In this document: in pieces, positions 1 through 64,000 of the stretch
How the letters are laid out: each line of letters begins with the position of its first letter
Numbering within the stretch: position 1 is the stretch's first letter
Assembly (NCBI GenBank): GCA_016194905.1
Contig: JACQAP010000019.1
Location: 1 to 64,000 of the forward strand
Direction: 5' to 3'
Length of the DNA stretch: 64,000 nt
Source: Betaproteobacteria bacterium
GTDB taxonomy: Bacteria; Pseudomonadota; Gammaproteobacteria; Burkholderiales; JACQAP01
The notes under the pieces: generated by a model
What the model was told of the DNA's origin: nothing
The model's database searches: none
What the model saw: the letters and a program-made list of their open reading frames with translations, nothing else
Position numbers and translations under genes: made by a program

Positions 1-171
1 GAAACATTTTACTTAACTAAATGTCTTTAGTCAAGGGAAAGTTTTACTTTTTTGCGAGAAATCGTGCGGTTTTGGGGCAGATTTTCATGCCCATGATGGA
101 AAACGGCTATTTGGATGGGTTTCGTCAAGTACATACTCCCGAATCTCGAGGTCCGGACCAAGCCAAACAGG

Positions 172-191
172 ATGTAAGCGGGCGCTTACAT
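172..191. repeat. 20-bp palindrome (possible operator or weak terminator)
   Basis: Nine-base arms ATGTAAGCG and CGCTTACAT are separated by GG. On the minus strand this can fold as an 8-bp stem with a 4-nt loop, 53 nt past the stop of the 244-882 gene, but no T-run follows. That argues against a standard terminator; a dimeric-repressor operator is an alternative. The rest of 1-243 holds nothing I can support: the first 70 bases are AT-richer, and a 65-codon frame at 21-218 (+) has no recognisable features. Confidence 0.4.
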
Positions 192-243
192 AAAAGGTGG
201 GCGACGTACTCGCTCTAAGTCGGCGTCAGGGTGCTTACGCAAC

Positions 244-882
244 TCAGTTGATGAGGGAGCAGGAACCCGGCACGCCAAAGCGATACACAGTTTTTCTGGA
301 GCCATTGCCAATGGGCGGCACCGACTCAATCGGGCACGGCGGAGTCCGCGTGCCGTCCGCACCCAACGTGGTGTCATCGGCAAACTCCGCCCAAATACCA
401 CGATAAACCGGACGGAACATCCACATCAGGTAGCCCCGACGAGCCGCAAGAGTAACCAGTTCCGCCGCATCGGGTGCTTCTGCCTCCACAACCGGGAAAT
501 CGTTGAATCCGTAAGGAAACGACCCGAAAGCCTGCAAACATTCCAGGGCTTCGCTCGAATCCGCCCCCGGGCGAGTGCATCCTGCTCGCTCGGCGCGGGC
601 TACATCCCAAGCACCGAGCTCCCAGCCCGCTTCCATGGCCGCCCGATCCAGCATGGCCAAGTCGCTCCAGCGACCGTTAACCTGAAGTGCTGAGCTCGGG
701 ATTGGCTTGTAAGCCACCGTCTCGGCTTCTTCGCATTCGATGATTTTTTCCTCGACGAAGCCATGCCAGTGCAGCGTCAGGATCACCGGGGTGTCCGGGC
801 ATGGCACGGCCGCGACAGTAACCGCCACCAAAGGCAGGGGTTTGGCGGATATATGCTCGGTGATGGTTTCCAGCAAGTTCAT
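244..882 (-). CDS. hypothetical protein, 212 aa
   Basis: I do not recognise this family. It encodes 212 residues, acidic overall, with no signal peptide and no membrane segment. An N-terminal half rich in small hydrophobic strands is followed by an aromatic segment around residues 120-165 (PYGFNDF, YLMWMFRPVYRGIW). Five cysteines are scattered without a CxxC metal motif. The start is well supported: an AAGGAGG Shine-Dalgarno lies a few bases before the ATG. It is divergent from bioA, with a gap of about 190 nt, and stands alone on its strand. Whether it is functional rests only on the strong ribosome site and the intact frame. Confidence 0.6.
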   Translation of the reverse strand: MNLLETITEHISAKPLPLVAVTVAAVPCPDTPVILTLHWHGFVEEKIIECEEAETVAYKPIPSSALQVNGRWSDLAMLDRAAMEAGWELGAWDVARAERAGCTRPGADSSEALECLQAFGSFPYGFNDFPVVEAEAPDAAELVTLAARRGYLMWMFRPVYRGIWAEFADDTTLGADGTRTPPCPIESVPPIGNGSRKTVYRFGVPGSCSLIN

Positions 883-1072
883 GCAGAACCTCCTTTACAC
901 CGGATATCTCGGCAGCTTATATCGGGCTACCTTCAAAGAGTAAAGCATCAACGATGCCTGACTGCCTGGCAGCCAAACCCGCAGAGCGCCAATACTCCCG
1001 CTTGATTCACCGCCGAAAAAATGTCTTACTGCGCGCGATGTCCAGCCGCGCCACTACCTGCTCTGCATCCTG

Positions 1073-2395
1073 ATGAATTCCAATTTGCCTCGCAACCAGG
1101 ATCTGCTCGCCCGCAGCCTGCGCTCCGTCTGGCACCCCTGCACCCAGATGAAGCATCACGAGCAAATGCCGCTGGTGCCGATCGCGCGCGGAGACGGGAT
1201 GTGGCTGTATGACTTCGACGGTAACCGCTATCTCGATGCGATCAGCTCCTGGTGGGTCAATCTCTTCGGGCATGCCAATCCGCGCATCAATGCTGCGCTG
1301 ACCGAACAGCTCGGCAGGCTGGAACACGTGATCCTTGCCGGCTTCACTCATGAGCCGGTCGTGCAGCTTTCTGAGCGACTGTCGACGCTGACCGGCCTGT
1401 CGCATTGTTTCTACGGCAGCGACGGCGCATCCGCGGTCGAGATCGCCCTGAAAATGAGTTTCCATTACTGGAAAAACAGCGGACGTTCTGAGAAACAGGG
1501 ATTTGTCAGCCTGAAAAACGGCTACCACGGGGAGACACTGGGTGCTCTGTCGGTGACGGATGTGCCCCTGTTTCGGGATACGTATGCGACGCTATTGAGG
1601 CAGAGCACCCAACTTCCCTCGCCGGATTGGCGCGATGCGCGTCCCGGGGAAAGGGCCGAAAATGTTGCTATTCGTGCGGCGGACGCGCTGGAAGCTTATC
1701 TCGCCGCAGCGCACGCGCAGACTGCGGCCCTGATCGTCGAACCGCTGGTCCAGGCCGCGGGCGGGATGGCAATGTACCACCCGCGCTTTCTGCGCGAAGC
1801 CCGAGCTCTGTGCGATCGCCACGGCGTGCACCTTATCGCCGACGAAATCGCGGTAGGATTCGGTCGCACCGGCAGTTTTCTCGCCTGCGAACAGGCCGGT
1901 ATTCGCCCGGACTTCGTCTGCCTGTCCAAGGGCATCACCGGCGGCTACCTGCCGTTGTCGGTAACAATGACGACCAACGACATCTACCGTGCGTTCTACG
2001 ACGATGAAATGGCGCGAGGCTTCCTCCATTCCCATTCCTATACCGGCAACGCGCTCGCCTGTCGTGCCGCGCTGGCAGTCCTGGATATTTTCGAGCAGGA
2101 CGACGTTATCGCCGCGAATCGGGCCAAGTCCGCGCAGATGTCCAGACGGTGTCGAAAAATCGTTCAGCATCCCCGTGTCAGACAGTTCCGCAATACCGGC
2201 ATGATCTGGGCATTCGAAGTCGCGACGAAGGACCCGTTGTTCCCGCGAAAGTTCTATCGCTCGGCGCTAGACCGGGGACTGTTGCTGCGACCGCTCGGCA
2301 ACACCGTTTACTTCATGCCGCCGTATGTCATTGCGGAAGAACACATGGACATGCTCGTCGAAGGTACCTGCGCAATCCTGGATGGCACGGACTGA
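1073..2395 (+). CDS. bioA: adenosylmethionine-8-amino-7-oxononanoate aminotransferase
   Basis: PLP enzyme of biotin synthesis that converts KAPA to DAPA with S-adenosylmethionine as amino donor, in the cytosol. The 440-residue length is usual. The N-terminus carries the BioA-specific WHPCTQM (20-26) and SSWWVNLFGH (58-67) signatures. GSDGASA (115-121) is the cofactor phosphate loop, D257 in IADE contacts the pyridine nitrogen, and K286 in SKGITGG is the Schiff-base lysine. No other bio gene is nearby, so it is split from the rest of the pathway. dacB begins 40 nt after the stop. Confidence 0.93.
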   Translation: MNSNLPRNQDLLARSLRSVWHPCTQMKHHEQMPLVPIARGDGMWLYDFDGNRYLDAISSWWVNLFGHANPRINAALTEQLGRLEHVILAGFTHEPVVQLSERLSTLTGLSHCFYGSDGASAVEIALKMSFHYWKNSGRSEKQGFVSLKNGYHGETLGALSVTDVPLFRDTYATLLRQSTQLPSPDWRDARPGERAENVAIRAADALEAYLAAAHAQTAALIVEPLVQAAGGMAMYHPRFLREARALCDRHGVHLIADEIAVGFGRTGSFLACEQAGIRPDFVCLSKGITGGYLPLSVTMTTNDIYRAFYDDEMARGFLHSHSYTGNALACRAALAVLDIFEQDDVIAANRAKSAQMSRRCRKIVQHPRVRQFRNTGMIWAFEVATKDPLFPRKFYRSALDRGLLLRPLGNTVYFMPPYVIAEEHMDMLVEGTCAILDGTD

Positions 2396-2435
2396 TGCGG
2401 CGCCGATCGCGCCTTCCTTGGCCGCTGCCATCGTG

Positions 2436-3851
2436 ATGTCCGTGCGTATCCGATTCATCCTCTTGCTGCTCGCCGTATTGCCGGCGACCGTTTGCGCTAC
2501 AGCGCTGAACAGGCTGCCGGCGAGCATAGCCGCCGCCCTGGCACAGGCCGGCGTTCCCGAAAGCGAGGTCGGGGTCTACGTGCATGACCTCACCAGCGAC
2601 CGCGAGGTGTTGTCCTTCGGTGCCGACCAGGCGCTCAATCCAGCCTCCGCGATGAAGTTGCTTACCACGTTCGCGGCGCTCGAATTGCTCGGACCGGCTT
2701 ATACATGGAAGACCGAAGCCTGGCTGGATGGCAAGCTTGACGGTGACCGGCTCGATGGCAATCTGGTGCTGAAGGGCTATGGCGATCCAAAATTCAACGT
2801 GGAGAGTCTTTGGCTGTTTCTGCGTGATCTTCGCAACCGCGGCGTGCGTGACATCACGGGTGATTTGTTGCTCGACCGCAGCTTTTTCGCCATCGACAAC
2901 CACGATCCGGCGCTGTTCGATAGCGAGCCGTCGCGGCCTTATAACGTCGGACCGGACGCGCTGCTGATCAATTACAAGACATTCCGGCTCCAGTTCGTGC
3001 CGGACGAAAGAAGACAGACGGTCGGCATATTCTCGGACCCGCCCCTGCCGCAGTTACGGCTGGTGAACAACCTTCGTCTCGGGCCGGGAAACTGCGACGT
3101 ATGGCCGGAGAAGCCCGGGATCAACGAAAATACCCTGACGTTTTCTGGTGTGTTTCCATCGGGCTGCGGCGAGAAGTTTCGTTATTTCAGCCTGCTCTCA
3201 GCGAATGACTACGCAGCAACGCTGTTCCGGCAGTTCTGGCAGCAGGTCGGTGGCAGCTGGTCAGGCCGCGTGCTGGACGCCGAACTTGCCGCAACGGCGG
3301 AACTGTTCATCACCTGGCAATCGCCGCCGCTCTCCGAATTGATCCGCGAGGTCAACAAATTCAGCATCAACGTCATGGCGCGGCAGATCTTTCTCACCCT
3401 GGGCGTGCGTGAGGATCCGCCCGCTACCCTCGAAAAATCACAACGCGCACTGCGCGAATGGCTTGGCCGGCGTGGACTTTCCTTTCCCGAGCTTGTGGTC
3501 GAAAACGGCGCGGGGCTGTCGCGTGTCAATAGAATCAGTTCCCGACACCTCGCCCAGGTGCTGATCGCCGCCTATCGCAGCCCGTTGATGCCGGAATACA
3601 TGGCCTCCCTGCCGTTAACGGCGATCGACGGCACAATGAAAAAGCGGTTGAACAATTCTCCGGCCGCGGGACAGGCCCACGTGAAGACAGGCTATATCGA
3701 AGGCGTACGCGCGCTCGCCGGTTACACCCTTGACGCGCGTGGCCGAATGCTCGCCGTCGTAATGATCATCAACCACCCTCGTGCAGGCGATACGCAGCCT
3801 GTGCAGGATGCGTTGCTCGAATGGGTTTACGCGGGACGAACTGCCCTTTGA
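2436..3851 (+). CDS. dacB: D-alanyl-D-alanine carboxypeptidase/endopeptidase (PBP4)
   Basis: Periplasmic class-C penicillin-binding protein that trims pentapeptides and cleaves cross-links in peptidoglycan. I place the start at ATG 2436, 40 nt after bioA, because it opens directly into a signal peptide (hydrophobic RFILLLLAVLPATVCA). An in-frame start at 2325 would lie inside bioA. The protein is 471 aa. The active-site triad is complete: S71-A-M-K74, S310-I-N and K417-T-G. The roughly 230-residue spacing between SxxK and SxN is the large insertion typical of PBP4. No clear Shine-Dalgarno precedes the start, so translation may depend on read-through from bioA. Confidence 0.92.
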   Translation: MSVRIRFILLLLAVLPATVCATALNRLPASIAAALAQAGVPESEVGVYVHDLTSDREVLSFGADQALNPASAMKLLTTFAALELLGPAYTWKTEAWLDGKLDGDRLDGNLVLKGYGDPKFNVESLWLFLRDLRNRGVRDITGDLLLDRSFFAIDNHDPALFDSEPSRPYNVGPDALLINYKTFRLQFVPDERRQTVGIFSDPPLPQLRLVNNLRLGPGNCDVWPEKPGINENTLTFSGVFPSGCGEKFRYFSLLSANDYAATLFRQFWQQVGGSWSGRVLDAELAATAELFITWQSPPLSELIREVNKFSINVMARQIFLTLGVREDPPATLEKSQRALREWLGRRGLSFPELVVENGAGLSRVNRISSRHLAQVLIAAYRSPLMPEYMASLPLTAIDGTMKKRLNNSPAAGQAHVKTGYIEGVRALAGYTLDARGRMLAVVMIINHPRAGDTQPVQDALLEWVYAGRTAL

Positions 3852-3904
3852 CCCAATCGGAGAGGCTCAAACGGGTTACCCGCAGCAACCAAACCGGGGG
3901 CTTA

Positions 3905-3913
3905 TGCGATAAT
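3905..3913 (+). promoter_or_regulatory. possible extended -10 promoter for glmU
   Basis: TGC-GATAAT at 3905-3913 fits an extended -10 element 27 nt before the glmU GTG. I see no convincing -35 hexamer. It lies in the 88-nt dacB-glmU gap, so glmU-glmS may have their own start. Confidence 0.35.
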
Positions 3914-3939
3914 TCCTGGCACAGTCTTCGCGCTTTCCT

Positions 3940-5310
3940 GTGAAAAAAGCCCCTCTCAACGTCGTGATCCTTGCCGCGGGTAAGGGTACGCGCATGCACT
4001 CCCGGCTTCCCAAGGTCTTGCACGCCATCGGCGGCAAACCGATGCTCGGTCATGTGCTGGAGCGCGCAATGGCGCTGCGGTCTGAGCGCACCATCGTCAT
4101 CTACGGCCACGGAGGTGACGCGGTTCCGTCCGCCTTCGGGAATGCACCGGTCAAGTTCATACGACAAGAGCCGCAGCTTGGCACCGGTCACGCAGTCCGG
4201 CAGGCCTTGCCCTACCTGCTGCCCGGCGGCAGCACATTGGTGTTGTATGGCGATGTGCCGCTTACCCGGGACAACACGCTTAAGGACCTCATGTCGAAAC
4301 CGGGTCTGCGAGTTCTTACTGCGACACTAAGCGATCCCACGGGCTACGGCCGCATAATTCGGGATCGCGCCGGCCGCATCCAATGTATCGTCGAGGACAA
4401 GGATGCAAGTCCAAAAGAGAAAGCCATAGGGGAGATCAACACCGGCATTCTCTACGCACCGACGGACCTGCTGCAGCACTGGCTATCAAAGCTGACCAAC
4501 CACAATGCACAGAAAGAATACTACCTGACCGATGTGGTGCGCCTTGCAATTGCATCGAAAACCGAAGTGAGCTCGACCATTCCGGCAGACGAGTGGGAGA
4601 TCCTGGGCGTTAACAGCAAGGAGCAGCTGGCCTATCTTGAACGCGTTCATCAATTGCAAAATGCCAGGGGCCTCATGGCGCGTGGTGCGACGCTGGCTGA
4701 TCCATGGCGTTTCGATTTGCGTGGCGAACTCGATTGCGGCGCCGATGTATTTATCGACGTAAACTGCGTATTTGAAGGAAAGGTCCGGCTGGCGGATGAA
4801 GTCAGAGTCGGCCCGGGTTGCGTGCTGAAGAATGTCGAAATCGGGGCAGGCAGCGAGATCGCGCCTTACTGTCATCTCAATGGGGTCGTCATAGGTGCCA
4901 ACTGCCAGATCGGTCCCTATGCGCGGATGCGTCCCGGTACACGGCTGGCCGACGACGTGCATATCGGCAATTTCGTCGAGACCAAGGCGACCGAAATTGG
5001 CAACAAGTCCAAGGCCAACCACCTGAGCTACCTTGGCGACACGACGATAGGCAGCGGCGTCAACATCGGTGCGGGCACCATTGTCTGCAACTACGACGGC
5101 GCCAACAAATATCGTACTGTGATCGAGGACGGCGCCTTCATCGGCTCAGATACACAACTGGTCGCGCCGGTCACCATTGGTCGTGGTGCCACCATCGGCG
5201 CAGGGAGCACGATCACCAAAGATGCCCCCGCGGAAGCGCTGACGCTATCGCGCTCCAAACAGATATCCGTGTCCGGCTGGGTACGCCCAACCAAGAAGAG
5301 TCCAAAGTAA
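3940..5310 (+). CDS. glmU: bifunctional GlmU: UDP-GlcNAc pyrophosphorylase / GlcN-1-P acetyltransferase
   Basis: Cytosolic enzyme making UDP-GlcNAc for peptidoglycan and lipopolysaccharide: the C-terminal half acetylates glucosamine-1-phosphate and the N-terminal half couples it to UTP. LAAGKGTRM (11-19) is the nucleotide-binding loop and GTGHA (81-85) follows in the sugar site. From about 265 the sequence turns into left-handed beta-helix hexapeptides, with the catalytic histidine H361 in the ANHLSYLGD segment. The 456-residue length matches the family. It starts with GTG. glmS follows 66 nt later, so the two consecutive pathway enzymes are probably co-transcribed. Confidence 0.96.
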   Translation: MKKAPLNVVILAAGKGTRMHSRLPKVLHAIGGKPMLGHVLERAMALRSERTIVIYGHGGDAVPSAFGNAPVKFIRQEPQLGTGHAVRQALPYLLPGGSTLVLYGDVPLTRDNTLKDLMSKPGLRVLTATLSDPTGYGRIIRDRAGRIQCIVEDKDASPKEKAIGEINTGILYAPTDLLQHWLSKLTNHNAQKEYYLTDVVRLAIASKTEVSSTIPADEWEILGVNSKEQLAYLERVHQLQNARGLMARGATLADPWRFDLRGELDCGADVFIDVNCVFEGKVRLADEVRVGPGCVLKNVEIGAGSEIAPYCHLNGVVIGANCQIGPYARMRPGTRLADDVHIGNFVETKATEIGNKSKANHLSYLGDTTIGSGVNIGAGTIVCNYDGANKYRTVIEDGAFIGSDTQLVAPVTIGRGATIGAGSTITKDAPAEALTLSRSKQISVSGWVRPTKKSPK

Positions 5311-5376
5311 CGACCGCATTCAACATGCTTGGCCGTTCATCGATCACTAGCCACTAAATCATCGGTCAATACATTT

Positions 5377-7206
5377 ATGTGTGGAATCGTAGGCGCAGTC
5401 GCTCGGCGTAATATCGTTCCCATCCTGATCGAGGGTCTGCGCAAGCTTGAGTATCGCGGCTACGATTCCGCGGGGATTGCGGTAGTCAATGGCGGTCTGC
5501 ATCGCCTGCGCAGTATCGGGCGCGTGGCTTCGCTCGCCGAGATGGCGGATCAGGCGAAGGTTCACGGCAACCTTGGCATCGCACACACCCGCTGGGCCAC
5601 GCACGGGGTTCCTTCGGAGCGCAACGCCCATCCTCATGTCAGCGAGGACGGCTTTGCGGTCGTTCACAACGGCATCATCGAAAATCACGAAGAGATACGC
5701 GCACGGCTTTCGACTGCCGGGTATCGCTTCGCCTCCGATACCGACACCGAAGTCGTCGCACACCTGATTCATCTGCACTGGAAACAGGATGGCAACCTGT
5801 TCGCCGCCGTGCGCAAAGCCGTCGCCGAGTTGCGCGGGGCCTACGCGATCGCGGTGTTGTCGGAGAAAAGTCCTGAAACGCTGGTAGTCGCGCGCAAGGG
5901 CGCGCCATTGCTGCTGGGACTGGGCAAAGGTGAAAACTTCGCCGCATCGGACGCTTCTGCGCTGCTGCAGGTCACCAAGAAGGTCATCTATCTCGAAGAT
6001 GGCGATGTGGCCGAGATCGGGTTGAACGGCGTGCAAATCTGCGACAGCACAGGCAGCGAAGTGATCCGGTCCGTGCATGAAAGCAAATTGTCCGCAGACG
6101 CGGTAGAACTCGGGCCGTACCGTCACTACATGCAGAAGGAAATCTTCGAGCAGCCAGGGGCGGTGGCCAATACGCTGGAGATGGTCATCGGCGCCCAATC
6201 GATCGTGCCGCAGTTGTTCGGCGTCGAGGCCGAGAGCATGATGAAGCGGATCAACGCAGTCACCGTGCTCGCCTGCGGAACCAGCTATCACGCCGGGCTG
6301 GTTGCGCGTTATTGGATAGAGGCAATCGCAGGCATTCCCTGCTCGGTCGAGATCGCCAGTGAATTCCGCTATCGGGAGAGTGTACCGAATCCCGACACAC
6401 TGGTCATCGCCATATCCCAGTCAGGAGAGACCGCGGATACGATAGCCGCGCTGCAATTCGCCAAATCGCTTGGGCAGAACCTCGCGCTGGCAATATGCAA
6501 TGTGGCGGAAAGCTCATTGATCCGACACGCCAGTCTGAAATTTCTCACGCGCGCCGGACCCGAGATCGGCGTGGCCTCGACCAAGGCATTTACTACTCAA
6601 CTCGCAGCGCTGTTTTTGCTGACGCTGGTGCTGGCCAAAACGCGTGGTCGGCTTTCCGCGGCGGATGAGCAAAAGCATCTGCAAGCGCTGCGGCACCTGC
6701 CTTCTGCACTGCAACAGGTGCTCACGCTCGAACCCGAGGTTGCAAAATGGGCGAAGCGATTTGCCGATAAACAACATGCACTGTTCCTCGGTCGAGGCAT
6801 GCACTATCCGATCGCGATGGAAGGCGCGCTCAAGCTCAAGGAGATTTCCTATATCCACGCGGAGGCCTACCCGGCCGGCGAGCTCAAGCACGGACCGCTG
6901 GCACTGGTGGACAAGGAGATGCCGGTAATCGCGATCGCCCCGAATGATGCGTTGCTGGAGAAACTCAAGTCCAACTTGCAAGAAGTCCGCGCCCGCGGTG
7001 GCGAGCTCTACGTGTTCGCCGATGCCGACACCCATATTCAGGCCGAGGATGGGGTGCATATCATCCGCATGACCGAACACGCAGGTTACCTGAGCCCCAT
7101 CCTGCACACGCTGCCACTGCAGTTGCTGGCGTATCACGCCGCACTTACCAAGGGCACGGATGTCGACAAACCGCGCAATCTGGCAAAGTCTGTCACTGTC
7201 GAATAA
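5377..7206 (+). CDS. glmS: glutamine-fructose-6-phosphate aminotransferase (isomerizing)
   Basis: Makes glucosamine-6-phosphate from fructose-6-phosphate and glutamine, the committed step to amino sugars. The start must be ATG 5377, because the amidotransferase nucleophile is Cys2 (MCGIVGAV); an upstream in-frame ATG at 5329 would bury it. The N-terminal glutaminase domain has HTRWATHG and HNGIIENH. Two SIS sugar-isomerase domains follow (CGTSYHA and SQSGETADT; later [21 protein letters not shown]), and the protein ends [13 protein letters not shown] as the family does. Length is 609 aa. There is no obvious glmS ribozyme in the short leader, as expected outside Firmicutes. Confidence 0.97.
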
Positions 7207-7261
7207 GCATGGAAATGCGAATTGCCGAACGAGCCGTCGAATATGTCGAACGGAGGAGGAC

Positions 7262-7738
7262 ATGCAGAAATTCCTGAAATTATTGATTCCCTCAATGCTT
7301 GCCGTCCTGAGCCTGATCATACTGCCGACGGCCGTAGCGAATATGGGCTCGGAGGAATCAACCGAGAGCAGTGATCCAAACTACCTGGAGGGCAAAAAAG
7401 CCGTGGAATCGCAGGAGTGGAAAAAGGCGATCGACCTGCTCTCGAAGGCGGTGCAGGCCGTGCCGAACAATTCCGATGCGCACAATCTCCTGGGATACGC
7501 ATATCGTAAGACCGGGAGGTTCGACGCTTCATTCGTCCAGTACAACGAAGCGTTGAAGCTCGATCCGACGAACAAGCACGCACATGAATACATCGGGGAG
7601 GCCTATCTTTTGACCGACAACCTGCCCAAGGCGGAGCAACATCTCGCCGAGCTGCAGAGAATCTGTTCGCCGATTCCGTGCGAGGAATACAAGGAGCTCA
7701 AGCGCGCCGTGGACACCTACAAAAAGGCCAAGAAGTAG
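7262..7738 (+). CDS. TPR-repeat periplasmic protein
   Basis: A 158-residue protein that starts with a signal-peptide-like segment (LLIPSMLAVLSLIILPTAVA). Two to three tetratricopeptide repeats follow (for example HNLLGYAYRKTGRFDASFVQYNEALKLDP and the next helix pair), so it probably acts as a periplasmic protein-protein adaptor. A CSPIPC pair near the C-terminus could form a disulfide or bind metal. The ATG at 7262 is chosen because a very strong GGAGGAGG ribosome site (7252-7259) precedes it; the frame is open to 7160 inside glmS. It lies 55 nt after glmS and 2 nt before the HAD gene. Its partner is unknown. Confidence 0.8.
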   Translation: MQKFLKLLIPSMLAVLSLIILPTAVANMGSEESTESSDPNYLEGKKAVESQEWKKAIDLLSKAVQAVPNNSDAHNLLGYAYRKTGRFDASFVQYNEALKLDPTNKHAHEYIGEAYLLTDNLPKAEQHLAELQRICSPIPCEEYKELKRAVDTYKKAKK

Positions 7739-7740
7739 CG

Positions 7741-8394
7741 ATGCCCAATCCGGCGATATGCGCCGTGCTGTGGGATTTCGGCGGCGTGATGACGGAAAGT
7801 CCTTTTCTGGCGTTTCGACGTTTCGAAGAGGAACGCGGATTGCCTGCCGATTTCCTGCGCGGCATCAATGCGCGCAACCACGATTACAATGCCTGGGCGC
7901 GTTTCGAGCGATCGGAACTGTCGCCTCATGAGTTCGACGAAGTTTTCGCCGCGGAAACGCAGGCCGCCGGTCACGAAGTGCGCGGGCTCGATGTCATCGA
8001 TCTCCTTTATGGTGAAGTCCGGCCGGCCATGGTCGCAGCGCTCAGGGCCTGCAAGCGCCACTTTACCAATGCCTGCGTCACCAATAACGTAGCCGCGGGG
8101 CCTGGGCGGGGGTTTGAGCGTGACCCGGGGCGCGCCGTCGAATGGAAGGGAATTCTCGACTTGTTCGACGTCGTCATCGAATCTTCCAAAATCGGCGTGC
8201 GCAAACCCGAGATTCGGTTCTTCGAACGGGCTTGCGAGCAACTCGGCATAAGCGCGTCGCAGGCGGTCTATCTGGATGACCTGGGCACCAACCTGAAGCC
8301 TGCGCGAACCATGGGAATGCGCACCATCAAAGTGGAGGATCCGGCCATCGCGATAGCCGAACTCGAGTCGGTACTGGAAATTTCCTTACACTGA
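7741..8394 (+). CDS. HAD-superfamily hydrolase-like protein
   Basis: 217 aa, haloacid-dehalogenase fold. Motif I is LWDFGGV with nucleophile D12, but the usual second aspartate (DxD) is glycine G14, as in the group that resembles the N-terminal domains of ACAD10 and soluble epoxide hydrolase. The motif III lysine lies in SSKIGVRKPE and motif IV is the paired aspartates of VYLDDLG. Without the general acid/base Asp, phosphatase activity may be weak or different, so I do not name a substrate. ATG 7741 is taken as the start. It follows the TPR gene by 2 nt and converges with the SDR gene. Confidence 0.8.
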   Translation: MPNPAICAVLWDFGGVMTESPFLAFRRFEEERGLPADFLRGINARNHDYNAWARFERSELSPHEFDEVFAAETQAAGHEVRGLDVIDLLYGEVRPAMVAALRACKRHFTNACVTNNVAAGPGRGFERDPGRAVEWKGILDLFDVVIESSKIGVRKPEIRFFERACEQLGISASQAVYLDDLGTNLKPARTMGMRTIKVEDPAIAIAELESVLEISLH

Positions 8395-8407
8395 AGACGC
8401 GGCGGGT

Positions 8408-9184
8408 TCAGCGGGGCGGCCGACGCGGCTTGTGCGGCGCGCGCGCGAACAGCAGGTCATACAACGGCCGCGGCAACCGGCGCAACACCCAGCCAACCAG
8501 CGCCATCTGCCAGGGCAGAACGTAAAACTTTTTGCGTGCGGCGATCGCCGTAGCCACCTTCGAAGCTGCTACCTCGGCATGCATTAAAAACGGCATGCGA
8601 TAGGGATTTTTCGAAGTCATCGACGTGGCGACATACCCCGGGCAAATCGTCACGACCGATACACCGCTGCCGTGCAATTCGACACGCAAGCTTTCGAGAT
8701 AGGAGATCGCGGCTGCTTTCGACGCGGAATACGCCGCGGCGCCCGGAATACCGCGAAATCCGGCTACGCTGGCGATCCCGGCCAGTACACCCTCGCGCTG
8801 CCGTTTCATCGCTTCGACGAATGGCTGAAAGGTCAGCATCATTCCAATGACGTTGATCGCCATGATTTCTTCGAACACCGCGTTGTCCTCGGGATTGCCT
8901 GTGAGCGTACCGGCACTTATCCCTGCATTCGCGATCACGACATCGGGACTTCCCACACGGGCGACGAAATCCTCCGCAGCCATCGCCAGCGCGCGCGCGT
9001 CCGTTACATCCACGGCATACGTGTAGGACCGAACCGGCAGCGACGCCGCAAGTTGCGTGAGAAGATCCGCGCGACGCGCGATCAGACCAAGCGTGGCACC
9101 GCGTCCGGCGTATTCCAGCGCGAGGGCTCTGCCTATGCCGCTGGAGGCGCCGGTAATGATGACCTTCCGGGCCGGCGCCTTCAT
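8408..9184 (-). CDS. short-chain dehydrogenase/reductase
   Basis: 258-residue classical SDR. TGASSGIG (11-18) is the cofactor loop, NAG (86-88) the structural motif, and S139-Y152-K156 (YSASK) the catalytic set. ARR at 36-38 after the second strand suggests NADP(H) preference. The substrate cannot be told from sequence. Its start overlaps the end of the second dsbA by 4 nt, which makes it the last gene of the priA-argS-SPOR-dsbA-dsbA run. A proline- and arginine-rich tail ends the protein. Confidence 0.88.
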   Translation of the reverse strand: MKAPARKVIITGASSGIGRALALEYAGRGATLGLIARRADLLTQLAASLPVRSYTYAVDVTDARALAMAAEDFVARVGSPDVVIANAGISAGTLTGNPEDNAVFEEIMAINVIGMMLTFQPFVEAMKRQREGVLAGIASVAGFRGIPGAAAYSASKAAAISYLESLRVELHGSGVSVVTICPGYVATSMTSKNPYRMPFLMHAEVAASKVATAIAARKKFYVLPWQMALVGWVLRRLPRPLYDLLFARAPHKPRRPPR

Positions 9185-9834
9185 TTCAGTGCACGCGCTG
9201 CACGCGCCTTGTCGATCAGGCCATCGACTATGGGCAACAGCGCATCCAGACTGCCGGCCATGCGGCCACTGGTCATGTATTTTCCGTCCACGACGAAGGA
9301 TGGCGTGGCGCGAATGCCATACGCCACGGTCGCATCGCGTGCCCGCTGCACCTGCGCCCTGACCAGATCGGAGTCCAGCATTTGCTCGAGTTTCACGCTA
9401 TCGAGACCGGACTTCTGCGCCCATGCGCGGAGTTCGGTGGAATTGCCGAGATTGAGCCCCCCCTCATGTACGACCTGATAAACCTGCATATGCAATCTTT
9501 CAATTTCCCCGAGTTGTTCGAGGGCGAAATAAACCCTGGTGAGCGGGACCCAGGCCATGCGCCGAAGGGCCGGCACGCGCCGGAAAGAGGTGTCGTGGGG
9601 GACGGTCTTCAGCCAGGATTGGAGCTGCGGCTCGAGGCGGTTGCACGATTCGCAGCCGTAATGGAAAAATTCGATGACTTCGATCTTGCCCGGGACTGCC
9701 ACCGGCTGGGGCACAACGAGAACGTAGTCCACGTCCTCCATCGGCTCTGCTGCCATTGCGCCAGGCATCAACGCGAACAGGTGCCCGGCCGCGATCAGCC
9801 ACGCCGGGCTTAGCGCGGCAATGAACTGCTTCAC
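9181..9834 (-). CDS. DsbA-family thiol:disulfide oxidoreductase, second copy
   Basis: 217 aa with a signal peptide (cleavage near GAMAAEP). The thioredoxin-fold active site is C61-E-S-C64 inside FFHYGCESC, instead of CPHC or CSHC, and the cis-proline loop is RATPSFVV. The acidic E at the second dipeptide position should lower the redox potential compared with a His-containing CxHC, so this copy may be a weaker oxidant or a specialised partner. It sits 18 nt downstream of a conventional dsbA, and the pair probably arose by duplication. I leave the symbol empty because the role of this copy is uncertain. Confidence 0.85.
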   Translation of the reverse strand: MKQFIAALSPAWLIAAGHLFALMPGAMAAEPMEDVDYVLVVPQPVAVPGKIEVIEFFHYGCESCNRLEPQLQSWLKTVPHDTSFRRVPALRRMAWVPLTRVYFALEQLGEIERLHMQVYQVVHEGGLNLGNSTELRAWAQKSGLDSVKLEQMLDSDLVRAQVQRARDATVAYGIRATPSFVVDGKYMTSGRMAGSLDALLPIVDGLIDKARAARALK

Positions 9835-9852
9835 GATCCCGCCGAGGGCGGG

Positions 9853-10512
9853 TTAGCGTGCACCGCCCTGGCTCAGATCGATCAGCTCGTTCAGGACCTG
9901 CATGAGCCGGTTATGATCGACATTGCCGTCGGCACGCAAGGACATCGAGGGCCCGGTCAGGTAACGGCCGCCGATGATCAGATAGGGCGTGCCGGGGATA
10001 CGATAGTTGCGCGTCATCTGCGTGGCGCGCTGCACCTTGTTGTTCACACTGAAGGAGTCGAAGGTCGCTTCGAATTTCTTGGTGTCGACTCCCTGTTCGC
10101 CGATCCATTTCAGCAGAATCGCCCGGTCTGTCAGATTCAACTGTTGCTGATGGATCGCGTAGTACACCTTGTCATGCAGTTTTTCGAGCGCTCCCATTTC
10201 TTCGAGCGTGTAGTAGATCTTGGCTAGCGGGATCATGCGTTCATTGAAAACCGCCGGGACGTAGCGGAACTCCGCATTCTTCGGTTTGTTCTTCAGCCAG
10301 GTCTTCAGATTCGGTTCGAATTCATAGCAATGCGAGCAGGCGTAATTGAAAAACTCCAGCACCTCGACGCCCTTCACCGTGGCCGGCTGGGGTTGAGGTG
10401 GATCGATCAGCTTGTATTCCTTGTCCAGCACAGGCTTGGCTGCAGCGGCCGACGCAAGTACGAATCCCAGTATCGTCAGCGCGGCAAGAAAAATGGGGCG
10501 TAATTGTTTCAT
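9853..10512 (-). CDS. dsbA: thiol:disulfide interchange protein DsbA
   Basis: Periplasmic oxidant that introduces disulfides into exported proteins. 219 aa with a signal peptide ending near ASAAAA. The redox motif is C59-S-H-C62 in FFNYACSHC, and GTPYLII carries the cis-proline. CSHC is common in betaproteobacterial DsbA. The gene follows the SPOR protein by 31 nt and precedes the CESC paralogue. A likely client inside this window is LptD, which has exactly two cysteines. Confidence 0.92.
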   Translation of the reverse strand: MKQLRPIFLAALTILGFVLASAAAAKPVLDKEYKLIDPPQPQPATVKGVEVLEFFNYACSHCYEFEPNLKTWLKNKPKNAEFRYVPAVFNERMIPLAKIYYTLEEMGALEKLHDKVYYAIHQQQLNLTDRAILLKWIGEQGVDTKKFEATFDSFSVNNKVQRATQMTRNYRIPGTPYLIIGGRYLTGPSMSLRADGNVDHNRLMQVLNELIDLSQGGAR

Positions 10513-10543
10513 GTCATTCCCGTAACGTTGGCAATCGCCGATT

Positions 10544-11149
10544 CTATTCGCGAACCTTGATCAGGTTTGCTTCCAGCTTGTTTTCCTTCAGAGCAGCACG
10601 TGACTTGCTTAGTTCATCCTGGCTCGAGAACGGGCCAACTCTCACGCGGTGCCATACCTGGCCGTCCGGCAGCGTGGCGGTCTGGATCTGAGTCTCGATA
10701 CCGGCAAGAGCCAGGCGCGCCTTGAGATTGTCCGCGTCGGAAGGACTCTGGAAGGCCGCCACCTGCAGGAAATAAACTTCCTTGGCCGCAGCAGGGGAAG
10801 TCCGTTTGAATTCCTTGTCCGTAACCGCTTCTTCGGTACCCGGCAGGATTTTGTAGAAGTCGAAGCGCGGTTTGACCTCGCCGCTCTTGGCGTGTTTCTC
10901 GCCCGCAGGCGGGAACGGCTTCGATGTCTCCGTGGCGGGAGACTCCTTCTGCGGGTCGGTGGATTTCTCTGTGGATTTCTCTGCGGCCTTCTGCTTCTGG
11001 AGAAAGGGATTGGCGCCCTTGTTGATGTACAGGGCAACGCCGAGAGCAATGCAAAGGCCGACCAGCAACCCGATCAGGATGCCGACCCATATCGGACTGC
11101 CGCGTCCACCGGCCGCGGCAGATCCGCTGTTTTTGTAGTCGCGGCTCAT
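10544..11149 (-). CDS. SPOR-domain membrane protein (FtsN-like)
   Basis: 201 aa: a short cytoplasmic N-terminus, one transmembrane helix (IWVGILIGLLVGLCIALGVA), a charged low-complexity stretch rich in Lys, Glu, Ser and Thr, and a C-terminal SPOR domain (about 125-201, VYFLQVAAFQS to ANLIKV). This is the architecture of FtsN-type septal proteins, whose SPOR domain binds denuded glycan at the division site. The N-terminal division-essential segment is too divergent to call FtsN outright. It lies 14 nt downstream of argS. Confidence 0.87.
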   Translation of the reverse strand: MSRDYKNSGSAAAGGRGSPIWVGILIGLLVGLCIALGVALYINKGANPFLQKQKAAEKSTEKSTDPQKESPATETSKPFPPAGEKHAKSGEVKPRFDFYKILPGTEEAVTDKEFKRTSPAAAKEVYFLQVAAFQSPSDADNLKARLALAGIETQIQTATLPDGQVWHRVRVGPFSSQDELSKSRAALKENKLEANLIKVRE

Positions 11150-11163
11150 TACGGAAGTTTACC

Positions 11164-12906
11164 TTACATCCTGTCGGGGGCGCCCACGCCAAGGATCTCG
11201 AGTCCATTACGCAATACCTGGCGAATCGCCGCTGCCAAAGCCAGTCGCGCCAGCTTGATGCGATCGTCTTCGACCAGCAGACGCGTGAAGTTGTAATAGC
11301 TGTGAAAGCCACCCGCAAGATCCTTGAGATAGAACGCCAGCAGGTGCGGCGCAAGTTCGCGCGCTGCGCCTTCGATCTGTTCCGGATAATCCAGCAGTTT
11401 CTGCAGAATCTGCAGTTCCTGCTCTTCAACGAGCGGCGTCAGGTCGGCGTTGACCAGCTCCGCCGGATTTCCGCCCCATTGCTCCATGACGGAACAGACA
11501 CGCGCGTGCGCGTACTGGATGTAGTACACCGGATTATCGTTGCTTTGTGATTTTGCGAGGTCGAGATCGAAGTCCAGGTGCTGGTCGCTCTTGCGCAGCA
11601 CATAGAAGAAGCGCGCCGCGTCGTTGCCGACTTCGTTGCGCAATTCACGCAACGTGACGAATTCACCGGCACGCGTGGACATCGGCGCCTTCTGGCCGTC
11701 GCGGTAGAGCACGGCGAACTGCACCAGCGCGATCGTGAGCCTGTCGGGATCCAGGCCGAGCGCCTGCAGCGCGCCCTTGACGCGCGCAATGTAGCCGTGG
11801 TGATCCGCGCCCCAGACGTTGATCACGCGATCGAAGCCGCGCTCGTATTTGTTGAGGTGATAGGCAATGTCGGACGCGAAATAGGTGTACTGGCCGTTTT
11901 CGCGCTGGACGACGCGGTCTTTCTCATCGCCGAATTCGGTCGAGCGGAACCATTTCGCCCCCTCTTTCTGGAAAAGGTGACCGCTTTTCTCCAGCTTTTC
12001 GACGACCCGTTCGACGAGCCCGGAATCGAACAATGATTTCTCCGAGAACCAGGAGTCGAAGGTGACGCCGAATTCGAGCAGATCGTTGCGGCAATCGCTG
12101 AGCTGTTCGGTCAGCACGAAGTCATGCAGGCTGTCGTAATCCGCGCCGAGCAGCCGCTTGGCGTTCGCAATCAGTCCGTCGAGATGCGCTTCCGGGTCGG
12201 CTTCAATCGACGGCACACCGCCCAACACGGCATCGGCGGGATGCAGGTAGCGCTTTCCTTGCGCTTCGTGGAGTTGGCGCGCCATGTCACGCACATAGTC
12301 TCCTTGGTAGGCATTCGGCGGAAACGACAGCGTTGTTCCGTTGATTTCGAGATAGCGCATCCACACGGATAGCGCCAGGATATCCATCTGCCGGCCGGCG
12401 TCGTTGACGTAATACTCGCGAGCCACGGAGAATCCGGCGGCTTCGAGCAGACTGGAAAGGCTCGCCCCGTAGGCCGCGCCGCGTCCGTGTCCTACGTGCA
12501 ATGGCCCGGTCGGATTGGCTGAAACAAACTCGACCTGCACCTTCCTTGCATGTCCGAGATTGACGCGTCCGAATGCGCCTCCGTGTTCCAGAGCTTCACG
12601 CACGACCCGTTGCTTTGCGGCGGGCTTCAAATGCAAATTGACGAACCCGGAGCCCGCAACTTCGGCCTTGTCCAGAAAGGGTGACGCGGGCAACGCCTCC
12701 ACCAGCGCTTGCGCGATTTCCCGCGGATTGCGCTTCATCGGTTTGGCGAGCTGCATCGCCAGACTGGAAGCATAGTCTCCGTGCTGCAAAGACTTGGGGC
12801 GCTCGAGTACCACGGGAATGGCAGCGGCACCAGGCGCGACAACCTGGAGGGCCGAATGCAGCAAATCGGTGAGATGAGAACGTATGTCTGACGGGGTATT
12901 GCTCAT
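11164..12906 (-). CDS. argS: arginyl-tRNA synthetase
   Basis: Class I synthetase charging tRNA-Arg. 580 aa, typical. The HIGH-equivalent is HVGH at 137-140 (within GPLHVGHGRG), and the second signature is the MSTRAG segment, the usual degenerate KMSKS of ArgS. The N-terminal additional domain (1-110) and the C-terminal helical anticodon-binding domain are both present. Its start is 55 nt after the priA stop on the same strand. The short leader gives no sign of a T-box or attenuator. Confidence 0.96.
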   Translation of the reverse strand: MSNTPSDIRSHLTDLLHSALQVVAPGAAAIPVVLERPKSLQHGDYASSLAMQLAKPMKRNPREIAQALVEALPASPFLDKAEVAGSGFVNLHLKPAAKQRVVREALEHGGAFGRVNLGHARKVQVEFVSANPTGPLHVGHGRGAAYGASLSSLLEAAGFSVAREYYVNDAGRQMDILALSVWMRYLEINGTTLSFPPNAYQGDYVRDMARQLHEAQGKRYLHPADAVLGGVPSIEADPEAHLDGLIANAKRLLGADYDSLHDFVLTEQLSDCRNDLLEFGVTFDSWFSEKSLFDSGLVERVVEKLEKSGHLFQKEGAKWFRSTEFGDEKDRVVQRENGQYTYFASDIAYHLNKYERGFDRVINVWGADHHGYIARVKGALQALGLDPDRLTIALVQFAVLYRDGQKAPMSTRAGEFVTLRELRNEVGNDAARFFYVLRKSDQHLDFDLDLAKSQSNDNPVYYIQYAHARVCSVMEQWGGNPAELVNADLTPLVEEQELQILQKLLDYPEQIEGAARELAPHLLAFYLKDLAGGFHSYYNFTRLLVEDDRIKLARLALAAAIRQVLRNGLEILGVGAPDRM

Positions 12907-12961
12907 TACGCGCTACGTCGAATAAAAGCGGGGATTATACCGACTCGATCACGGCGGCCCG

Positions 12962-15139
12962 TCACAGTTCTATCGGATCGACATCAAGCGACCAGCGCAC
13001 CCGGGCGGCCTTCCTTTCCACCAGCAGGGGACGCCATTCGGACAGAAAGCGCTGCAATTCCGCGCGCGACGCAGACTGCGCCAGCAGATGCCCGCGATGA
13101 TGGCCGGCTATTTTCGCAATAGTTGCGGGCACCGGATCGTAAAGCGTGACTGCCTCGCGCCCTATGCCAGCCTGGCTCGCCGCGTAGCCGAGGAAATCCA
13201 TCAACAACGATTCGCTCTGCGATTCGGCGCGCAAGAGCGCCTGATACACAAACGGCGGAAACACGGCACGCCGTCGCTCGTCGAGTAATTCTTCGGCGAA
13301 GGTCCGGTAATCCTGGCGCACCAGTGCCTGATACAGCGGATGCTCGGGAAATTGCGTCTGCACGAGCACCTCGCCCGGCAGATCGGCGCGCCCGGCCCGA
13401 CCCGCGACCTGCATGAGTTGCTGGAACAATTTTTCGCCGGCGCGAAAATCGGTCGAGAACAACGCGCTGTCCGGATTGACCACGACGACGAGCGTCAGTT
13501 TGGGAAAGTCATGCCCTTTGGCCAGCATCTGGGTACCCACCAGGATGTCCACGCGTTCACGGCGAATATCGTCCTGCATTGCGTGCCAGGTATGCTTGCG
13601 CCGGGTGCTGTCGCGGTCGATGCGCAGGACGCGCGCGTCCGGAAAGTGTTCCCCCAGCAATTGTTCGAGACGTTGTGTACCCTGTCCCAGACCCTTTAAA
13701 TCCTGGTTGCCGCACGACGGGCAGGCGCGTGGCACCTGCTCCTGATGTCCGCAATAATGGCAGCGCAGAACGGCGTCGCGAAGATGCCAGACCAGGCGAG
13801 CGCTGCAGCGACTGCATCCGGCGTTCCAGCCGCAGGCGTTGCAGACCAGCGCAGGAGCGAAACCTCGTCGATTCAGGAACACCAGGCTTTGCTCACTGCA
13901 GGCTTGGCGTGCGCCGATCGCCTGCAACACCTGATCGGAAATGCTCTGCGCTTTCGCCATGCCGCGGATGTCGACGAGCTTTATGGATGCTCTGGTCGCC
14001 GCGGGACGCTGGCTTAGGTGCAAATGGCCGAAGCGCTTGCTGCGCGCGTTGTGGTAGGTCTCGAGCGACGGCGTGGCCGAGCCGAGGACGACAGGCACCT
14101 GCCGTTGCCGCGCTAAAAAAATCGCAAGATCGCGCGCCGAATAGCGCAAACCGTCCTGTTGTTTGAATGACCCATCCTGCTCTTCGTCGACGATGATCAG
14201 GCCGAGTCGCGGCAGCGGGGTGAAGATCGACAAGCGGGTGCCGATCACGACCTGGGCCTGGCCGGCGCGCGCGGCGAGCCAGTTCGCACAGCGCTCGCCT
14301 TCCGCCAGATTGCTATGCAAGCTGACCAGCTGCAGCTCGGGAAAGCGGCCGCAAAATCGTTCTTCGAGTTGCGGCGTGAGATTGATTTCCGGGATCATCA
14401 GCAGCGTCTGCAACCCGCGCCCGGCGGCCTGCTCGATCAATCTGAAGTAGACCTCTGTCTTGCCGCTGCCGGTAATGCCTTCCAGCAACCATGGCGAGTA
14501 GGACCCCAGTCCCGCCGAAATCGAGTCGACTGCGCCGCGCTGTTCGTCGGTAAGTTCATGTTTCGCGTTCGTTGTGACATCAGGTTTGGCGTGAGAATCG
14601 GTCTCGTCATGCTTTTCCACCCATCCCGCCTGGACCCACGACTCCACGAGTTCCACGGCACGCGCAGACATCGCGAGCAAATCTGGGCGGCGCAGCGCAT
14701 GCACGGAGCGCAGGGCTTCTAGCAGTCGACGCTTGACTATGGCCCGTACCGGAAACTGATCCGGGTTCAACTCCTTGCCAGCGATCGTGAGCACATACTG
14801 CCATTGCGGTTTAGGAGCGACGTAGCGAACGCGCCGTAATGCAGCAGGCAAGGCGACAAACGCGGCTTGGCCGATCGGACATTGGTAGTACTCACTGGCA
14901 AATCGAATCAGGGCAAGCGTGTCGGCCGGCAAGGGCTCCACCGGCACGATGCTTTCGATGCCGCGCAGGCGCGCATCGGCGATCTCGGAGTGCTCTGCGA
15001 CCTCGAGGACCAATCCGACCTGGCGTCGCCTGCCGAAGGGAACGACGACGAGTTGCCCTGCCAATATCCGCTGTCCCGTCAAGCGGTAGTCGAACAACGA
15101 ATTCACCGGGCAATCGAGCGCGACTCTTGCGATAGCCAT
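12962..15139 (-). CDS. priA: primosomal protein N' (replication-restart helicase PriA)
   Basis: 3'-5' helicase that reloads DnaB at repaired forks. 725 aa. An N-terminal DNA-binding region precedes Walker A GITGSGKT (221-228), DEEQ in the Walker B position and the helicase C-terminal motifs (QVAGRAGR). Between them lies the zinc-binding insert with eight cysteines (CNACGWNAGCSRC ... CHYCGHQ ... CPSCGNQ). It begins with ATG 15139. The 319-nt gap upstream carries a possible promoter and two DnaA-box-like sites. Confidence 0.95.
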   Translation of the reverse strand: MAIARVALDCPVNSLFDYRLTGQRILAGQLVVVPFGRRRQVGLVLEVAEHSEIADARLRGIESIVPVEPLPADTLALIRFASEYYQCPIGQAAFVALPAALRRVRYVAPKPQWQYVLTIAGKELNPDQFPVRAIVKRRLLEALRSVHALRRPDLLAMSARAVELVESWVQAGWVEKHDETDSHAKPDVTTNAKHELTDEQRGAVDSISAGLGSYSPWLLEGITGSGKTEVYFRLIEQAAGRGLQTLLMIPEINLTPQLEERFCGRFPELQLVSLHSNLAEGERCANWLAARAGQAQVVIGTRLSIFTPLPRLGLIIVDEEQDGSFKQQDGLRYSARDLAIFLARQRQVPVVLGSATPSLETYHNARSKRFGHLHLSQRPAATRASIKLVDIRGMAKAQSISDQVLQAIGARQACSEQSLVFLNRRGFAPALVCNACGWNAGCSRCSARLVWHLRDAVLRCHYCGHQEQVPRACPSCGNQDLKGLGQGTQRLEQLLGEHFPDARVLRIDRDSTRRKHTWHAMQDDIRRERVDILVGTQMLAKGHDFPKLTLVVVVNPDSALFSTDFRAGEKLFQQLMQVAGRAGRADLPGEVLVQTQFPEHPLYQALVRQDYRTFAEELLDERRRAVFPPFVYQALLRAESQSESLLMDFLGYAASQAGIGREAVTLYDPVPATIAKIAGHHRGHLLAQSASRAELQRFLSEWRPLLVERKAARVRWSLDVDPIEL

Positions 15140-15458
15140 TATCTGTTGGCGGACAATCCGGGCGGCGTATGGAACCCAGCGGCTCTGCTCTAACTGACTT
15201 TCGGGAAAGGGCTTTTTTTGGACGTAGACCGACTGTGGATAATTCTGTTGATGAAACTACCCGGTTGCTCTCTGGGAAATTGGTCTGAAACCCAGAAGGG
15301 ACGCGGGATTGAGCGTGTCAACATTAATTATATTAATAAATTCAATATCTTAAAACGGTACTGCCCGGAAAGGCGCATGGTTGCTGCATTTCAGCTTGCG
15401 GCAGTCCGAAATTGTGCATAAACAGTGGGGTTTCGAGCGGCTACCGATGGTAAACCAC
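15140..15458. promoter_or_regulatory. AT-rich intergenic region upstream of priA, with DnaA-box-like sites
   Basis: A 319-nt gap between the hemE stop and the priA start. On the minus strand it holds TTATCCACA (15242-15234, a perfect DnaA box) and TTATGCACA (15421-15413, fits TTWTNCACA), both in the same orientation. Between them is an AT-rich patch (about 15321-15356) that contains a perfect TATAAT on the minus strand (15332-15327) 17 nt after a weak TTTTAA. This would make a priA promoter with a leader of about 180 nt. Two DnaA sites alone do not make an origin, and no dnaA, rpmH or gidA is present here. Confidence 0.45.
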
Positions 15459-16520
15459 TCAGTGAAACTGCCTGCTTTCCGAGTGTACCGCGTCCACTAA
15501 CGCGGCCAGATTCTCAGGCGGAGTGAACTGGGAAATGCCATGGCCGAGATTGAAAACGTGGCCGGTCCCATATCCGTAAGCCGCCAATATCTTGCCGGCC
15601 TCCCGGCGGATGACTTCCGGCGGCGCCAGCAGCACAGCCGGGTCGAGATTTCCCTGGAGAGCCACACGGTCACCAACGCGAGCGCGCGCCTGTCCGATGT
15701 CGGCGGTCCAGTCGAGACCCAGCGCGTCGGCTCCGCATTGGGCGAGGCTCTCCAGCCATAGACCTCCACCTTTTGTGAAGACGATTCGCGGAATTTTTTG
15801 CCCGTCCCGCTCGCGTCTCAACTGGGCGCATACGCGCTCGATATAGCGCAGGGAAAATTCGTGAAAGGCCTCCCCGGAAAGCATGCCTCCCCAAGTATCG
15901 AAAATCATCACGGCCTGGACACCGGCTTCGATCTGTGCATTGAGATAGTCCGTCACCGCACGCGCATTGACTTCCAGCAGGTGGTGCAGAAGTTCGGGGC
16001 GCTCATAGAGCATTTTCCTGGTTTCGTGAAAATCGCTGCCACCACGTCCCTCGATCATGTAACACGCCAGAGTGAACGGACTGCCGGAGAAACCGAGCAA
16101 CGGTATCGCGCCGGCCAGCGCTTTCCTGATCTGCGTCACGGCGTCTAGCACGTACGGCAATTGTGCTACTGGATCGGGCGCAATCAAATTGCGGATATCG
16201 CGCTCGTCGCGTAACGGATGCTGGAAGCGCGGCCCTTCGCCTTCCGCGAAATAAAGTCCCAGTCCCATCGCGTCGGGAATGGTAAGAATGTCTGAAAACA
16301 GGATTGCTGCATCGAGCGGAAAACGGGCGAGCGGTTGCAGCGTGACCTCGGTCGCGAAGTCCGGGCTCTTGCATAGATCGAGGAAGCTTCCGGCGCGGGC
16401 ACGGGTCTGGTTGTATTCGGGAAGATAGCGGCCGGCCTGCCGCATGATCCAGACCGGCGTATACGGGGTCGGCTCACTCAGTAGCGCGCGCAGGAGGACA
16501 TCGTTCTTCGGTCGGGACAC
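15459..16520 (-). CDS. hemE: uroporphyrinogen decarboxylase
   Basis: Decarboxylates the four acetate side chains of uroporphyrinogen III to give coproporphyrinogen III. I choose the GTG at 16520, which yields 353 aa starting (M)[13 protein letters not shown], the normal family N-terminus. An in-frame TTG at 16553 would add 11 residues ([10 protein letters not shown]) not usual in HemE. The substrate-binding signatures are present: [15 protein letters not shown], and [16 protein letters not shown] in the middle of the protein. It follows gltD on the same strand. Confidence 0.95.
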
Positions 16521-16612
16521 GTGAGAGGGCGAAAAAGTGATCTTGATCGGCAAACTGTGACCGGCAGGCAGACTCGCGCCGTCAAGCGTTCATTGTTTGT
16601 CGATTCTGGGTT

Positions 16613-18076
16613 TCAGCGCGGCAATTCGGAACGGCCCATCAAAAACTCGTCCACTGAGCGGGCGCACTGACGGCCTTCGCGAATTGCCCAGACCACGAGG
16701 GACTGGCCGCGACGCATATCACCCGCGGCGAATACCTTCGGTACCGATGTCGCGTAGGCCTTCGGGCCCTCGGTGCCGGCCTTGACGTTGCTGCGCGCGT
16801 CCCTTTCGACGCCGAATTCGTCGAGCATCGACTGCAGGGGCGAAACGAAGCCCATCGCTAGCAGCACCAGATCGGCAGGCATATCGAACTGCGAGCCCTG
16901 CACCTCGTGCGGCTTGCCGTCTTTCCATTCCAGCCGAACCGCCCTCAGGGCGGTAACACGATTGTTGCTTCCAATAAATTCCTTGGTCGCGACCGACCAG
17001 TCGCGGTTCACGCCCTCCTTGTGCGAGGAAGAGGTGCGCAGCCGCGTCGGCCAGTACGGCCACACTGGATTGCGCTCGACATCGGGAGGCATCGGCAGCA
17101 GCTCGAACTGCCTCACCGAGCGCGCGCCGTGGCGGTTGGACGTGCCGACGCAGTCCGAGCCGGTGTCGCCGCCGCCGATGATGACGACATGCTTGTTGGT
17201 CGCCCACAGCTCGGGGACCGTCGAGTCGCCAGCGACGCGTTTGTTCTGCAGCGGCAGGAACTCCATCGCGAAATGAACGCCGTCGAGGCTGCGGCCCGGG
17301 ATCGGCAGGTCGCGCGGCTGCTCGGCGCCGCCGGCAAGCACCACGGCATCGAACTCGGCCATCAGTTTCCCGGGCGCGATGCTTTCGCGCGCGTCGCTCA
17401 CCACGCCCTTGCCGGGCGGCTGCACGCCGACGAATACCCTGGCGCGGAACTTGACGCCCTCGGCGCGCATCTGGTCGAGGCGCCGGTCGATCACGCCCTT
17501 TTCGAGCTTGAAGTCGGGGATGCCGTAGCGCAGCAGGCCGCCGATGCGGTCGCTCTTCTCGAATACCGTGACCTCGTGCCCGGCGCGCGCGAGCTGCTGC
17601 GCGCAAGCGAGCCCTGCGCCGCCCGCGCCGACCACCGCAACTTTCTTGCCGGTCTTGTGTGCCGCCGGTTGCGGCCGCACCCAGCCTTCTTCCCAGGCTT
17701 TGTCGATGATCGCGTGCTCGATCGACTTGATGCTGACGGCATCGGCGTTGATGCGCAGCACGCAGGCTTCCTCGCACGGCGCGGGGCAGATGCGGCCGGT
17801 GAACTCCGGGAAGTTGTTGGTCGAGTGCAGCACCTCGATCGCGTTCTTCCAGTCCTGACGATAAACCAGATCGTTCCAGTCCGGAATGATGTTGTTGACC
17901 GGACAGCCCGACATGCAAAACGGAATGCCGCAATCCATGCAGCGCGCGCCCTGAGTCGCGGCCGCCTCGTCCGACAGGCGTGCATAGAACTCGCGGTAGT
18001 GCTTCTTGCGGGCCTCTTTGGGCTCGTGCGGCTCCTCGAGGCGCTGGTACTCCATGAAACCGGTGATCTTCCCCAT
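16613..18076 (-). CDS. gltD: glutamate synthase [NADPH] small subunit
   Basis: Beta subunit of GOGAT: takes electrons from NADPH through FAD to the iron-sulfur centres and the large subunit. 487 aa. The N-terminal domain has the cysteine pattern CMDCGIPFC-x2-GCPV and, later, CPAPCEEAC for the [4Fe-4S] clusters. [14 protein letters not shown] is the FAD-binding loop and [13 protein letters not shown] the NADPH-binding loop. It is separated from gltB by 90 nt that contain a large double hairpin. Confidence 0.96.
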
Positions 18077-18108
18077 TTTTCAGTCCCTTGCATCCCTACA
18101 ACTAGAGA

Positions 18109-18158
18109 CACAGAGGCACCGGGAGAACACAGGAGTCTGTGTTCTCTGCGCCTCTGTG
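18109..18158. repeat. double inverted repeat between gltB and gltD
   Basis: Outer arms CACAGAGGC (18109-18117) and GCCTCTGTG (18150-18158) enclose a perfect 10-bp inner stem GAGAACACAG (18123-18132) / CTGTGTTCTC (18137-18146) with the loop GAGT. No T-run follows on either strand, so it is not a standard terminator. It resembles a REP-like dispersed element, or an mRNA-stabilising or processing hairpin that sets the gltB to gltD ratio. I found no second copy in this window. Confidence 0.7.
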
Positions 18159-18166
18159 GTGAGTTC

Positions 18167-21100
18167 TTACGCTGCCAGCTTGCGGCGCTTGGCCGCCAGT
18201 TCGCCAAGCGCGCGACGATACTCGGACGGAAACACCTTGACGAACTTGGCGCGGTAAGCGGCCCAGTTGGAAAGTATTTCCGTGGCGCGTGCGCTCGCGG
18301 TATAGCCGGCATGCTTCTCGATCGCGCCCTTGAGAATCGCTTCATCGGCCCGATTCATGTGCCACACGTCCTGCGGCACCTTGGCCTCCTGCTCGGCTTC
18401 GGACAAAACCGGCTCGAGCTGCACCATCGACTGGTTGCAGCGGGTCTTGAAGCTACCGTCCTCATCCAGCACGTACGCGATCCCGCCCGACATGCCGGCA
18501 GCGAAGTTGCGCCCGGTGGTGCCGAGCACGACTACCGTGCCGCCGGTCATGTATTCGCAGCCATGGTCGCCTACGCCCTCGACCACGGCGCGCGCGCCCG
18601 AGTTCCTGACGGCGAAGCGCTCGCCGGCAACGCCGCGGAAATAAGCTTCGCCAGCGATCGCCCCGTAGAGCACCACGTTGCCGGTGATGATGTTCTCGGT
18701 CGGCTCGCCGCGGAACTTCGGCGAGGGCTGGATCGAGATGCGCCCACCCGACAGTCCCTTGCCGCAATAGTCGTTGGTATCGCCGATGAGGTCGAGGGTG
18801 ACGCCATGCGCGAGGAAGGCGCCGAAGCTCTGCCCCGCGGATCCCGCGAATCGGATATGTATGGTGTCGTCCGGCAAGCCGTCATGGCCGTAACGCTTGG
18901 CGATCTCGCCCGAGAGCATGGTGCCGCCAGCGCGGTTGATGTTGCGGATGGGCATCTCGATCGTGACCTTCTCGCCGCGTTCCAGCGCCGGCTTCGCCAG
19001 CTCGATCAAGCGGTGATCGAGCACCTTCTCCAGTCCGTGGTCCTGCTTCTCCGTGTTGTAGCGCGCGACATCGGCCGGCATCTGCGGCATGCAGAAGATC
19101 TTCGAGAAGTCGAGCCCCCTCGCCTTCCAGTGCTCGATGCCCTTTCTCATGTCGAGCCGATCGGTGCATCCGATCAGCTCCTCGAGCGTCCTCACGCCGA
19201 GTCGTGCCATCAGCTCGCGCGCCTCCTCGGCGACGAAGAAGAAGTAATTGATCACGTGCTCCGGCTTGCCTTCGAACTTCCTGCGCAGCACCGGGTCCTG
19301 CGTCGCCACCCCCACCGGACAGGTGTTGAGGTGGCATTTGCGCATCATGATGCAGCCCTCGACCACCAGTGGCGCGGTGGAGAAGCCGAATCCGTCCGCT
19401 CCGAGGATGGCGCCGATCACCACATCGCGGCCAGTCTTCAACTGGCCGTCCACTTGGACCGCGATGCGACCGCGCAGGCGATTGAGCACCAACGTCTGCT
19501 GGGTCTCGGCGAGTCCGAGCTCCCACGGGGTGCCCGCGTGCATGATCGACGACCAAGGGGAGGCGCCGGTGCCACCGTCGTGGCCGGCAATGGTGACGTG
19601 ATCGGCCTTCGCCTTGGACACGCCCGCGGCCACGGTGCCGACACCCACTTCGGACACGAGTTTTACGCTGATCGCAGCATCGGGGTTGGCGTTTTTCAGG
19701 TCGTGGATAAGCTGCGCGATGTCTTCGATGGAGTAGATGTCGTGGTGCGGCGGCGGCGAGATCAGTTCGACTCCCGGCGTCGCGTAGCGCAGCTCGGCGA
19801 TGTACGCGGACACTTTGCGGCCAGGCAGCTGCCCGCCCTCGCCGGGTTTCGCCCCCTGTGCGATCTTGATCTGGAGCATCTCGGCGGACACCAGATACTC
19901 GGCGGTGACGCCAAAGCGACCAGAGGCAACCTGTTTGATCTTCGACTTGAGGGAGTCCCCCGCGACCAACGGTATGTCGACTTCCACGCGCTCGCGGCCG
20001 AGCCGCGACATCAGGCTCTCGCCGGCCTTCACCGGCGCGTAGCGCCTGTAGTCCTCGCCCCCTTCGCCGGTGTTGGATTTGCCGCCGATGCGGTTCATGG
20101 CGATGGCAAGCGTGGCGTGCGCCTCCGTGGAAATCGACCCTAGCGACATGGCACCAGTGGCGAAGCGCTTGACGATCTCCGCCGCGGATTCGACCTCCTC
20201 GATCGGCACCGGCGCGCACTGGTCGAACTTGAACTCGAACAGCCCGCGGAAAGTCATGTGACGCTTCGACTGGTCGTTGATGAGCGCGGCGTATTCCTTG
20301 TAGGTCGAATACGAGTTCGCGCGCGTCGACTGCTGCAGCTTGGCGATCGCGTCCGGCGTCCACATGTGCTCTTCGCCGCGCACGCGCCAGGCGAACTCGC
20401 CGCCCGCATCCAGCGCGTTGGCCAGCACCGGGTCGCGCTCGTCGAACGCCGCGCCATGCACGCGGATCGCCTCCTCGGCGACGTCGAACACGTCGATGCC
20501 CTCGACGTTCGAGGTCGTGCCGGTGAAGTACTTGTCGACGAGCGACCGCTTCAGGCCTACCGCCTCGAAGATCTGCGAGCCGGTGTAGGACATGTAGGTC
20601 GAGATGCCCATCTTCGACATAACCTTCATCAGGCCCTTGCCGATTGCCTTGACGTAGTTGGCGACTCCCTTCTCGCCGCGGTAGTCGTCCGGGATCGATT
20701 CGTCGGCATGGAGGATGGTCTCCATCGCCATGCAAGGGTGCACCGCTTCCGCGCCGTAACCCGCGAGCAGCGCGAAGTGATGCACCTCGCGCGCGGACCC
20801 GGTTTCCACCACCAGGCCGGCGGAGGTGCGCAAGCCCTTGCCCACCAGGTGCTGGTGAATCGCGGACAAAGCCAGCAGCGCCGGGATTGCGACATGCGTT
20901 GCGTCCAGTTTGCGATCCGACACGACCAGAATGTTGTAGCCGGAGCGCACCGCATCCTCGGCCTGCGCGCACAGGCTGGCCAGCCTTGCCTCGATCGCCT
21001 GGTTGCCCCAGGCGACCGGGTAAGTGATGTCGATTTCGAAGGACTTGAACTTGCCGCCGGTGTAGTAATCGATGTGCCGGATGGTCTCCATCTGGTTGAA

Positions 21101-22822
21101 GTCCAGCACCGGCTGGCTGACCTCGAGGCGCATCGGCGGATTCGATTCGTCGATGCCGAGCAGGTTGGGCTTGGGTCCGATGAAGGAGACGAGCGAGGTC
21201 ACGAGCTCCTCGCGGATCGGGTCGATCGGCGGGTTGGTGACCTGGGCGAACAACTGCTTGAAATAGTGGTAGAGCGTCTTGTTTTTGTTGGACAGCACCG
21301 CGAGCGGCAAGTCGTTGCCCATCGAGCCGATCGCCTCCTCGCCCTGCTGTGCCATCGGACTGAGGATGAACTTCAGGTCTTCCTGGGTGTAGCCGAAGGC
21401 CTGTTGGCGGTCCAGCAGGGGCACCTTGCTTTGCTCTACTATCTTGGTGGAGGCCGGCAGGTCGTCGAGCTTGATACGGATGCGGTCGATCCACGCCTTG
21501 TAGGGCTTGGTGTTGGCGAGCGTATCCTTGAGTTCCTTGTCATCGATGATGCGACCGGTCTCGAGGTCGATCAGGAACATCTTGCCAGGCTGCAGCCGCC
21601 ATTTCTTGATGATTTTCTCTTCCGCTATCGGCAGCACGCCGGCCTCCGAAGCCATGACGACCATGTCGTCACCGGTAACCAGATAGCGAGCGGGGCGCAG
21701 ACCGTTACGGTCCAGCGTTGCGCCGATCTGGCGTCCATCGGAAAACGCCACGGCGGCCGGACCATCCCATGGTTCCATCATCGCCGCGTGGTATTCGTAG
21801 AAGGCGCGCCGGTGCGGGTCCATCAGCGTATGCTTTTCCCAGGCTTCGGGAATCAGCAGCATCATGGCGTGCGCCAGCGAGTAACCACTCATGGTCAACA
21901 GTTCCAGCGCATTGTCGAACGAGGCGGAGTCGGACTGCCCGTCGTAAATCAACGGCCAGACCTTGTCGAGATCCTTGCCCAGGATCGGGCTGAAGATGGC
22001 GCCCTGGCGGGCGCGAAGCCAATTGACGTTACCGCGCAACGTGTTGATCTCGCCGTTATGCGCGATCATGCGGAACGGATGCGCCAGATCCCAGGTCGGG
22101 AAGGTGTTGGTCGAAAAACGCTGGTGCACCAGCGCCAGCGCCGATGCCACCCTGGGATCGGAAAGATCCTTGTAGTAACTACCGACCTGTCCTGCCAGCA
22201 GCATTCCCTTGTAAACCAGCGTGCGCGCCGACATCGACGGCACATAGAATTCCTTGCTGTGCTCCAACTTGAGCACCTGAATGGCGTGCCCGGAAACCTT
22301 GCGGATGATGTAAAGCTTGCGCTCCAGTGCGTCCGTAACGGTCACTCCAGCACCACGGCCGATGAAGACCTGCCGCATGACCGGCTCGATCTTTTTAACC
22401 GATTCGCCGAGGCCGGCATTGTCGCGGGGCACGTCGCGCCAGCCGAGCAGCACCTGGCCTTCGTCCTTGATCGCGCGCTCGATCTCGTACTCACAGGCCA
22501 GCCGCGAGGCCGGCTCCTGCGGCAGGAACACCATGCCTACGCCGTACTCATCGGGCGGCGGCAGCTTGACACCCCTGCCGGCCATTTCCTCGCGGAAGAA
22601 CTGGTCGGGAATCTGGATCAGGATCCCGGCACCGTCTCCGGCCAGCGGATCCGCACCCACCGCTCCGCGGTGAGTGAGGTTCTTGAGGATCTGCAGGCCC
22701 TGCTCGATGATGGCATGGCTCTTGGCACCCTTGATGTTCGCAATGAAGCCTACGCCGCAGGCATCGTGTTCGTTGGCCGGGTCATAGAGACCCTGCCTGG
22801 CAGGTAAAGAAGGATGAACCAT
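18167..22822 (-). CDS. gltB: glutamate synthase [NADPH] large subunit
   Basis: Alpha subunit of GOGAT: hydrolyses glutamine at an N-terminal Ntn-amidotransferase site, tunnels ammonia and reductively aminates 2-oxoglutarate. The start is ATG 22822, after AGAGG; it gives 1551 aa with a 21-residue propeptide before the nucleophile Cys22 (HDACGVGF). The frame stays open to 22969, but the extra residues match nothing in the family. The [3Fe-4S] ligands are the C-x5-C-x4-C in [12 protein letters not shown]. The FMN/synthase domain ([20 protein letters not shown]) and the C-terminal beta-helix (GGxxxVLG repeats) are intact. Confidence 0.96.
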
Positions 22823-23137
22823 GTCGTCTTGCCTCTGAGCCGTATCAGTAGTGGGTGCCCGCCCCGCTAGTCGCCGGGACCGTCGAAAATTCGGGGGAGT
22901 CATGAATGGTACCGCGATTGCCCGCGCCCTTTCAATAAACGGCGGCTGACAAATGGCAGTTCCATCCAACCAAGATAGGACTGATCTTCAGTGACGGGAC
23001 GCTTGTCTGCGGACCGTCCAAAGCCCGCTTTTCCGAGCCCGGATCAGGGGTATTAGGAAGCTGGATTGGGTAATTGCACCGCGAATCCGCCGTGACGGCC
23101 ACATCTGCTGCCGCGCTACCAGCCAGACGAGCCAAAA
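22823..23137. other. 315-nt intergenic region dgt-gltB with no clear feature
   Basis: This gap lies upstream of gltB on the minus strand. Reading both strands I find no convincing -35/-10 pair, terminator or repeat. A TTGTCA hexamer close to gltB lacks a partner at the right spacing. The gltB promoter and any nitrogen-responsive operator probably lie here but cannot be placed by eye. Confidence 0.4.
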
Positions 23138-24259
23138 TCAGGTTTCCTCTACGGTAAATAGTCTGCGATGCTCGCGGATGGCGTAGCGGTCGGTCATCCC
23201 TGCGACGTAGTCCGCAATTGCCCTGGGCAGGTCGGTTTCAGCGCGCACCTGGAACTCCGGCGGCAGCAGGCGCGCATCGCTCAGGAATGCCCGAAACAAG
23301 TCGGTGACAATGCGTTTAGCCTTATTGCTCATACGCGCCACCCGGTAATGCTGGTACAGGTGTTTGTGCAGGAATTTTTTGAGCTCCTGCTGTTCTTGCT
23401 GAATACCGGTGCTGAACGCGATCAGCGGCGGCGCATTGCGTACATCATCGATCCGCCCGGGACGATGCTGCGCGATCAATGTCCGGCTTTGCTCGGTCAG
23501 ATCGGAAACCAGCGTGTTGATCATGCGCCTCACCGTTTCATGAATCAGGCGGCGGTCGAGCAGAGCCGGATATTGCGTTCTGACGTTGTCGAGATGCCGC
23601 GAGAAAATCCGCACGGACGACAACTGCTCGATCGTTATCAGTCCCGAGCGCAATCCGTCGTCGACATCATGATTGTTGTAGGCGATTTCGTCGGCCAGGT
23701 TGGCGATCTGCGCCTCCAGGGAGGGTCTCTGTTTCCGGATGAAGCGCTCGCCGATTTCGCCCAGTTTCTGCGCGTTCTTGAGGGAACAGTGCTTCAGGAT
23801 GCCTTCGCGAGTCTCGAAACAGAGATTCAACCCGTCGAAAGCGGCATAGCGCTGCTCCAGCACATCGACCACGCGCAGCGACTGCAGATTGTGCTCGAAG
23901 CCTCCGTGATCCTTCATGCAGTCGTTGAGCGCATCCTGGCCTGCATGGCCGAACGGTGTGTGCCCGAGATCGTGTGCCAGCGATACGGCCTCGACCAGGT
24001 CTTCGTTGAGCCCGAGACTACGAGCCACTGAACGTCCGATCTGCGCGACTTCAATGCTGTGGGTCAGGCGGGTGCGGAACAGATCCCCTTCGTGATTGAC
24101 GAATACCTGGGTCTTGTATTCGAGGCGACGAAAAGCTGTTGAGTGAATGATGCGGTCACGATCCCTCTGGAATTCAGTGCGCCCGACCGGAGGTGTTTCG
24201 GTGAACTGCCTGCCGCGGGAAGTCGCGGGATTGGCGGCGTAGGCCACCAATTCATGCAT
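23138..24259 (-). CDS. dgt: dNTP triphosphohydrolase, dGTPase-like (HD domain)
   Basis: Metal-dependent hydrolase releasing tripolyphosphate from deoxynucleoside triphosphates. 373 aa, the shorter Dgt-like subgroup rather than the E. coli 505-residue form. HD-fold metal ligands: H67 in [10 protein letters not shown], and H96-D97 in [11 protein letters not shown]. The N-terminal [27 protein letters not shown] stretch is the family signature (read as two halves). Its ATG overlaps the aroB stop by 8 nt, which fits the aroK-aroB-dgt operon seen in many proteobacteria. Confidence 0.92.
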
Positions 24260-25340
24260 GCGCCGCTACTCCGGCGAGGACTTCGCGCAAGTTGCGCAAA
24301 TCGAATTCTGTCGTCATGAATGCAGCGCCCAGCGATCTGAGCAGGACCAGGCGAAGCCTGCCATTCTCGACTTTTTTGTCATGGCCCATGAGTTCAAGGT
24401 AACGGTCCTGACCCAGTGACGGCGCCTCTATTGGGAGACCCGCACGGACGAACAGGCGCGCAATGCGTTCCACGTCATTGGCCGTCAGCAAACCCATGCG
24501 CTCCGAGAGTCGTGCCGCCAGAATGGTTCCGGCCGCCACAGCCTCGCCATGCAACCAAGTACCATATCCCAAACCGGCTTCAATCGCGTGCCCAAAGGTA
24601 TGGCCGAGATTGAGAAGGGCACGCTCGCCGGATTCGCGCTCGTCTGCGGCGACCACTGCTGCCTTGTTTTCGCACGAACGCCCAACGGCATAAGCGAGCG
24701 CCGCAGGGTCTCGCTTATTCAAGTTGTCCATATTGGCTTCCAGCCATTCGAGAAATGGCAGATCCATGATCAAACCATACTTGATCACCTCGGCCAATCC
24801 GGCGGAGAGTTCGCGGGCAGGCAGCGTGTCGAGGATCGTCGTGTCCGCAAGGACCATGCGCGGCTGGTGGAACGCGCCGATCATGTTCTTGCCGAGCGGA
24901 TGATTGATCGCGGTCTTGCCGCCGACGGCTGAATCCACTTGCGCAAGCAGTGTCGTTGGCACCTGAATGAAAGGCACCCCGCGCTGATAGCTGGCCGCGG
25001 CAAACCCCGCAAGATCACCCACTACCCCTCCACCGAGGGCAATGATGGCTGATTTGCGCTCACAGCGGTTCGATAACAACGCATCGAAAATCGCATTCAG
25101 GGTCTGCCAGTTCTTGTGCTCCTCGCCGTCAGGCAATATGACGGGGACGATTTCCACGCCTTCTCTGCGCAGCGTTGCGCTGAACTTTTCTAGATAGAGC
25201 GGGGCGACCATGGTATTGGTGACCACGGATATCTTGCGCTGTGGCAAGTGCGGCAGGAACAGTTCGGCTCGCGCGAGCAGCCCTCCTCCGATATGAATCG
25301 GGTAGGCCCGCTGGCCGAGCCCGACCGTTACGGTTCGCAT
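24252..25340 (-). CDS. aroB: 3-dehydroquinate synthase
   Basis: NAD- and Zn-dependent second step of the shikimate pathway (DAHP to 3-dehydroquinate). 362 aa from ATG 25340, which gives the usual MRTVTVGLG start; it overlaps the end of aroK by 13 nt. An in-frame start at 25376 would add 12 atypical residues. [11 protein letters not shown] is the NAD-binding loop, [16 protein letters not shown] the substrate region and HGEAVAAG a zinc-ligand segment. Confidence 0.95.
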
Positions 25341-25930
25341 CGCGGCTGGTCCTGCGCAGCGGCGGGTTGGTCGCACCGGGTTTCGAGTACCTGATGCAAC
25401 CTGTTGACGAGGGTGGTGAGGCTTTGGTTGCCAGTATCGATCGTCAGGTGCGCGACTTCGCGGTACAGCGGATCGCGCATTTCGTACAACTCATTGATCC
25501 GCGTACGCGGATCCGCGGTTTGCAAAAGCGGGCGATTCTTGTCATACCGCGTTCTGTTAAGCAGGTCTTTGACGCTGGCCCTGAGGTAGACGACCGTGCC
25601 CCTGGCCCGGAGCCTGTCACGATTCTCCTGTACCAGTACCGCTCCACCGCCGGTGGCGAGCACGACCTCGTCCAGCGCAGTCAGTTCGTCCAGAACCGCA
25701 GACTCACGATGGCGAAAACCCGACTCACCCTCAATTTCAAATATCACGGGTATCTTCACCCCGGTTCGACCTTCGATCACGTGATCCGAGTCATAAAAGA
25801 CCTTGCTCAAGCGCTTCGCCAGGACTCGACCAACGGAGGTCTTGCCTGCGCCCATCATCCCGACGAGGAAAATATTTCCCGGAATCGCCAAATCGGCTTG
25901 TCCGGAACTTTCGGGGATTGCGTTGTGCAT
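25328..25930 (-). CDS. aroK: shikimate kinase
   Basis: Phosphorylates shikimate at O3 using ATP. 200 aa. The Walker A motif is [12 protein letters not shown]. The substrate-binding aspartate follows in FYDSDHVIE, with [12 protein letters not shown], then the GGGAV glycine loop and the lid arginine region YDKNRPLL. The first roughly 17 residues before NIFLVG are a short extension. It is the first gene after the pilQ terminator and is coupled to aroB by overlap. Confidence 0.95.
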
Positions 25931-25974
25931 GGCGCCATTTTAGCGAAACCATCGCTGTACAGCGGAAAAGCGCC

Positions 25975-26001
25975 AAAAAAAACGGCCGCAGATTGCGGCC
26001 G
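25975..26001 (-). terminator. rho-independent terminator after pilQ
   Basis: On the minus strand an 8-bp stem (25983-25990 with 25994-26001, CGGCCGCA type) with a 3-nt loop runs straight into eight Ts (25982-25975). It lies 18 nt past the pilQ stop, so the pil operon ends here or is attenuated before aroK. Confidence 0.85.
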
Positions 26002-26019
26002 CTCGGGGAATGGTGTTGT

Positions 26020-28152
26020 CTAGCGGACGCTCAAGGTATCCTTGATCACCCGTGGCGTGACGAAAATGAGTAACTCACGCTTGTCGTTGCGTTTCAAGTC
26101 CTGACGGAAGAAGAAGCCCAGAACGGGGATGTCGCCAAGGAACGGAACCTTGGTCAAGGTCGAGGATTCTTCCTGAGTATAGATACCACCCAGACCTACC
26201 GTACCGCCATTTTCCACCAGCACCTCGGTCGAAACCTGTTTGGTATCGATGGCGGGGCCGGCACTGGTGTTCGCGCCGACACTGTCTTTGTTGACGTTCA
26301 ACTTCATCATGATGTTGTCGTCAGGCGTGATTTGCGGTTTGACCTTGAGACTCAAGGTCGCCTTACGGAACGAGACGCTCGTCGCGCCGCTGCTGGTAGC
26401 CTGCTGGTAGGGAATTTCCGTACCTTGTTCGATGACGGCTTCCACGTTGTCGGCCGTGATCACGCGCGGGCTGGAAATGATCTTGCCTTTGCCGTCCGCC
26501 TGCAACGCGGTGATTTCGAGGTTCAGGAATTTGGTCATTGCATCGTTCATCAGGATCAATGAAAGCTGTCCCGGGTTCACGCCACCAAGACCGGGAGCCG
26601 GCATATTCACGAACGTCGAATCGGTCAGGAAATTCGGCGTGTCTGTGGTCTGTCCGCTGTGAGCACCGGTATCCACAAGGCCTCCGCCGATTAACGCCCG
26701 GTGAGTGCTCCCCGGAATCTGTTCACCGCGGCCAGTCGTGTCATGCCAACCCAGTCGAGCACCGACGTTGCGGCTGAAAGTGTCCGTAGCCTCGACAATA
26801 CGGGCTTCGATCAATACCTGGCGCACCGCTTTGTCGGTTTTCTTCAACAAATCCCGAACTTCGTCGAGTTTGGAAGGCGTGTCCTGGACGAAAATCTGAT
26901 TCGTCCTGGGGTCAACAACGGCGCTGCCGCGCTTGGACAGAATTCTCTGCGCGGCGTCAGTAATGACCTTCTGGAAGGCTTCCGCTTTCTGATAGTTGAG
27001 CTGAAAACTCTCCGTGCGCAACGGCTCTAGTTCAGAGATCTGTTGCCGCGCTTCCAGCGCGAGTTTCTCCTTGGTGGCGAGCTCATCTCGCGGCGCGATC
27101 CAGACCACGTTGCCGGTCTTGCGCATATCCAGGCCCTTGGCCTGCAGAATGATGTCCAGCGCTTGATCCCAGGGAACGTCCTTGAGGCGCAAGGTAAGGT
27201 TGCCGCTTACCGTATCGCTGGTGATGATATTGAGGCTAGTGAAGTCGGCGATCACTTGCAACACTGCGCGCACTTCGATGTTCTGGAAGTTCAATGACAG
27301 TTTGTCGCCCGTATAGCCACTGGACGCTTTCGGTTTACCGGCCTCCTCGACCACCGGCTTTACCTCAATGATAAAGCGGTTGTCCGTCTGGTAGGCGGAT
27401 TGCTCCCAGCGCCCCTTCGGCGTAAGCGTTATGCGGGTGTTCGCCCCGGAACGGGTGACTTCGAAATTGTCGACCTGGGTACCGAAGTCGGTGACGTCGT
27501 AGCGCCGCTCAAGTGCAGGCGGCAAAACGGTCTGGATGAAGTCGACCAGAACGCTCTTTCCCTGTTGGCGCAGATCAATGCCCGTTGTCGCATCGGAAAG
27601 ATCGACGATAATTTGTGCCTCGCCGTTTCTGCCACGACGAAAATCGACGTCGCGAATCGCATGTCCTTCACCGCTAGCCTTGGGTTCGGCAAAAGCTGTG
27701 GAAGAATCTGTCGCGGCAGTAGACGCGGCGACGCCTCCGCCCTCCAACATAATGATGACCGAATTACCGTCTATCTTGGTCGCGTACTTGACCATTTTCG
27801 CGAGGTTGAATACCACCCGCGTGCGGCCGTTGGATTGACCCAACCTGATCGTGCGCAGCTCGCCCTGGTTGACATCCTGCGAATTTTTTCCGAGACCATT
27901 GACAGTGCTCGGAAAATCGAATGCGACGCGCGGCGGATTGTTTACGGTAAATGCTGCCGGCGGATTGGTCGGTGCTTCCTTGAATCCGAGTTTGACCGTC
28001 ACGCTGCCAGCCTGAGTGGAAACGTCGATCGACTGGATGACGTTACCCGCAGACGGGGCGGATTTGTCCTGACCATGAGCACCCATGTTTACCAGCAATA
28101 CCAGTCCCAGCGGCGCGGCGACGAGTTTGATCAAACGACCGATGCGTTTCAT
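26020..28152 (-). CDS. pilQ: type IV pilus secretin PilQ
   Basis: Forms the outer-membrane pore through which the type IV pilus emerges. 710 aa with a signal peptide (LVAAPLGLVLLVNMGAHG). Two AMIN peptidoglycan-binding domains lie in the first 290 residues (IDVSTQAGSVTVKLGF; later DVDFRRGRNGEAQIIVDLS). An STN/N0 domain (LSLNFQNIEVRAVLQVIADF) and an N1 domain follow, then the secretin domain ending VPFLGDIPVLGFFFRQDLKRNDKRELL (given as the family end signature). It is the last gene of pilMNOPQ and is followed by a terminator. Confidence 0.95.
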   Translation of the reverse strand: MKRIGRLIKLVAAPLGLVLLVNMGAHGQDKSAPSAGNVIQSIDVSTQAGSVTVKLGFKEAPTNPPAAFTVNNPPRVAFDFPSTVNGLGKNSQDVNQGELRTIRLGQSNGRTRVVFNLAKMVKYATKIDGNSVIIMLEGGGVAASTAATDSSTAFAEPKASGEGHAIRDVDFRRGRNGEAQIIVDLSDATTGIDLRQQGKSVLVDFIQTVLPPALERRYDVTDFGTQVDNFEVTRSGANTRITLTPKGRWEQSAYQTDNRFIIEVKPVVEEAGKPKASSGYTGDKLSLNFQNIEVRAVLQVIADFTSLNIITSDTVSGNLTLRLKDVPWDQALDIILQAKGLDMRKTGNVVWIAPRDELATKEKLALEARQQISELEPLRTESFQLNYQKAEAFQKVITDAAQRILSKRGSAVVDPRTNQIFVQDTPSKLDEVRDLLKKTDKAVRQVLIEARIVEATDTFSRNVGARLGWHDTTGRGEQIPGSTHRALIGGGLVDTGAHSGQTTDTPNFLTDSTFVNMPAPGLGGVNPGQLSLILMNDAMTKFLNLEITALQADGKGKIISSPRVITADNVEAVIEQGTEIPYQQATSSGATSVSFRKATLSLKVKPQITPDDNIMMKLNVNKDSVGANTSAGPAIDTKQVSTEVLVENGGTVGLGGIYTQEESSTLTKVPFLGDIPVLGFFFRQDLKRNDKRELLIFVTPRVIKDTLSVR

Positions 28153-28170
28153 ATTCGCGTGCTCCTTAGT

Positions 28171-28692
28171 TCATTTCTCGAGCAGCTGCAAACTGCTTGT
28201 GCGCTCGGTCCAGGACCCCGATGAAGAATCCTGGATGACTTCCTTGAGTGTCACCGTCGATTCGCTGATCGAGGTCACGACACCGAAATTTTGTCCCAGA
28301 TAGTTTCCGGACTTGACGCGATATAGATTGTTGTCAGGCGTCTTGATCAACGCGAAGCGAACCTGCTTCTGCTCGAGAGTGCCGACCATTTGCAGACTCT
28401 CCAGCGGAAATGCTTCCAGCGCTTCCTTGCGGCGGTTCAGGTCAGGGCGCGGGCCGCCGCCCGTCCCGCCGCGCGTATCGGCGACGGTCTTGCGTGGCCT
28501 GAAAGGATCCGGCAGATCGAAGGCGTTATAGGCAAATGGTTCGAATTGCCTGACTTCCGGAATCGGTTCCACACGTCCGCGCAGCCCCTCGCCCGATTCC
28601 TTCACGAACTGCTTGAGGTCGGAAAACTGTTCGCCGCCGCAACCGGAGACCAACAGTGCAGCAAGAGCGATTGCAAAAAGGGCGCGCGTCAT
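28171..28692 (-). CDS. pilP: type IV pilus inner-membrane lipoprotein PilP
   Basis: 173-residue lipoprotein with lipobox LLVSGC near residue 18. It links the PilN-PilO inner-membrane complex to PilQ. The N-terminal half is a flexible linker (PEVRQFEPFAYNAFDLPDPF, the segment that binds PilN/PilO), and the C-terminal half is the beta-sandwich HR domain (LESLQMVGTLEQ, VKSGNYLGQNFGVV). Its start overlaps the pilO stop by 4 nt, which indicates translational coupling. Confidence 0.94.
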   Translation of the reverse strand: MTRALFAIALAALLVSGCGGEQFSDLKQFVKESGEGLRGRVEPIPEVRQFEPFAYNAFDLPDPFRPRKTVADTRGGTGGGPRPDLNRRKEALEAFPLESLQMVGTLEQKQVRFALIKTPDNNLYRVKSGNYLGQNFGVVTSISESTVTLKEVIQDSSSGSWTERTSSLQLLEK

Positions 28693-29321
28693 TTCTTCTT
28701 GGGAGCGGAGGCATCACGTGCGGCCTTGCGCTGAGCCGCAACTTCGCTGTCATCCAGATAGCGGAACGTTTTGGCGACGGCGTCCAGGGTCAGGCCACCC
28801 TTGCTTGTGCTCAACGCAATATCATTCAATGTGACGATGCGGGAAAGCTGGGAAATGTCGCTCGCGAACGCGCCGATGTCATGATAGTTACCAGCGAGTT
28901 TGATCGTGATCGGCAACTCCGCATAAAACTCCGACCGGGTTTCCGCAGGCGCCGGGCGGAACAGTTCGAACTGCAGGCCGCGACCCAAACCGGCCTGGTT
29001 GATGTCCGTGAGCAACGCTTCCATCTCCGACTTGTTTGGCAACTGCTTCAACATTTCGCCGAAGGACTCTTCAATCTCAGCTAGTTGCTTGCGATAGGCC
29101 TCAAGGTTCACGGCCTGCTTTTTCTTGTCGAGGAAAGCGGTTCGCAGGTCTTGTTCTTTCGCCCGATCCCGCGCCAAATCGTCGAGTTGATTTTGCCAAT
29201 CGAACCAGTATCCGGCGAACACGAGAACGAGTAGTAGTATGAACAACGCGCCGAGCTTCGGCAGCGCTGGCCAGCTGCCGATATCGCGCGGATTTAGTCT
29301 TCGAAGATCGTCAAGCGTCAT
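28689..29321 (-). CDS. pilO: type IV pilus assembly protein PilO
   Basis: Bitopic inner-membrane protein that pairs with PilN. 210 aa: one transmembrane helix near 25-45 (LGALFILLLVLVFAGYWF), a coiled-coil region (ARDRAKEQDLRTAFLDKK) and a C-terminal ferredoxin-like domain (LPITIKLAGNYHDIGAFASDIS). It begins 6 nt after pilN ends. A lysine-rich tail (SAPKKK) closes the protein. Confidence 0.94.
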   Translation of the reverse strand: MTLDDLRRLNPRDIGSWPALPKLGALFILLLVLVFAGYWFDWQNQLDDLARDRAKEQDLRTAFLDKKKQAVNLEAYRKQLAEIEESFGEMLKQLPNKSEMEALLTDINQAGLGRGLQFELFRPAPAETRSEFYAELPITIKLAGNYHDIGAFASDISQLSRIVTLNDIALSTSKGGLTLDAVAKTFRYLDDSEVAAQRKAARDASAPKKK

Positions 29322-29327
29322 GGGGCG

Positions 29328-29936
29328 TCAGGTTTTCGGCGCAGGAGGCACTGCGGTGGGCGCAGCCGGTTTCGGACGCGAGGCACTTTCCTCTTTTGGC
29401 CGCGAAATATTGACGTTCAAATTGAATTCGTTGAGGGCCGCATTGTCGACAGTGACCGCCTTTATTTCGATCAAAGACGGGCTCTCAAGCCAGGGTGACG
29501 CCTCGAAATTACGCATGAGCGTCGAAACTCGCGCGTTGGATGTTGCATAGCCGATGACATTTACGCGTTGGCCGGTCTGCTTTACCGACTTTAGATATAT
29601 GCCGTCTGGAAGCTGCCTTACCAGCTGATCGAGCAGTCGCACGGTCTCGGTACGGTTGGTCTGCAGGGATTCCACCACGCGCTTACGCGCCAGCAACGCC
29701 TGCGTTTGCTCCTTGAGCTTCCTGATTTCATCGATCTGTTTATCAAGCAGCACAATCTCGGATTCGAGGTATTTATTGCGCTCGACCTGGTTTTCGATCC
29801 GGCCCGCAAAAAAAGTGTGCACGGCGACGACGATGGCGGCGGCCAAGCCAAGCGTCATACCGGCTAAGATGAAGAATTGCTGCTGCTGGGCCTTGCGCCG
29901 GGCTGCGCGGTGCGGCAGAAGATTGATCGGGATCAT
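29328..29936 (-). CDS. pilN: type IV pilus assembly protein PilN
   Basis: 202-residue bitopic membrane protein. The cytoplasmic N-terminus IPINLLPHR is the conserved motif that docks in PilM. One transmembrane helix (FILAGMTLGLAAAIVVAVHTFF) follows, then a coiled coil and a periplasmic ferredoxin-like domain (GIYLKSVKQTGQRVNVIGYA). Its ATG overlaps the pilM stop. The proline- and alanine-rich C-terminus (PKPAAPTAVPPAP) is a flexible tail. Confidence 0.94.
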   Translation of the reverse strand: MIPINLLPHRAARRKAQQQQFFILAGMTLGLAAAIVVAVHTFFAGRIENQVERNKYLESEIVLLDKQIDEIRKLKEQTQALLARKRVVESLQTNRTETVRLLDQLVRQLPDGIYLKSVKQTGQRVNVIGYATSNARVSTLMRNFEASPWLESPSLIEIKAVTVDNAALNEFNLNVNISRPKEESASRPKPAAPTAVPPAPKT

Positions 29937-31039
29937 TCGTCGAACCTCCGCAGCGCGAGGCCACAGGCCACCAGCAACGCTGGCGCATCCACCGTCAATT
30001 GCGCCTGCCGAACTTTCGAGGACACTTCCATTCCAACGAACGGATTCGCAACCAGCGTATTGACCTGCGTGCGTTCGGCGACCACTTCCGGCAATCCGGG
30101 TATCGTAGCCGAACCACCGGACAGAAATATATGGTGAACTTGGTTGAACTGCGTGGAAGTGAAGAAGAATTGCAGCGCCCTTGCAATTTCAAGTGCCAAG
30201 GTATCCATGAACGGTGCCAGCACTTCAGAGTCATAAGTGTCTGGCAGGCCGCCGTTGCGCTTTGCCGCCTCCGCCTCTTCGACCGATAAGCTGTAATGCC
30301 GCATGATTTCCTGCGTCAGCTGGTTGCCGCCAAACGGCTGCTCACGCATATAAACCGATTGGGCGTTGCGTAATACGTTGATATTCATCATCGATGCACC
30401 CACGTCAACCACGGCAATGGTCTGATCATGACCGGCATCGGGTAATTGACCCTGCATCAGTTCGAATGCATTTTGGGAGGCAAAAGCATCGATATCCATA
30501 ACCGTAGCCTTGAGACCGACCGATTCGGCCACGGCAACGCGGTCCTCAACCTTTTCCTTGCGCGATGCGGCAATTAGCACTTCTACATCTTCCGTACTGT
30601 TAGGCGCAGGTCCAAGAGTCTGAAAGTCGAGATTGACCTCTTCGAGTGCAAACGGAATGTATTGATTGGCTTCAGTTTCGACTTGGGCTTCGAGTTGTTC
30701 ATCGGTCTGGCCGGCGGGCACCACGATCTTTTTCGTGATGACTGCTGCGGAGGGCAGGGCCATGGCAAGATTCTTGGCTCGGGTGCCCATGCGCTTCCAG
30801 CCGCGGCGCAGCGCATCGCCAACCTCCTCGAGGTTCATGATGTTTCCGTCAACGACAGCATCCTTGGGCAACGGCTCGATGGTGTAACGCTCGAGACGAT
30901 ATCGCCCCCTGCCGGGCCCGGTCAGTTCCACCATTTTCACCGACGACGAACTAATGTCGACGCCGATCAAAGGGGGCGACTTGGGTTTCAGCAGGCTGCC
31001 GATAAAATCGGCATCAAACGCAAATTTTCCCTTGAGCAT
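29933..31039 (-). CDS. pilM: type IV pilus actin-like ATPase PilM
   Basis: Cytoplasmic actin/FtsA-fold protein that binds the PilN N-terminus and organises the pilus platform. 368 aa. Nucleotide-binding motifs: phosphate 1 loop LIGVDISSSSVKMVEL, phosphate 2 loop AVVDVGASMMNI and adenosine loop HIFLSGGSATIPGL. It is the first gene of the operon and is divergent from the PBP1A gene, with 154 nt between them. Confidence 0.95.
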   Translation of the reverse strand: MLKGKFAFDADFIGSLLKPKSPPLIGVDISSSSVKMVELTGPGRGRYRLERYTIEPLPKDAVVDGNIMNLEEVGDALRRGWKRMGTRAKNLAMALPSAAVITKKIVVPAGQTDEQLEAQVETEANQYIPFALEEVNLDFQTLGPAPNSTEDVEVLIAASRKEKVEDRVAVAESVGLKATVMDIDAFASQNAFELMQGQLPDAGHDQTIAVVDVGASMMNINVLRNAQSVYMREQPFGGNQLTQEIMRHYSLSVEEAEAAKRNGGLPDTYDSEVLAPFMDTLALEIARALQFFFTSTQFNQVHHIFLSGGSATIPGLPEVVAERTQVNTLVANPFVGMEVSSKVRQAQLTVDAPALLVACGLALRRFDE

Positions 31040-31066
31040 TGGCCGTTTAGACGCGATACGTATAAT
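31039..31066 (+). promoter_or_regulatory. candidate sigma-70 promoter for mrcA (distal)
   Basis: TTGGCC (31039-31044), a 16-bp spacer and a perfect TATAAT (31061-31066). Predicted transcription start near 31073, giving a leader of about 120 nt to the mrcA ATG. The -35 hexamer overlaps the first codons of pilM. Confidence 0.45.
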
Positions 31067-31125
31067 CTACATTAAATGCTAGCAACAACTATTTTGCATG
31101 TAAAGCGTTTTTATGCAGGATTCTG

Positions 31126-31152
31126 TTGCCTGCTGACAACACCTTATATAAT
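31126..31152 (+). promoter_or_regulatory. candidate sigma-70 promoter for mrcA (proximal)
   Basis: A perfect TATAAT (31147-31152) lies 41 nt before the mrcA ATG. The best -35 is TTGCCT (31126-31131) with a short 15-bp spacer, so the -10 carries most of the evidence. Confidence 0.45.
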
Positions 31153-31193
31153 GCCCGTCGTTTTCCTTTCCGCGCCCCCGCGGCTGTTTAATC

Positions 31194-33524
31194 ATGTTCT
31201 CCCGTTGGTGGATCTATCCCCTCATAGGGCTGGCTGCGTTCGCGGTTTCCCTAGCGTTGATCGTGGGTTATGCCGCAGTGGTGGCTTATCCTAATCTTCC
31301 TTCCCTGGATGCCCTCACCTCGTATCAGCCGAAGATACCCCTGCAAATTTTCAGCATGGAAGGCAGCCTCATCGGCGAGTTCGGGGAGGAAAAGCGTGCC
31401 TTCGTTAAGATCGACCAGACGCCGGAATTGCTCCGGAAAGCCATTATTGCAGCGGAAGACGAGCGCTTTTACGAGCACGGCGGCGTGGACTATATCGGGG
31501 TCATCCGCGCCGCGCTGTCCAATTTCGCGTCCGCCAGTGCACGTCAAGGGGCCAGCACAATCACCATGCAGGTGGCGCGCAATTTTTTCCTCAGCACTGA
31601 AAAAACTTTCAGTCGCAAGTTCAGCGAGGCGTTGCTGGCATTCAAGATCGAGCACAGCCTGACGAAGGACGAAATCCTGCAGTTGTACATCAATCAGATC
31701 TACCTCGGCCAACGTGCTTACGGCTTCGGTGCAGCCTCCCAAGTCTATTTCGGCAAGCAACTCGATCAGTTGAGCGTGGCGGAGATCGCGATGCTCGCCG
31801 GTTTGCCAAAGGCGCCATCTAGGTACAACCCAGTCGTCAATATGAACCGGGCCAGGATTCGCCAGCGCTATGTATTGCGGCGAATGGCCGAGCTCGGGCA
31901 TATCGACGAACAGCAACTCAAAAAGGCCGAGGCACAGCCGATCATCATCTCGCGCCAGATTCAGGAGTTTGCAACCCGCGCGGATCACTTTGCCGAAATG
32001 GTGCGCCAGGCCATTTACGACGCTTACAAGGAGGAGGCCTACACGCGCGGATTCCGCGTCTACACCACGCTTTCGAAGATTCATCAGGACGCCGCCTACC
32101 GCGCGTTGCGGCTGGGTGTCATGGAATACGACAAACGCCAAGGCTACCGTGGCGCGGAGGGCTACTTCAATCTGCCAAAAGAGGAAGTTGGCGAAGAAGC
32201 CCTGGAAGACGCGCTGCAGGAAGAACTGGAAAGCGACGACGTCTATCCGGCCATAGCGCTGGATGTCGATGCCAAAGTGGTCAAGGCCTATCGCAAGGGC
32301 GGCGGGACCGTGACCATCACCGGCGACGGGCTCAAATTCGCGAGCCGGATGATCGGCAATAAGGCTCCGGCAAAAGTGCGGCTCAAGCGCGGCGCGCTGA
32401 TTCGCGTTCAACCGGACGCGAAGGGCGATTGGCAAATCGTGCAGCTGCCGCAGGTGGAATCCGCTCTGGTTTCGGTGGATACCGACAACGGTGCAATTCG
32501 GGCACTGGTCGGGGGCTTCGATTTCTATCGCAACAAATACAACCATGTCACCCAGGCGCGTCGTCAGCCGGGCTCAAGTTTCAAGCCATTTATTTATTCG
32601 GCGGCCCTCGAGAAGGGATTTACGCCCGCGACCATCATCAACGATGCGCCGCTGACCATCGACGCCAGCGAAACCGGATCGGTCAACTGGCAGCCGCGAA
32701 ATTTCGACGGGAGCTTCGATGGCCCCATCCGCATGCGCACTGCGCTTACGAAATCAAAAAACCTGGTATCAATCCGGATTTTGCAGGCGATCACGCCTCA
32801 ATATGCGCAGGACTACATCTCGCGTTTCGGTTTTGATCCGAAGCAACATCCCCCCTATTTGACGATGGCGCTGGGCGCGGGGTCGACGACGCCCTTGGAG
32901 ATGGTGATCGGCTATGCCGTCTTCGCCAACGGCGGTTACCGGATGACTCCTTACTTCATCGAGCGCATCGAAGATGCTCAGGGCACCGTGCTCGGGAAAG
33001 CAAATCCCGTCGTCGTCGGCAAAGGGGCGGAACGGGTTCTCGACCAGCGCAACGCCTTCATCATGACCAACATGATGCAGGATGTAATTCGCGGCGGAAC
33101 CGGTGCCCGTGCCATGGCGCTGGGCAGAATCGATCTTGCGGGCAAGACCGGAACTACCAACGAGCAGTTGGATGCGTGGTTTGCGGGCTTCCAACGGCAC
33201 CTGGCTTCCGTGGTTTGGGTCGGCTACGATATTCCGCGTACGCTCGGCGATCGCGAGACCGGTGCCGTTGTTGCATTGCCTATCTGGATGTCATACATGG
33301 GCGCGGTATTGAAGGGCCAGCCCGAGGAGCTGCCGATAGCGCCCGAAGGCGTGGCGGCTGTCGCCATCAATCCGGAAACCGGCCTGCGCGACAAGCATGC
33401 TCCGGCGCCTATGATCGAATATTTCTATCACGAAAACGTGCCGCCGGAACAAGAGGGCGGACCGGAGAACGAAGGCGTGGATACGCCCAAGCCTCCGGAG
33501 GAAGTGAAGGACCAGTTGTACTAA
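31194..33524 (+). CDS. mrcA: bifunctional penicillin-binding protein 1A
   Basis: Inner-membrane class A PBP that polymerises glycan and cross-links peptides. 776 aa with one N-terminal transmembrane helix (10-31). The glycosyltransferase domain has the catalytic E88 in EDERFYEHGG and QGASTITMQ at 118-126. An OB-like insert precedes the transpeptidase domain: S461-S-F-K464, then SKN in ALTKSKNLVS, and GKTGTTNEQLDAWF. The acidic, proline-rich tail (GGPENEGVDTPKPPEE) is typical. Its position opposite pilM is the standard ponA location in proteobacteria. Confidence 0.95.
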   Translation: MFSRWWIYPLIGLAAFAVSLALIVGYAAVVAYPNLPSLDALTSYQPKIPLQIFSMEGSLIGEFGEEKRAFVKIDQTPELLRKAIIAAEDERFYEHGGVDYIGVIRAALSNFASASARQGASTITMQVARNFFLSTEKTFSRKFSEALLAFKIEHSLTKDEILQLYINQIYLGQRAYGFGAASQVYFGKQLDQLSVAEIAMLAGLPKAPSRYNPVVNMNRARIRQRYVLRRMAELGHIDEQQLKKAEAQPIIISRQIQEFATRADHFAEMVRQAIYDAYKEEAYTRGFRVYTTLSKIHQDAAYRALRLGVMEYDKRQGYRGAEGYFNLPKEEVGEEALEDALQEELESDDVYPAIALDVDAKVVKAYRKGGGTVTITGDGLKFASRMIGNKAPAKVRLKRGALIRVQPDAKGDWQIVQLPQVESALVSVDTDNGAIRALVGGFDFYRNKYNHVTQARRQPGSSFKPFIYSAALEKGFTPATIINDAPLTIDASETGSVNWQPRNFDGSFDGPIRMRTALTKSKNLVSIRILQAITPQYAQDYISRFGFDPKQHPPYLTMALGAGSTTPLEMVIGYAVFANGGYRMTPYFIERIEDAQGTVLGKANPVVVGKGAERVLDQRNAFIMTNMMQDVIRGGTGARAMALGRIDLAGKTGTTNEQLDAWFAGFQRHLASVVWVGYDIPRTLGDRETGAVVALPIWMSYMGAVLKGQPEELPIAPEGVAAVAINPETGLRDKHAPAPMIEYFYHENVPPEQEGGPENEGVDTPKPPEEVKDQLY

Positions 33525-33529
33525 CACCT

Positions 33530-34150
33530 ATGCCGAGGGACCACGGTAACAACAAACAAATGCGGGAACGCATCGCCCATCTGGCGGCGCGGTTGATGGC
33601 CGTCGACGGCGTCGACGACTACGCGCTGGCGAAACGCAAGGCGGCGCGCCAGGCTGGCGCGCCCGATACCCGCAACCTTCCCAACAACGACGAAGTCGAA
33701 CACGCACTGCGCGCCTATCAGCAGCTCTATCAGGCCAACGAACAACGCGATCGATTGCGTCATCTTCGTCAGCGAGCTCGCGAGATGATGGAACTGCTTG
33801 CCCGCTTCGATCCCTATCTTTCGGGTGCGGTGCTCTCCGGCAGCGCGGGCAAATATTCCGATATCGACCTGCTGCTATTTACCGACAGCATGAAGGACGT
33901 GGAATTGTTCCTGTTGGATCGCCGCATTGCCTATCGCACCGGGGAGCGTCGGATCCATATCGGCGACGAAATGCGCGGGGTGCCGAATTTCAGCGTTAGC
34001 ACCGAAGATGCCGATTTCGACATTACCGTATTCGCTCCACGCGATCTGCGCTCGCCGATTCGCAGCACGCCTGACGGTCGGCCGCTGGAACGTGCTCGCA
34101 TAGACTGGCTGGATGCAACACTTGCCGAACGCAACGCGCCCGGCGCCTGA
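33530..34150 (+). CDS. nucleotidyltransferase-fold protein
   Basis: 206 residues starting at ATG 33530, 5 nt after mrcA. The N-terminal half is helical and very rich in Arg and Ala (a possible nucleic-acid-binding arm). The centre holds LSGSAGKYSDIDLLLF, the GS-x-DxD catalytic signature of the polymerase-beta-like nucleotidyltransferases, and a later acidic strand (DADFDITVF) supplies the third carboxylate. It could be an antitoxin-type minimal nucleotidyltransferase or a housekeeping transferase. No HEPN partner is adjacent, and I cannot name its substrate. Confidence 0.72.
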   Translation: MPRDHGNNKQMRERIAHLAARLMAVDGVDDYALAKRKAARQAGAPDTRNLPNNDEVEHALRAYQQLYQANEQRDRLRHLRQRAREMMELLARFDPYLSGAVLSGSAGKYSDIDLLLFTDSMKDVELFLLDRRIAYRTGERRIHIGDEMRGVPNFSVSTEDADFDITVFAPRDLRSPIRSTPDGRPLERARIDWLDATLAERNAPGA

Positions 34151-34158
34151 TACCGGCT

Positions 34159-35175
<1,017 letters not shown>

Positions 35176-35235
35176 TTATCCCGCGTGTTTCGCGGATATT
35201 AATTTATTGATTTATTGAAGAAAAGCCATGGATAT

Positions 35236-35263
35236 GGAACTTTCGACCGCCTCGATACTCTGA
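35236..35263 (+). promoter_or_regulatory. sigma-E (RpoE-type) promoter
   Basis: GGAACTT (35236-35242), exactly 16 nt, then TCTGA (35259-35263). Both elements and the spacing match the RpoE consensus of enterics and of betaproteobacteria. The predicted start is 35269-35271, immediately before the first hairpin of the downstream small-RNA candidate. Confidence 0.72.
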
Positions 35264-35269
35264 TAGCGT

Positions 35270-35378
35270 AGACAGCGATGTCTCCCGCTTCTCCTCCCTG
35301 AGCGGGTGCCTTAATCCAATTGAGGCTTTGTTTTACCCCCCGGTTTTAGTCCCCTTTAACCGGGGGTTTTTTATTTTA
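35270..35378 (+). ncRNA. candidate sigma-E-dependent small RNA with anti-Shine-Dalgarno loop
   Basis: About 109 nt with four stacked hairpins: (1) AGACA/TGTCT with a GNRA loop GCGA (35270-35283); (2) CCCGCT (35284-35289) / AGCGGG (35301-35306) with an 11-nt loop holding CTCCTCCC; (3) GCCTTAA (35308-35314) / TTGAGGC (35320-35326) with one G-U pair; (4) a 9-bp terminator stem (35337-35345 with 35358-35366), C-rich loop, then TTTTTTATTTT. No open reading frame of note lies inside. Loop 2 complements GGAGGAG-type ribosome sites. It is transcribed between hemB and engB on the opposite strand and ends 17 nt before the engB stop. I do not recognise an Rfam family. Confidence 0.65.
35337..35378 (+). 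terminator. rho-independent terminator of the small-RNA candidate
   Basis: A nine-base-pair GC-rich stem followed on the plus strand by six Ts, A and four Ts. On the minus strand the flank is not T-rich, so the orientation is clear. No protein-coding gene on the plus strand lies upstream for 1.1 kb, which implies a non-coding transcript. Confidence 0.85.
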
Positions 35379-35394
35379 CCCGCACGTTTGCACG

Positions 35395-35997
35395 CTAGGC
35401 GGGCGCGTACCACCGATTCAGCACCGCTTCTGCTTCATCGATTCCGATCCTCGTTTCCGCCGAGAACAACTGGACCGACACATCGGGAAAGTCGGCGGCA
35501 AGTATCTTCGTGGTATTGCGCAGCTGTTCCATTGCCGGCTGCCGACCGAGCTTGTCCGCTTTGGTAAGCAGAATATGCACGGGCCTTCCAGTACCCTCGA
35601 ACCACCCCAGCAATTGCCGGTCGAGGGGCTTCATTGGATGGCGGATGTCCATGACCACGATCAGGCCTCGCAGTTGCGGACGTAACTGCAGGTATCCCGA
35701 GATCAGCAATTCCCATTCGTTTCTCATCCCTCGCGGCACCTTGGCATAGCCGTAACCGGGCAGGTCTACCAGAAAGCGCTCGCCTCCAAGACTGAAGAAA
35801 TTGATCTGCTGGGTTCGCCCCGGTGTCTTGCTTACGAATGCCAGTCGATGGCGTTGCGCGAGCGCGTTGATGGCGCTCGACTTGCCTGCATTCGAGCGGC
35901 CGGCAAATGCGACTTCCACCTGCGAGGGCGGCAAGCCGCTCCCGTCGGCGGCCGACGTGAAGAAGGCGATGTCGCGAAACAAACCTGACTGGCTCAT
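35395..35997 (-). CDS. engB: ribosome-biogenesis GTPase EngB (YsxC/YihA)
   Basis: GTPase for late 50S assembly. 200 aa. G1 GRSNAGKSSA, G2/switch threonine in KTPGRTQQIN, G3 DLPGYGY and G4 TKADKL are all present, and the C-terminus keeps the SAE G5 motif (LFSAETRIG). It is divergent from the cytochrome c4 gene with 73 nt between the starts, the same arrangement as in many beta- and gammaproteobacteria. Confidence 0.95.
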   Translation of the reverse strand: MSQSGLFRDIAFFTSAADGSGLPPSQVEVAFAGRSNAGKSSAINALAQRHRLAFVSKTPGRTQQINFFSLGGERFLVDLPGYGYAKVPRGMRNEWELLISGYLQLRPQLRGLIVVMDIRHPMKPLDRQLLGWFEGTGRPVHILLTKADKLGRQPAMEQLRNTTKILAADFPDVSVQLFSAETRIGIDEAEAVLNRWYAPA

Positions 35998-36016
35998 GAG
36001 TTACGTTAAAATAATG

Positions 36017-36034
36017 ATCCGGTCAGGGCCGGAT
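36017..36034 (+). promoter_or_regulatory. hairpin in the cytochrome c4 leader
   Basis: ATCCGG (36017-36022) and CCGGAT (36029-36034) form a 6-bp inverted repeat with a 6-nt loop, in the divergent engB/cytochrome c4 gap. It could be an operator or a leader stem. An AGGGAG ribosome site follows before the ATG. Confidence 0.35.
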
Positions 36035-36070
36035 GTGGCGTCTTGCCCGGCAGTAAATTAGGGAGCCTTC

Positions 36071-36673
36071 ATGAATCGTTTTATCGCGACCGTTGTCGCA
36101 TTGGTAGCCATCACTTCCGCTCACGCCGCAGGTGATCCCGCCAAAGCGCAGGGAATCGTCAATCAGGTTTGCGCAGCCTGTCATGGTATCGACGGCAACA
36201 GCCCACTGTCCGCGAATCCAAGCCTCGCTGGTCAGCATCCCGAGTATCTGTTCAAGCAGCTGACCGAATTCAAGTCGGAGGCGCGTAGCAATCCGGTGAT
36301 GACCGGAATGGTGGCAAATCTTTCTCCCGACGACATGCGCAATCTGGCCGCGTATTACTCGTCGCAGACTCCGAAACAGATGGGCGCCAAGGACAAGGAT
36401 CTGGTGGCGCAGGGGCGCAAGCTCTATCGTGGCGGCAATCCGTCGAATAGCGTTGCAGCCTGTGCAGGCTGCCATTCGCCGAACGGGTCTGGAATTCCGG
36501 CCCAATATCCCCGACTTGCCAGCCAGCATGCCGACTATGTAGCTGCGCAGTTGAAAGCTTTTCGTGCCGGCAATCGCGCCAACGATCCGAATCAGATGAT
36601 GAGGGCGACGGCGGTCAAATTGACCGACAAGGAAATCGCCGCGCTTGCCGAATACATCTCGGGATTGCATTAA
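36071..36673 (+). CDS. di-haem cytochrome c4
   Basis: Periplasmic electron carrier to terminal oxidases. 200 aa with a signal peptide (cleaved after AHA). Two covalent haem sites, C34-A-A-C37-H38 and C131-A-G-C134-H135, sit in two homologous halves. Each half has the PSLAGQH/PRLASQH segment and a distal methionine ligand (NPVMTGM and DPNQMMRA regions). The arrangement matches c4 rather than c5 or c551. Confidence 0.93.
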   Translation: MNRFIATVVALVAITSAHAAGDPAKAQGIVNQVCAACHGIDGNSPLSANPSLAGQHPEYLFKQLTEFKSEARSNPVMTGMVANLSPDDMRNLAAYYSSQTPKQMGAKDKDLVAQGRKLYRGGNPSNSVAACAGCHSPNGSGIPAQYPRLASQHADYVAAQLKAFRAGNRANDPNQMMRATAVKLTDKEIAALAEYISGLH

Positions 36674-36687
36674 GCCGCTCGCCGTCT

Positions 36688-37977
36688 TCACGCAGCGGCA
36701 ACTTTCCGGAATGCGATTTTCGCCGCTTTGATGGTAGCCTCGATTTCGGCGTCACCGTGCGCGGCCGATACGAAACCGGCTTCGTAGGCCGATGGCGCGA
36801 AGTAGACTCCCTCCGCCAGCAGCGCGTGGTAGAAACGGTTGAAAGCCACCTTGTCGCTCTCCATTACCTGCGCATAAGTCTCCGGCGGTTTTGCGCGAAA
36901 ATAGACGCCGAACATTCCCCCCACTGATTGCGTGGAAAACGCGATGCCGGCATTGCGTCCAACACTTTGCAGCTGTTCGACGAGGCTGGTGGTGTGGGCT
37001 GCCAGGCGGTCGAAAAATCCCGGGGCCTGAACCAACTTGAGCGTCGCCAGTCCGGCAGCGACCGCGACCGGATTTCCGGATAGCGTGCCAGCCTGGTAGA
37101 CCGGACCCAGCGGAGCGATCAACTGCATGATGTCGCGCCGGCCACCGAACGCACCGACCGGCATGCCGCCGCCGATGACCTTGCCGAGCGTGGTGAGATC
37201 CGGGGTAATCCCGAACAGACCTTGCGCCCCTTGCGGTCCCACGCGAAAGCCGGTCATGACCTCATCGAAAATCAACACCGCTCCATAACGCGTGCACAGT
37301 TCACGCAACGCAGTTAGAAATTCCTTGGTGGGCTTCACGAGATTCATATTGCCGGCAACTGGCTCGACGATGACGGTCGCGATCCGATCGCCTTCCGCCT
37401 TGAAAGCGGCTTCCAGCATTGCGGGGTCGTTGTAGTCGAGCACGATCGTGTGCGCGGTGATCTCCGGTGGCACACCTGCCGAACTCGGCTGACCCAGTGT
37501 CAGCGCCCCCGAACCGGCTTTCACCAGAAGCGAGTCGGCGTGGCCGTGGTAGCAGCCCTCGAACTTGACTATCTTCGGCCTTCCGGTAAAGCCACGCGCC
37601 AGCCGGATCGCCGTCATCGTTGCCTCGGTGCCCGAACTAACCAGGCGCACTTGCTGCATCGAAGGCAGACAGCGCGTAATGCATTCCGCCATCTCCAGTT
37701 CCGACTCCGTTGGCGCGCCGAAGCTCAGTCCGCGCGCAGCGGAATCCTGCACGGCCTTGACGACTTCCGGATGGGCATGACCAAGCACCAGCGGCCCCCA
37801 GGATCCCACATAATCGATGTAACGCCTGTCATCGGCGTCCCACACGTAAGGTCCATTGCCGCGAGCAAAAAAAACCGGGGTACCGCCGACCGAACGGAAT
37901 GCCCGCACCGGCGAATTCACCCCGCCCGGGATGACTCGCTGGGATTTCTCGAACAGGATTTCATTTCTGGATTTCAT
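36688..37977 (-). CDS. hemL: glutamate-1-semialdehyde 2,1-aminomutase
   Basis: PLP enzyme that makes 5-aminolevulinate from glutamate semialdehyde, so haem synthesis here uses the C5 pathway. 429 aa. SSGTEATM (114-121) binds the cofactor phosphate, D238 in [10 protein letters not shown] contacts the pyridine ring and K266 in [10 protein letters not shown] is the Schiff-base lysine. It converges with the cytochrome c4 gene (14 nt apart). thiE ends 9 nt upstream of its start, so thiD-thiE-hemL probably form one transcript. Confidence 0.96.
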
Positions 37978-37986
37978 GAATGCATC

Positions 37987-38622
37987 TCACGAATTGACAG
38001 GCATCTGAAATAGCCGTGCAAAACGGCGTGCTTGCGCCTCCACATCGATTGCATCGAACAGCGCACCGACCACGGCAACAGCGTCGGCGCCGGCGGCAAT
38101 CAGTCCGGCAGCATTGTTCTCGGTAATTCCGCCGATTGCGACGACCGGAAGCGCAATTTCCGAGGCTGCGATTTGCAGAAGTTCCGTGCCGGCCCGTAAC
38201 GCCTCGGGCTTGGTGGAGGAAGAAAAGAAACTTCCGAACGCGACATAGTCCGCACCTTGCGATACCGCTTCCCGCGCACGACCGATTTCGTTATAGCAGG
38301 ACACACCGATCAGTTTTCCCGGCCCGAGCATCGTCCGCGCTGCGAGCACGCCACCGTCATCCTTGCCCAGGTGAACGCCATCGGCATCGACTTCGCGTGC
38401 CAGCGCCACGCTGTCGTTGACGATGAACAGCGCATTCCAGTTCCGACACAAGCGCACAATCTCGCCTGCTTGCGACCGGCGCAGCGAATCCGCGATCGAT
38501 TTGCTCCGGTACTGGATAACACTGGCTCCGCCGCGCAGCGCCGCGTCGACCTTGCTGATCAACGCAATCGAATCGGTCAGTTCCGGGGTTACTGCATACA
38601 GGCCGCTAACTGGCTTGTTCAT
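37987..38622 (-). CDS. thiE: thiamine-phosphate synthase
   Basis: Joins HMP-PP and thiazole phosphate to thiamine phosphate. 211 aa from ATG 38622, which begins with the family-typical GLYAVTPE; the frame is open far upstream inside thiD but those residues are not ThiE-like. The TIM-barrel motifs VIQYRSK, NDSVALAREVDADGVHLG, FGSFFSSSTKP and VAIGGI are intact. The start overlaps the thiD stop by 17 nt. Confidence 0.94.
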   Translation of the reverse strand: MNKPVSGLYAVTPELTDSIALISKVDAALRGGASVIQYRSKSIADSLRRSQAGEIVRLCRNWNALFIVNDSVALAREVDADGVHLGKDDGGVLAARTMLGPGKLIGVSCYNEIGRAREAVSQGADYVAFGSFFSSSTKPEALRAGTELLQIAASEIALPVVAIGGITENNAAGLIAAGADAVAVVGALFDAIDVEAQARRFARLFQMPVNS

Positions 38623-39442
38623 CCTCCCGTTCTTCCTCGCGCGCCCAGAACAGACGGTCCGGCACCAGTTGGCCCATACCGGTCCGATACGCGTGCTTGA
38701 GCGTCTGCCAGGTATATTCCTGCGCGTCGCGCACGGCTTCCGGAATGGCAAGGCCGTTGGCGATCGTCGCTGCGATGGCCGAGGCCAGCGTACATCCCGA
38801 CCCATGATAGGTCCCGGCGAGTCGCTGCCATGAGTCAGTGCGCATGACACCCTGTTGTTCGTAAAGCGTGTTGATGACTTGCGGCGTATTCTCGTGTGTG
38901 CCGGTAATAAGCACATATTCGCAACCCAGACTGAGGATTCTGCGTGCGCATTCTCCGAGGTCCGGATCGTCATCTCCGTCTGCATCGTCGTCCCGGGCCA
39001 GCCGGCGCATTTCGAGGCTGTTTGGCGTGATCAGCGTTGTCTGCGGAACCAGCAGTTCGCGCATGGCCGAGATGAGGTCTTCGGAAGCCAGTTCGTCTCC
39101 GCGCCCCGAGGCGAGGATCGGATCCAGTACCAGCGGAATATCTGGATAATCGGATACCACTTCCGCAATTGCCGCGACGGCTTCTACACTGCCCAGCAGT
39201 CCGATCTTGAACACTGCAACCGGCACGTCTTCGAGAACGCAACGCGCCTGATCGGCCACCCACTCGGCGTCGATGGGCAGCACATCCTCCACGCCCATCG
39301 TGTCTTGGATGGTGACCGCAGTGACCACGGACAATGGGTGACATCCCATGCTGGACAGAGTGAGGATGTCCGCCTGCATGCCGGCCCCGCCGCTGGGGTC
39401 GGTTCCCGCAAACACGAGGACAATGGGAGGCGGAGCGGGCAC
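38606..39442 (-). CDS. thiD: hydroxymethylpyrimidine/phosphomethylpyrimidine kinase
   Basis: Phosphorylates HMP twice to HMP-PP for thiamine synthesis. 278 aa, ribokinase fold. The N-terminal FAGTDPSGGAGMQADI motif binds substrate and GSGCTLASAIAA is the anion-hole/catalytic-base region. A short acidic insert (DDDADGDDDPDLGE) replaces a surface loop. It is coupled to thiE, and divergent from rubredoxin with about 65 nt between. No TPP riboswitch is recognisable in that short leader. Confidence 0.94.
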   Translation of the reverse strand: MPAPPPIVLVFAGTDPSGGAGMQADILTLSSMGCHPLSVVTAVTIQDTMGVEDVLPIDAEWVADQARCVLEDVPVAVFKIGLLGSVEAVAAIAEVVSDYPDIPLVLDPILASGRGDELASEDLISAMRELLVPQTTLITPNSLEMRRLARDDDADGDDDPDLGECARRILSLGCEYVLITGTHENTPQVINTLYEQQGVMRTDSWQRLAGTYHGSGCTLASAIAATIANGLAIPEAVRDAQEYTWQTLKHAYRTGMGQLVPDRLFWAREEEREDEQAS

Positions 39443-39506
39443 GTCGATGTATTTCGCGGCTGCGTTTCGAACTAAAATGGAAGTTTAACCGAAACCCTTG
39501 CTTACC

Positions 39507-39695
39507 ATGGCCGCGACCGACGACCAAACCTACAAGACTTACATGTGTTTAATCTGTGGATTCATTTATGACGAAGCTGCCGGCCTGCCCGAGGAAGGCA
39601 TCCCCGCCGGTACGCGCTGGGACGATGTCCCGGTCAACTGGGTTTGCCCGGAATGCGGCGCCCGCAAGGAAGACTTCGAACTGGTCGAGATCTAG
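39507..39695 (+). CDS. rubredoxin
   Basis: Small one-iron electron carrier, 62 aa. The iron is held by C14-x2-C17 (MCLICGF) and C47-x2-C50 (WVCPECGA), with the family's YDE and PEEGIPAGT core. ATG 39507 is preferred over an in-frame TTG at 39498. No alkane hydroxylase or rubredoxin reductase is adjacent, so the redox partner is unknown. gloA follows 11 nt later. Confidence 0.95.
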
Positions 39696-39706
39696 AGAGG
39701 GCGGAC

Positions 39707-40093
39707 ATGCGAATACTTCACACCATGCTGAGGGTCGGAGACCTGAAGCGTTCGATCGAGTTCTACACCAACGTGCTCGGAATGCAGGTACTGCGGCAGA
39801 AAGACTATCCGGATGGCCGCTTCACGCTGGCGTTCGTCGGGTACGGCGCCGAGGACAAGGAAGCCGTGCTCGAGCTGACCCATAACTGGGATACGCCCAG
39901 GTACGATCTCGGTACTGGCTATGGCCACGTCGCGCTGGAAGTCGATGACGCTTACAAGGCCTGTGAAGAGGTGAAGAAGCGCGGTGGCAGGGTCACGCGC
40001 GAAGCCGGGCCGATGAAACATGGAACCACCGTGATCGCGTTTGTGGAAGATCCGGACGGCTACAAGATAGAGTTCATCCAGCACAAACACTAG
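39707..40093 (+). CDS. gloA: lactoylglutathione lyase (glyoxalase I)
   Basis: Isomerises the methylglyoxal-glutathione hemithioacetal to S-lactoylglutathione. 128 aa. The four metal ligands align with the E. coli nickel enzyme: H5, E56, H74 and E122. The signatures [12 protein letters not shown] and [13 protein letters not shown] are present. The ATG at 39707 follows GAGAGGG. The frame is open upstream into rubredoxin, but those residues are not GloA-like. Confidence 0.95.
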
Positions 40094-40105
40094 AAATGCC
40101 GCGGT

Positions 40106-40879
40106 TCAGGTCCTGGCGGCAACCATGAAGTTAGCGATCCGCACGAAATCCGCCACGCCGAGGGTCTCTCCCCTTGCCACCGGATCGATCCCAAGTTGCT
40201 CGAAGTCCGACGACACCAGTATTTCCCTCAAAGTATTGCGCAATGTCTTGCGGCGTTGACCGAACGCACGCATCACCACCTCCGCGAACAGCTTCTCGTC
40301 GTCCGCCACATGCGGCAGGACCCTGTGCGGAATCATGCGCACGATGGACGACCAGACCTTGGGAGCGGGGCGGAAGGCCGAAGGCGCAACGTCGAACAAC
40401 AACTCGATGCTCCATCGATACTGCAACATCACCGACAACCGCCCGTACTCCGAAGTACCGGGTTGCGCACTCATCCTTTCCACGACTTCGCGTTGGAGCA
40501 TGAAGTGTGCGTCGCGCACAACGTCAGCCTGGCTCGTTAAGTGGAACAGCAGCGGAGTGGATATGTTGTAGGGCAGGTTCCCCACAACGCGCAAGTCGTG
40601 CCCCATCGCGGCGAAATCGAATTCGAGCGCGTCGCCCTCGTGAATGGTCAATCGATCGGCTCCATGGCGGGCGCGCAGGTCCGCCACGATATCGCGGTCT
40701 ATCTCGATTACGTCGAGATGCTCAAGCCGCTGCAACAGCGGCAATGTCAGCGCGCCGAGGCCAGGTCCGATTTCCATGAACCGGTCACCGGATTGCGGGC
40801 GGATGGCCGCCACGATGTGCTCGACCACGCCGGCATCTTCCAGGAAATTCTGGCTAAAGCGCTTGCGCGGTGTGCGCAT
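40106..40879 (-). CDS. rsmA: 16S rRNA (adenine1518-N6/adenine1519-N6)-dimethyltransferase
   Basis: KsgA: dimethylates the two adenines of the helix-45 loop in 16S rRNA late in 30S assembly. 257 aa. SAM motifs EIGPGLGALT and VIEIDRD, and the catalytic NLPYN (VGNLPYNIST), are intact. The N-terminus RKRFSQNFL is the family signature. Next to surA and lptD as usual, but the pdxA gene commonly found between surA and rsmA is absent: the gap is 135 nt. Confidence 0.95.
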   Translation of the reverse strand: MRTPRKRFSQNFLEDAGVVEHIVAAIRPQSGDRFMEIGPGLGALTLPLLQRLEHLDVIEIDRDIVADLRARHGADRLTIHEGDALEFDFAAMGHDLRVVGNLPYNISTPLLFHLTSQADVVRDAHFMLQREVVERMSAQPGTSEYGRLSVMLQYRWSIELLFDVAPSAFRPAPKVWSSIVRMIPHRVLPHVADDEKLFAEVVMRAFGQRRKTLRNTLREILVSSDFEQLGIDPVARGETLGVADFVRIANFMVAART

Positions 40880-41014
40880 GTCAGCCGAACCTCGCGGACG
40901 AACTACGGGTACAACTCAGCGGCGTCGGAATCTGCGTGATTCGTTGATCGACGTCGGGCATACCGCATGCACATGGACGCCATGCAGCGCAGCTACTGCG
41001 TTTGGCACGGCGCT

Positions 41015-42328
41015 TCAGCGTTCTTCCAGGCGCAATTCGACATAAGCGCGGTCGCGCTGCTGCCGCACCCATTCCTGGTAAGCCTCGTCGGCCTTGCGCG
41101 TGCGAATCGACTGCCGGGCGAGGACTCGCTGACGTTCTTTCGACATGTCCTCACTGCGCCGCTCGACGACTTGAATCAGATGCCAGCCGAAGGGTGACTG
41201 CACCGGGTCGCTGACCTGGCCCGGCTCGAGTCCATTCATCGCACGCTCGAATTCCGCCACGGTATCTCCCGGGGACAGCCACCCCAGGTCGCCTCCGCGC
41301 GAGGCGCTCGCATCCTCGGATTGCAGGCGCGCCAGTTCGGTGAAATTGGCGCCGTTTTCGATGCGCTCCTTAAGGTTGGTCAGCCGCTGCTTCGCTTCGG
41401 CCTCCGACACCACTTCATTGAGCCGGATCAGGATGTGGCGTGCATGCGTTTGCGGAATGATCACGGGTGATTCATTGCCGCGCTTGTCCAGAAGTTTGAT
41501 GATGTGAAATCCGTTGGCGCTACGCAGCACCGTGCTGACATCACCGACCTTCATGGTCTTGACGGATTCGACGAAAATCTGTGGAAGGCGCGCTGCCGGT
41601 CGCCAGCCCAGCGGACCGCCCTCGAGCGCATTCTGCGCGTCCGAAACGCCCGCGGATACCTGCCGGAAATCGGCCCCCCCCTTGATCTGCTCAAGTGCTT
41701 TCTCGGCAATGATGCGCTTCGCCTTGATTTGTTCCGGGCTGGCCTGTTCCGGCACGAGGACCAGGATGTGGGAAAGACTGTACTCGTCGTCTTTGCCTCC
41801 TTGGCTTTGCTGGTTCTTCAGATAGTTGTCGATTTCCGCATCGGTGATCAGGATCTTGCTGTCGACTTCGCGCTCTTTCAATCGGGCGATCAGGATCTCG
41901 TTGCGCAATTCTTCCCGAAAGCGGTTGAAGTCGATGCCGTCAGCCTCCAGCATCTTGCGGAAAGCTTCCGGCGTCATCTTGTTTTCCTGTGCGATGCGCT
42001 CGATCGATCGCTGCAACTGGGTATCGTCCACGCGCAATCCGGTTTCCCTTGCACTCTGCGCCAATACTTTTGCGGTAACCAGCCGCTCGAGCAACTGGCG
42101 CTCCAGGACGTCGGGAGCCGGCAAGGGTGTGCCCTGGCGTTTTAACTGCTGCAGCGCGACCTTAACCTGTTCGTCGAGATCGAGACGGGTGACCACCTCG
42201 CTGTTGACCACCGCAACAACCCGATCGAGCATCAGGCTGTCGTTGCGCTTTCGACCTTCCTGCGCGGCCGAGACTGGAAAAGCGAGGCATACCAGCAGCA
42301 GGGCGCAGAGGATTCGCATATTCATCAT
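41015..42328 (-). CDS. surA: periplasmic chaperone/peptidyl-prolyl isomerase SurA
   Basis: Escorts unfolded outer-membrane proteins to the BAM complex. 437 aa with a signal peptide (ILCALLLVCLAFPVSA). The N-terminal chaperone domain (LDRVVAVVNSEVVTRLDLD) is followed by two parvulin domains (SLSHILVLVP; ARHILIRLNE ... GGDLGWLSPG ... SPFGWHLIQV) and the C-terminal helix. Three clustered ATGs make the exact start uncertain by a few codons. It lies downstream of lptD, one of its main clients. Confidence 0.95.
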   Translation of the reverse strand: MMNMRILCALLLVCLAFPVSAAQEGRKRNDSLMLDRVVAVVNSEVVTRLDLDEQVKVALQQLKRQGTPLPAPDVLERQLLERLVTAKVLAQSARETGLRVDDTQLQRSIERIAQENKMTPEAFRKMLEADGIDFNRFREELRNEILIARLKEREVDSKILITDAEIDNYLKNQQSQGGKDDEYSLSHILVLVPEQASPEQIKAKRIIAEKALEQIKGGADFRQVSAGVSDAQNALEGGPLGWRPAARLPQIFVESVKTMKVGDVSTVLRSANGFHIIKLLDKRGNESPVIIPQTHARHILIRLNEVVSEAEAKQRLTNLKERIENGANFTELARLQSEDASASRGGDLGWLSPGDTVAEFERAMNGLEPGQVSDPVQSPFGWHLIQVVERRSEDMSKERQRVLARQSIRTRKADEAYQEWVRQQRDRAYVELRLEER

Positions 42329-42397
42329 TCATTTCGGTAATCGGAAAATTCGCATCATTGCAACAATAGACCATGGCGCCTAGCATGCGTTCATGCG

Positions 42398-44614
42398 TCA
42401 AAATGACGGGAACGGATTGAAATCCGCGGGCCGTTTTTCGTTTGTCTTCGTATAGCCGGTGATGTTCTGCCGCAACAGCTCCAGCGGGCTCGAACCGATC
42501 CGCGAAACTCCGTTCAACTCGAGTTGAAAGAACATTGCGTTGACGTACTCCTGGGTCGCGCTCACAAACCGATGCAAGACGAACCGCGCAGCCCAGCACC
42601 CGGCATTGTACTCGACCCCCAGCAGCCCCTCCAGGAGACGCCTGTCCCGTAAGGTATAGTTGTAGCGTGCCAACCCGGTCCAGCGACCGCCAATCGGCCA
42701 TTCCGTCGACAGGTCGACCTGCTCCAGCGTGTCGCGAGTGAAACGGTATCCGAAATTCACCACTTTGCCGACGTCGGGCTGATAGCGTAGCACCGCGTTG
42801 CTACGCTCAGTTCGATTGTCGTTGACGCTATACTGCATGCCCAGATCGGTGAACCAGTGCTTGGTGATTTGCCCGGTCGCCGCTGCCAGCACATCGGAAC
42901 GATCTGAACCGGGCAAGGCTGGCGTGAGCGAGACTTGTTGTTGCTTGAAGTAGTAACGCTGGCCCAGCGTGAAACGCAGTTGTTCGTCACCGTTGTCCGG
43001 ATCGATCAGTCGGCTGGTGACCGCAGCCGTGAGTTGATTGGCGTCGTTGATCCGATCGCCGCCGCTAAACCGGTTCTCGGTGAATATTTGCGCGAGGTTG
43101 AAGTCCGCCAGGGCGGTATCGAAATTGGGCAACTGATCCTGCGGGCGGAACGGGATGTAGACGTAGTAAAGCCGCGGCTCCAGTGTCTGCAGGAACGCGC
43201 GCCCCCACAAAGCGGTCTCCCGTTCGAACGTAAGCGCGCTGTCGACGCTGTAAATCGGCAAATTGCGCGACTCTCCGGCACGATTCGGATCCTCGAACGA
43301 GTAATTCGTGGTGTGATAGCCGACCTTGGGTGTCAGATAGAAGAACGAAGTCTGGAATGGCGCACTGATCGACGGATACAGAATCTCGCGCCTGCCATTG
43401 AGCAGGGTGGGGTGCACAAATTCGACATATTCGCCCTGCAAGCCGAAATCCAGATGTACGTCCGTCGGCCGATTCATGTTCAGCGTAATCTGCGGCATCC
43501 GCGCATAAGGCGGAACCACCGGGGCCAGCGGATCCTGCAGGGTCTGAAATCGCTGGACGCGGGTATTCAGATTCCACCAGTCCCCGTCATAGAACAGGTT
43601 CCCTTGCCGATTCAAGTTGGTCTGCGACGTGGCGGCGATCTTGTCGCTCAGGTCCGTGAAGTAGGTGTCATCGGAAACGCCTTGCAGGTCCAGCGCGCCC
43701 GAAAAACCGTTTCCGAAATTTTGCTGGTGCTGCCAGGAATAGGCATAGCGCGTCTGATCTTTCTGACGATCATCGGGGAGGTATTCGCCGCGCATCTCGC
43801 CCTTGAGGTCAGGCTCCAGGTAACGGAAATCCCCGTTCATCAGCACGCCGCGCTTGGCCAGCAGCCGCGGTGCAATTGTCGCGTCGCGATTCGGCGCGAT
43901 GTTCCAGTAGAACGGCTGGGTGTACTCGAAGCCGCTCTGTCCCGTGCTGCCGATGGTAGGCGGCAGCAGTCCTGTCTTGCGACGACCGCTCAGCGAGAAA
44001 TCCAGATAGGGTGAATACAGGATCGGCACGCCCTTGAATACCACGGTCGCGTTGTGTGCCACGCCGATATCCCGAAGCCGGTCGAGTTCCAGCCGGTCTA
44101 TGCGCATGAACCAGTCGTCGTCGCCCACATCGCAATTGGTATAAGTAGCCTTGTCGATCTTGTACAAGTCGCGATTCTCCGCCACCAGCCGGCCGGCATC
44201 GCCGCGTGCGCCGTAGCGCAGCAGCCTGTACGCCGGCTTGTCGATATATCCGCTGTCGTTGTCCAGATCGTAGAACAGCTGGTCACCGGTGATGACATCG
44301 CCCTCCTTCTCGAAGCGGACGTGGCCGGTCGCGGTAAACTGCTGGTCCGGAAAAGACAGGTGCAGCTGATCGGAAAATATCGCCGTGCCGCGCTTGCGGA
44401 GACGCACGCTGCCTGCGGCCTCAAGCTCCTGCTCCTGGTGGCCCTCGACGTGATCGGCGTCGACGAACAGGTCGGTGGGCTCATCGCGGCCGAGTACGTA
44501 AGGAATCAGTTCAGGTTGCATCCGGAGTTTGAGACCGGGTTCTTCGGCGTGCGCGCCGTGAGCGACATACAAGATCAACGACAGGACTGCAGATGTGATG
44601 CGCAAACGATGCAT
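42398..44614 (-). CDS. lptD: LPS-assembly protein LptD
   Basis: Outer-membrane barrel that, with LptE, inserts lipopolysaccharide into the outer leaflet. 738 aa with a signal peptide cleaved after AHA. The N-terminal beta-jellyroll (OstA-like) domain covers about 45-150 and the LptD barrel the rest. It has only two cysteines, C161 (TNCDVG) and C673 (AGCWAAR), against four in E. coli, and these match the positions of one inter-domain disulfide. The order lptD-surA, with amgK divergent, is conserved in related genomes. Confidence 0.95.
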   Translation of the reverse strand: MHRLRITSAVLSLILYVAHGAHAEEPGLKLRMQPELIPYVLGRDEPTDLFVDADHVEGHQEQELEAAGSVRLRKRGTAIFSDQLHLSFPDQQFTATGHVRFEKEGDVITGDQLFYDLDNDSGYIDKPAYRLLRYGARGDAGRLVAENRDLYKIDKATYTNCDVGDDDWFMRIDRLELDRLRDIGVAHNATVVFKGVPILYSPYLDFSLSGRRKTGLLPPTIGSTGQSGFEYTQPFYWNIAPNRDATIAPRLLAKRGVLMNGDFRYLEPDLKGEMRGEYLPDDRQKDQTRYAYSWQHQQNFGNGFSGALDLQGVSDDTYFTDLSDKIAATSQTNLNRQGNLFYDGDWWNLNTRVQRFQTLQDPLAPVVPPYARMPQITLNMNRPTDVHLDFGLQGEYVEFVHPTLLNGRREILYPSISAPFQTSFFYLTPKVGYHTTNYSFEDPNRAGESRNLPIYSVDSALTFERETALWGRAFLQTLEPRLYYVYIPFRPQDQLPNFDTALADFNLAQIFTENRFSGGDRINDANQLTAAVTSRLIDPDNGDEQLRFTLGQRYYFKQQQVSLTPALPGSDRSDVLAAATGQITKHWFTDLGMQYSVNDNRTERSNAVLRYQPDVGKVVNFGYRFTRDTLEQVDLSTEWPIGGRWTGLARYNYTLRDRRLLEGLLGVEYNAGCWAARFVLHRFVSATQEYVNAMFFQLELNGVSRIGSSPLELLRQNITGYTKTNEKRPADFNPFPSF

Positions 44615-44679
44615 GCGGGTTGTTGATCGAGGCGAGGTGCTAAAATCTCACAAATCATCCTTCAAGGCAACGAAGCAGC

Positions 44680-45672
44680 TTGGATCGCTACGCGCTCGTT
44701 CACGACTGGCTGACCCGGCAACTTCCCGGACGGACCTTCTCTCTCTCGCCAGCCTCCGCGGACGCCAGCTTCCGGCGCTATTTCCGCGTTACGCTGCCTG
44801 ACGCCACGCTCATCGTCATGGATGCGCCGCCCGAGCATGAAGATTGCCGCCCGTTCGTACACGTCGCCGGGCTCATGGCCGCGGCGGGCATGAACGTTCC
44901 CGCCATATTTGCACAGGATCTTGCACAGGGCTTGCTGCTGTTGTCGGACCTGGGTTCGACGACTTATCTCGCCGCGCTCAGCGATCACAACGCCGACAGT
45001 CTGTTCGGCGATGCGACCGATACGCTGATCCGCTGGCAGCTCGCCAGCCGCGAAGCCGTGCTGCCCCTGTACGATGAAGCCTTGCTGCGACGCGAACTCG
45101 ACCTGTTCCCCGAGTGGTATCTGCGGCGTCACCTCGGCATCGAACTCAATGCCCGGCAACGGCAATCTCTGGAGACGGTGTTCCGGCTCGTTCTCGCCAG
45201 CAACCTTGCCCAGCCCAGGACTTACGTTCATCGCGATTACATGCCGCGCAACCTGATGCTGACCGAACCCAATCCGGGAGTGCTCGACTTTCAGGATGCG
45301 GTTTACGGGCCGATCACCTACGACGTGGCCTCGCTTTTCAAGGACGCCTTCATAAGCTGGGACGAGCGACGCATCCTCGACTGGACCATCCGCTATTGGG
45401 AAAAAGCCAGGCAGGCAAGGCTGCCCGTCAATGCCGACTTCGGCGCGTTCTATCGCGACTTCGAATGGATGGGATTGCAGCGCCACCTCAAGGTGCTCGG
45501 CATCTTCGCACGCATCTGCCACCGCGACGGCAAGCCCACTTATGTCAAGGATACGCCGCGCTTCCTAGGCTACGTGCGCACAGTATCCGAGCGTTACGCG
45601 CCGCTGTCCCCGTTGCTGCACCTGCTCGATCAATTCGCCGATCGCAAGCCGGCAATCGGCTACACGTTCTGA
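44680..45672 (+). CDS. amgK: N-acetylmuramate/N-acetylglucosamine anomeric kinase AmgK
   Basis: Phosphorylates recovered MurNAc (and GlcNAc) at C1 in the peptidoglycan-recycling bypass that is insensitive to fosfomycin. 330 aa, aminoglycoside-phosphotransferase fold. The catalytic loop is VHRDYMPRNLML (HxDx4N) and the metal motif is VLDFQDAVYGP. It begins with TTG 44680, which leads straight into the family N-terminus. It is paired with murU 5 nt downstream and lies beside lptD, as in Pseudomonas. Confidence 0.92.
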   Translation: MDRYALVHDWLTRQLPGRTFSLSPASADASFRRYFRVTLPDATLIVMDAPPEHEDCRPFVHVAGLMAAAGMNVPAIFAQDLAQGLLLLSDLGSTTYLAALSDHNADSLFGDATDTLIRWQLASREAVLPLYDEALLRRELDLFPEWYLRRHLGIELNARQRQSLETVFRLVLASNLAQPRTYVHRDYMPRNLMLTEPNPGVLDFQDAVYGPITYDVASLFKDAFISWDERRILDWTIRYWEKARQARLPVNADFGAFYRDFEWMGLQRHLKVLGIFARICHRDGKPTYVKDTPRFLGYVRTVSERYAPLSPLLHLLDQFADRKPAIGYTF

Positions 45673-45677
45673 TCCGC

Positions 45678-46385
45678 GTGCCTCGGCATTTTTCTCCCGT
45701 TGCGATGATTCTCGCCGCCGGCCGCGGCGAGCGCATGCGGCCACTGACCGACCACACACCCAAGTCCATGCTGCAGGTCGGCGGCAAGGCACTCATCTTC
45801 CGGCATCTTGAAAAACTCGCGGACGCCGGATTCCGCTCCGTCGTGATCAACCATGCCCATCTGGGCGAACAGCTCGAAACCGCCGTTGGCGACGGCAGTC
45901 GCTGGAATCTCGCGATTCGTTTTTCGCCGGAAGCGCAGGCGCTGGAGACGGCAGGCGGTATCCGCAATGCGCTGCCGCTGCTGCGCGAACAGGTGTTTGC
46001 CGTCGTCAATGCCGACGTCTATAGCGGCTATGATTACGCTCGCCTCGCCGAAGCGATTCGGCAAATGCAACCCGCAACGCTTGCGCATCTCGTCCTGGTC
46101 AACAACCCGCCGCATCATCCGGAAGGTGATTTTTGCCTGGAAGGCAATCTGGTGCGCGCCGGCAGCAAAGATCTGCTCACGTTCAGCGGCGTCGGCGCGT
46201 ATCGAGCGGCACTGTTCGATCCGGTCGCGCCCGGGAGCAAGCACCCGCTGGCGCCGCTGCTACGCGAACAAATGGCCCTCGGCAAGATTACCGGCGAGCA
46301 TTTTCGCGGCGCATGGGACGATGTCGGCACACCGCAGCGCCTTGCCGATCTCGAGGCGCGGCTGCAGCAGGCACCGGACCGCTGA
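45678..46385 (+). CDS. murU: N-acetylmuramate alpha-1-phosphate uridylyltransferase MurU
   Basis: Turns MurNAc-1-phosphate into UDP-MurNAc, the second step after AmgK. 235 aa from GTG 45678; the frame is open far upstream within amgK. LAAGRGERMRPLTDHTPK is the nucleotide loop, NADVY binds the metal and GAYRAALFDPV follows in the sugar site. It is shorter than GlmU because it lacks the acetyltransferase helix. Confidence 0.93.
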   Translation: MPRHFSPVAMILAAGRGERMRPLTDHTPKSMLQVGGKALIFRHLEKLADAGFRSVVINHAHLGEQLETAVGDGSRWNLAIRFSPEAQALETAGGIRNALPLLREQVFAVVNADVYSGYDYARLAEAIRQMQPATLAHLVLVNNPPHHPEGDFCLEGNLVRAGSKDLLTFSGVGAYRAALFDPVAPGSKHPLAPLLREQMALGKITGEHFRGAWDDVGTPQRLADLEARLQQAPDR

Positions 46386-46420
46386 CCTCCGTCCGCGCGG
46401 GATCGGCATCGCACAGGCCG

Positions 46421-46426
46421 TATAAT
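46421..46426 (+). promoter_or_regulatory. possible -10 element for pepP
   Basis: A perfect TATAAT 30 nt before the pepP GTG, in the 70-nt gap after murU. No recognisable -35 lies 15-19 nt upstream, so this is weak. Confidence 0.3.
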
Positions 46427-46455
46427 TCGAGCACTGCATCCTTGGATTCCCTTAC

Positions 46456-47757
46456 GTGATCGATCCCGCCCTGTATGCCCGTCGCCGCACCCGGTTCGCC
46501 GCACTGATGGAGGACGGCGTCGCGGTAGTACGCACCGCGCCGGAGCGGCTGCGCAATCGCGATTCCTCTTATCCGTTTCGCTTCGACAGCTATTTCCACT
46601 ACCTCACCGGCTTTCCCGAACCAGAAGCGGTGCTGGTGCTTTTCGCCGGAAAGAACCCGAAAAGCATCTTGTTCTGCCGCGAGAAGGACGTCGAGCGCGA
46701 GATCTGGGATGGCTTTCGCTATGGCCCCGAGAAGGCGCAACAAGCTTTCGGCTTGGACGAGGCGCACCCGATCGCCAGGCTCGATGAGCAGTTGCCGCAA
46801 CTGCTCGCCAACCAATCCACCGTTTTCTGCGATGTCGGCGCGGACCCGGATTGGGACCGCCAGGTGATCGGATGGATCAACAGGGTGCGCGCGCAAGTCA
46901 GAACCGGCGTGGGTGCGCCGGGTGAGATTCGCGATGTCCGCCGCTTCCTCGACGACATGCGCCTGATCAAGGACGAACAGGAAATCGGCATCATGCGGCG
47001 GGCTGCTGTTATTTCGTCGGAAGCGCATCGCCGGGCCATGCGTGCGGCCCGTCCCGGGTTGCGCGAATATGAACTGGAAGCCGAATTGATTCACGAATTT
47101 CGCCGGCAGGGTGCACAGGCGCCGGCCTACACGCCGATCGTAGCCGGCGGAGCGAACTCCTGCGTGCTGCACTACGTGCAGAACGATGCAGTGCTCAAGG
47201 ACGGCGAAGTGGTGTTGATCGACGCGGGATGCGAACTCGACGGCTATGCTTCGGACATTACGCGTACTTTTCCGGTGAGCGGCAGGTTCTCCGGGCCGCA
47301 ACGCGATATCTACCAACTCGTGCTGTCGGCCCAGGCTGCGGCCATAGCGCAGGTAAAGCCCGGCAATGAATGGGAAGCGCCGCACGATGCGGCAGTGAAG
47401 GTGCTGGCGCAGGGCATGGTAGACCTCGGACTATGCAAAGGCAGCACGGACAGCGTAATCGAGTCCGGCGACTACCGGCGCTTCTATATGCACCGCACCG
47501 GACACTGGCTGGGCATGGATGTCCATGATGCCGGCGATTACAAGCGCAATGGCGCGTGGCTCGCGCTCAAGCCGGGCATGGTGCTGACGGTCGAGCCGGG
47601 CTGCTACGTGCGGCCCGCCGAAGGCGTTCCGGAAAAATTCTGGAACATCGGCGTACGCATCGAGGACGATGCGCTGGTGACCGACTCCGGCTGCGAGATC
47701 ATCACCGCGGCGGCCCCGAAGAATATCGACGACATCGAAGTACTGATGCGCAACTGA
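46456..47757 (+). CDS. pepP: Xaa-Pro aminopeptidase
   Basis: Removes N-terminal residues preceding proline. 433 aa, with an N-terminal creatinase-like domain and a C-terminal pita-bread domain. The dinuclear manganese ligands are visible: D in LIDAGCEL, D in YASDITRTFP, H in MHRTGHWLGMDVHD, E in LTVEPGCYV and E in GVRIEDD. It starts with GTG 46456. The pepP-ubiH order is conserved in many proteobacteria. Confidence 0.95.
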   Translation: MIDPALYARRRTRFAALMEDGVAVVRTAPERLRNRDSSYPFRFDSYFHYLTGFPEPEAVLVLFAGKNPKSILFCREKDVEREIWDGFRYGPEKAQQAFGLDEAHPIARLDEQLPQLLANQSTVFCDVGADPDWDRQVIGWINRVRAQVRTGVGAPGEIRDVRRFLDDMRLIKDEQEIGIMRRAAVISSEAHRRAMRAARPGLREYELEAELIHEFRRQGAQAPAYTPIVAGGANSCVLHYVQNDAVLKDGEVVLIDAGCELDGYASDITRTFPVSGRFSGPQRDIYQLVLSAQAAAIAQVKPGNEWEAPHDAAVKVLAQGMVDLGLCKGSTDSVIESGDYRRFYMHRTGHWLGMDVHDAGDYKRNGAWLALKPGMVLTVEPGCYVRPAEGVPEKFWNIGVRIEDDALVTDSGCEIITAAAPKNIDDIEVLMRN

Positions 47758-47812
47758 GCCCGCAACGCTTCATGTCCATTCTTCGACTCGTTGCACCCGC
47801 ACGACGCTAGTC

Positions 47813-48979
47813 TTGAGCGCGCGCCCTTACGACGTCGTGATCGTCGGTGGCGGACCGACAGGTGCCGCACTGGCGATCGCGCTGCAGGGCAGCGGACTGA
47901 CCGTGTTGGTGCTCGAAGCGCGGCCCGACGCGGGCAATAGCAACGATGCGCGCACCCTGGCCATGTCTTATGGCAGCCGTCTGATTCTCGAACGTCTCGG
48001 CATCTGGTCGCTGATAGAGCCCGTCACGCCGATCGAATCGATCCATGTCTCCCAGCGCGGCGGTTTTGGCCGCACGCTGCTGAGCGCCGACGAAGCGGGA
48101 CTGCCTGCGCTGGGCTATGTCGTGCGCTATGCCCGATTGCAGCAGGCTTTCGGCAAAGCGATCGGGTCGGAGCACACGACATTGATGGCCGGTGCCGAAG
48201 TCTTCGGCATGGACTCCACAGCCGAGGCCGTCTGCATCGGGTATCGCTCGCAGGGAATCATGCAATCGGCGGCAGCGCGCCTGCTGGTCATTGCCGACGG
48301 CGGTGCCAGCGCCGGATTGCGCGCTGGTGCGGCCGTGAAGATACGCGAGTATGGTCAAGATGCCGTCGTCGGCCTGGTCGAAACTGCGCGACCGCATGAG
48401 CGCAAGGCTTACGAGCGTTTCACGCCGGACGGCCCGATTGCGTTGCTGCCGTTCGAAAACCGTTACGCGCTTGTGTGGACCGCGACGCCTGAAACTGCGA
48501 ATGGACTGATGGAGTTTCCGGCCACCGGTTTCCTGGACAAATTGCAGCGGCATTTCGGCGATCGCGCCGGGCGCTTCATTTCCATAGAAGCACGTGCACG
48601 CTTTCCGCTGATACTGCGCTACGCCGCCGATCCGGTTTTGCCACGCGCCGTTATGCTCGGCAATGCCGCGCAGGCACTACACCCGATTGCCGGTCAGGGA
48701 TTCAACCTGGGTTTGCGCGATGCATGGGAACTCGGCGAAACTTTGCTGCTGCACGCGGCGCGCGATCCCGGGTCGGACGAGTGTCTGTCGAGTTATCGAA
48801 CCACGCGCCGCCCGGATCGTCAGCGAGGCATCGCGCTAACCCATTCGCTGGTCAAGATTTTCTCCAATGATTTTGCGCCGCTGCGAGCCACGCGTGGAGC
48901 CGCACTGGCGTTGCTCGAGCTCGTTCCGCCAGCCAAACGCGCATTCATGCAGCGCATGATCTTCGGCGCATCGCGATAA
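47813..48979 (+). CDS. ubiH: 2-octaprenyl-6-methoxyphenol hydroxylase (UbiH family)
   Basis: FAD monooxygenase of ubiquinone synthesis. 388 aa. VIVGGGPTGAALAIAL is the FAD ADP-binding loop and MLGNAAQALHPIAGQGFNLG is the second FAD motif in its UbiH form (GNAAQ rather than GDAAH). The start is TTG 47813, immediately before the Rossmann strand. The paralogues UbiF and UbiI are the main alternatives, but position next to pepP and the GNAAQ form favour UbiH. Confidence 0.88.
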   Translation: MSARPYDVVIVGGGPTGAALAIALQGSGLTVLVLEARPDAGNSNDARTLAMSYGSRLILERLGIWSLIEPVTPIESIHVSQRGGFGRTLLSADEAGLPALGYVVRYARLQQAFGKAIGSEHTTLMAGAEVFGMDSTAEAVCIGYRSQGIMQSAAARLLVIADGGASAGLRAGAAVKIREYGQDAVVGLVETARPHERKAYERFTPDGPIALLPFENRYALVWTATPETANGLMEFPATGFLDKLQRHFGDRAGRFISIEARARFPLILRYAADPVLPRAVMLGNAAQALHPIAGQGFNLGLRDAWELGETLLLHAARDPGSDECLSSYRTTRRPDRQRGIALTHSLVKIFSNDFAPLRATRGAALALLELVPPAKRAFMQRMIFGASR

Positions 48980-49019
48980 CAAGCGCCGTTTCGCATTCTC
49001 CATTCAGCATCCTTTGCGC

Positions 49020-49025
49020 TAGAAT
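49020..49025 (+). promoter_or_regulatory. possible dusB-fis promoter -10
   Basis: TAGAAT followed by a GC-rich discriminator (GGCGGTCC), 36 nt before dusB. A GC-rich discriminator is typical of stringently controlled promoters such as the known dusB-fis promoter of enterics. The -35 is poor. Confidence 0.4.
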
Positions 49026-49055
49026 GGCGGTCCACTTTTTCGCCCCGGCACCGAA

Positions 49056-50063
49056 ATGCAGATCGGTCCGCACATCCTCAGGAACAATCTGATCGTCGCA
49101 CCCATGGCCGGGGTGACCGATCGGCCATTCCGGCAATTGTGCAAGGCGATGGGGGCCGGCATGGCGGTATCGGAAATGCTTTCGTCGAATGCGCAACTCT
49201 GGAATACGGCGAAATCCCGGCGGCGCGCCGATCATCAGGGCGAAGTCGATCCCATTTCGGTGCAGATTGCCGGTGCCGATCCGGCGGCGATGGCTGAAGC
49301 AGCACGTTACAACGCGGATCGTGGGGCGCAGATCATCGACATCAACATGGGCTGCCCGGCCAAGAAGGTTTGCAACGTCGCGGCCGGATCAGCACTGCTG
49401 CAGAACGAGCCGCTGGTCGGCCGGATTCTCGATGCCGTTGTAGCGGCGGTCAGCATCCCGGTCACACTGAAAATCCGCACCGGCTGGAATCCGCAGAACC
49501 GCAATGCCGCGCGCGTGGCGGAGATCGCGCAATCCGCCGGAATCAAGGCATTATCGATTCACGGTCGCACACGCGCCTGCGCTTTCATCGGTGATGCGGA
49601 ATACGACACCATCGCCGATGTGAAGTCGCGTGTCGGCATTCCCGTCATCGCCAATGGCGACATCGATTCCCCGGAAAAAGCTCGCGATGTGCTGCGCCAC
49701 ACTGGTGCCGACGCGCTCATGATCGGCCGCGCAGCGCAGGGCCGGCCGTGGATTTTTCGCGAGATCCAGCACTATCTTATGAACGGCTGTCACCTTCCCG
49801 CGCCGCAAATCACGGAAATCCGCGACGTGCTGGTACAGCATTTGCGTGATCTCTACGCGCTCTACGGGGAACAGGGTGGCGTTCGGGTCTCGCGCAAGCA
49901 TATCGGCTGGTATGTCAGGGGACTTGCCGGTGCTTTCGAATTCCGCCAGACCATGAACAGGCTGGAAACCGCGCGACAGCAACTCGCTGCCGTGGAAATC
50001 TATCTTGCCGGACTGGCAGCCCGTGGAGATCGCCTGACCTATATCGAGGAACTCGCGGCATGA
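49056..50063 (+). CDS. dusB: tRNA-dihydrouridine synthase B
   Basis: FMN enzyme reducing a uridine in the tRNA D-loop. 335 aa. The N-terminal APMAGVTDRPFR is the FMN site and the catalytic cysteine is C100 in NMGCPAKKV. HGRTRACAF and the FMN phosphate loop ANGDI are intact, and the C-terminal helical tRNA-binding domain is present. It overlaps fis by 4 nt; this pair is conserved across beta- and gammaproteobacteria. Confidence 0.95.
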   Translation: MQIGPHILRNNLIVAPMAGVTDRPFRQLCKAMGAGMAVSEMLSSNAQLWNTAKSRRRADHQGEVDPISVQIAGADPAAMAEAARYNADRGAQIIDINMGCPAKKVCNVAAGSALLQNEPLVGRILDAVVAAVSIPVTLKIRTGWNPQNRNAARVAEIAQSAGIKALSIHGRTRACAFIGDAEYDTIADVKSRVGIPVIANGDIDSPEKARDVLRHTGADALMIGRAAQGRPWIFREIQHYLMNGCHLPAPQITEIRDVLVQHLRDLYALYGEQGGVRVSRKHIGWYVRGLAGAFEFRQTMNRLETARQQLAAVEIYLAGLAARGDRLTYIEELAA

Positions 50064-50296
50064 TCAACGAAAACGAAATCGCCCGCTGCGTGCGCAAGGC
50101 AATGGATGGCTACTTCAAGGATCTGGACGGCGAACGGCCTTGCGCCATTTACGACATGGTGATGAATTCGGTCGAGAAGCCGCTGCTGGAAATCGTGCTG
50201 CACCGGGTCTCCGGCAACCAGACGCAGGCGGCGCAGTTGCTGGGCATGAACCGCAACACGCTGCGCAAGAAAATGAAGGATTACGGCATCAAGTAG
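50060..50296 (+). CDS. fis: DNA-binding protein Fis
   Basis: Small nucleoid protein and transcription regulator, 78 aa. The C-terminal helix-turn-helix (QTQAAQLLGMNRNTLRKKM) is nearly identical to the family, while the N-terminal part is shorter than enteric Fis (98 aa), as is normal in betaproteobacteria. It is translated after dusB through an ATGA overlap. A terminator follows the stop. Confidence 0.95.
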   Translation: MINENEIARCVRKAMDGYFKDLDGERPCAIYDMVMNSVEKPLLEIVLHRVSGNQTQAAQLLGMNRNTLRKKMKDYGIK

Positions 50297-50319
50297 AACG
50301 CCGATGCCTCACCACACTT

Positions 50320-50353
50320 CCGCCCGTTCGTTGCCGACGGGCGGTTTATTTTT
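50320..50353 (+). terminator. rho-independent terminator after fis
   Basis: An 8-bp stem CCGCCCGT (50320-50327) / ACGGGCGG (50337-50344) with a 9-nt loop, then TTTATTTTT. It sits in the 69-nt fis-purH gap, so purH must start from read-through or from a promoter very close to its ATG. An attenuator role is possible. Confidence 0.82.
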
Positions 50354-50365
50354 GGAACGCGTTCG

Positions 50366-51925
50366 ATGAACAAACGACAAGCCCTGATCAGTGTGTCCGA
50401 TAAAAGCGGTGCTGCGGAACTCGCCCGCGTCCTGCACGCTTCCGGCATCGGCATCCTGTCTACCGGTGGAACCGCCAAGCTGCTGCGCGAGGCGGGCGTT
50501 CCGGTCGTCGAAATCGGCGACTACACCGGTTTCCCGGAAATGCTTGACGGCCGCGTGAAGACGCTGCATCCGAAAGTGCACGCCGGCATCCTCGCGCGTC
50601 GCGATCTGGCCGCACATATGCAGGCCATGACCCGCGCGAACATTCCGACCATCGATCTGGTGATCGTCAATCTCTATCCGTTCGTGCAGACGATATCCAA
50701 AGCCGGCTGCACGCTGGAAGAAGCGATCGAGAACATCGACATCGGCGGCCCGACGATGGTGCGTGCGGCGGCGAAAAACTGGCAACATGTGGTGATCGTC
50801 ACGGATCCCGCCGACTATCCTGCGCTCATTGCCGAAATGCAGTCGGCCAACGGCGCGATTAGCGTCGAGACCCGTTATCGCCTGGCCAGGAAGGCCTTTT
50901 CGCACACCGCGGCCTACGACGGTGCAATCAGCGACTATCTGACCGCCACTGACATTAACGGCGCACGTAATGCATTTCCCGAACAGATCAACATGAGCTT
51001 CGCCAAGATCCAGGATTTGCGCTACGGCGAGAATCCTCATCAGCAGGCGGCGTTCTACCGTGACCTGAATCCGGTATCGGGCGCACTCAGCAACTACCGG
51101 CAATTGCAGGGCAAGGAACTGTCCTACAACAACATTGCCGACGCGGATGCTGCGTGGGAATGCGTGAAGACGTTCGAACAACCGGCCTGCGTCATCATCA
51201 AGCACGCCAATCCTTGCGGCGTTGCCGTCGCCGAGGGTACGGCGCAAGCGTATCGCCGCGCGTTCAAAACCGACCCGACTTCCGCGTTCGGGGGCATCAT
51301 CGCCTTCAATCGCGAGATCGATCTGGAAACGGCCGAAGCGGTGTCGCAACAATTCATGGAAGTCCTGATTGCGCCACGCATCGCCGCGGATGCCGCGGCG
51401 GCGCTCGCCAAAAAAACCAATGTGCGGGTCCTCGAGGTGCCGATCGAGAACGGTGCGAACCTGTATGACAGCAAACGCATCGGCGGCGGCCTGCTGGTGC
51501 AGACATCCGACGCGATGAACGTCCAGATTTCAGATATGCGGTTCGTGACCAAGAAACAACCCACTCCACGGCAACTGTCGGACCTGTTGTTTGCCTGGAG
51601 AGTGGCGAAATTCGTCAAGTCTAACGCCATCGTATTCTGCGGGGACGGCATGACACTCGGCGTGGGGGCAGGACAGATGAGCCGTGTGGACAGCGCGCGC
51701 ATCGCATCGATCAAGGCGGAGAATGCCGGACTGTCGCTCGAGGGTTCGGTGGTCGCTTCCGACGCCTTCTTTCCTTTCCGCGACGGGGTCGACGTGGTGG
51801 CGAAGGCGGGCGCAGCCGCAATCATCCAGCCCGGCGGCAGTGTGCGTGATGATGAAGTGGTCGCTGCCGCCGACGAATACGGCATTGCCATGGCCCTTAC
51901 CGGCGTGCGCCATTTTCGCCATTGA
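50366..51925 (+). CDS. purH: bifunctional AICAR formyltransferase / IMP cyclohydrolase
   Basis: Last two steps of IMP synthesis. 519 aa. The N-terminal cyclohydrolase ([38 protein letters not shown]) is followed by the formyltransferase with [15 protein letters not shown] and the C-terminal KSNAIVF and [12 protein letters not shown]. All catalytic segments are present. It follows the fis terminator closely. Confidence 0.96.
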
Positions 51926-51982
51926 AATGATATTGTCTTATCCCTCGTCCCTCCTCACTCGTCTTTCGTCCCTATCGTTTTT
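51926..51982 (+). promoter_or_regulatory. pyrimidine-rich purD leader lacking a Shine-Dalgarno
   Basis: The 57-nt purH-purD gap is almost free of purines from about 51938, with repeated TCGTCCCT/TCGTCTTT units, and ends TTTTTATG. No GGAG-like site precedes purD. It may be an S1-dependent initiation region or a rut-like (Rho-loading) C-rich tract. Confidence 0.45.
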
Positions 51983-53266
51983 ATGAACCTTCTCGTCATC
52001 GGCAACGGCGGTCGCGAGCATGCGCTGGCCTGGCGGCTGGCACAATCGCCACGCATTGGTCGCATATACGTCGCGCCGGGAAATGCCGGTACCGCACGTG
52101 AAGACGGATTGTTCAACCTGCCGCTAACGGCGATTCCCGACCTGGTCGATTTCGCCCGCAAGGAATCGATCGCGCTCACCGTGGTCGGCCCGGAGGCGCC
52201 GCTGTCGGCCGGCATCGTCGATGCGTTTCGCGTCGCGGGGCTTAGGATCTTCGGACCCACGCGCGCGGCAGCACAGCTCGAAGCCTCGAAGGATTTCGCC
52301 AAGGCCTTCATGATGAGGCACGGCATTCCGACAGCTGCGTATGCGACCTTCACCGATGCAAAGACGGCTCACGATTACGTCGCGAAACAGGGTGCGCCGA
52401 TCGTTATCAAGGCCGATGGACTGGCCGCAGGCAAAGGTGTGGTGGTGGCGATGACGCTGGAGGAAGCGCATGCCGCGATCGACATGATGCTGGTCGACAA
52501 CAAGATGGGGGCAGCCGGCGCGCGTGTCGTCGTCGAGGAGTTCCTGGGCGGCGAAGAGGCGAGCTTTATCGTCATGGTCGACGGCAAGCACGTGCTGCCT
52601 CTTGCTTCCAGTCAGGACCACAAGCGCCTGCAGGATGGAGACAAAGGCCCGAACACGGGCGGCATGGGCGCCTACTCGCCGGCACCCGTTCTGACACCGG
52701 CCATCCATGCCCGTGTGATGCGTGAAGTGATCCAGCCGGTGATTCACGGCATGGAAAAGGAGGGCAACCCTTATACCGGGTTTCTCTATGCCGGCCTGAT
52801 GATCCGACCAGATGGCACGACCAGGACGCTTGAATTCAACTGTCGCATGGGCGATCCGGAAACCCAGCCGATCATGATGCGGCTGAAGAGCGATTTGTTC
52901 ACCCTGGTCGAACATGCTGTCAATGGCACCCTCGACACCGTCGACGCCGAGTGGGATCGCCGCGTCGCCCTCGGCGCCGTCATGGCTGCCCAGGGTTATC
53001 CGGAGGACCCTCGCAAAGGCGACGAGATCACCGGCCTGCCGCGCGATGGGGAAGACTTTCATGTCTTTCACGCCGGGACTTCGCTCCGCGACGGCAAAGT
53101 GCTGACAAGCGGCGGACGCGTATTGTGTGTGACTGCACTCGGCGATACTGTGCGCGTGGCAAAACGCCGGGCTTATGAAGTCGCCGAGGGCATCCACTTT
53201 GCCGGAAGCCAGATGCGTCGTGACATCGGCTTTCGTGCAATTGGTGCGAAAAGGAGCACGTTGTAA
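51983..53266 (+). CDS. purD: phosphoribosylamine-glycine ligase
   Basis: ATP-grasp enzyme of purine synthesis making GAR from PRA and glycine. 427 aa. [12 protein letters not shown] is the N-terminal phosphate loop, [14 protein letters not shown] the ATP lid, [24 protein letters not shown] (two halves) the conserved PurD block, and [12 protein letters not shown] carries metal ligands. The start is fixed by homology even though no ribosome site is seen. hemF begins 4 nt after the stop. Confidence 0.96.
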
Positions 53267-53270
53267 CGCT

Positions 53271-54167
53271 ATGGGCAGCCAGATCGTCAAAGATTATCTG
53301 GAAGGTCTGCAAGGGTGGATCGTCGGCAGGCTCGAAGCGCTCGACGGCAACAGTTTCCGCCGGGACGAGTGGACCCGTCCGGAAGGCGGCGGCGGGATCA
53401 GCTGCCTGATCGAGGACGGCGGCGTATTCGAGCGCGGCGGGATCAATTTCTCCCATGTAACCGGCAACGCGCTGCCGGCATCGGCCACTGCAACCCGGCC
53501 CGATCTCGCCGGCCGTTCGTTCCAGGCCATGGGGCTATCCCTGGTCCTGCATCCGCGCAATCCGTACGTACCGACGGTGCACATGAACGTGCGCTTCTTC
53601 GTGGCCGAACAGCCTGGCGCCGAGGCCGTGTCGTGGTTCGGTGGTGGCATGGATCTGACGCCTTACTACGGCTTCGAGGAAGATGCCGTGCATTTTCACC
53701 GCACCTGTCGCGATGCCCTGGAACCGTTCGGGGCGGGAACGCATGGCAAGTTCAAGAAATGGTGCGACGAATATTTCTATCTCAAGCATCGCAGGGAGCC
53801 GCGCGGCGTCGGCGGCATCTTCTTCGATGACCTGTCGGAACCCGATTTCGATACCTGCTTCGCGCTGGTCCGCAGCGTAGGCGATCACCTGATAGACGCT
53901 TATGTGCCGATCGTCGAGCGCCGCAAGGATCTGCCTTTCGGCGAAGTCGAGCGCGATTTCCAGGCCTACCGGCGCGGCCGCTACGTTGAATTCAACCTGG
54001 TCTATGATCGCGGCACGCTGTTCGGCCTGCAGTCCGGCGGTCGCACGGAATCCATCCTCATGTCGCTGCCGCCGGTCGTGAAATGGCGTTACGACTGGAA
54101 GCCCGAGTCCGGTACGCCCGAAGCCAGACTCTATACCGAATTCCTGACCGCGCGCGACTGGGTGTGA
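53271..54167 (+). CDS. hemF: oxygen-dependent coproporphyrinogen III oxidase
   Basis: Aerobic decarboxylation of coproporphyrinogen III to protoporphyrinogen IX. 298 aa from ATG 53271. The family blocks are present: [18 protein letters not shown] (start of the catalytic core), [41 protein letters not shown], and [16 protein letters not shown]. Implies that this organism makes haem under oxygen; the anaerobic HemN is not in the window. It is co-directional with purD. Confidence 0.95.
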
Positions 54168-54215
54168 CGCCACGCCGACGGACTGGCGCAGCCGCGGTTT
54201 TTGCGGCAATATCCT

Positions 54216-54249
54216 GTCGCCATCGCGGCCGTCCTGCGATGGTCGCGAC
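54216..54249 (+). repeat. hairpin in the leader of the ACT/UPF0210 pair
   Basis: CCATCGC (54220-54226) pairs with GCGATGG (54236-54242), and the flanks GTCG/CGAC extend the stem with a bulge. No T-run follows. It lies 18 nt before the ACT-protein ATG and could influence its translation. Confidence 0.4.
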
Positions 54250-54267
54250 TCCCGTCAGGCCGCATTC

Positions 54268-54552
54268 ATGTCCAGGCATTCCCATCGCATCATTGTCACC
54301 GTTATCGGCCGGGACCGCGTCGGCATCATCGCCAATGTTTCCGCGGTCCTGGCCCAGGCCGGTGCCAATATCCTCGACATTTCGCAGTCCGTCATGGACG
54401 AATTCTTCGTCATGATCATGATGGTGGACGTCGAGCACGCCGGCATTTCCTTCGGCGAGCTCAAATCCAAACTCAACGCCAAGGGCGAGGAAATGGGACT
54501 CAGGATCGACGCCCAGCACGAAGACGTGTTCAAGTTCATGTATCGCATCTGA
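54268..54552 (+). CDS. ACT-domain protein (UPF0237 type)
   Basis: 94 aa made of one ACT domain ([23 protein letters not shown] at the start, then [16 protein letters not shown]). Such proteins bind small ligands, often amino acids. It is always found beside the UPF0210 gene that follows 13 nt later in many bacteria and archaea, and probably acts as its regulator. The ligand is unknown. Confidence 0.9.
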
Positions 54553-54565
54553 CGCGATTTCCAAC

Positions 54566-55936
54566 ATGGGCGTCAGCCACTACTCCCCGCAGGAGATCGT
54601 CGAAACCATCCGCATGGTGCAGATGGAGAATCTCGATATTCGCACCATCACCATGGGCATCAGCCTGCGCGACTGTGCCCATCCTGATCTTGCCGTCGCG
54701 GCAACAAAAGCCTACGACAAGATCTGCCGGCTGGCCGAGAGACTGGTCCGCGCCGGCGAAGAAATCGCCGCGGAATACGGCATCCCCGTCATCAACAAGC
54801 GCATCTCCGTGACGCCGATCGCGCTGATCGCTGAGAGCTCCGCCGCGGACTCCTACGTGCTGATGGCCGAATATCTCGACCGCGCAGCAAAGCAGGTCGG
54901 CGTGAATTTCCTCGGCGGCTTTTCCGCGCTGGTGCAGAAGGGCATGACCCGCGGCGACACGGCGCTGATCGCCTCTATTCCGGAAGCACTCGCCGTCACC
55001 GATCGCGTCTGCGCTTCGGTCAACGTCGGCACCACCAAAGCCGGCATCAACATGGACGCGGTGGCGTTGATGGGGCGAACCATCGTCGAAACCGCCCGTC
55101 TGAGCGCGTCGCGGGACGGCCTGGGTTGCGCCAGGCTCGTAGTGTTCTGCAATGCGGTGGATGACAACCCTTTCATGGCCGGTGCCTTCCATGGTATCGG
55201 CGAACCGGAATGCGTGATCAATGTCGGCGTGTCGGGCCCGGGCGCCGTATTGCGGGCGATCGAGAAAGAAGGCCAGACCGATTTCGGGATGCTGGCCACG
55301 ACAATCAAGCGCACGGCCTTCAAGATCACCCGCATGGGCGAACTGGTGGGCAGGGCGGCCTCGGAAAAACTCGGCGTACCTTTCGGCATCGTCGACCTGT
55401 CGCTCGCGCCGACCCCTGCGCAGGGCGATTCGGTGGCGCGGATTCTCGAGGCGATGGGCCTGGAGCGCGTCGGTACGCATGGTTCGACGGCTGCGCTGGC
55501 GCTGCTGAACGACGCAGTCAAAAAAGGCGGGGCGATGGCATCGAGCTACGTGGGTGGATTGTCCGGCGCATTCATTCCGGTTTCCGAAGACATCGGCATG
55601 ATAGAGGCCGCAAGCATGGGTGCCCTGACCTTCGACAAGCTCGAGGCCATGACCTGCGTATGCTCCGTCGGCCTGGACATGATCGCCATTCCGGGCGACA
55701 CCCCTGCGGAAACGATTGCCGCAATCATCGCCGACGAGGCCGCCATCGGCATGATCAACCGCAAGACCACCGCCGTACGCATCATTCCCGCACCGGGAAA
55801 GAAAGAAGGCGATATGGTTGAATTCGGCGGCTTGCTGGGGCGCGCACCGGTCATGGCTGTGCATCGCGAATCGAGCCATGACTTCATCCGTCGCGGCGGA
55901 CGCATTCCAGCACCGCTGCAGGCGCTCAACAACTAA
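54566..55936 (+). CDS. UPF0210/PFL-family protein (DUF711)
   Basis: 456 aa, a glycine- and alanine-rich alpha/beta protein of the DUF711 family related in fold to the glycyl-radical (PFL) barrel, though I see no glycyl-radical motif near the C-terminus. Conserved segments: [16 protein letters not shown] near the start, [32 protein letters not shown] and the C-terminal [12 protein letters not shown]. No biochemical function is established to my knowledge. It converges on the FAD oxidoreductase gene with 6 nt between the stops. Confidence 0.9.
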
Positions 55937-55942
55937 AGAGGA

Positions 55943-57295
55943 TTATTTGCGCAGTACGCACTTGTCGTACAGGTCGTGCAGGCGGCCGTGCGGGTCGTAC
56001 CTGGACTTCAACCGCCGGTAGGCGGCCCCGCCATAGATGCCATCGAATTTCTCGCGCGAGTAGTAGCTGTCCGAGTACAAGGACTTGATGCCGCCGAGTT
56101 CCGCCACCTTGCGTTCGATGAGCCTGTTGAAATGCCCCGCAAGTTGCGACTTCTTCGATTTCACGACATCCCAGAATCCGAAATTCACGTAGGTTGTCGG
56201 TGGACTCAGCGGATACAGGGGATACTGTGCCCGCGCATCCGGGCTGCGGATCGGACAGATCCATATCGGCAGGATACCGATCTCGCGTTGGAAGAAATCC
56301 AGGAATTCGGCCGCTCGCTCGATCGGAATGTCGACGTCCTGAATGACCGACTCTCGGTGCACGCCGAACAGGGCGCCGAGGCGTTGCGTGAGTTTCCACC
56401 GGCTGTTCCAGCGCATCACCCTGGTATAGGTGCGCGAGTTGAGGCGCGGCTTGCCGGCCAACCGGCGGACCAGCGGATTCTGCATACCGAAATTCTTCGA
56501 ACACCAGAACCAGTCAGTATCCCAGCGCCAGAGGAAATCGTGCGCGGTGAGATAGTCCGACTCCTTATCCCGAATGGAACGGTAGTAGATGTGCTCGAAA
56601 GTGTAGTCGCTGACGAAAGGCGCATCGTCGACGAATGTTCCCGTGGTCAGATAAAAATCTTCGGGGCCGAATACGACGCCGTCGACGAAGTCGGCGCCGG
56701 AATCGCAAATCACCTGCAGGCCGCGGAAGTACTCGGACGGATCCCGGAAGTGGGAGTGCCCGATCCGCACGAACTTCTTCACGGGAATCGTCCTGGTACG
56801 CACCCGCAACGCGTAGCCCAACGTGCCGTAGGAGTTCGGAAACCCGAAAAACAGTTCGCGGTGTTCGTTCTGCGGCGTACATAGATAGATCTTGCCGTCG
56901 CCGGCAAGAATGTCCATTTCGAGAACGCCCTGGTGCACCAGTCCCTGGCGGAAGGACGTTGCCTCGATACCGACACCGGCCACCGCACCGCCGAGCGTGA
57001 TCGTTTTCAGCTGCGGCACCACGGCCGGCATCGTGCCGCACGCCAGCGTGGACAGCACCAGTGTCTCGTAGGATGTCATGCCTTCCGCGTCCGCCCACCC
57101 GGATTGCGGATCGACTTGCAGGACATGATTGAAATCGTGCACGTCGAGCCGCGGCTTGCTTGCACGAACGCGGTCGCGGAACAGGTTGGAGTTCTTTTTC
57201 CTGAGCGTGACCTGCCCGGTGGCGGCGTGCATCTGTTGCGCCAGTCTTTCCCGGCGGGCCGCGTACGTGTCCGCTTTCCGCGCTTTCGAAGCCAA
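55943..57295 (-). CDS. FAD-binding oxidoreductase, TmsA-like (putative 10-methylene fatty-acyl reductase)
   Basis: 450 aa from TTG 57295, 2 nt after the methyltransferase stop; the frame stays open to 57442, but the extra residues look like antisense-type shadow (QQRQRHQG). The N-terminus LRKKNSNLFRDR and the FAD segment VVPQLKTITLGGAVAGVG, then ATSFRQGLVHQGV and FPNSYGTLGYALR, follow the DHCR24/TmsA pattern of oxidoreductases. In actinobacteria TmsA reduces the 10-methylene lipid made by TmsB. No signal peptide. Function here is inferred from family resemblance and adjacency. Confidence 0.8.
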   Translation of the reverse strand: MASKARKADTYAARRERLAQQMHAATGQVTLRKKNSNLFRDRVRASKPRLDVHDFNHVLQVDPQSGWADAEGMTSYETLVLSTLACGTMPAVVPQLKTITLGGAVAGVGIEATSFRQGLVHQGVLEMDILAGDGKIYLCTPQNEHRELFFGFPNSYGTLGYALRVRTRTIPVKKFVRIGHSHFRDPSEYFRGLQVICDSGADFVDGVVFGPEDFYLTTGTFVDDAPFVSDYTFEHIYYRSIRDKESDYLTAHDFLWRWDTDWFWCSKNFGMQNPLVRRLAGKPRLNSRTYTRVMRWNSRWKLTQRLGALFGVHRESVIQDVDIPIERAAEFLDFFQREIGILPIWICPIRSPDARAQYPLYPLSPPTTYVNFGFWDVVKSKKSQLAGHFNRLIERKVAELGGIKSLYSDSYYSREKFDGIYGGAAYRRLKSRYDPHGRLHDLYDKCVLRK

Positions 57296-57297
57296 CG

Positions 57298-58518
57298 CTA
57301 GGGCCGCTCGTAGAGGAAGCCGCGGCTCATCGGGTAGGTGTCCTTGGTGACGTTGCCTTTGCTGAATACGATCTGGAACAGGTGCGTCCTTCCCGCGGGG
57401 GAGCGAAACATTTCCGCGCAGGAAATGAGGTAAGTCCGCCACACACGCCGGAACTTCTCGTCGAACCGACCGGGGTCAAGCGCACGGATATGCTCCCAGT
57501 TGCGATCGAAGCGTTCCGCCCAGGCATCCAGCGTCGGGGCATAGTGGCGTCGCAGGTTCTCGATGTCCACGATTTCCAGCCCGCAACGCTCCATCTCCGC
57601 AATAGTCTGGGCAAGACTCGGAATCCAGCCGCCGGGAAATACGTGCTTGCGGATGTAGAGCTCGGTATCGCGCACGCCGACGTGACCGATGAAATGCAGC
57701 AGCCCCATGCCGCCCGGCTTGAGGAAATCGGCGTGCGCCTTCACGACCTCAGCGAGCTGGTCGCGTCCGGCATGTTCGAGCACACCGATCGATACCACTT
57801 TGTCGTACTGCCGGTCTACTTCGCGGAAATCGGCGAGCCTGACCTGCATCTTTGCGTCGAACCCGCGACGGCGGATTTCGTCCTCCACCGCGGTTACCTG
57901 CTCCGGCGTGGTGTTCAGGCCATGGGGGATTGCACCGTAGCGTTCATGCGCATGGAACATGAACCCGCCGAAGCCGCAGCCGATATCGATCACGCTTTCG
58001 CCCCGGGAGAGCTTGATCTTGCGACAGACGTAATCGACCTTGCTGACCTGGGCTTCATCGATGGTCGTCGTACCTTCCTTCCAGTAACCGCAGGTGTACA
58101 TCATCAGCGGGGTATCGAGCCAGTAGCGATAGAACTCGGTACCGATGGCATAGTGAAATCTGGCATTGGCCCTGGCCTGGGCAATGCTGCGATTGGAAAA
58201 GCGCAGCTCGTGCCAGCGATTGCGCAGACCGATCAACGCATTCGGGTCACGCTCGAATCCGCTCTCGAACGCGACCTGGAATGCCGTGCCGAGGTCACCG
58301 TCGACATCGACGTCACCATCGAAGTGGGCCTCCATGAGCCCGATGTGGCCGAACAGCAGAATGCGCCACTGCGCACGGGGACGCCGGATGATGATGGTGA
58401 ATGCCGGCGCACCCTCCCGGTTCTGGTATTCCGAGCCGTCTGCGAAGTGCAAACGAAAACAGGTTTCGATACTGTTTCCGAGCGCCGACAGCCTGTCTCG
58501 AACCAATCCGTTGAGCAT
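57298..58518 (-). CDS. cyclopropane-fatty-acyl-phospholipid synthase-type methyltransferase (TmsB-like)
   Basis: SAM-dependent lipid methyltransferase, 406 aa from ATG 58518. An N-terminal SCP2-like domain (about 1-95) precedes the Rossmann domain with SAM loop VIDIGCGFGG. Residues matching the CFA-synthase active site are visible: Cys in MYTCGYWKE, EHAG, FIGHVG (His), YIRKHVFPGGWIPS and NLRRHYAPTLDAW. Both cyclopropanation and 10-methylenation use this fold. The FAD oxidoreductase directly downstream favours the methylene/methyl route. It starts 34 nt after livF. Confidence 0.85.
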   Translation of the reverse strand: MLNGLVRDRLSALGNSIETCFRLHFADGSEYQNREGAPAFTIIIRRPRAQWRILLFGHIGLMEAHFDGDVDVDGDLGTAFQVAFESGFERDPNALIGLRNRWHELRFSNRSIAQARANARFHYAIGTEFYRYWLDTPLMMYTCGYWKEGTTTIDEAQVSKVDYVCRKIKLSRGESVIDIGCGFGGFMFHAHERYGAIPHGLNTTPEQVTAVEDEIRRRGFDAKMQVRLADFREVDRQYDKVVSIGVLEHAGRDQLAEVVKAHADFLKPGGMGLLHFIGHVGVRDTELYIRKHVFPGGWIPSLAQTIAEMERCGLEIVDIENLRRHYAPTLDAWAERFDRNWEHIRALDPGRFDEKFRRVWRTYLISCAEMFRSPAGRTHLFQIVFSKGNVTKDTYPMSRGFLYERP

Positions 58519-58552
58519 GTCCGACCCCGCGTTGAAAAACAGAAGAAGGCTT

Positions 58553-59263
58553 TCACTCGCCCAGGTAGGCTTTTCTGACGAGCGGATTGTCGAGCAATGC
58601 CCGCGCACCATCGGCCAGCGTGATCACGCCGCTTTCCATCACGTAGCCGCGATGGCTCGCCTCCAGTGCCAGCTTGGCGTTCTGCTCGACCAGCAATACC
58701 GTGACGCCTTCCTTTGACACCATACGTACTGTATCGAAAATTTTCTCGACCATCAGCGGCGCCAGGCCCATGCTCGGCTCATCGAGCAGCAGCAGTTTGG
58801 GCCGGCACATCAGCGCCCGGCCGATCGCCAGCATCTGCTGCTCGCCTCCGGACAAGGTGCCGCCGGTCTGATTGCGTCGTTCCGCGAGCCGCGGAAAGAG
58901 CGCGTAAATGCGCTCCATATCCACACGTATCCCGGCCTTGTCGTTGCGTATATACGCACCCATCTGCAGATTTTCGCGCACCGTCAGCCGCCCGAATATG
59001 CCGCGGCCTTCGGGGACGAGCGCCAGTCCGCGTTCGACCAGTTGATAGGCGGATAGGTTACCCACGTTCTCGCCACGCAACTTCACCACCCCATTGTGAT
59101 GCAACAATCCGCAAATCGCCTTCAGCGTGGTGGTCTTGCCGGCGCCGTTGGCGCCGATCAGCGCTACCATTTCGCCTTCGCCGACGGTGAGGTCGATACC
59201 CTTGACTGCGTTGATCCCGCCATACGCGACTTTCAGCGCCTTCACGTCGAGCAGCGCGGTCAC
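58553..59263 (-). CDS. livF: branched-chain amino acid ABC transporter ATP-binding protein LivF
   Basis: 236-residue ATPase. Walker A GANGAGKTTT, Q-loop region, LSGGEQQMLAIGRAL signature and Walker B LLLLDEPSMGL are intact, with the LivF-type PEGRGIF and MGLAPLMVEKIF segments. The start is GTG 59263, overlapping the livG stop (GTGA); longer in-frame starts lie inside livG. Confidence 0.94.
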   Translation of the reverse strand: MTALLDVKALKVAYGGINAVKGIDLTVGEGEMVALIGANGAGKTTTLKAICGLLHHNGVVKLRGENVGNLSAYQLVERGLALVPEGRGIFGRLTVRENLQMGAYIRNDKAGIRVDMERIYALFPRLAERRNQTGGTLSGGEQQMLAIGRALMCRPKLLLLDEPSMGLAPLMVEKIFDTVRMVSKEGVTVLLVEQNAKLALEASHRGYVMESGVITLADGARALLDNPLVRKAYLGE

Positions 59264-60033
59264 GGCAGCGCTCCGCCGAGATAGGCGCGGATGACTTCGG
59301 GATCTTTCTGCACCAGCGCCGGCTCGCCTTCGGCGATCTTCCTCCCGTAATCGAGAACGGCGACGCGGTCGCAAAGGCCCATTACCAGCTTGACATCGTG
59401 CTCGATCAGCAAAATGGTTACGCCATCGCCGCGAATTTTTTCCAGGAGCCGGCGCAATTCCGCCGTTTCCGTCGCGTTCATTCCCGCCGCCGGCTCGTCG
59501 AGTGCCAGCAGCTTCGGTTCCGTGGCAAGCGCTCGCGCGATTTCCAGCCGGCGCTGATCGCCGTAGGAGAGGTTCCGGGATAGCACGCTGGCGTGTTGGC
59601 CAATGCCGACATAGCCAAGCAGCTCCCTGGAACGGCGGCGGATGGCAACTTCTTCGTCGCGCGCGCGGCGCGTGCGCAGGATCGCGCCGATCGCGCCCGC
59701 ATGCGTACGCACATGCCGTCCGACCATCACGTTTTCGATTGCCGTCATGTTGCCGAACAGGCGGATGTTCTGGAAAGTCCGCGCGATGCCGGATTCGGCG
59801 ACTCGATAAGGTTTTAGACCGACCAGACTCGCGCCGTCGAATTCGAACTGACCGCGGTCCGGCACATAGAGCCCGGTCAGCACATTGAACAGCGTGGTCT
59901 TGCCGGCGCCATTCGGTCCGATCAAGCCATAGATTTCCCGGTGGTTGATGGTCAGCGAGACATCGGCGAGCGCCGTCAGCCCGCCGAAGCGCTTTTCGAT
60001 GTGACGGATCTCGAGCAGTACTGCGGCTGGCAT
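59260..60033 (-). CDS. livG: branched-chain amino acid ABC transporter ATP-binding protein LivG
   Basis: 257-residue ATPase partner of LivF. Walker A GPNGAGKTTLFN, the LivG-specific ARTFQNIRLFGNMTAIENVMVG, signature LSYGDQRRLEIARAL, Walker B LLALDEPAAGMN and EHDVKLVMGLCDRV are present. Its start overlaps the livM stop by one base. Confidence 0.95.
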   Translation of the reverse strand: MPAAVLLEIRHIEKRFGGLTALADVSLTINHREIYGLIGPNGAGKTTLFNVLTGLYVPDRGQFEFDGASLVGLKPYRVAESGIARTFQNIRLFGNMTAIENVMVGRHVRTHAGAIGAILRTRRARDEEVAIRRRSRELLGYVGIGQHASVLSRNLSYGDQRRLEIARALATEPKLLALDEPAAGMNATETAELRRLLEKIRGDGVTILLIEHDVKLVMGLCDRVAVLDYGRKIAEGEPALVQKDPEVIRAYLGGALP

Positions 60034-61124
60034 CAGCTTGGGTCCGTCTCCGCGAATTCGCGCTTGCGTCGCTTCGAAGGCCAGAGCCCCGCCGGTCGGT
60101 AGAGCATCATGAGTACCAGCGCCAGTCCGAACAGGAGCATGCGGATGACTTCCGGCTCGATCAGCAGGCGGCCGAACACCGCTTTCTGCGCCGGCTCCAC
60201 CGTGTAGCGCAGGATCTCCGGCACAAAAGACAGCAGGATCGCGCCGAGCACCACCCCCCAGATATTGCCCATTCCACCGAGTACGACCATGGAGAGCACC
60301 ATGATGGATTCGACGAAGACGAAGCTCTCCGGACTGATGAAACCCTGGGTCGCCGCAAAGATTCCACCCGCAAGACCGCCGAAGCCGGCGCCCATTGCGA
60401 ATGCCAGCAGCTTTACGTTGCGCGTGTTGATTCCCATCGCCTGCGCAGCGACCTCGTCTTCGCGGATCGCAACCCAGGCGCGTCCGACGCGGGAATTCTG
60501 CAGGCGCAGATTGACGATGATCGCCAGGACCAGCACGGCCAATAGAAAATAGTAATACTTGATCGGCCCGCTGAAGGCGAGACCCAGCAGGCTGTCGGTA
60601 CGGCTGAAATCCACTTTCCCGATCCTGAACGGATCGATGAGCGTGACGCCCTGGGGACCGTTCGTGATATTGATCGGTTGCGAAAGATTATTCAGGAAGA
60701 TGCGCACGATTTCGCCGAATCCGAGCGTAACGATCGCCAGGTAGTCTCCGCGCAATTTGAGCGTCGGTGCACCCAGCAGCACGCCGAACACGCAGGCCAC
60801 TGCAGCACCGATCGGCAGAATGACCCAGAGCGGCAGATGCAATCCAAAGTGAGGCGAAGCCAGCAGGGCGTAGCAATACGCGCCGACAGCATAGAACGCG
60901 ATGTAGCCGAGATCGAGCAGGCCGGCAAAGCCGACCACAATGTTCAGCCCGAGTGAAAGCAGCGCGAACAGGATCGCGAGATTCGTGATGCGCACCCACG
61001 CCGTGCCCACCGACGCGAGTGCGAACGGCAGTATGAACAGGGTTACTACGATGAGCGCAACGCCCAGCCACGGCGCGGCGCGGTGCGAGCGCAGTCGTTC
61101 GAGACGTTCGGTCAAGTTCGTCAT
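60033..61124 (-). CDS. livM: branched-chain amino acid ABC transporter permease LivM
   Basis: 363-residue integral membrane protein with about eight to nine hydrophobic segments. The conserved GLNIVVGFAGLLDLGYIAFYAVGAY segment (two halves) and the cytoplasmic EAA-like loop RAWVAIREDEVAAQAMGIN are typical of LivM. A charged C-terminal tail (SKRRKREFAETD) follows the last helix. It begins 3 nt after livH ends. Confidence 0.94.
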   Translation of the reverse strand: MTNLTERLERLRSHRAAPWLGVALIVVTLFILPFALASVGTAWVRITNLAILFALLSLGLNIVVGFAGLLDLGYIAFYAVGAYCYALLASPHFGLHLPLWVILPIGAAVACVFGVLLGAPTLKLRGDYLAIVTLGFGEIVRIFLNNLSQPINITNGPQGVTLIDPFRIGKVDFSRTDSLLGLAFSGPIKYYYFLLAVLVLAIIVNLRLQNSRVGRAWVAIREDEVAAQAMGINTRNVKLLAFAMGAGFGGLAGGIFAATQGFISPESFVFVESIMVLSMVVLGGMGNIWGVVLGAILLSFVPEILRYTVEPAQKAVFGRLLIEPEVIRMLLFGLALVLMMLYRPAGLWPSKRRKREFAETDPS

Positions 61125-61127
61125 GCG

Positions 61128-62114
61128 TCAGGCCCGGTCGGAGACCCGCTCGCCCAGCAGTCCCGAGGGCCGGAATACCAGCACGGCAATCAGGACCATG
61201 AACGCGAAGACGTCCTGATAGTTGCTGCCGAACAGCACGAAGTGGTTGTCCTGCGCACAACGCGCGGCGAGCGCGTCGGAGATTCCCGACAGGTGGCACA
61301 AGTCCATGATCTCGCCGATGTAGCCCGCGCCGAGCGCCTCGACCACGCCAAGGAGCACGCCGCCGAGCATGGCACCCGCGAGGTTGCCGATGCCGCCGAG
61401 CACGGCGGCGGAAAACGCCTTCAGGCCGAGCTGCGCGCCCATGGTGTAGTGCGCAATGCCGTAGTAAGTCCCAACCATGACACCGGCGACCGCACCGAGT
61501 CCGGCACCGATGACGAAGGTGGCCGAGATCACGCGATTCACATTGATGCCCATCAATCCGGCGACCTGCGGATTCTCGGAGGTTGCGCGCATGGCGACAC
61601 CAAGACGCGTGCGAAATACCAGCAGCGTGAGACCGGCCATCATCAGGAACGAGCCGAGGATGATTGCGATCTGCACCGCGCTGATATGCGCACCGGCAAG
61701 CTCGAATACCGGATTGTCGATGATCTGCGGGAAGCCCAGCGGATTGCGGCTCCAGATGATCATGGCAACTTGCTGCAGGATGATCGAGATGCCGATCGCC
61801 GTAATCAGCGGCGCGAGCCGCGGTGCGCCGCGCAGCGGTCGATAAGCGATGCGCTCCATGGTGAAGCCGACCGCCATGCAGACCGGTACGGCACAGAGCA
61901 CACCGGCAAACACGATCGCCAGCGGCGGCAGCACGGTGCCGGCGAGGGCGGCGATCACCGAAAGCGAAACCATGGCGCCCACCATCACGACTTCTCCATG
62001 GGCGAAATTGATCAGCTGAACGATCCCGTAAACCATTGTGTATCCCAGCGCGACGATGGCATACACGCTGCCCAGAGTTAGGCCGTTGACGAGTTGCTGA
62101 AGGAAGATATCCAA
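61128..62114 (-). CDS. livH: branched-chain amino acid ABC transporter permease LivH
   Basis: 328-residue permease with the LivH start DIFLQQLVNGLTLGSVYAIV and about eight transmembrane segments. The MVYGIVQLINFAHGE and RATSENPQVAGLMGIN blocks are the family signatures. It is separated from livK by 179 nt with a strong stem-loop and four tandem 15-bp repeats; the rest of the operon is tightly packed behind it. Confidence 0.94.
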   Translation of the reverse strand: MDIFLQQLVNGLTLGSVYAIVALGYTMVYGIVQLINFAHGEVVMVGAMVSLSVIAALAGTVLPPLAIVFAGVLCAVPVCMAVGFTMERIAYRPLRGAPRLAPLITAIGISIILQQVAMIIWSRNPLGFPQIIDNPVFELAGAHISAVQIAIILGSFLMMAGLTLLVFRTRLGVAMRATSENPQVAGLMGINVNRVISATFVIGAGLGAVAGVMVGTYYGIAHYTMGAQLGLKAFSAAVLGGIGNLAGAMLGGVLLGVVEALGAGYIGEIMDLCHLSGISDALAARCAQDNHFVLFGSNYQDVFAFMVLIAVLVFRPSGLLGERVSDRA

Positions 62115-62123
62115 GGTCGGCCG

Positions 62124-62183
62124 GGCCGTAGTCAGTCAGGCCGTAGTCAGTCAGGCTGTGGTCCGTCAGCCTGTAGTCCGACA
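62124..62183. repeat. four tandem 15-bp repeats in the livK-livH gap
   Basis: Units at 62124-62138 and 62139-62153 are identical (GGCCGTAGTCAGTCA). Units at 62154-62168 and 62169-62183 are diverged copies. The array ends 9 nt before the livH ATG, where the livH ribosome site should be. Copy number could change by slippage and alter livH expression. Confidence 0.85.
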
Positions 62184-62244
62184 ACTGCTAGCAAGTTCCG
62201 TGCGGATGGCACAGCGCGCAGCCTGCGGTCGAAGACCCACCAAA

Positions 62245-62272
62245 GAAAACAGCACCCGCAGGTGCCGTTTTC
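62245..62272 (-). terminator. stem-loop between livK and livH (attenuating terminator)
   Basis: GAAAACAGCACC (62245-62256) pairs with GGTGCCGTTTTC (62261-62272): 12 bp with one G-T pair and the loop CGCA. On the minus strand the 3' arm ends TTTTC and TTT follows soon after. It lies 21 nt past the livK stop. This is a usual way to make more binding protein than permease. Confidence 0.78.
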
Positions 62273-62293
62273 ATATCGGAGCAACCGCACCGC

Positions 62294-63532
62294 CTACTTT
62301 GCGGCTCCGCCTTTTACGAAATCCTCGAACTTGACCGACTTGCCGCCCTTGATGACGGCGACCGGCGTGATGGTGCCGTTCTTCATCGTGAAGATCGTCA
62401 TTTCCGCATCCTTGCGGTCACCCTTCTCGTCGAATTCGATGTGGCCGCTCGCGCCGTCGTACTTGATCTTGGCAAGCTCCGGCAGATATTTCGCCGGATC
62501 GACCGAATTGGTGGCCTGCATCGCAGCGATGAGCAGGTTGGTCGCATCGTAGGTAAACGGCGCGTAGATCAGCGGATCGGAATTGAACTTCTTCTTGAAT
62601 GCATCCAGGAAAGCCTTGCTCGCTGCCTGCACCGGAATGCCGGCCTGCGAGCAGACCATGCCTTCGGATGCAGCACCGGCCAGCTCTTTCATCTTTTCGG
62701 TGCACGCGCCGTCGCCAAACGAGAACACGGCCTTCAGGCCCAGTTCACGCCCCTGCTTGAGCAAAGGGCCACCGCCGGAATCCATGCCGCCGTAGAAAAT
62801 CGCATCCGGACCCTTGCCTTTCAGCTTGGTCAGAATGGCTTTCCAATCGCGCGTTTCCTGTGTGCCTTTCTCGCGCGGCAGCACGTTGACGCCGGATGTC
62901 TTCAATGTCTTCTCGACTTCGTTCGCGAGTCCCTCGCCATAGGCTGTGGCATCGTCGATCACCGCCACGGACTTTGGCTTGTGTTCGGAAACCAGATAAC
63001 TGGCGATCGCGGGCCCCTGCTGATCATCGCGGCCCACGGTACGGAACGCGACCTTGAAACCCTGCTCGGTCAGTTTGGGATTGGTCGCCGAACCGCTGAT
63101 CATCGGTATGCCGGCCTGGTTGTACACCGCCGAAGCTGGAATGGTTACGCCGGAATTCAGGTGTCCGACCACGCCAGCCACTTTCGCATCGGCAAATTTC
63201 TGCGCGATGATCGGACCCTTGTTTTCCTTGCCTTCGTCGTCTTCGCTGATCATCTCGAAGGCGACCTTCTCGCCGCCTATGGTCAGGCCTTTCGCATTGG
63301 CTTCCTCGATCGCGAGACGTACGCCGTTCTCGTTGTCCTTGCCCAGATGCGCAATGCCGCCGGTCAGCGGTGCCGCATGTCCGATCTTGACCACACGCTG
63401 TATCGACGATGCTTTTCCGGCCGTACCGGATTGCTCTTCCTTCTTGCCACAACCGGCCAGACCGAATGCCGCCACCGCAGCAAGGCCTGCCGCAACCCAT
63501 TTGAATTCGTTCGTCACGCCGAGAGCTTTCAT
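62294..63532 (-). CDS. livK: branched-chain amino acid ABC transporter substrate-binding lipoprotein
   Basis: 412 aa from ATG 63532. The signal peptide ends in lipobox FGLAGC, so it is anchored as a lipoprotein. The periplasmic-binding type I fold is clear: VVKIGHAAPLTGG at the start of the first lobe, ENGVRLAIEEANAKG, MISGSATNPKLTEQGF and AVIDDATAYGEG. The ligand may be leucine-type amino acids, but this family also binds amides and urea. It leads the liv operon. Confidence 0.93.
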   Translation of the reverse strand: MKALGVTNEFKWVAAGLAAVAAFGLAGCGKKEEQSGTAGKASSIQRVVKIGHAAPLTGGIAHLGKDNENGVRLAIEEANAKGLTIGGEKVAFEMISEDDEGKENKGPIIAQKFADAKVAGVVGHLNSGVTIPASAVYNQAGIPMISGSATNPKLTEQGFKVAFRTVGRDDQQGPAIASYLVSEHKPKSVAVIDDATAYGEGLANEVEKTLKTSGVNVLPREKGTQETRDWKAILTKLKGKGPDAIFYGGMDSGGGPLLKQGRELGLKAVFSFGDGACTEKMKELAGAASEGMVCSQAGIPVQAASKAFLDAFKKKFNSDPLIYAPFTYDATNLLIAAMQATNSVDPAKYLPELAKIKYDGASGHIEFDEKGDRKDAEMTIFTMKNGTITPVAVIKGGKSVKFEDFVKGGAAK

Positions 63533-63652
63533 GTCTGCAGTCCCCTTGTTGTTTGTAGCTTGAGCCGGTTTGCCCGGATTATCCGCCAGCGATTTAAGCG
63601 TTGTCAATTTGGGCCGTTAATTCATCAAGTTGTGCATGGACAGCGAAACCGA

Positions 63653-63683
63653 CAAAAAACAAAAAGGCCGGCATTCGCCGGCC
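63653..63683 (-). terminator. rho-independent terminator after the cytochrome c gene
   Basis: Stem GGCCGGC (63666-63672) / GCCGGCC (63677-63683) with the loop ATTC. On the minus strand it runs into TTTTTGTTTTTT. It lies 27 nt past the cytochrome stop and separates that gene from livK. Confidence 0.88.
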
Positions 63684-63710
63684 TTCCCCGCTGCAACTGC
63701 GATGACGTTA

Positions 63711-64000
63711 TTACAGGGACAATATCCAAGCTACAAGGAGCTTGGCCTCGTCTTCCTTGACCGGATTGGGCGGCATGGGAATCGTACCCCATACACCGCC
63801 TCCGCCATTGATCACTTTCTTGATCAGCACTGCTTCCGCGTCCTTGTTGCCCTTGTACTTCTTGGACACTTCGGTGTAGGCGGGACCGACCAGCTTCGTG
63901 GCGACAGCGTGACAGGCGAGGCAATTCTTGGCCTGTGCCAGCGCCTTCGCTTTTTCGGCATCTGCCGCGTTCGCACTACAGGCCAGCGCCAGACCCGCCG
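63711..64000 (-). CDS. class I cytochrome c (c551/c552 type), 5' end outside the window
   Basis: Only the last 96 codons are in view. They begin inside a signal peptide (AGLALACSANA) and continue into the mature protein. The haem site is CLACH about 26 residues in, with the axial methionine probably in TIPMPPNP near the C-terminus. The helix AKLLVAWILSL closes the fold. The small size and the GTIPMPP segment fit the c551/c552 family, soluble periplasmic electron donors. The start codon lies beyond position 64000. Confidence 0.9.
   Translation of the reverse strand, partial: AGLALACSANAADAEKAKALAQAKNCLACHAVATKLVGPAYTEVSKKYKGNKDAEAVLIKKVINGGGGVWGTIPMPPNPVKEDEAKLLVAWILSL

Follow-up and report, generated by a model that had tools for sequence, protein, structure and literature searches.

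The window, by which we mean the whole stretch of 64,000 nucleotides that was analyzed, harbors at 35236–35378 a four-hairpin RNA with a sigma-E-type box upstream of it, which confirms the observation made in the original prediction. The element occupies the 231-nt gap between the start of hemB (35163) and the end of engB (35395), and both flanking genes, likewise named in that prediction, were confirmed by Pfam (Table 1). The RNA from 35270 to about 35375 has a minimum free energy of −42.2 kcal/mol (z −5.08, with none of 200 shuffles folding equally well), in agreement with the four hairpins that had been drawn from the predicted start. This start, placed 7 nt past the −10 element and at the base of hairpin 1, lies 107 nt upstream of where hemB translation begins, and transcription from it would head away from hemB.

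Table 1. Features of the hemB–engB gap and its flanking genes, in window coordinates
Feature	Position	Strand	Evidence and remarks
hemB (ALAD), divergent neighbor	34162..35163	-	Pfam PF00490, E 4e-138
Sigma-E (RpoE/AlgU)-type promoter, GGAACTT-N16-TCTGA	35236..35263	+	sequence; conserved at the same place in relatives; GGAACTT 35236-35242, TCTGA 35259-35263, 16 nt between
sRNA gene (anti-hemB/ncS04 family, including the 5' hairpin)	35270..35374	+	about 103-105 nt; Rfam match and start predicted from the -10 box
Hairpin 1, GCGA loop	35270..35283	+	fold; beyond the Rfam model; covariation at all 4 consensus pairs, with pairing in 100% of cells
Hairpin 2 with 11-nt anti-Shine-Dalgarno loop UCUCCUCCCUG (35290-35300)	35284..35306	+	fold; loop conservation
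Hairpin 3	35308..35326	+	fold; compensatory changes at 4 of 5 consensus pairs
Intrinsic terminator with C-rich loop and U6 (stem 35337-35345/35358-35366)	35337..35372	+	fold and consensus pairs
engB (ribosome-binding GTPase), convergent neighbor	35395..35997	-	Pfam PF01926; synteny marker common to other orders

Family identity and published transcript

An Rfam search, which had been proposed as a check on the original prediction, matched 35281–35374 to the full model (1–81) of RF02837, anti-hemB, at 71.5 bits against a gathering score of 49.5, and this was the sole family above cut-off in the whole window. The placement beside hemB in reverse orientation is that of the anti-hemB family. Since the match begins within hairpin 1, the Rfam model omits this hairpin. 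The presence of an sRNA gene on the plus strand is therefore borne out, at the level of sequence, by the Rfam match, the fold and the conservation described below, and the gene is a member of an established family for which a transcript has been published, a point that the original prediction had missed.

Previous work, cited here and below from excerpts of the papers, identified ncS04 of Burkholderia cenocepacia J2315 as anti-hemB, a transcript of 105 nt that is visible on Northern blots and whose 3' end was obtained by RACE; its level showed no significant change across the seven qPCR conditions of Table 2 of that study (PMC5688073). Anti-hemB is also listed in B. pseudomallei (PMC3521395). 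The passages of these two papers give neither a regulator nor a function for it. In B. cenocepacia NCTC13227 (L216), a 105-nt RNA ending with the last base of the T-run would start at C-GAGCGGC, the base of hairpin 1. The 5' end implied by the published length thus coincides with the one that a sigma-E −10 element would predict. The same 105-nt stretch folds at −54.5 kcal/mol, and the fold reported for ncS04 in J2315 by mfold is −52.7 (PMC5688073). The start near 35270 given in the original prediction is supported by this agreement in length. The core of the sRNA is thus already known through RF02837 and the published transcript, and the novelty lies in the conserved sigma-E-type promoter and, as far as sequence comparison can establish it, in the union with ErsA, a kinship that the original prediction had missed.

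Two similar loci were observed elsewhere in the source genome (L002, 1501–1570, and L003, 1501–1568), each with GGCTCCTCCCC, a hairpin and a terminator and with weak likeness to RF02837. Neither gave an Rfam match above cut-off, and they possibly represent another C-rich sRNA in two copies.

Conservation of the RNA and of its sigma-E-type promoter

Relatives were sampled as order genomes and loci, from the order of the source genome, and as class genomes and loci, from other orders of the same class. With RF02837 at E up to 0.001, matches were obtained in 153 of 200 order genomes (132 above cut-off) and in 124 of 274 class genomes (14 above cut-off); among 14 control genomes, three gave weak matches and none exceeded the cut-off. 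Two alignments, A1 (43 of 44 loci) and A2 (32 of 34 loci), were built from loci passing a filter for a box score of at least 9, a plausible distance and less than 93% likeness, with L108, L136 and L143 excluded by hand; because the filter demands the box, both alignments are uninformative on loci without one. In the alignment of 43 order sequences, each trimmed to begin at the predicted start, bases pair in 98.1% of pair cells, and double changes occur at 14 of 23 pairs (5.8 in shuffles) and in 52 cells (9.4 in shuffles), neither figure being matched by any of 500 shuffles. The outermost consensus pair of hairpin 1 is present in 42 of these sequences, and the loop core CCUCC of hairpin 2 is invariant in all 43. 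Conserved loops with covarying stems, for which the original prediction had suggested that relatives be searched, are accordingly found, and its anti-Shine-Dalgarno loop proves strongly conserved.

Additionally, two metagenome-assembled genomes titled Klebsiella pneumoniae (L185) and Bordetella parapertussis (L274) contain the betaproteobacterial core, and of the two titles that of Klebsiella seems mistaken. At L031 and L086, alphaproteobacterial ar14 matched weakly (38.6–40.5 bits, cut-off 58.8), a hint of convergence or of a wider class of C-rich-loop RNAs.

The promoter was scored as the best GGAACTT-N16/17-TCTNA within 70 nt upstream, over 11 letters, with a score of at least 9 considered good; the window box scores 11 of 11. 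The order loci were the 71 best-scoring listed matches in the order together with L004, and the class loci were the top of the listed matches. The weak own-genome matches L002 and L003 were left out of the promoter counts, as was one of the 72 order loci, which has a short upstream region. A good box was identified at 61 of 71 order loci (controls further upstream 0 of 212, shuffles 2.1%) and at 37 of 48 class loci (0.7% in both controls) and is missing in the other 10 and 11, respectively, which bears out GGAACTT-16 nt-TCTGA as a putative sigma-E-type promoter. Across the order sample, 31 of 33 families contain at least one locus scoring 9, the exceptions being f189 (three loci) and f2 (one). 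Nine loci (L150, L153, L154, L138, L021, L008, L011, L098 and L102) are tandem arrays of two to four sRNA copies each, and 19 of the 22 copies listed for them carry their own box at score 9, with 3 of 22 lacking one. It is the conservation among relatives that makes the promoter motif significant, as alone it does not exceed chance in the source genome, where GAACTTN{16,17}TCTNA occurs 11 times versus 16 for the reversed control pattern; consequently, no wider regulon can be called from this exact-box search.

The source genome encodes RpoE (TIGR02939, 326.9 bits), with TGAACTA-N16-TCTCT upstream of the gene. A looser pattern chosen after inspecting the upstream sites of rpoE, GAAC[TC]-N16..19-GTC, is present upstream of rpoE in 24 of 31 order genomes, among them the source genome, versus 7 of 124 control windows; the GGAACTT consensus itself scored at least 9 in only 6 of these 31 upstream regions (controls 4 of 93). 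None of the RpoE-less order genomes (11 of 200, from f191, f212 and one of f202) has an sRNA match (Fisher p 4e-8), and with both genes taken at curated cut-offs the sRNA is found in 4 of 28 genomes without RpoE and in 128 of 172 with it (p 2e-9), both p values being overstated by the uncorrected relatedness among genomes. The four genomes with the sRNA and without RpoE are drafts, three of them at about 600 contigs or more.

A different explanation for the promoter region is that the RNA is a housekeeping or growth-phase sRNA under sigma-70, in which case the GGAACTT box would belong to another ECF sigma factor or be merely modulatory. An extended −10-like box, GGTATAT[CG]ATA, is indeed present in 47 of at least 120 named loci listed, which belong to Burkholderia, Paraburkholderia, Pandoraea and similar genera; these named loci were picked by an exact loop-and-stem match and are for that reason uninformative on loop conservation. 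A sigma-70 promoter would also fit the unchanged ncS04 level in the seven conditions (PMC5688073), the constitutive expression of sX13 (PMC3771888) and the two sX13 loci examined (L351 and L352), where the sigma-E box is absent. However, 61 of the 73 named loci listed without GGTATAT[CG]ATA have a sigma-E box scoring 9 or more, compared to 1 of 345 controls drawn from all named loci; among the 47 with it, 28 reach 9 and none reaches 10. Moreover, a consensus scan of 34800–35800 in the window found no sigma-70-like site to set beside the full-scoring sigma-E box, and the rpoE promoters of the same order are similar in form to this box. Burkholderia sensu stricto has GGTATATGATA in place of the −35 GGAAC (L161, L171, L214–L216, L218, L224 and related loci), suggestive of a promoter switch in this group and its kin, and such a divergence of the B. 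cenocepacia promoter could account for the flat expression of ncS04. We therefore regard transcription by sigma-70 as an unlikely explanation for the family.

Kinship with ErsA and sX13

By motif, 53 of 72 order loci have hemB no more than 1.6 kb away, and in several order loci the upstream neighbor is engB instead of hemB. Outside the order, polA is the upstream neighbor seen, and engB is downstream in most loci showing engB; the motifs located polA at 23, engB at 29 and hemB at none of the 48 class loci, and 11 of the 48 showed no marker at all, some being clipped by contig ends. These neighborhoods bear on the idea, embodied in the Rfam name anti-hemB, that the element acts in cis on hemB, either as an antisense RNA or as DNA forming the promoter or leader of hemB. 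The frequent adjacency within the order would agree with it, but other orders keep the box and hairpins beside polA or engB, most tandem copies each have a box of their own, and the RNA in the window is predicted to run away from hemB, making a cis-acting role highly improbable.

The ersA gene has been placed in the polA–engB region (PMC8575079), and ErsA is described as a sigma-22-dependent RNA of 132 nt (PMC7565897). In addition to the order model (R1), a model named R2 was built from class loci without Pseudomonas or ErsA. Within an OprD-rich family, R2 matched 32 of the 39 genomes at E up to 0.01, and 18 of the 20 best loci were identified by Rfam as RF01719 (Pseudomon-1/ErsA) above cut-off. 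Of these 18 ErsA loci, 17 adjoin polA or engB by motif, and GAAC[TC]-N16..19-TC[AT] is present within 45 nt upstream of 17, the eighteenth showing GAAACTT-TCTGA. R2 scores the window at 59 bits, eleven other betaproteobacterial loci at 50.8–71.3 and six ErsA loci at 30.0–39.4, and it returned a single weak match (18.4 bits, E 0.021) among 54 other loci covering 170 kb. R1 alone detects four of the six ErsA loci, at 15–17 bits, and misses two, so it is the bridging forms together with the box and synteny that carry the link to ErsA. As RF01719 gave no match in the window at E up to 1, the window sRNA is termed a homologue of ErsA and not a member of RF01719. L284 was identified as ErsA, and in genome G162, picked as OprD-rich, engB lies away from polA with ErsA beside polA.

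Two genomes of one genus in the OprD-rich family contain R2 matches that are not ErsA (L281 and L285). They show GGAACAT with GGTCAGTA or AGTCAGTA upstream, had no Rfam match above cut-off and are possibly another stress sRNA.

Small RNAs at the polA locus recur, with sX13, Spot 42 and alpha-r7 as examples (noted in PMC3771888). Weak matches to RF02232 (sX13) below cut-off were obtained at the bridging loci L024 and L031 and at the tandem copy L353. The window had no RF02232 match above cut-off and none at E up to 1 within 35150–35400, and the source genome had none at E up to 0.001. A hairpin-1-like inverted repeat spans the annotated 5' end of sX13 at L351 and L352, so sX13 may begin further upstream than the Rfam model has it.

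Rfam holds anti-hemB, ErsA and sX13 as unlinked families. We lean, by a modest degree, toward the view that all three descend from one ancient sigma-E-driven sRNA gene at engB/polA that predates the split between betaproteobacteria and other gammaproteobacterial orders. Both the promoter for envelope stress and the code of C-rich loops would then be ancestral. Burkholderia sensu stricto and Xanthomonadaceae would have lost or replaced the promoter, and some lineages would have amplified the gene in tandem.

Proposed function and comparison with known systems

We propose that 35270–35374 encodes a trans-acting sRNA of the RF02837 family that would be driven by RpoE from the box at 35236–35263, would repress several mRNAs through its C-rich loops, and shares an ancestral gene with ErsA and probably with sX13 of Xanthomonas; we give this reading a probability of about 0.7. 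The RNA is structured and conserved, its box lies at the right distance, and synteny and a sequence bridge connect it to ErsA, while RpoE dependence, pairing to Shine-Dalgarno sites, repression and the targets are what we infer. In the proposed mechanism, envelope stress would free RpoE, which would transcribe the sRNA from this box, and the C-rich loops, above all CUCCUCCCUG, would pair with G-rich ribosome-binding regions and lower the translation of several mRNAs. Through the CUCCUCC loop, a limited number of mRNAs whose Shine-Dalgarno sites resemble GGGAGGAG would be expected to fall. Related modes of action have been described for ErsA, which represses oprD translation with Hfq, and for sX13, whose C-rich loops act without Hfq to repress mRNAs bearing G-rich motifs (PMC3771888).

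The shutdown of outer-membrane protein synthesis put forward in the original prediction was not supported: five porin start regions, with guessed starts, were compared from three genomes of the genus, and their pairing with the loop (−6.7 to −10.0 kcal/mol) did not surpass that of ordinary genes (median −9.4 for 41 window genes). In the source genome, AGGGAGGA was found close to ATG at 25 sites versus 1 in the reversed control, and the frames behind these sites look mixed by eye; the count mostly restates the G-rich character of Shine-Dalgarno sites, and no target is claimed from it.

A role in growth arrest as a member of the double-hairpin Betaproteobacteria toxic small RNAs, with which it shares the CUCCUCC motif and of which ncS27 slows growth on overexpression (PMC5688073), is barely credible, since the weak RF02278 match (22.7 bits) falls far under the gathering score of 50 and largely refutes membership, and the RNA has four hairpins rather than two and fits RF02837 at 71.5 bits.

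In the literature covered, which was represented by excerpts, anti-hemB is an orphan for which no regulator or function is given, although it is expressed and conserved widely. Excerpts of the open-access literature contained no prior link of anti-hemB to sigma-E or ErsA. A conserved sigma-E promoter together with the kinship to ErsA would predict an inducer for anti-hemB and supply it with both a mechanism and a model system. Were anti-hemB, ErsA and sX13 united, three accounts now confined to single families would become that of one old proteobacterial envelope-stress regulator.

MicA, RybB and MicL of enterics are RpoE-dependent sRNAs, and the window RNA would share with them the regulator class of a sigma-E-driven sRNA. 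They act through seed regions of their own, in contrast to the C-rich anti-Shine-Dalgarno loops of the window, and no Rfam match to any of the three was listed for the window; the counterpart of MicA and RybB originally envisaged is thus better described as a homologue of ErsA.

With anti-hemB (RF02837/ncS04), the window RNA shares hairpins 2–4, the CUCCUCCCUG loop, the location between hemB and engB and a length of about 105 nt (PMC5688073), whereas the Rfam model lacks hairpin 1 and the promoter, and Burkholderia sensu stricto has lost the sigma-E −35 and has the GGTATATGATA box in its place. sX13 (RF02232) of Xanthomonadaceae is similar in adjoining polA, as relatives of the window RNA do in other orders, in having several hairpins with C-rich loops and in its G-rich targets, and differs in being constitutive and Hfq-independent (PMC3771888). 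ErsA (RF01719) differs from the window RNA in its polA neighbor, where the window has hemB, in its matched length of 121–135 nt, and in a U-rich, mostly unpaired stretch with CUCCU in place of the anti-Shine-Dalgarno hairpin 2. Like the window RNA, however, ErsA adjoins engB and has a C-rich terminator loop, and at 17 of 18 loci a GAACT-type box ends right before hairpin 1; for ErsA, both sigma-22 dependence and translational repression have been shown in the published work excerpted here.
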